Below are positions 1 to 17,322 of a stretch of DNA of 17,322 bases, piece after piece. Source of the DNA: a bacterium (lineage in GTDB: Bacteria > JALSQH01). A program made the translations under genes and the position numbers. Positions within the stretch are counted from its first letter, which is position 1; the number at the start of each line of letters is the position of its first letter. The DNA is taken from the NCBI GenBank assembly GCA_026985515.1, contig JALSQH010000058.1:1-17322 (forward strand), in the 5' to 3' direction. A model generated the notes under the pieces. It had not been told where the DNA came from. It saw only the letters and a list, made by a program, of their open reading frames with translations, and did no database searches.

Positions 1-189
1 AACTATCCTGTTATCCTGTTTGAAACTTTGTTTGCTGAAGCCTACAATGAAATAATGAGAATGATCAACTTCAATCTTACAACTCTCCTTAAACATCCCT
101 CAAAAGGTGGTACCTATGTTGTATCTCTGTGCCCATGGAGAAAAATCCTTCATTTGAAAATCTTCACCGGAAAGTCACCATTTTCTTGA
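1..189 (+). CDS. C-terminal fragment of an unrecognised protein (partial, 5' end outside window)
   Basis: Frame 1 is open from the first base to a TGA at 187-189, giving 62 residues with no start codon needed inside the window. The translation is mixed in character, with an acidic-hydrophobic opening (FETLFAEAYNEI) and a basic end (CPWRKILHLKIFTGK). The opposite strand is interrupted by stops in this stretch. An open run of this length in AT-rich DNA is suggestive but not conclusive, and I recognise no family. Its stop codon lies inside the hairpin and -35 region described for the aroF upstream area, so if real it ends immediately before the aroF operon. It could instead be non-coding upstream sequence. 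Confidence 0.4.
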   Translation, partial: NYPVILFETLFAEAYNEIMRMINFNLTTLLKHPSKGGTYVVSLCPWRKILHLKIFTGKSPFS

Positions 190-196
190 CTTTTTT
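171..196 (+). terminator. Candidate weak intrinsic terminator
   Basis: AAAGTCA at 171-177 can pair with TGACTTT at 187-193 across a 9-nt loop, and a run of six T (191-196) starts within the 3' arm. The stem has only two G-C pairs, so it would be weak. It sits where the upstream partial frame ends. The same bases also supply the proposed -35 box of the aroF promoter, so it may be only a coincidence of that element. Confidence 0.25.
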
Positions 197-218
197 ACTG
201 TAAATAAGAGAATATAAT
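186..218 (+). promoter_or_regulatory. Candidate sigma-70 type promoter for the aroF operon
   Basis: A -35-like TTGACT (186-191) and a perfect -10 TATAAT (213-218) lie just upstream of aroF. The spacer is 21 nt, longer than the usual 16-18, so strength is uncertain; the -10 box is the more convincing half. A start around 225 would give a leader of under 20 nt, leaving no room for a long riboswitch or T-box. Confidence 0.45.
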
Positions 219-241
219 GATAACCTGAACGGAGTATGACC

Positions 242-1276
242 ATGATAATTGTAATGAAAAAGGGTGCCTCTGAGGAATGCATTCAGAAAGTTGTGGAAGC
301 TGTTAAAAGTGAAGGGTATTCTCCTCACGTCATAAGAGGTGTGGAAAGAACAGTTGTTGCTGCCGTTGGTGATGAGCGGAGAAAAGTTGAGGTAATGGAA
401 AAGCTAAAGGCTTTTGACGGTGTTGATAATGTCATACCCATCCTCAAGCCATACAAACTTGCCAGCAGGGAGGCAAAGTCCACCAAAACGCAGATAAAAA
501 TAAATGATGATGTTGTGATAGGGGGGGAAGAGATAGTCGTTATTGCGGGACCCTGCTCCATAGAAAGTGAAGAGTTGACTATTGAAATTGCCAGAAAGGT
601 TAAAGAGGCAGGCGCCCACATCCTCAGAGGCGGGGCCTTCAAACCGAGAACCTCGCCCTATTCCTTTCAGGGTTTTGGCGTTGATGGATTGAAAATACTT
701 GCAAAGGCTGGAAGGGAAGCTGGAATGCCAGTTATTTCAGAAATTCTGGATAAACATGATTTGCCCTTTTTCATAGAGTATGTAGATATTATTCAGGTGG
801 GGGCAAGAAATATGCAGAATTTTGCACTGTTGAAGGAACTGAGCAAGATAAACAAGCCTGTTTTGCTTAAGAGAGGCATGTGTGCCACTATAGATGAATG
901 GCTCTTTGCTGCAGAGTACATATTATCTGGTGGTAATGAGAATGTCATTCTGTGCGAAAGGGGAATACGAACCTTTGAAACTTCTACAAGAAATACCCTT
1001 GATCTTAACGCGATACCGGTGCTGAGGGATAGAACTCACCTTCCTGTTATTGTTGACCCGAGTCATGGAACAGGGCACTGGGATTATGTAATACCAATGG
1101 CAAAGGCAGCTATTGCTGCGGGGGCAGATGGTATAATGGTGGAGGTGCATCCAGAACCTGAAAAGGCTCTCAGTGATGGACCCCAATCCCTCAAATATGA
1201 TACATTTTTCCAGTTGATGAAAGAGATTAAACCTGTTGCTGAAGCAGTGGGAAGAACTCTCCGTACTGGAGGATAA
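242..1276 (+). CDS. aroF: 3-deoxy-7-phosphoheptulonate (DAHP) synthase, Thermotoga-like type with N-terminal regulatory domain
   Basis: Catalyses the first step of the shikimate pathway: condensation of phosphoenolpyruvate with erythrose 4-phosphate. The protein has 344 residues. A ferredoxin-like/ACT-like domain spans about residues 1-70 (opening MIIVMKKGAS) and is followed by a TIM barrel. Visible motifs are GPCS (103-106), GAFKPRTSPYSFQG (131-144), DPSHGTGH (272-279) and EVHPEP (301-306). The expected metal ligands are Cys105, His275, Glu301 and Asp312, in the same spacing as I recall for the Thermotoga maritima enzyme. The ATG at 242 is chosen because GGAG at 231-234 sits 7 nt upstream; the in-frame ATG at 236 is only 1 nt from it. 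In the family the N-terminal domain mediates feedback by aromatic amino acids; whether that holds here is inference. First gene of the left operon, 1 nt before ileS. Confidence 0.93.
   Translation: MIIVMKKGASEECIQKVVEAVKSEGYSPHVIRGVERTVVAAVGDERRKVEVMEKLKAFDGVDNVIPILKPYKLASREAKSTKTQIKINDDVVIGGEEIVVIAGPCSIESEELTIEIARKVKEAGAHILRGGAFKPRTSPYSFQGFGVDGLKILAKAGREAGMPVISEILDKHDLPFFIEYVDIIQVGARNMQNFALLKELSKINKPVLLKRGMCATIDEWLFAAEYILSGGNENVILCERGIRTFETSTRNTLDLNAIPVLRDRTHLPVIVDPSHGTGHWDYVIPMAKAAIAAGADGIMVEVHPEPEKALSDGPQSLKYDTFFQLMKEIKPVAEAVGRTLRTGG
1268..1272 (+). promoter_or_regulatory. Ribosome binding site fixing the ileS start
   Basis: GGAGG five nt upstream of the ATG at 1278. It lies in the last codons of aroF and rules out the longer in-frame TTG start at 1236, which has no comparable site and would overlap aroF by 41 nt. 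Confidence 0.8.
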
Positions 1277-1277
1277 A

Positions 1278-4082
1278 ATGGAGAAAAAAGATTACAAAGA
1301 GACCCTTCATCTCCCTCAGACAGGGTTTCCAATGAAGGCCAATCTTACGCAGAAGGAAAGGGAGATCCTCAAGGAGTGGGAAGAGGAAAGAATATATGAA
1401 GATCTCCTGAAGAAGAGGAAAGATGCACCTGTTTTCTCTCTGCATGACGGTCCTCCATATGCAAATGGACATATCCACATGGGTCACGCTCTGAACAAAA
1501 TTCTGAAGGATATTATTGTAAAATTCAAAACCATGGAGGGTTACAGGGTTAAATTCGTCCCCGGATGGGATTGCCATGGACTTCCCATAGAGCTGAAAGT
1601 TGATCAGGAGCTTGGTCCCAGAAAGAAGAGCATGTCAAAAATAGAAATCAGGGAGAGGTGCAAGAAGTACGCTGAGAAGTTCGTAAGGATTCAGAGGGAT
1701 GAATTCAGAAGACTGGGGGTATTTGGCCTGTGGGATGAGGCTTATCTGACAATGAACCCTTCCTATGAAGCAACTATTGTGAGAGAATTTGGTAAGATTG
1801 TCGAGGCGGGTAATGTATACAGACAGAAAAAACCAATTTACTGGTGTCCTCACTGTCAGACAGCACTGGCTGAAGCTGAAATCGAGTATTATGATCACAG
1901 GTCTCCATCAATATATGTTAAATTCCCACTCATTGATGATCCATCCCGAATCGATGCGAGTCTGAAAGGAGAAAAAGTAAACATTGTAATATGGACAACG
2001 ACACCATGGACTTTGCCTGCCAATCTGGCTGTAGCCCTTCATCCTGACGAGGATTATGTCTTTTACCGGGCAGAGGATGGTGAAGTGTATGTTGTGGCAG
2101 AGGCTCTGCTTGACAATTTTATTCATGTTCTGGGGAAGAATGGGGATGTGATTTATAAAACTTCAGGAAAGAGTCTGGAAGGTCTTAAACTCAGACACCC
2201 CATTTTTGATGAAAAAACCTCGGTGGTTATTTTAGGGGAACATGTCACAATGGATGCGGGAACGGGCTGTGTTCACACAGCACCCGGCCATGGTGAAGAG
2301 GATTACGAAGTTGGACTCAGGTATAACCTGGAGATTTTTGCCCCTGTGGATGGAGAGGGAAGATTCACAGAAGAGGTACCGCAGTACAGGGGCATGAAGG
2401 TATGGGATGCCAATTCTGTGATTATTGAGGACCTTAAAAAGAAGGGTCTTTTAATCCACGCGGGAGAAATAGAGCATTCTTATCCTCATTGCTGGCGATG
2501 TAAGAATCCCATCATATTCCGAGCTACTGATCAGTGGTTTATCTCAATGGAGAAAAATGATCTGAGAAGGAAGGCTCTTGATGAAATTGACAGGGTAAGC
2601 TGGATCCCCTCCTGGGGCCGTGACAGAATTTACAATATGGTTGAATCAAGACCTGACTGGTGCATTTCGAGACAGAGGTCGTGGGGAGTTCCAATAGTTG
2701 CCCTTTACTGCAAAAAGTGTGGGAAACCCTTTACCTCTCGTGAGATTGCCGAGCATGTGGCTTCCATCTTTGAAAGGGAGGGTTCAAACAGCTGGTTCAG
2801 CAAACCGGTTAGTGAATTAATTCCTGAAGGGACAAAGTGTCCACACTGTGGTGGTGAAGAATTTGAACTGGAACAGGATATAATAGATGTGTGGTTCGAA
2901 TCCGGGGTGAGTTACGCAGCAGTTTGTGAGAATGACCCTGATCTGGGGTTTCCGGTGGATCTTTATCTGGAAGGAAGTGATCAGCATAGAGGATGGTTTC
3001 ACTCCTCCCTTTTAACCTCTGTCATAACGAGAGGCAGGGCACCCTACAGATCAGTTTTGACTCATGGATTTGTGGTTGACGGTCAGGGAAGGAAGATGAG
3101 CAAGTCACTTGGAAACGTGATAAGTCCTGAAGAGATAATTAAACAGCAGGGTGCCGAGATTCTCAGGCTCTGGGTGGCTGCTGAGGATTACAGGGATGAT
3201 ATAAGAATTTCTCAGGAAATTTTAAAAAGGCTGGTTGATGCATACAGAAGAATAAGAAACACAGTAAGATTCATGCTTGGAAATCTCTATGATTTTGATC
3301 CTGAGAAGGATTCAATACCTTATGCGGAACTTTTTCCCATTGATAGATACATGCTTCACAGATTGAATCAGCTTATAGCAAAGGTGAGAGAAGCCTATGA
3401 TAATTACAATTTTCACATAGTTTATCATTCTGTTCACAATTTCTGTGTAGTTGACCTCAGCTCTTTTTACCTTGATATTCTGAAGGACAGACTTTACACA
3501 TGGGCTTCAAAGTCTCATGGAAGGAGGTCTGCCCAGACAGTTATTTATCTCATTGTTGAAACACTGCTCAAACTTATAGCTCCTGTTATTTCCTTCACTG
3601 CCTATGAGGCATGGCAGTATCTGCCCGGGAAAAGAGATAAAAACATCTTTTCTGAGAAGTTCCCGGAAGTTGTGGAAGAGTATTATGATAATGAGCTCGC
3701 TGATGAATGGGAGATCCTGATAAAGATAAGGGAGGATGTGAACAGAGCACTTGAGGTGAAAAGGCAGAATAAAGAAATAGGACATTCCCTTGATGCGAGG
3801 GTGCTGATCAGACCGGACAGCAGAACAGCCGGAATTCTGGAAAAGTACAGAGATGATCTCCCCTACATATTTATCGTTTCTCAGGTTGAACTTGTGGATG
3901 AAATTGATGGAGAAGCATTTTCCGGAGAGAATTTCCCGGAGATGAAAATTTCAGTTGTTAAGCCCCTTGGAGCCAAGTGTCAGAGATGCTGGAATTATTC
4001 TGAAAGTGTGGGAAAGAATCCCAATTATCCTGACCTGTGTGAAAGATGTATAAGGGCTCTGCAAGAAGAGGCAAATGGTTAA
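1278..4082 (+). CDS. ileS: Isoleucyl-tRNA synthetase
   Basis: Charges tRNA-Ile with isoleucine in the cytoplasm and edits misactivated valine. The protein is 934 residues, normal for bacterial IleRS. The class I signatures are present: HIGH-type GHIHMGH (64-70) and KMSKS (606-610, within [11 protein letters not shown]). The Thr-rich editing motif [11 protein letters not shown] and the later [16 protein letters not shown] belong to the CP1 editing domain. [14 protein letters not shown] and CKKC...CPHC are the Cys-rich segments usual in this family. The C-terminal zinc finger is complete (Cys901, Cys904, Cys921, Cys924). The active-site motif reads [11 protein letters not shown], slightly off the more common WFDSGSSHA form. 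The last 8 nt overlap lspA, an ileS-lspA pairing common in bacteria. No T-box leader was seen. Confidence 0.97.
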
Positions 4083-4560
4083 ACTGAAATTTTTCTTTCT
4101 CTTTGCTGTTCCTGTTGTAATTGTTGATCAGGTCACCAAGCGATTTATAGATCACAGCCTTACTCTCTTTTCCCGCATAACTGTTATACCGGGATTTTTT
4201 GATATAGTTAAAGCCTACAACACAGGTGCAGCCTTCAGTCTTTTCGCAAACAGAAGTTCACCCCTTGTGAGTTTAGTTTTTCATGCTCTCACCTTTCTTG
4301 CAATTCTTTTTGTTGTTTATCTCTTGGTAAAAATTCCACCAGATAAAAAACTTCAACTTGCTTCACTCAATCTCATCATTGGTGGTGCAATGGGAAATCT
4401 GTATGATAGATTTACATATGGACATGTGGTTGATTTCCTTGATTTTTATATTGGCAGGTACCACTGGCCTGCTTTTAATGTGGCTGATTCATCCATTGTA
4501 ATTGGAACGGGGTTGCTTCTTTTTGCGATTCTGAGGGAGGAAAAAAATGATAGTGTATAA
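4075..4560 (+). CDS. lspA: Lipoprotein signal peptidase (signal peptidase II)
   Basis: Inner-membrane aspartic protease that cleaves the signal peptide of prolipoproteins before the lipidated cysteine. The 161 residues show four hydrophobic segments (about 4-20, 62-84, 93-109, 139-153). The family motifs are [10 protein letters not shown] (103-112), VVDF with catalytic Asp120, and FNVADS with catalytic Asp138; Asp111 is the conserved structural residue. An AGAGG site (4067-4071) in the end of ileS precedes the ATG by 3 nt. Start and stop regions overlap ileS by 8 nt and the next small gene by 14 nt, suggesting translational coupling. Two likely substrates are encoded in this same window: the alpha/beta hydrolase and the Wza-like exporter, each with a Cys20 after a hydrophobic leader. 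Confidence 0.95.
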
Positions 4561-4744
4561 GGTGGTTGAACTGAGTGTTGTTGACGATAAAGAAATTGAA
4601 AAGAAACTCAATGAGATGGCGAAGGATGGATGGTATCTTGATGGTATCCATTTTGCGATGAGAGAATCATCTAAAAGACCTGCCATGGCTTTTCTGGTTT
4701 TCTACAAATCTGTTCCGGAGGAAAAAGATGAAGAATCGGAATGA
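4547..4744 (+). CDS. Small DUF4177-like protein
   Basis: A 65-residue soluble protein, nested between lspA (14-nt overlap) and bioA (17-nt overlap). It begins YKVVELS, followed by [19 protein letters not shown], then [16 protein letters not shown] and an acidic Glu-rich tail. The pattern (YKVVE at the start, a helix with LNE-A-DGW-L, then an aromatic strand ending FYK) is that of the DUF4177 family as I know it. Function is unknown. GGGAGG at 4535-4540, 6 nt before the ATG, is a strong ribosome site, which supports real translation. There are no signal peptide, membrane segment or cysteines. The DUF4177 assignment is from pattern memory only. Confidence 0.7.
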
Positions 4745-6113
4745 GTGGATTGAACATCTCCTTGAAGTTGATAAAAAGCATATATGGCACCCCTTCACCC
4801 AGATGAAGGAGTGGGTAGAGAAAGAAGAAATCATCATTATTGAGAGGGGAGAAGGATGTTACCTGTATGATGTGTATGGAAGGAAATTTCTCGATGGAGT
4901 TTCTTCTCTGTGGGTTAATGTGCATGGGCACAGAAAAAAGGAAATTGATGAGGCCATAAAAAAGCAACTTGATAAAATTGCTCATTCTACTCTCCTCGGT
5001 CTTGCCAATGTACCATCCATAGAGCTGGCTGAGAGATTGATAAAAATTACCCCTGATAATCTCACTAAAATTTTTTACTCTGACAATGGTTCAACGGCAG
5101 TTGAAATTGGTTTAAAAATTGCCTATCAATATTTTCAACAAACGGGGAGACCCCAAAAGAAAAAGATTATTTCTTTTGTAAATGCCTACCATGGAGATAC
5201 AATCGGCTCTGTAAGTGTGGGGGGAATAGATCTCTTTCATCAGATTTACAGACCGCTTCTCTTTGAAACCATTAAGATACCCTATCCCTACTGTTACAGA
5301 TGCCCCTACGGCAAAAGTCCCGATACCTGCAATATGGAGTGTCTCACTGAGGCAAAAAAAATAATTTCGGAACACAGGGAGGATGCAGCTGCCATTATCA
5401 TTGAGCCCATTATGCAGGGAGCTGCCGGTATGATAAAATCACCCCCGGGTTTCTTGAGGGGGATTTATGAAGCAGCGAAGGAAAATGATATACTTCTCAT
5501 CGTTGACGAGGTAGCCACAGGTTTTGGAAGGACGGGGAAGATGTTTGCTGTTGAGCATGAGAATGTTAAGCCAGATATAATGGCTGTTGCAAAAGGAATA
5601 AGCGGCGGTTACCTGCCTATTGCAGCGACTCTCACAACTGATGAAATTTATATGGGTTTCTGGGCTGACTATGCGGAGAAAAAAACATTTTTCCACGGCC
5701 ACACCTATACCGGGAATCCTCTTGCTGCAGCCGCAGCAATTGCAAGTATAGATCTCTTTGAAAAAGAAAAGGTTATTGAAAACCTTCAGCCAAAAATCAG
5801 ACATTTAGAGAAGAAGCTTGAGGAGTTCAGAGAATTACCCCATGTGGGAGATATCAGGCAGGCTGGTTTTATGGTCGGGATAGAACTGGTCAGGGATAAG
5901 AGGACAAAGGAAGAGTATCCCTATGGTGACAGAATCAGTCATCAGGTTATAGTGAGAGCAAGAAAATACGGGATAATTATCAGACCACTTGGGGATGTAA
6001 TAGTTCTTATGCCGCCTCTCTGCATATCCATAGAGGAGCTTGATTTTCTCCTTGATGGAGTTTATCGCTCAATTAAAGAGGTAACTGAAGAGTATGAGCG
6101 ACGGAAAGGGTAA
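4728..6113 (+). CDS. bioA: Adenosylmethionine-8-amino-7-oxononanoate aminotransferase (DAPA synthase)
   Basis: PLP enzyme that converts 7-keto-8-aminopelargonate to 7,8-diaminopelargonate in biotin synthesis. The protein has 461 residues. Class III aminotransferase motifs are in order: DNGSTAVE near the cofactor phosphate, NAYHGDTIGSVSVGG, DEVATGFGRTG, Schiff-base Lys289 in MAVAKGISGGY, and FFHGHTYTGNPLA. A Cys-rich insert (YCYRCPYGKSPDTCNMEC) lies between the HGDT and DEVATGF motifs. GGAGG at 4717-4721 lies 6 nt before the ATG. The immediate bioD neighbour (20-nt overlap) makes BioA more likely than another class III aminotransferase. Whether the amino donor is SAM, or lysine as in the Bacillus subtilis type, cannot be told from sequence. 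The other biotin genes are not in the window. Confidence 0.93.
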   Translation: MKNRNEWIEHLLEVDKKHIWHPFTQMKEWVEKEEIIIIERGEGCYLYDVYGRKFLDGVSSLWVNVHGHRKKEIDEAIKKQLDKIAHSTLLGLANVPSIELAERLIKITPDNLTKIFYSDNGSTAVEIGLKIAYQYFQQTGRPQKKKIISFVNAYHGDTIGSVSVGGIDLFHQIYRPLLFETIKIPYPYCYRCPYGKSPDTCNMECLTEAKKIISEHREDAAAIIIEPIMQGAAGMIKSPPGFLRGIYEAAKENDILLIVDEVATGFGRTGKMFAVEHENVKPDIMAVAKGISGGYLPIAATLTTDEIYMGFWADYAEKKTFFHGHTYTGNPLAAAAAIASIDLFEKEKVIENLQPKIRHLEKKLEEFRELPHVGDIRQAGFMVGIELVRDKRTKEEYPYGDRISHQVIVRARKYGIIIRPLGDVIVLMPPLCISIEELDFLLDGVYRSIKEVTEEYERRKG

Positions 6114-6780
6114 GATCTTTGTTACAGGGACAGATACAGGGGTGGGAAAAACAGTTTTCACCCTTGCCCTCTGCCTTTTCTTAAAGAGCAGAGGAAAGAA
6201 GTGCAGGGTTATTAAACCTGTTGAGACTGGGTGTGACCCTGTCTGTGAGGATGAGACACTTTACAGAAAATTTCTGGGCGATGACGCTGTTGAGGTCTTT
6301 TACAGACTGAAGTATCCTGCTGCCCCTCTTACCGCAGGAGAAAGGGAGGGGATCGAGATTCCCATTGAGGATTTGAAAGAAAAACTTAAGGGATATGATG
6401 AAGGGGTAACTCTTGTAGAGGGGGCTGGAGGTCTGCTCGTTCCAGTAAATTATGAGACTACCTATCTTGATCTGATTCTCGCACTTGATACTCCCGTTAT
6501 GGTTGTGGCAGGGAATAAACTTGGCGTGATAAATCATACACTTTTAACTGTGGATGTACTTGATAGAAGGGGAATAAAGGGAATTATCATACTGAACGAT
6601 CTTTCTGAAGGGGATCCTTTTCTGCTGGAAGATAATTTGAAGAAAATAAAACATTTTTCGAAAATGCCAGTGGCGGGAAGATTTCCATACATTGAGAAAT
6701 TCACAGAGGATCAACTGATCAGAGGGATTCAGCCTCTCTATACTTCTCTTGAAGAATTCGCTGGAGAGATTCTTCGGTGA
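6094..6780 (+). CDS. bioD: Dethiobiotin synthetase
   Basis: ATP-dependent carboxylation and ring closure of 7,8-diaminopelargonate to dethiobiotin. The protein is 228 residues, the normal size. P-loop GTDTGVGKT (12-20), KPVETG (41-46, with the substrate-binding Lys), EGAGG (109-113) and NKLGVINH (141-148) are all present. The start at 6094 lies inside the bioA 3' end (20-nt overlap), so translation is probably coupled. It is the last gene of the left operon. Its final 62 nt are also the antisense of the last codons of the HD-GYP gene. No intrinsic terminator is visible between the two. Confidence 0.94.
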   Translation: MSDGKGKIFVTGTDTGVGKTVFTLALCLFLKSRGKKCRVIKPVETGCDPVCEDETLYRKFLGDDAVEVFYRLKYPAAPLTAGEREGIEIPIEDLKEKLKGYDEGVTLVEGAGGLLVPVNYETTYLDLILALDTPVMVVAGNKLGVINHTLLTVDVLDRRGIKGIIILNDLSEGDPFLLEDNLKKIKHFSKMPVAGRFPYIEKFTEDQLIRGIQPLYTSLEEFAGEILR

Positions 6781-8320
6781 AACTTTCTATTGCCTCCCTG
6801 TTCTCCTCGTAATATTCGGGAAGGAGAGTTTTTATGGCTTTTTTCCCCTCATCTGAGACCAGGAAGTTGAGAAAAATTCTTGTTAACTGTGGATCGAACT
6901 GGGTACCCATATTGTCAACCAATTCATGGATAACCGATTTGAAGGGCAATCTCTTCCTGTAAGGTCTGTCTGTGGTCATGACATCAAAGCTGTCTGCAAT
7001 GGCAATTATTCTTGCACCAACAGGGATGTGTTCTCCCTTCAGGCCCTCTGGATATCCATTTCCGTCCCACCTTTCATGATGATAATAAACCATGGGAATT
7101 ATGGGCTTGAAGAAGTTTATCGGCTCAAGTATCTTTTTACCCACCTCTGGATGAGTTCTGAAAAGTTCCATTTCATCTTCTGTAAGAGCTGTACTTTTTT
7201 TAAGAGCTGAAAGGTCCATGCCAATTTTTCCTATGTCGTGGAGAAGAGCAGCGTTCCTGATGTTTTCCACCATCTCGTCACTGCATCCACATTTCTTTGC
7301 CAGAATCTCTGCCCAGAAAGCCACTCTTTCTGAATGACCCCTTGTGTATTGATCCTTTGCCTCAACTGCTCTTACAAGACTCTGAATGGTTTCGGTGAAT
7401 ACTTTTTGAAGGTCTTTGAATAGTTCCACATTCTTGAGAGATACACCCGCTCTTGATGCAAGGAGAAACAGGGCCTTTTTATCAACATCGGTGAATTTGT
7501 TAACTTTACTAAGAGATGCAACTGCCACCGTTCCAAGATGTTTCCCGCCGGCTCTCAGGGGAACCATCAGAATGGATGTGATCCCCATCTGGGGAGTCTT
7601 ATCCAGAAATACCTTTCCAACTTCTTCATCTGAGAAGAGAATTATTTTTCCTTCCTGAAAGTATCCTTCGATGAAGGGGAAGTCAATTTTTTTAAATAAT
7701 TCTTCTGGATCTATGTCCTCCCTGGTGGATAATCCCTTTTTGTATATGCACTTTTTATTTTTTTCATCATATCTTCCCACAAAGGCGACATCTGCGAATG
7801 TTGTTTTTATTGATGATTCCACCAGAAGATCATAAATTTTCTCCTCATCCATTATTTCAACAAGCTCCTCAGATGCTCTGTAATTTTCAAGCATCTGTTT
7901 CAAAACAAAGTTTTCACCTTCTACCTTTTTGATTTTCAATGCCTTTTCAACAAGTTTCAGAATCTCAGGAAGTTTAAATGGCTTTACAATATATTCAATT
8001 GCTCCATATTTTCCAGCTTCAACTGCTCCATCGTAAGAGGCGGCTCCAGTCATTACCACCACTGCGGGGGGATTTTTGAACTCCTCCCGGAGCCTCTGAA
8101 GCAGGGATAGTCCGTTGATCTTTCCTGGCATCACCACGTCAGTTATCATCAGGTCGTAGGTTTTTTCGTAGAGTTTTTCGAGAGCTTCTTCTCCACTGGT
8201 TGCAAAATCTGTTTCAAAGCCTTCTTCCTGGAGGAATTCCGAAAGTGATTCTGCCACTCCGGGGTCATCATCCACAACGAGGATTTTTGCTTTTTCAGGC
8301 TGTTGTTGTTTCTCTTCCAT
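6719..8320 (-). CDS. Response regulator with REC, GAF and HD-GYP domains (predicted cyclic di-GMP phosphodiesterase)
   Basis: A 533-residue protein. The receiver domain (about 12-130) has the acidic DDD at 17-19, phosphoacceptor Asp61 in MITDVVMP, and VKPF (112-115). A GAF-like sensor domain spans about 150-300. The HD-GYP domain (about 305-500) has GHSER (328-332), HD at 361-362 (HDIGKIG), HHERWDGNGYP (414-424) and ARIIAIADSFDVMTTDRPYR (436-455). All residues usually needed for metal binding and cyclic di-GMP hydrolysis appear intact, so activity is expected. No membrane segment is seen, so it should be cytoplasmic. The start is the ATG at 8320; GGAG lies 10 nt upstream, inside ttuA, which it overlaps by 26 nt. 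No partner histidine kinase is present, so the input signal is unknown. Confidence 0.92.
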   Translation of the reverse strand: MEEKQQQPEKAKILVVDDDPGVAESLSEFLQEEGFETDFATSGEEALEKLYEKTYDLMITDVVMPGKINGLSLLQRLREEFKNPPAVVVMTGAASYDGAVEAGKYGAIEYIVKPFKLPEILKLVEKALKIKKVEGENFVLKQMLENYRASEELVEIMDEEKIYDLLVESSIKTTFADVAFVGRYDEKNKKCIYKKGLSTREDIDPEELFKKIDFPFIEGYFQEGKIILFSDEEVGKVFLDKTPQMGITSILMVPLRAGGKHLGTVAVASLSKVNKFTDVDKKALFLLASRAGVSLKNVELFKDLQKVFTETIQSLVRAVEAKDQYTRGHSERVAFWAEILAKKCGCSDEMVENIRNAALLHDIGKIGMDLSALKKSTALTEDEMELFRTHPEVGKKILEPINFFKPIIPMVYYHHERWDGNGYPEGLKGEHIPVGARIIAIADSFDVMTTDRPYRKRLPFKSVIHELVDNMGTQFDPQLTRIFLNFLVSDEGKKAIKTLLPEYYEENREAIESFTEESLQRILQEKYREAESL

Positions 8321-9230
8321 TTTCCAGTTTCTCCTTTACCCTCCTCCTGAGTTTGCAGAATCCACATATTTCCCCACTGGAGGGATACCCGCATTCTTTA
8401 CATTCATGCTGCATTTTTGTTTCTTCAGGATAGAGCCTGGCAAATATATTTTTCCTTTCATAAAAGCCTTTCAGGAAGTGCAGTTTTGTGCCGGGGGAAT
8501 AATTCTCAATTTCGTTCAATACATGCTTGTGAAAAATTGATGTAGCCCCGGCTGCATGTGGACACTCCTCATATATATAATCGATTCCTCTCAATATAGT
8601 ATAGGCAGCTATTTCTCTCTCTGTCAAGAAAACAAGTGGTTTAACTTTTCTGATGAGTTTGGGGTGTGTGGAAGGGAGAACAGGACCCTTGCGAGCCAGA
8701 TAGAGATCCTTCCAGTAAAGGAGGTTTCCTAAAAGTGTTGATGCTTCGTCATCGAGATTGTGTCCTGTGGCAAGGACGGTATAACCCTTTTCATAGGCAA
8801 AGCGATTCATGAGGTATCTTTTAATTGTGCCACATACTGAACACGTTTTCCTTTTTGTAATTTTTGCTATTTCTGGAATACCGGTACCGAAAAAGTCCCT
8901 GACATAAATCACCGTGAGTTCGGAGTTTATTTTTTTTGCAAAATTTTCAGCCTTCTGAAGAGATTCATCAGAATATTTTCCGATTCCAAGATGAATATGA
9001 ATTCCCCCTGTTTCGTAACCGAGTCTGGTTAATATGTCCCAGAGAGCAAGACTGTCCTTACCTCCAGAAACTGCCACTGCAACTTTATCATCTTTTGTGA
9101 ACATTTTGTAAGTTTTGATGGCGTTTTTTACCCTTCTCAGAACAAATTCTTCAAAACACTTCTCGCATAACGCAATATTGTGTGCGGGAAGTTTTATTAC
9201 CGCAGGTCTGCCGCAGATTTTACACTTCAT
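8295..9230 (-). CDS. ttuA: tRNA 2-thiolation enzyme of the TtuA/Ncs6 family (tRNA-5-methyluridine(54) 2-sulfurtransferase)
   Basis: ATP-pyrophosphatase family enzyme expected to adenylate C2 of the base at tRNA position 54 and insert sulfur delivered by TtuB. The protein has 311 residues. An N-terminal zinc finger (Cys3, Cys6, Cys22, Cys25) is followed by PP-loop SGGKDS (55-60), Cys130 and Cys133 (TCSVCG), GHNLDDEA (156-163), Cys223, and a C-terminal zinc finger (Cys277, Cys280, Cys289, Cys292). Cys130/133/223 match the three ligands of the catalytic [4Fe-4S] cluster in Thermus TtuA (130/133/222 as I recall). The double zinc fingers separate it from TtcA. The adjacent ttuB and ttuC strongly support the assignment. 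Position 34 thiolation, as in Ncs6/CTU1, is the main alternative. Confidence 0.9.
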   Translation of the reverse strand: MKCKICGRPAVIKLPAHNIALCEKCFEEFVLRRVKNAIKTYKMFTKDDKVAVAVSGGKDSLALWDILTRLGYETGGIHIHLGIGKYSDESLQKAENFAKKINSELTVIYVRDFFGTGIPEIAKITKRKTCSVCGTIKRYLMNRFAYEKGYTVLATGHNLDDEASTLLGNLLYWKDLYLARKGPVLPSTHPKLIRKVKPLVFLTEREIAAYTILRGIDYIYEECPHAAGATSIFHKHVLNEIENYSPGTKLHFLKGFYERKNIFARLYPEETKMQHECKECGYPSSGEICGFCKLRRRVKEKLENGRETTTA

Positions 9231-9237
9231 TGGTTTC

Positions 9238-9438
9238 TTATCCTCCTGAAATTACCATTCTGATTTCTATTTCATCTTCATCTTTCAATCTGTAATCGGG
9301 TGGCAGAATTCTGTTATTTTGCCTGTCAATTACAAGCACTTCTTCCGGATTGAGTTTCAATTTTTTTTCAATGAGGTCTCTGACAGTTATTTCCTGAATC
9401 CTCTCCTCAATGGTTTTTTCTCTCGTGTGAATCTTCAT
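9238..9438 (-). CDS. ttuB: Ubiquitin-like sulfur carrier protein, TtuB/ThiS/MoaD family
   Basis: A 66-residue beta-grasp protein ending MVISGG, the C-terminal Gly-Gly required for adenylation and thiocarboxylate formation. The middle reads LNPEEVLVIDRQNNRILPPD, and an acidic KDEDEIEI strand precedes the tail, as in ThiS/MoaD proteins. It should be activated by the upstream ttuC product and hand sulfur to TtuA. It has no cysteine. The start overlaps the ttuC stop as ATGA (4 nt), and a strong GGAGGTG site (9443-9449) lies within the ttuC end. The context (ttuC, ttuB, ttuA adjacent) favours tRNA thiolation over thiamine or molybdopterin synthesis, for which no genes are seen. In Thermus, TtuB also conjugates to proteins; whether it does here is unknown. 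Confidence 0.88.
   Translation of the reverse strand: MKIHTREKTIEERIQEITVRDLIEKKLKLNPEEVLVIDRQNNRILPPDYRLKDEDEIEIRMVISGG
9241..9247 (-). promoter_or_regulatory. Ribosome binding site of ttuA formed by the Gly-Gly codons of ttuB
   Basis: On the minus strand AGGAGGA lies 10 nt before the ttuA ATG (9230). The two GGA codons in it are the essential C-terminal Gly-Gly of TtuB, followed directly by TAA. It is the only Shine-Dalgarno-like sequence near the ttuA start. Confidence 0.7.
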
Positions 9439-10154
9439 TTTTCACCTCCACAAACAGGGCATCCCGGGTTTTTGCTGTAAGAAATTTCAATCATTTTTCC
9501 ATTTTTCCCATCCCATATCATTAATTTCCCTGATAGTAGTTTTCCATAACCAAGCAAATACTTGAGTACCTCCTGCACCTGAATGGATGCCACAAGTCCC
9601 ACCACTGCTCCGATTGAAGGGATTGTACCTGATGGAGCTGTCGGGGATGCACCGTACAGACAGGCAAGGCAAGGCCCATCTGGAAGAATGGTGGTAACTC
9701 TACCTTCCCACCCATAAATGGCTCCGTGAAAGAGGGGAATTCCATTTTTTACCGCAAATCTGTTAAGTAGCATTCGCGTTTCCATGTTGTCAAGGGCATC
9801 TACAATGGCATCTGCTCCTTTCAACATTTCGATGTTCTTTTCATTGATTTTTTCAGAGAAAATTTCTATTTTCACATCGGGATTAAGTTTCGTTAATCTT
9901 TCTCTTGCCGCTTCAACCTTTTTTTTCCCAAGATCCTCCAGTGTGTATAGGATCTGCCTGTTAAGATTACTTTCAGATACCTGGTCAGGATCCCAGAGGA
10001 GTAATCTGCCTATACCTGCTGCGGTGAGGTAGTATGTTATAAGGGAACCGAGTCCTCCAACACCTGCAACTGCAACAGTTGAGTTCAGAAGTTTCCTCTG
10101 TCCCTCTTCTCCCCAACCATCTGCAATTATCTGTCTCTCGTAGACTTTCCTCAT
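9435..10154 (-). CDS. ttuC: E1-like adenylating enzyme (ThiF/MoeB/HesA family), probable TtuC
   Basis: Expected to adenylate the C-terminal Gly of TtuB with ATP so that it can be converted to a thiocarboxylate. The protein has 239 residues. The nucleotide fold starts with GVGGLG (31-36); family residues follow: Asp55 and Asp57, Asn65-Arg66-Gln67 (SNLNRQI), Lys79 and Asp122 (ALDN). The zinc site is CLAC (Cys162, Cys165) and CPVC (Cys232, Cys235). These are the only cysteines, and the region after the zinc pair reads GTIPSIGAVVG, so the extra cysteine found in ThiF- and TtuC-like enzymes that form covalent intermediates is absent. First gene of the operon. The ATG at 10154 has no clear Shine-Dalgarno, consistent with its very short leader. 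The TtuC name rests on context; HesA-like would fit the domain alone. Confidence 0.82.
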   Translation of the reverse strand: MRKVYERQIIADGWGEEGQRKLLNSTVAVAGVGGLGSLITYYLTAAGIGRLLLWDPDQVSESNLNRQILYTLEDLGKKKVEAARERLTKLNPDVKIEIFSEKINEKNIEMLKGADAIVDALDNMETRMLLNRFAVKNGIPLFHGAIYGWEGRVTTILPDGPCLACLYGASPTAPSGTIPSIGAVVGLVASIQVQEVLKYLLGYGKLLSGKLMIWDGKNGKMIEISYSKNPGCPVCGGEK

Positions 10155-10156
10155 TT

Positions 10157-10175
10157 CTGATAGTTATCATATCAG
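10157..10175 (-). promoter_or_regulatory. Candidate operator palindrome over the ttuC promoter
   Basis: CTGATA (10157-10162) and TATCAG (10170-10175) form an inverted repeat with a 7-nt centre. Inside it, TGATA-GT-TATCA (10158-10169) is a second perfect palindrome. Together they cover the proposed -10 box (10166-10171) and transcription start, where a repressor would block polymerase. The regulator is unknown, and part of the symmetry could arise by chance in AT-rich DNA. Confidence 0.35.
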
Positions 10176-10194
10176 ATTGGGAAAATGCTTACAA
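10166..10194 (-). promoter_or_regulatory. Promoter of the ttuC-ttuB-ttuA-HD-GYP operon
   Basis: On the minus strand TTGTAA (10189-10194) and TATGAT (10166-10171) are separated by exactly 17 nt, close to the sigma-70 consensus. Only 11 nt separate the -10 box from the ttuC ATG, so transcription from this site would start about 4-6 nt before the start codon, giving a nearly leaderless mRNA. Confidence 0.65.
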
Positions 10195-10223
10195 AAGTGG
10201 TAAAGTTTAATCTTCACCCCCTA

Positions 10224-10251
10224 TTGACAGCACGCTTTTTTTCTATAAAAT
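10224..10251 (+). promoter_or_regulatory. Promoter of the tRNA-Gly/tRNA-Cys unit
   Basis: A perfect -35 TTGACA (10224-10229) and TAAAAT (10246-10251, within CTATAAAATATT) have a 16-nt spacer. Transcription would begin around 10258, a few bases before the tRNA-Gly 5' end. It is divergent from the ttuC promoter. Confidence 0.7.
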
Positions 10252-10263
10252 ATTTTGTCGAGA

Positions 10264-10339
<76 letters not shown>

Positions 10340-10351
10340 TTTTTTATTTAT

Positions 10352-10428
10352 GGCGGCGTACCCAAGTGGCCTAAGGGGGCGGTCTGCAAAACCGCTATTC
10401 ACCGGTTCGAATCCGGTCGCCGCCTCCA
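10352..10428 (+). tRNA. tRNA-Cys (anticodon GCA)
   Basis: Acceptor GGCGGCG (10352-10358) pairs with CGCCGCC (10418-10424). The anticodon stem GCGGT/ACCGC encloses CTGCAAA, with anticodon GCA at 10386-10388. T-stem ACCGG/CCGGT encloses TTCGAAT (T54 at 10406). CCA is encoded at 10426-10428. It lies 12 nt after tRNA-Gly, probably in the same transcript. The gap holds a T-rich run (10340-10345). No clear terminator hairpin follows. Its 3' half (10395-10428) is antisense to the end of the hydrolase gene. Confidence 0.96.
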
Positions 10429-11465
10429 TCACTGTATCTTTTTATCCAGTTGTAGATGATGGGCAGTATTTCGGAGGGAGCTCTTTTTCCTACCACTAAA
10501 TCTATGTGACCATAGTCAATGGAAAATCCGTACTTTTTCCCTGCAATGATCAGTTTTGCCAGAGCCTTTGTTTCTCTATAGCTCATAATTACAGCCTTCG
10601 GTCTGGCCATCATGTCAGTGCTTCCTGCAATGAATAGGACCGGTACTTTAATTTTCTCAAGTGAGGTGAGGTAGTTGATGCCCATTTCATCTACCAGAGG
10701 ACCATTGATTATTGCCTCCTTGAGCTGATCAATGATTGATATGGGTGTGGATGGACTCACAGCTCTCGTGAGCATTACTTTGACCTGCTCAGGATCCAGA
10801 TTATCAGGGTTGCCCAGCAATCTGATAAGCTTTATGTGTCTCAGAGCAAATTTTATTACTGGTTCAGCATCTATCAGATAATTGAATGGATATGACCACA
10901 GGTAGGGAGAAATCCTCTTTAAAAAGTCAATCCTGTTTATGAGTGGAAGAAATATTTTTCTCTGTGAAGAGGTGAAAGTTACTGGTGCACCTATTGCAAT
11001 TATTGAGATAAGGGACGGATCGGTAAAGTGTGCTGCATATTCCAGGAGAGTAATTCCTCCAAGGCTGTGTCCCATTAAGAAGTACCTTTTAATTTTTCTT
11101 TTCTTTACCGATCTTATAACTGCCGGAAGGTCATACCTCCACAATCTGCCTATTTTGATTTTACTTTTATCTCTGCATATGGCTCCCCCATGGCCCCTGA
11201 AGTCAAAGGAGAATCCCTGGTAGCCCTTTCTGGAGAAAAATCTTGCAAAGGAGCTGGGTGGGTAGGCGTCAAAATTGTTGTGATTTGCTCCAAGTCCATG
11301 AAGATATATTATTGCTGGCATGGTGGATTTACCTGAATATGTGAAAACGGGTAGTCTGCATCCATCCTCTGTCCTTACCCAGTATGAGGGATGGTCCCAT
11401 TTTGAGCATGATGAAAGGAGAATGAGAAGCAATAGTGATAATTTAACTGCTATTTTTCCACTCAT
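10395..11465 (-). CDS. Predicted lipoprotein alpha/beta hydrolase
   Basis: The protein has 356 residues. A basic start and hydrophobic run (residues 3-18) lead to lipobox LSSC with Cys20, so it is probably lipid-anchored outside the cytoplasmic membrane, processed by LspA. The alpha/beta-hydrolase pattern follows: YLHGLGANHNNF (54-65, oxyanion region), FDFRGHG (87-93), nucleophile elbow GHSLGG with Ser134, candidate acid Asp284 (GSTDMMA), and His320 (DYGHIDLVVG). The substrate is unknown; a lipase or esterase role is plausible. The frame runs into the antisense of the tRNA-Cys gene, giving an odd GGGDRIRTGE tail before TGA at 10395-10397. The start overlaps the thrC stop as ATGA, so it is translated with thrC. 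It is not convincingly BioH, given the lipoprotein signal. Confidence 0.85.
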   Translation of the reverse strand: MSGKIAVKLSLLLLILLSSCSKWDHPSYWVRTEDGCRLPVFTYSGKSTMPAIIYLHGLGANHNNFDAYPPSSFARFFSRKGYQGFSFDFRGHGGAICRDKSKIKIGRLWRYDLPAVIRSVKKRKIKRYFLMGHSLGGITLLEYAAHFTDPSLISIIAIGAPVTFTSSQRKIFLPLINRIDFLKRISPYLWSYPFNYLIDAEPVIKFALRHIKLIRLLGNPDNLDPEQVKVMLTRAVSPSTPISIIDQLKEAIINGPLVDEMGINYLTSLEKIKVPVLFIAGSTDMMARPKAVIMSYRETKALAKLIIAGKKYGFSIDYGHIDLVVGKRAPSEILPIIYNWIKRYSDGGGDRIRTGE

Positions 11466-13009
11466 CCTTCAACAATCTTCTTCAGTTCTTCCTCTATTTT
11501 TAATGGTTCTTTTGGTACTGTACGGTTGTGGATAATTTTTTTCTTATCCAGAGAATTAATATTTTCCGGGATGCTTTTACCCGTTTGTTCCGCCACCATT
11601 CTCACCACTTCAATTCCACTTTTTTCCCTGAGTTCAGGAATATCGTTTTTATCCCGTGCGTATGGAATGGAATGAAGAGCCTTGTAAACATCAATGCCAA
11701 ATTTTGCCCAGTGGGCTGTAGACGCCACTATTATGGGAATGGCGGGATTTTTTGCTGAATATTCCTCGGCGATTTTTACACCGACAGAGGTATGAGGGTC
11801 CATGAGGTAGCTGGTTTCTCTGAAAATTTTATTGAGAAAGGAGAGGGTTTCATCATTTGTGACCCATCCCGGGTAAAAAATTTCACCGAGTTTTTCAAAA
11901 ATGCTTTTTTCAATTTCAAAAAATTTCTTTTCTCTGAGATCTGTCATTATTTTTCTCACATACTCTGTTTCGCCAGACACATGATAGAGTAATCTTTCAA
12001 GATTGGAGGAGATGAGTATGTCCATGGATGGTGAAGGGGTTTTGATAAGTTTTCTATTCCTGAGGTCATATACACCAGCAGTAAAAAAATCGTACAGAAT
12101 TTTGTTCTCGTTGGATGCACAGATCAGTTTCTCTACGGGGATGCCCATTTCTTTTGCATAGTAGGCAGCAAGAATATTTCCAAAATTTCCCGTTGGTACC
12201 GCTATTGTTACTGGTTCCCCGACCCTGATAACATTTTTTTTCACAAGGTGGAGGTATGAAGTTATGTAGTAGACAACCTGTGGGAGTAATCTACCCCAGT
12301 TTATGGAGTTGGCTGAGGAGAGTTTGTAGTTGATGCTTTCAAGATATTGTGTGAATTTTCTATCGGTAAAAATGAACTTAACAGCATTCTGGGCATCATC
12401 AAAGTCGCCCAGAATTCCATAAACATGCTGGTTAAATCCATCCTGGGTTATCATCTGTAATTCCTGAAGATCACTTACACCGCCTTTGGGATAGAGAACC
12501 GTTATCTCAATGTTTTCAAGATTTTTAAAACCTTCAAGAGCAGCTGTTCCTGTGTCTCCAGATGTTGCTACCAGAATCATGTAGTGCAGTGCAGGTTCCC
12601 CCGAGTCCTCCCTTTTCCTGTTCAGTTCTCTGAGAGAAAATTCGAAAAGGAGGGGCATAACCTGAAGAGCCATATCTTTAAACGCTGATGTTGGACCGTG
12701 AAAGAGCTCCACAAGGAAAATTTTCTCCTTGAGATGAACCACAGGTGCAACTTCAGGATGGTTAAATCGTTTAAAGGCTCTTGAAAGGAGGAATTTCAGC
12801 GTTTCGTCATCGATGTCCACTTCAAATTTTTTGAAGATATGGAATGCAACCTCTCTGTATGGAAGGGAAGAGAATTTTTCAAGTTCATCCATGGATAGTG
12901 CGGGAATTTTTTCAGGGACAAACAGCCCTCCATCAGGGGCTATACCCTTCAGGATCACTTCCTGGAATGAAAAGTTGAGATTTGCGTCTCTGGTGCTAAA
13001 GTACCTCAT
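11462..13009 (-). CDS. thrC: Threonine synthase
   Basis: PLP enzyme converting O-phosphohomoserine to threonine. The 515 residues place it in the longer E. coli/yeast-like class. It opens MRYFSTRDANLNFSFQEVIL and continues GIAPDGGLFVP (22-32), as in that class. The PLP lysine is Lys111 in HGPTSAFKDMALQ (104-116). TSGDTGTAALEGF and the PLP phosphate loop PTGNFGN are present. CCTCC at 13019-13023 (GGAGG on the coding strand) lies 9 nt before the ATG. The gene overlaps the phosphatase by 14 nt and the hydrolase by 4 nt. No thrA, thrB or lysC is nearby, so an amino-acid gene here sits in a polysaccharide operon. Confidence 0.95.
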   Translation of the reverse strand: MRYFSTRDANLNFSFQEVILKGIAPDGGLFVPEKIPALSMDELEKFSSLPYREVAFHIFKKFEVDIDDETLKFLLSRAFKRFNHPEVAPVVHLKEKIFLVELFHGPTSAFKDMALQVMPLLFEFSLRELNRKREDSGEPALHYMILVATSGDTGTAALEGFKNLENIEITVLYPKGGVSDLQELQMITQDGFNQHVYGILGDFDDAQNAVKFIFTDRKFTQYLESINYKLSSANSINWGRLLPQVVYYITSYLHLVKKNVIRVGEPVTIAVPTGNFGNILAAYYAKEMGIPVEKLICASNENKILYDFFTAGVYDLRNRKLIKTPSPSMDILISSNLERLLYHVSGETEYVRKIMTDLREKKFFEIEKSIFEKLGEIFYPGWVTNDETLSFLNKIFRETSYLMDPHTSVGVKIAEEYSAKNPAIPIIVASTAHWAKFGIDVYKALHSIPYARDKNDIPELREKSGIEVVRMVAEQTGKSIPENINSLDKKKIIHNRTVPKEPLKIEEELKKIVEG

Positions 13010-13700
13010 TTCTGCTTTCCTCCAGAAGGATAAGGGGATTTTCTTCTGTCATTTCCAGCCAGTATTTTTCACATGCTGTTTCCCTGAGAACTGGTAAAGT
13101 TTGACCGATGAGTTTCAGCTGTGAATGTGAATGGGTATCGGTGGCAAGGAAGTCATACATTTTTTCATTGAGGAGTTTGAGGAACTGTTTTTTTATGTAC
13201 CTCCCATATATTCCGGCAAAGCTTCCCATGTTTCCCTGCAAAAGCCCACCTCTTCTTTTAAATTCTTCAACAAATTGTGGTATGGAGGAGATCCATTCAT
13301 ATCTTTCTGGATGAGCGAGGATAGGGATATAACCTTCTGTTACGATTTTGAAGATGATGTGCTCCCAGTTTATTGGAGGTATAGAAAAAGAAAATTCAAT
13401 GAGAATATGTTTGCCATCGGGATAGGGGAGAATATTTTTCTTTTCCAGCTTTTCAAGGAAATTGAAATCAACAAAGTATTCCCTGGTTGAGAAGATTTTA
13501 ATATTGCTCTTTTTCATCCTGCTGGTTATTTCTGTTAATCTTTCATCCGGCACTTCAAAAAGTCCAGGATAACAGTGGGTTGTTTCCACTACATGGGTGA
13601 ATCCAAGTTCGTAATATGTTTCCATTATTGCTTCAGTTTCTCTCATAGCTTCCGGGCCATCGTCAAGACCCGCTATGAAGTGGGAATGAATATCAATCAT
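12996..13700 (-). CDS. PHP-type tyrosine-protein phosphatase, CpsB/YwqE family
   Basis: Metal-dependent phosphatase expected to remove phosphate from the tyrosine cluster of the adjacent Wzc-like kinase. The protein has 234 residues. PHP metal-binding motifs are MIDIHSHFIAGLDDGP (His5, His7), TTHCYP (His42), Glu102, ILAHPERY (His130) and ATDTHSH (Asp188, His190). The ATG at 13700 is preferred: it begins the conserved MIDIHSH motif and overlaps wzc by 8 nt. The longer frame would begin with TTG at 13739 and overlap wzc by 47 nt. The enzyme is soluble with no signal peptide. CpsB-type phosphatases are best known from Firmicutes; here one accompanies Gram-negative-style Wza and Wzc. It overlaps thrC by 14 nt. 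Confidence 0.9.
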   Translation of the reverse strand: MIDIHSHFIAGLDDGPEAMRETEAIMETYYELGFTHVVETTHCYPGLFEVPDERLTEITSRMKKSNIKIFSTREYFVDFNFLEKLEKKNILPYPDGKHILIEFSFSIPPINWEHIIFKIVTEGYIPILAHPERYEWISSIPQFVEEFKRRGGLLQGNMGSFAGIYGRYIKKQFLKLLNEKMYDFLATDTHSHSQLKLIGQTLPVLRETACEKYWLEMTEENPLILLEESRNEVL

Positions 13701-16029
13701 TTCTATTTTTCCCTTTCTCTCTTTTGAAGAATCCTCCAATGCGGCTTATAAATTTTTTCACAGAAAAAGTTGGCGTTTCATCTTCTCCATAGTATGTATA
13801 GTAGTAGCCGTACCTTTTTTCTTTTGGTGAAACATTGTTAAATATTGCACCCTTCAGTTTGCCTCCAACGTTACCAATCAATTCAACAGCTCTTTTTACA
13901 TTCTCCCTTCTGCTTGATCCCTCGACGACTACCAGGAATACTGCGTCAACAATGGTGGAAAGGATCAGAGTATCTGTCACAGCTGTGACGGGGGGTGAAT
14001 CTATGAGAATGAAGTTGAACTGTTCCTTCAGGTCTGAGAGGAATTTTCTGAAGGGCTCTGAAGAGAGAATTTCAGAGGGATTCGGTGGAATAGTTCCGGA
14101 AGGTATGAGATACAGGTTTTTGAAACCTGTCTCTCGAATAATCTGGCTTATGGAGAGTTTTCCGTGGGAGGTAATGTAATCTGTCACTCCCGGAATCTGC
14201 TCCTTTCCAAAAATCTTGTGCTGTCTGGGTTTGTGGAGGTCAAGGTCCAGAATAAGCGTCCTGTGACCAAGTTCTGAGAGTGTGATGGCAAGATTGGCTG
14301 TGGTTATTGATTTTCCTTCCTGGGGAAGCGCACTTGTCATTAAAAGAGCTTTGGTCTGACCGGTGGGGTCGATAAACTGAATGTTTGTCCTGAGCATTCT
14401 GTATGCTTCAGATACATGGGACCTGGGATTGTAGTGAACAATTAAATATGGATCAAAATTTTCCTTCTCTCCATTTTGAGGTGGGTAGATTTTTGGAATT
14501 ATGCCGAAAATAGGAAGATTGGCGATGTGTTTCAGCTCATCGATGCTCTTTATTGTGTCGTTGATATAGTCATAGGTCACGACGAGGAAGATTGCTGAGA
14601 GTAATCCAAAAATGAATGTGAGGAGGAGAATCAGTTTTTTCCTCGGTGCCACCGGTGTTGTGGGAGGTATTGCCGGATCTATTACTCTAATTTTGCTCAC
14701 TGTCATTGCCTTTGTGATTCGGGCTTCTTCTTTTTTCTTGAGAAGAAATTTGTAAATATCCTCTGTTACTGTCAATTTCCTTTTAAGCCTTAAAATTTCT
14801 CTCTCTGACTCTGGAAATTTTTTCATCTTATCCAGCAGTATCTTTATTGTGGCTGAGAGTTGTTCCTGCTGAATCTTCAATTCACTTGCCCGGGACCTGA
14901 GATAGTTGAACAGTTCCCTCTTTTCCTGATTCAACTGATTCTTTAGTGTCAGAACATTGGGCGAATCCTCTGTGTACTCGGTGAGAAGCGATGCAATCTG
15001 ACTTTTCAATTCAGTAATCCGGGAAATAATCCCCTGAAGCACCTCATCCTGCTCCATCGAAGGATAGAGCAGTGGTGCTCTGTTCTTTTTAAGACTTTCC
15101 AGTACCGATCGGTATGTATTTTCCATGAATTTGAGTTGATAGAGTCGCGATTCAAGACTGGACAGCTGGTCAACATAGTTCTGCACTTCCTCGTCAATAG
15201 CAAATATTTTCTTCTTCTTTTTCAAGTCGTCGTAGGTTTTTTCCAGTTGATTGAGCTGTGAGATTATAAACTTGAGTTGCCCGTCAATGAATTTTAACGA
15301 CTTTGTTGCTTCCTCTGTTCTTGCCTCAATGTTCCATTCAATATATTTTTCCGCTATTTTGTTTGCAATTCTCGCAGCCATGCAGGGATCTGGATCCTCA
15401 ACCGAAACTTTTATGATTCTTGTTTTCTCCTCAACATAGTTGGCAGATGTATTTTCCATCAGTTTCTTAACTGCCTTTCTGAAGGGAAGGATAAGTATTT
15501 TACCAGAGGTTTTTTCACTGAATTTCAGAGCACGGATATACACTCCCCATTTACCATAGGTTACCGGGGTGTTGAATGTCCCTCTCAGAGTAAAACCGTT
15601 GTCTCCCTTTATCTCAAAATCTCCCTCTCTGTCAAGTACCTCTATTCTGTATTCACCACCAGGTGGGAGTTTTACCCATTCTACCACTATATCAGCGCCG
15701 GGCAGAAAGACTCTGGTAAAAAGCTTCAGATCCCTCACCACCTTTTCTGCAATTGTCCGGCTCTTGATTATGTAAAGCTCTGTTTTCCCCTTGTTCTGAG
15801 CTCCCACGGGAGAAAGACTCTCCCACCATGCCTCAGGCTGTTTTTCAATCAGCAGTGTGGTTGAGGCTGAGTAGACCGGTTCTTTCAGAATAATGTAGAC
15901 GATTCCCCCTATTACAGCGAGGGAGGTAATTACCACTATGTGAAGCATATACCGGTTTATAATCCAGAGCAGATTTTTGAGATTGAGTTCATCATCTTTT
16001 CTGTAGTAATGTTCTTCAGTCAGGCTCAT
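13693..16029 (-). CDS. wzc: Wzc-like polysaccharide co-polymerase and bacterial tyrosine kinase
   Basis: Inner-membrane protein controlling chain length and export of capsule or exopolysaccharide, with an autophosphorylating BY-kinase domain. The protein has 778 residues. It contains TM1 (about 30-48), a Wzz domain, long coiled coils (about 240-435), proline-rich DPAIPPTTPVAP (451-462), TM2 (about 466-486) and the cytoplasmic kinase. Walker A is SALPQEGKS (566-574), Walker A' ILDLDLHKP (593-601) and Walker B ILIDSPP (674-680). A C-terminal tyrosine cluster has six Tyr in eight residues (740-747). The ATG at 16029 is chosen over the TTG at 16032 because AGGTGA (16036-16041) lies 6 nt upstream of the ATG. 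It lies 6 nt after the wza stop. Membrane and kinase modules are in one chain, as in Proteobacteria. Confidence 0.93.
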   Translation of the reverse strand: MSLTEEHYYRKDDELNLKNLLWIINRYMLHIVVITSLAVIGGIVYIILKEPVYSASTTLLIEKQPEAWWESLSPVGAQNKGKTELYIIKSRTIAEKVVRDLKLFTRVFLPGADIVVEWVKLPPGGEYRIEVLDREGDFEIKGDNGFTLRGTFNTPVTYGKWGVYIRALKFSEKTSGKILILPFRKAVKKLMENTSANYVEEKTRIIKVSVEDPDPCMAARIANKIAEKYIEWNIEARTEEATKSLKFIDGQLKFIISQLNQLEKTYDDLKKKKKIFAIDEEVQNYVDQLSSLESRLYQLKFMENTYRSVLESLKKNRAPLLYPSMEQDEVLQGIISRITELKSQIASLLTEYTEDSPNVLTLKNQLNQEKRELFNYLRSRASELKIQQEQLSATIKILLDKMKKFPESEREILRLKRKLTVTEDIYKFLLKKKEEARITKAMTVSKIRVIDPAIPPTTPVAPRKKLILLLTFIFGLLSAIFLVVTYDYINDTIKSIDELKHIANLPIFGIIPKIYPPQNGEKENFDPYLIVHYNPRSHVSEAYRMLRTNIQFIDPTGQTKALLMTSALPQEGKSITTANLAITLSELGHRTLILDLDLHKPRQHKIFGKEQIPGVTDYITSHGKLSISQIIRETGFKNLYLIPSGTIPPNPSEILSSEPFRKFLSDLKEQFNFILIDSPPVTAVTDTLILSTIVDAVFLVVVEGSSRRENVKRAVELIGNVGGKLKGAIFNNVSPKEKRYGYYYTYYGEDETPTFSVKKFISRIGGFFKREKGKNRND

Positions 16030-16035
16030 CAATCT

Positions 16036-17016
16036 TCACCTTTTTCTCAGATCCTGGATCATGTAATAATCTCTCACAACCCCAAATGGCTGAACAAGGA
16101 ACATGTTGAGTGTTGGTTGAATAAGGGAAATGATCCTGTTCCACTCCCCCACAGGGCTGGATGGCACATAAACAACATCATCCGGGTAGAGAAAAACATC
16201 CTGCAGATGCTTTAAGTCTGGATAGAAGTAGCTTATAACCCTTATCTGAACTTTTCCTTTACCCCAGTGAAGAATCCCGATCTGGCTTCTCCATGCATCA
16301 TTTCTGAATCCTCCTGCCTGGGCTATTGCTTCCCAGACTGTGGGGTGGGCAGACTGAAGAGGATAGCTTCCGGGATGGTTTACGGCTCCCAGCACAATCA
16401 CTCTCATATTTGTTGTCTTTTCCACAATGAGGGTGTCGCCTCTCACAATATAGATTTTTTTCAATAGCTTGAGGTTTCGTGGATCAAGCGGATAAACCAC
16501 CCCTTTCCTTATGAGAAACCAGCGGTAAAAAGAAGCTTCTGATGTGGTGCCTCCAGCAATTCCTATGGCATCCATTATGGTTACTGGCTTGAGAAGGGGG
16601 TAATTCCCGGGCTGTGACACAGCTCCAAGAATGGAGTATCTTGCCCCTGTGATTCTGAGGGGTGAAACACTTACAACAGGTTTTTTCAGAATTTTTTTCA
16701 ATTTCAGCTGAATTTTTTTCTGCAATTCACTGAGTTTCAATCCCTGAACTTTTATGCTTCCAATTCTGGGAATTGTGATTGTTCCATCATCTTTTACCAT
16801 CTCCTGTTCCACAGAGAGTTCAGGATGTTGAAAAACAGTGATTGACAGGACATCATAGGGAGAAACTGTGTATTCATCTTTCTGTGTGAGATCAATTTCA
16901 ATGTTTCTTTCTTCTTCATTGATAGATAGATGCACTTTACCCTCATGTGCCCTGTAGCATCCGTTTGTCAGAAAAAGGGAGAAAATATAGAAGAAAAATG
17001 GTAGAATTTTTTTAAT
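16036..17016 (-). CDS. wza: Wza-like outer-membrane polysaccharide export lipoprotein, probable AUU start
   Basis: Exporter of the OPX family that forms the outer-membrane exit for capsule or exopolysaccharide. Conserved sequence includes the poly-export domain (YTVSPYDVLSITVFQHPELS, DDGTITIPRIGSIKVQG) and two SLBB-type repeats (ILGAVSQPGNYPL; VLGAVNHPGSYPL), ending in an amphipathic helix-like tail. The first conventional start is GTG at 16935 (299 residues), but the frame is open to 17046. The stretch from 17016 encodes KK, a hydrophobic FFFYIFSLFL run, then TNGC with Cys20, which is a lipoprotein signal peptide. No ATG, GTG or TTG lies in this extension. The ATT at 17014-17016 is 7 nt after AGGGGG, so I propose AUU initiation (326 residues). 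The lipobox (LTNGC) is imperfect. Confidence 0.88.
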   Translation of the reverse strand: MKKILPFFFYIFSLFLTNGCYRAHEGKVHLSINEEERNIEIDLTQKDEYTVSPYDVLSITVFQHPELSVEQEMVKDDGTITIPRIGSIKVQGLKLSELQKKIQLKLKKILKKPVVSVSPLRITGARYSILGAVSQPGNYPLLKPVTIMDAIGIAGGTTSEASFYRWFLIRKGVVYPLDPRNLKLLKKIYIVRGDTLIVEKTTNMRVIVLGAVNHPGSYPLQSAHPTVWEAIAQAGGFRNDAWRSQIGILHWGKGKVQIRVISYFYPDLKHLQDVFLYPDDVVYVPSSPVGEWNRIISLIQPTLNMFLVQPFGVVRDYYMIQDLRKR

Positions 17017-17023
17017 CTTCCCG

Positions 17024-17029
17024 CCCCCT
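17024..17029 (-). promoter_or_regulatory. Ribosome binding site supporting the AUU start of wza
   Basis: AGGGGG on the minus strand, directly after the TAA of the upstream gene (17030-17032) and 7 nt before the ATT at 17016. It lies 88 nt from the GTG at 16935, which has only GAGGG four nt ahead as an alternative site. Confidence 0.55.
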
Positions 17030-17322
17030 TTACATTGTTGAAGGAATCAGTTCACCAATTTTCTCTGCTTTGAGGATTGCTGAGACAACATCTTTTGCAA
17101 TTGAGTCAATTATATTTACTGCCTCTTTCACTTCTTCGCTGTTTTTAAATGAGGATTCCAGAGACCGCAAAATACGGTACATATCTTCTCCCTCAGAAAG
17201 CAATTCAAATGTTTCTAACTTTCTTATCTTAAACTCTTTTCCATGAAATTCATATTTGTCAAGGATTTTTTCCCCGCTGCTTTTAAAGGGCCAGTTTTCC
17301 TTTAACCTGAAGTATCTTTCAA
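17030..17322 (-). CDS. C-terminal part of an unrecognised protein (partial, N-terminus outside window)
   Basis: An open frame of 96 complete codons enters from the right edge and ends with TAA at 17030-17032, 13 nt before the proposed wza start. The composition is typical of a real soluble protein: charged, Lys/Glu-rich, with KENWPFKSSGEKILDKYEF near the edge and helical repeats such as EEVEKAVNIIDSIAKDVVSA, ending IGELIPSTM. There are no cysteines or membrane segments. I recognise no family. Its tight spacing to wza suggests the same operon, so a part in polysaccharide synthesis or regulation is possible but is inference only. Confidence 0.6.
   Translation of the reverse strand, partial: ERYFRLKENWPFKSSGEKILDKYEFHGKEFKIRKLETFELLSEGEDMYRILRSLESSFKNSEEVKEAVNIIDSIAKDVVSAILKAEKIGELIPSTM

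Follow-up and report, generated by a model that had tools for sequence, protein, structure and literature searches.

A putative operon for 2-thiolation of tRNA position 54 in a bacterium with reverse gyrase

Gene order at the locus

In the window (the whole stretch of 17,322 nucleotides analysed), the minus strand carries, one after another from 10154 to 8295, open reading frames for an E1-like protein, a ubiquitin-like protein (Ubl) and a thiolase. The first, a TtuC-type E1-like adenylyltransferase (9435..10154; 239 aa), was annotated from its Pfam ThiF match and alignment; the second, a TtuB-type ubiquitin-like sulfur carrier (9238..9438; 66 aa), from Pfam ThiS, a family alignment, an AlphaFold model and Foldseek; and the third, a TtuA-type tRNA m5U54 2-thiolase (8295..9230; 311 aa), from Pfam, NCBIfam and PDB matches, a tree and its cysteines. 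The stop codon of the E1 gene overlaps the start of ttuB in an ATGA, and ttuB and ttuA are separated by 7 nt. The sequence-only reading had described three tightly coupled genes in one operon, and the coordinates, the overlap, the gap and the family matches all agree with it. Chance open reading frames were ruled out by family scores far beyond chance (ThiF 2e-70, TtuA_LIM_N 3e-11, ThiS 3e-5 and PDB 5gha 4.5e-92).

The GGA GGA codons of the terminal Gly-Gly of TtuB (9238-9246) double as a Shine-Dalgarno-like sequence for ttuA, and this end of ttuB is likely the ribosome-binding site of the thiolase gene. Downstream on the same strand, a gene for a response regulator-GAF-HD (HD_5) protein (6719..8320, minus strand; Pfam and NCBIfam domains) starts within ttuA, overlapping its end by 26 nt (8295-8320); it is probably co-transcribed with ttuA, and has no known link to tRNA thiolation. 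The divergent intergenic region between ttuC and a tRNA-Gly gene (10155..10263) is the expected site of the operon promoter. It holds a weak sigma-70-like match (9/12; minus strand, 10194-10166), and promoter and terminator scans returned nothing above shuffled sequences, the number of promoter-like sites included. Elsewhere in the window, translations at 12996-16935 read as a capsule- or exopolysaccharide-like cluster (PHP-type phosphatase, Wzz/tyrosine kinase and polysaccharide export protein).

Thiolase, carrier and activating enzyme

The thiolase carries the PP-loop SGGKDS at residues 55-60, the Fe-S cluster ligands C130, C133 and C223 (CxxC plus C), and two sets of four zinc cysteines (C3/C6/C22/C25 and C277/C280/C289/C292). 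It matches Pfam TtuA_LIM_N (3e-11) and, in the PDB, Thermus TtuA 5gha (4.5e-92), Pyrococcus TtuA 3vrh (3.5e-88) and NcsA 6scy (8e-35). Among the NCBIfam models, that for TtuA matched best with 330 bits, ahead of NcsA with 140 and TtcA with 82; the 330 bits fall short of the TtuA equivalog cut-off of 450, so exact orthology is left uncertified, as it is for the E1. The sequence-only reading had assigned the protein to position 54, and in a FastTree phylogeny, set beforehand as the test that could refute this, it falls inside the TtuA clade with Thermus and Pyrococcus TtuA, its neighbour being the deltaproteobacterial L102 (the tree included a single NcsA plus six further PP-loop proteins, and deeper support within the TtuA clade is weak).

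A thiolase that acts at wobble U34, like NcsA/Ncs6, would come from the same enzyme superfamily: Methanococcus maripaludis NcsA (6scy) aligns over the full length and has the PP-loop, the three-cysteine Fe-S site and two zinc fingers as well. However, it scores much lower (140 against 330 bits) and, as the single NcsA in the tree, lies outside the TtuA clade. In addition, a separate MnmA is encoded in the genome (over its cut-off), so that U34 has a thiolase of its own. Action at U34 is therefore very unlikely, and the comparisons support placing the thiolase with the position-54 enzymes of Thermus and Pyrococcus rather than with position-34 NcsA.

The Ubl ends in Ile-Ser-Gly-Gly (...MVISGG) and matches Pfam ThiS above the cut-off (3e-5), in keeping with its earlier reading as a ubiquitin-like carrier. 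A single-sequence search matched it to TtuB only weakly (0.056). When it was aligned with TtuBs adjoining ttuA elsewhere, the SGG was invariant; a profile search from this alignment also favoured TtuB, but is less independent, since the alignment includes a Thermus-type TtuB. The AlphaFold model of the Ubl (pLDDT 88) found Thermus TtuB chains, 5ztb and 5gha, as its best Foldseek matches. Taken together, sequence, tree and predicted fold group the thiolase and this carrier with the position-54 proteins known from Thermus and Pyrococcus.

The E1 comprises a full ThiF/MoeB adenylation domain (Pfam ThiF 2.1e-70) with the motifs GVGGLGS and DPDQVSESNLNRQ; its NCBIfam UbaA and MoeB matches are below their cut-offs. 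All four of its cysteines belong to two CxxC zinc pairs (C162/C165 and C232/C235). In the alignment it lacks the crossover-loop cysteine that ThiF and most E1s related to it possess, and its loop reads PTAPSGTIPSIGAV. E1s from Thermococcus (L149) and from bacteria (L146 and L148) likewise lack this cysteine; the window E1 branches near them and is 51% identical to L149.

The E1 is the sole full ThiF-family gene in the genome, and the sole other ThiS-family gene encodes a MoaD-type Ubl and adjoins a gene for aldehyde:ferredoxin oxidoreductase (AOR). Because of these two facts the E1 probably takes part in more than one pathway, and by analogy a single E1 probably serves both TtuB and the MoaD-type carrier: in Thermus one E1, TtuC, is common to several Ubls (PMC3980101), and in Thermococcus kodakarensis, which also has a single E1, one of the Ubls is linked to AOR (PMC11323500). 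The same two facts could be taken to mean that the E1-Ubl pair serves mainly molybdenum/tungsten cofactor or thiamine synthesis and lies beside ttuA by chance or convenience; yet the Ubl of the pair is TtuB-like by predicted fold and directly coupled to ttuA, an arrangement that recurs among the loci described below, and there is little probability in this reading. The second Ubl gene is directly downstream of that for AOR (L001:30-1725), like tk1065/tk1066 of T. kodakarensis.

Least probable of all is that the three genes serve chiefly to conjugate a ubiquitin-like protein to other proteins: Thermus TtuB does conjugate to TtuA and TtuC (PMC3980101), K137, one of the lysines of Thermus TtuA to which TtuB attaches (PMC3980101), is conserved in the thiolase, and T. 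kodakarensis Ubls form conjugates too (PMC11323500), but no E2 or E3 gene adjoins the three genes, the E1 has no thioester cysteine, and an operon that includes TtuA suggests transfer of sulfur. By analogy with Thermus, conjugation may be a side activity of the sulfur-transfer set, and TtuB may have the protein-modifier role mentioned in the sequence-only reading.

Genome complement and the source of sulfur

The genome that contains the window (G000) spans 2.36 Mb in 268 contigs and is 97.6% complete; one relative, a sister genome (G001; 80% complete), belongs to the same family, and the other relatives listed share only the domain. The assembly contains no SSU rRNA. It encodes TrmFO (m5U54; 624 bits) and a TrmI-type methyltransferase (m1A58; GCD14, 132 bits). 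Every T-loop read among 36 tRNA predictions, some of which are duplicates, contains TTCRA, that is, U54 and A58, and the mean G+C content of 29 tRNA bodies is 64%. Two divergent reverse gyrases are present (L190, G000:C220, 1177 bits and 1126 aa; L191, G000:C120, about 966 bits and at least 936 aa, cut by a contig end), which make growth at high temperature likely, and the bacterium is probably thermophilic. The sequence-only reading had taken the operon as a pointer to heat; growth at high temperature is upheld as likely through the reverse gyrases, while the operon by itself is no proof, as many bacteria that are apparently not thermophiles have TtuB-TtuA pairs too.

The cysteine desulfurase had been noted as missing from the window. 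It is indeed not in the window, and no IscS, SufS or NifS was found in the draft genomes of this bacterium or its sister. Searching the genome for aminotransferase class V (PF00266) gave eleven matches, the strongest being a glyoxylate-type aminotransferase and an MfnA-like decarboxylase, and the further ones of glycine dehydrogenase, DegT, HisC, aspartate aminotransferase and KBL/BioF types (all but the last two weak matches were read, and the last types were named from sequence reading). Each match read was another PLP enzyme, and none was accepted as IscS. The best match to the NifS model is partial, at 74 bits, to the MfnA-like decarboxylase (68 bits in the sister genome), whereas 14 of 19 genomes put through this search gave full or near-full matches. 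With only partial NifS matches and PLP enzymes that are not desulfurases, true absence of a cysteine desulfurase from the genome is likely, though unproven. A general rule tying the Cys-less E1 to a missing desulfurase was rejected, as other genomes with a Cys-less E1 have a desulfurase.

Since no desulfurase was found, the sulfur may come from sulfide. Organisms without the enzyme are thought to use sulfide, which is accepted by Thermus TtuA in vitro and, at millimolar concentration, can thiocarboxylate Escherichia coli MoaD (PMC11323500). Sulfide-driven thiocarboxylation of TtuB is thus, in our inference, the most economical reading.

Proposed pathway and distribution of TtuA loci

Taken from the gene identities, the operon very probably serves 2-thiolation of 5-methyluridine 54 in tRNA. 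In the proposed scheme, the E1 would adenylate the C-terminal glycine of TtuB, and the adenylate would react with sulfur to give a thiocarboxylate; TtuA, with a [4Fe-4S] cluster on C130/C133/C223, would use ATP to activate C2 of U54 and then insert the sulfur, TrmFO and TrmI supplying the m5U54 and m1A58 context. With no desulfurase found and no crossover cysteine in the E1, sulfide or a persulfide would most likely attack the TtuB adenylate, and no E1-bound acyl-persulfide would form. A wider proposal is held more tentatively, at somewhat under even chances: a desulfurase-free bacterial pathway, in which the Cys-less E1 would form the TtuB adenylate and environmental sulfide would yield the thiocarboxylate for T54 thiolation and also, via the MoaD-type carrier, for tungstopterin.

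The nearest known system is TtuA/TtuB/TtuC of Thermus thermophilus (m5s2U54), with three homologous proteins and one E1 for several Ubls, as is probable here; in a Thermus-type genome (L005), ttuB likewise adjoins ttuA. It differs in that a Thermus-type E1 (L161) has the crossover cysteine and that IscS/SufS are used there, whereas in the window the E1 gene sits in the operon. The UblA/TK2117/TtuA system of T. kodakarensis resembles ours in the single E1 and the MoaD-type Ubl beside AOR, and use of inorganic sulfur has been discussed for it (PMC11323500), but that archaeon has a cysteine desulfurase and NcsA, and its ublA is monocistronic, while the window is bacterial. Closest in layout is a Thermanaeromonas-type E1-ttuB-ttuA cluster (L067), with the same gene order and strand; its E1, however, has the cysteine (PTCQEAG) and lies ~300 nt from ttuB, and its genome has a cysteine desulfurase. 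The locus is thus well supported as the known TtuA/B/C pathway, from which the Cys-less E1 and the apparent lack of a desulfurase are departures, and not as a new system. With it, the known range of T54 thiolation comes to include a reverse gyrase-bearing bacterial lineage that has been little sampled. Should the absence of the desulfurase be true, Ubl thiocarboxylation in this bacterium must use another sulfur source, so far discussed mainly for archaea.

A scan of species genomes listed at least 80 TtuA loci, from Anaerolineae, Hydrothermarchaeota, Thermoanaerobacter, Nitrospirota, Rokubacteria, Acidimicrobiia and others. An SGG-type Ubl adjoins ttuA in 52 of the 80 loci listed. Three loci have an E1-family gene no more than 6 kb away, and L067 is the one among these that shares the window's order; both counts are lower bounds because many loci end at contig ends. 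The three-gene linkage is not unique to this bacterium.

Many of the TtuA sources are apparently mesophilic (Nitrospira, fen, freshwater and activated sludge), as judged from record titles only. The spread of TtuA in such bacteria appears at odds with m5s2U54 as a thermophile-specific modification; according to a review it is not found in mesophiles (PMC6313347), and our literature search of open-licence papers found no report of TtuA in mesophiles. TtuB-TtuA pairs in apparent non-thermophiles make this specificity directly testable. Among L065-L144, TtuA, often with adjoining TtuB, was seen in mesophilic-looking Nitrospira, Acidimicrobiia, Ilumatobacter and Anaerolineae of fen or sludge. Nitrospira moscoviensis (L085), a mesophile, carries ttuA, with no TtuB seen next to it. 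Finally, 27 of 56 TtuB-like proteins adjoining ttuA (L069, L073, L076, L079, L118, L126 and others) carry one to four residues after Gly-Gly, so that they would need trimming before activation.
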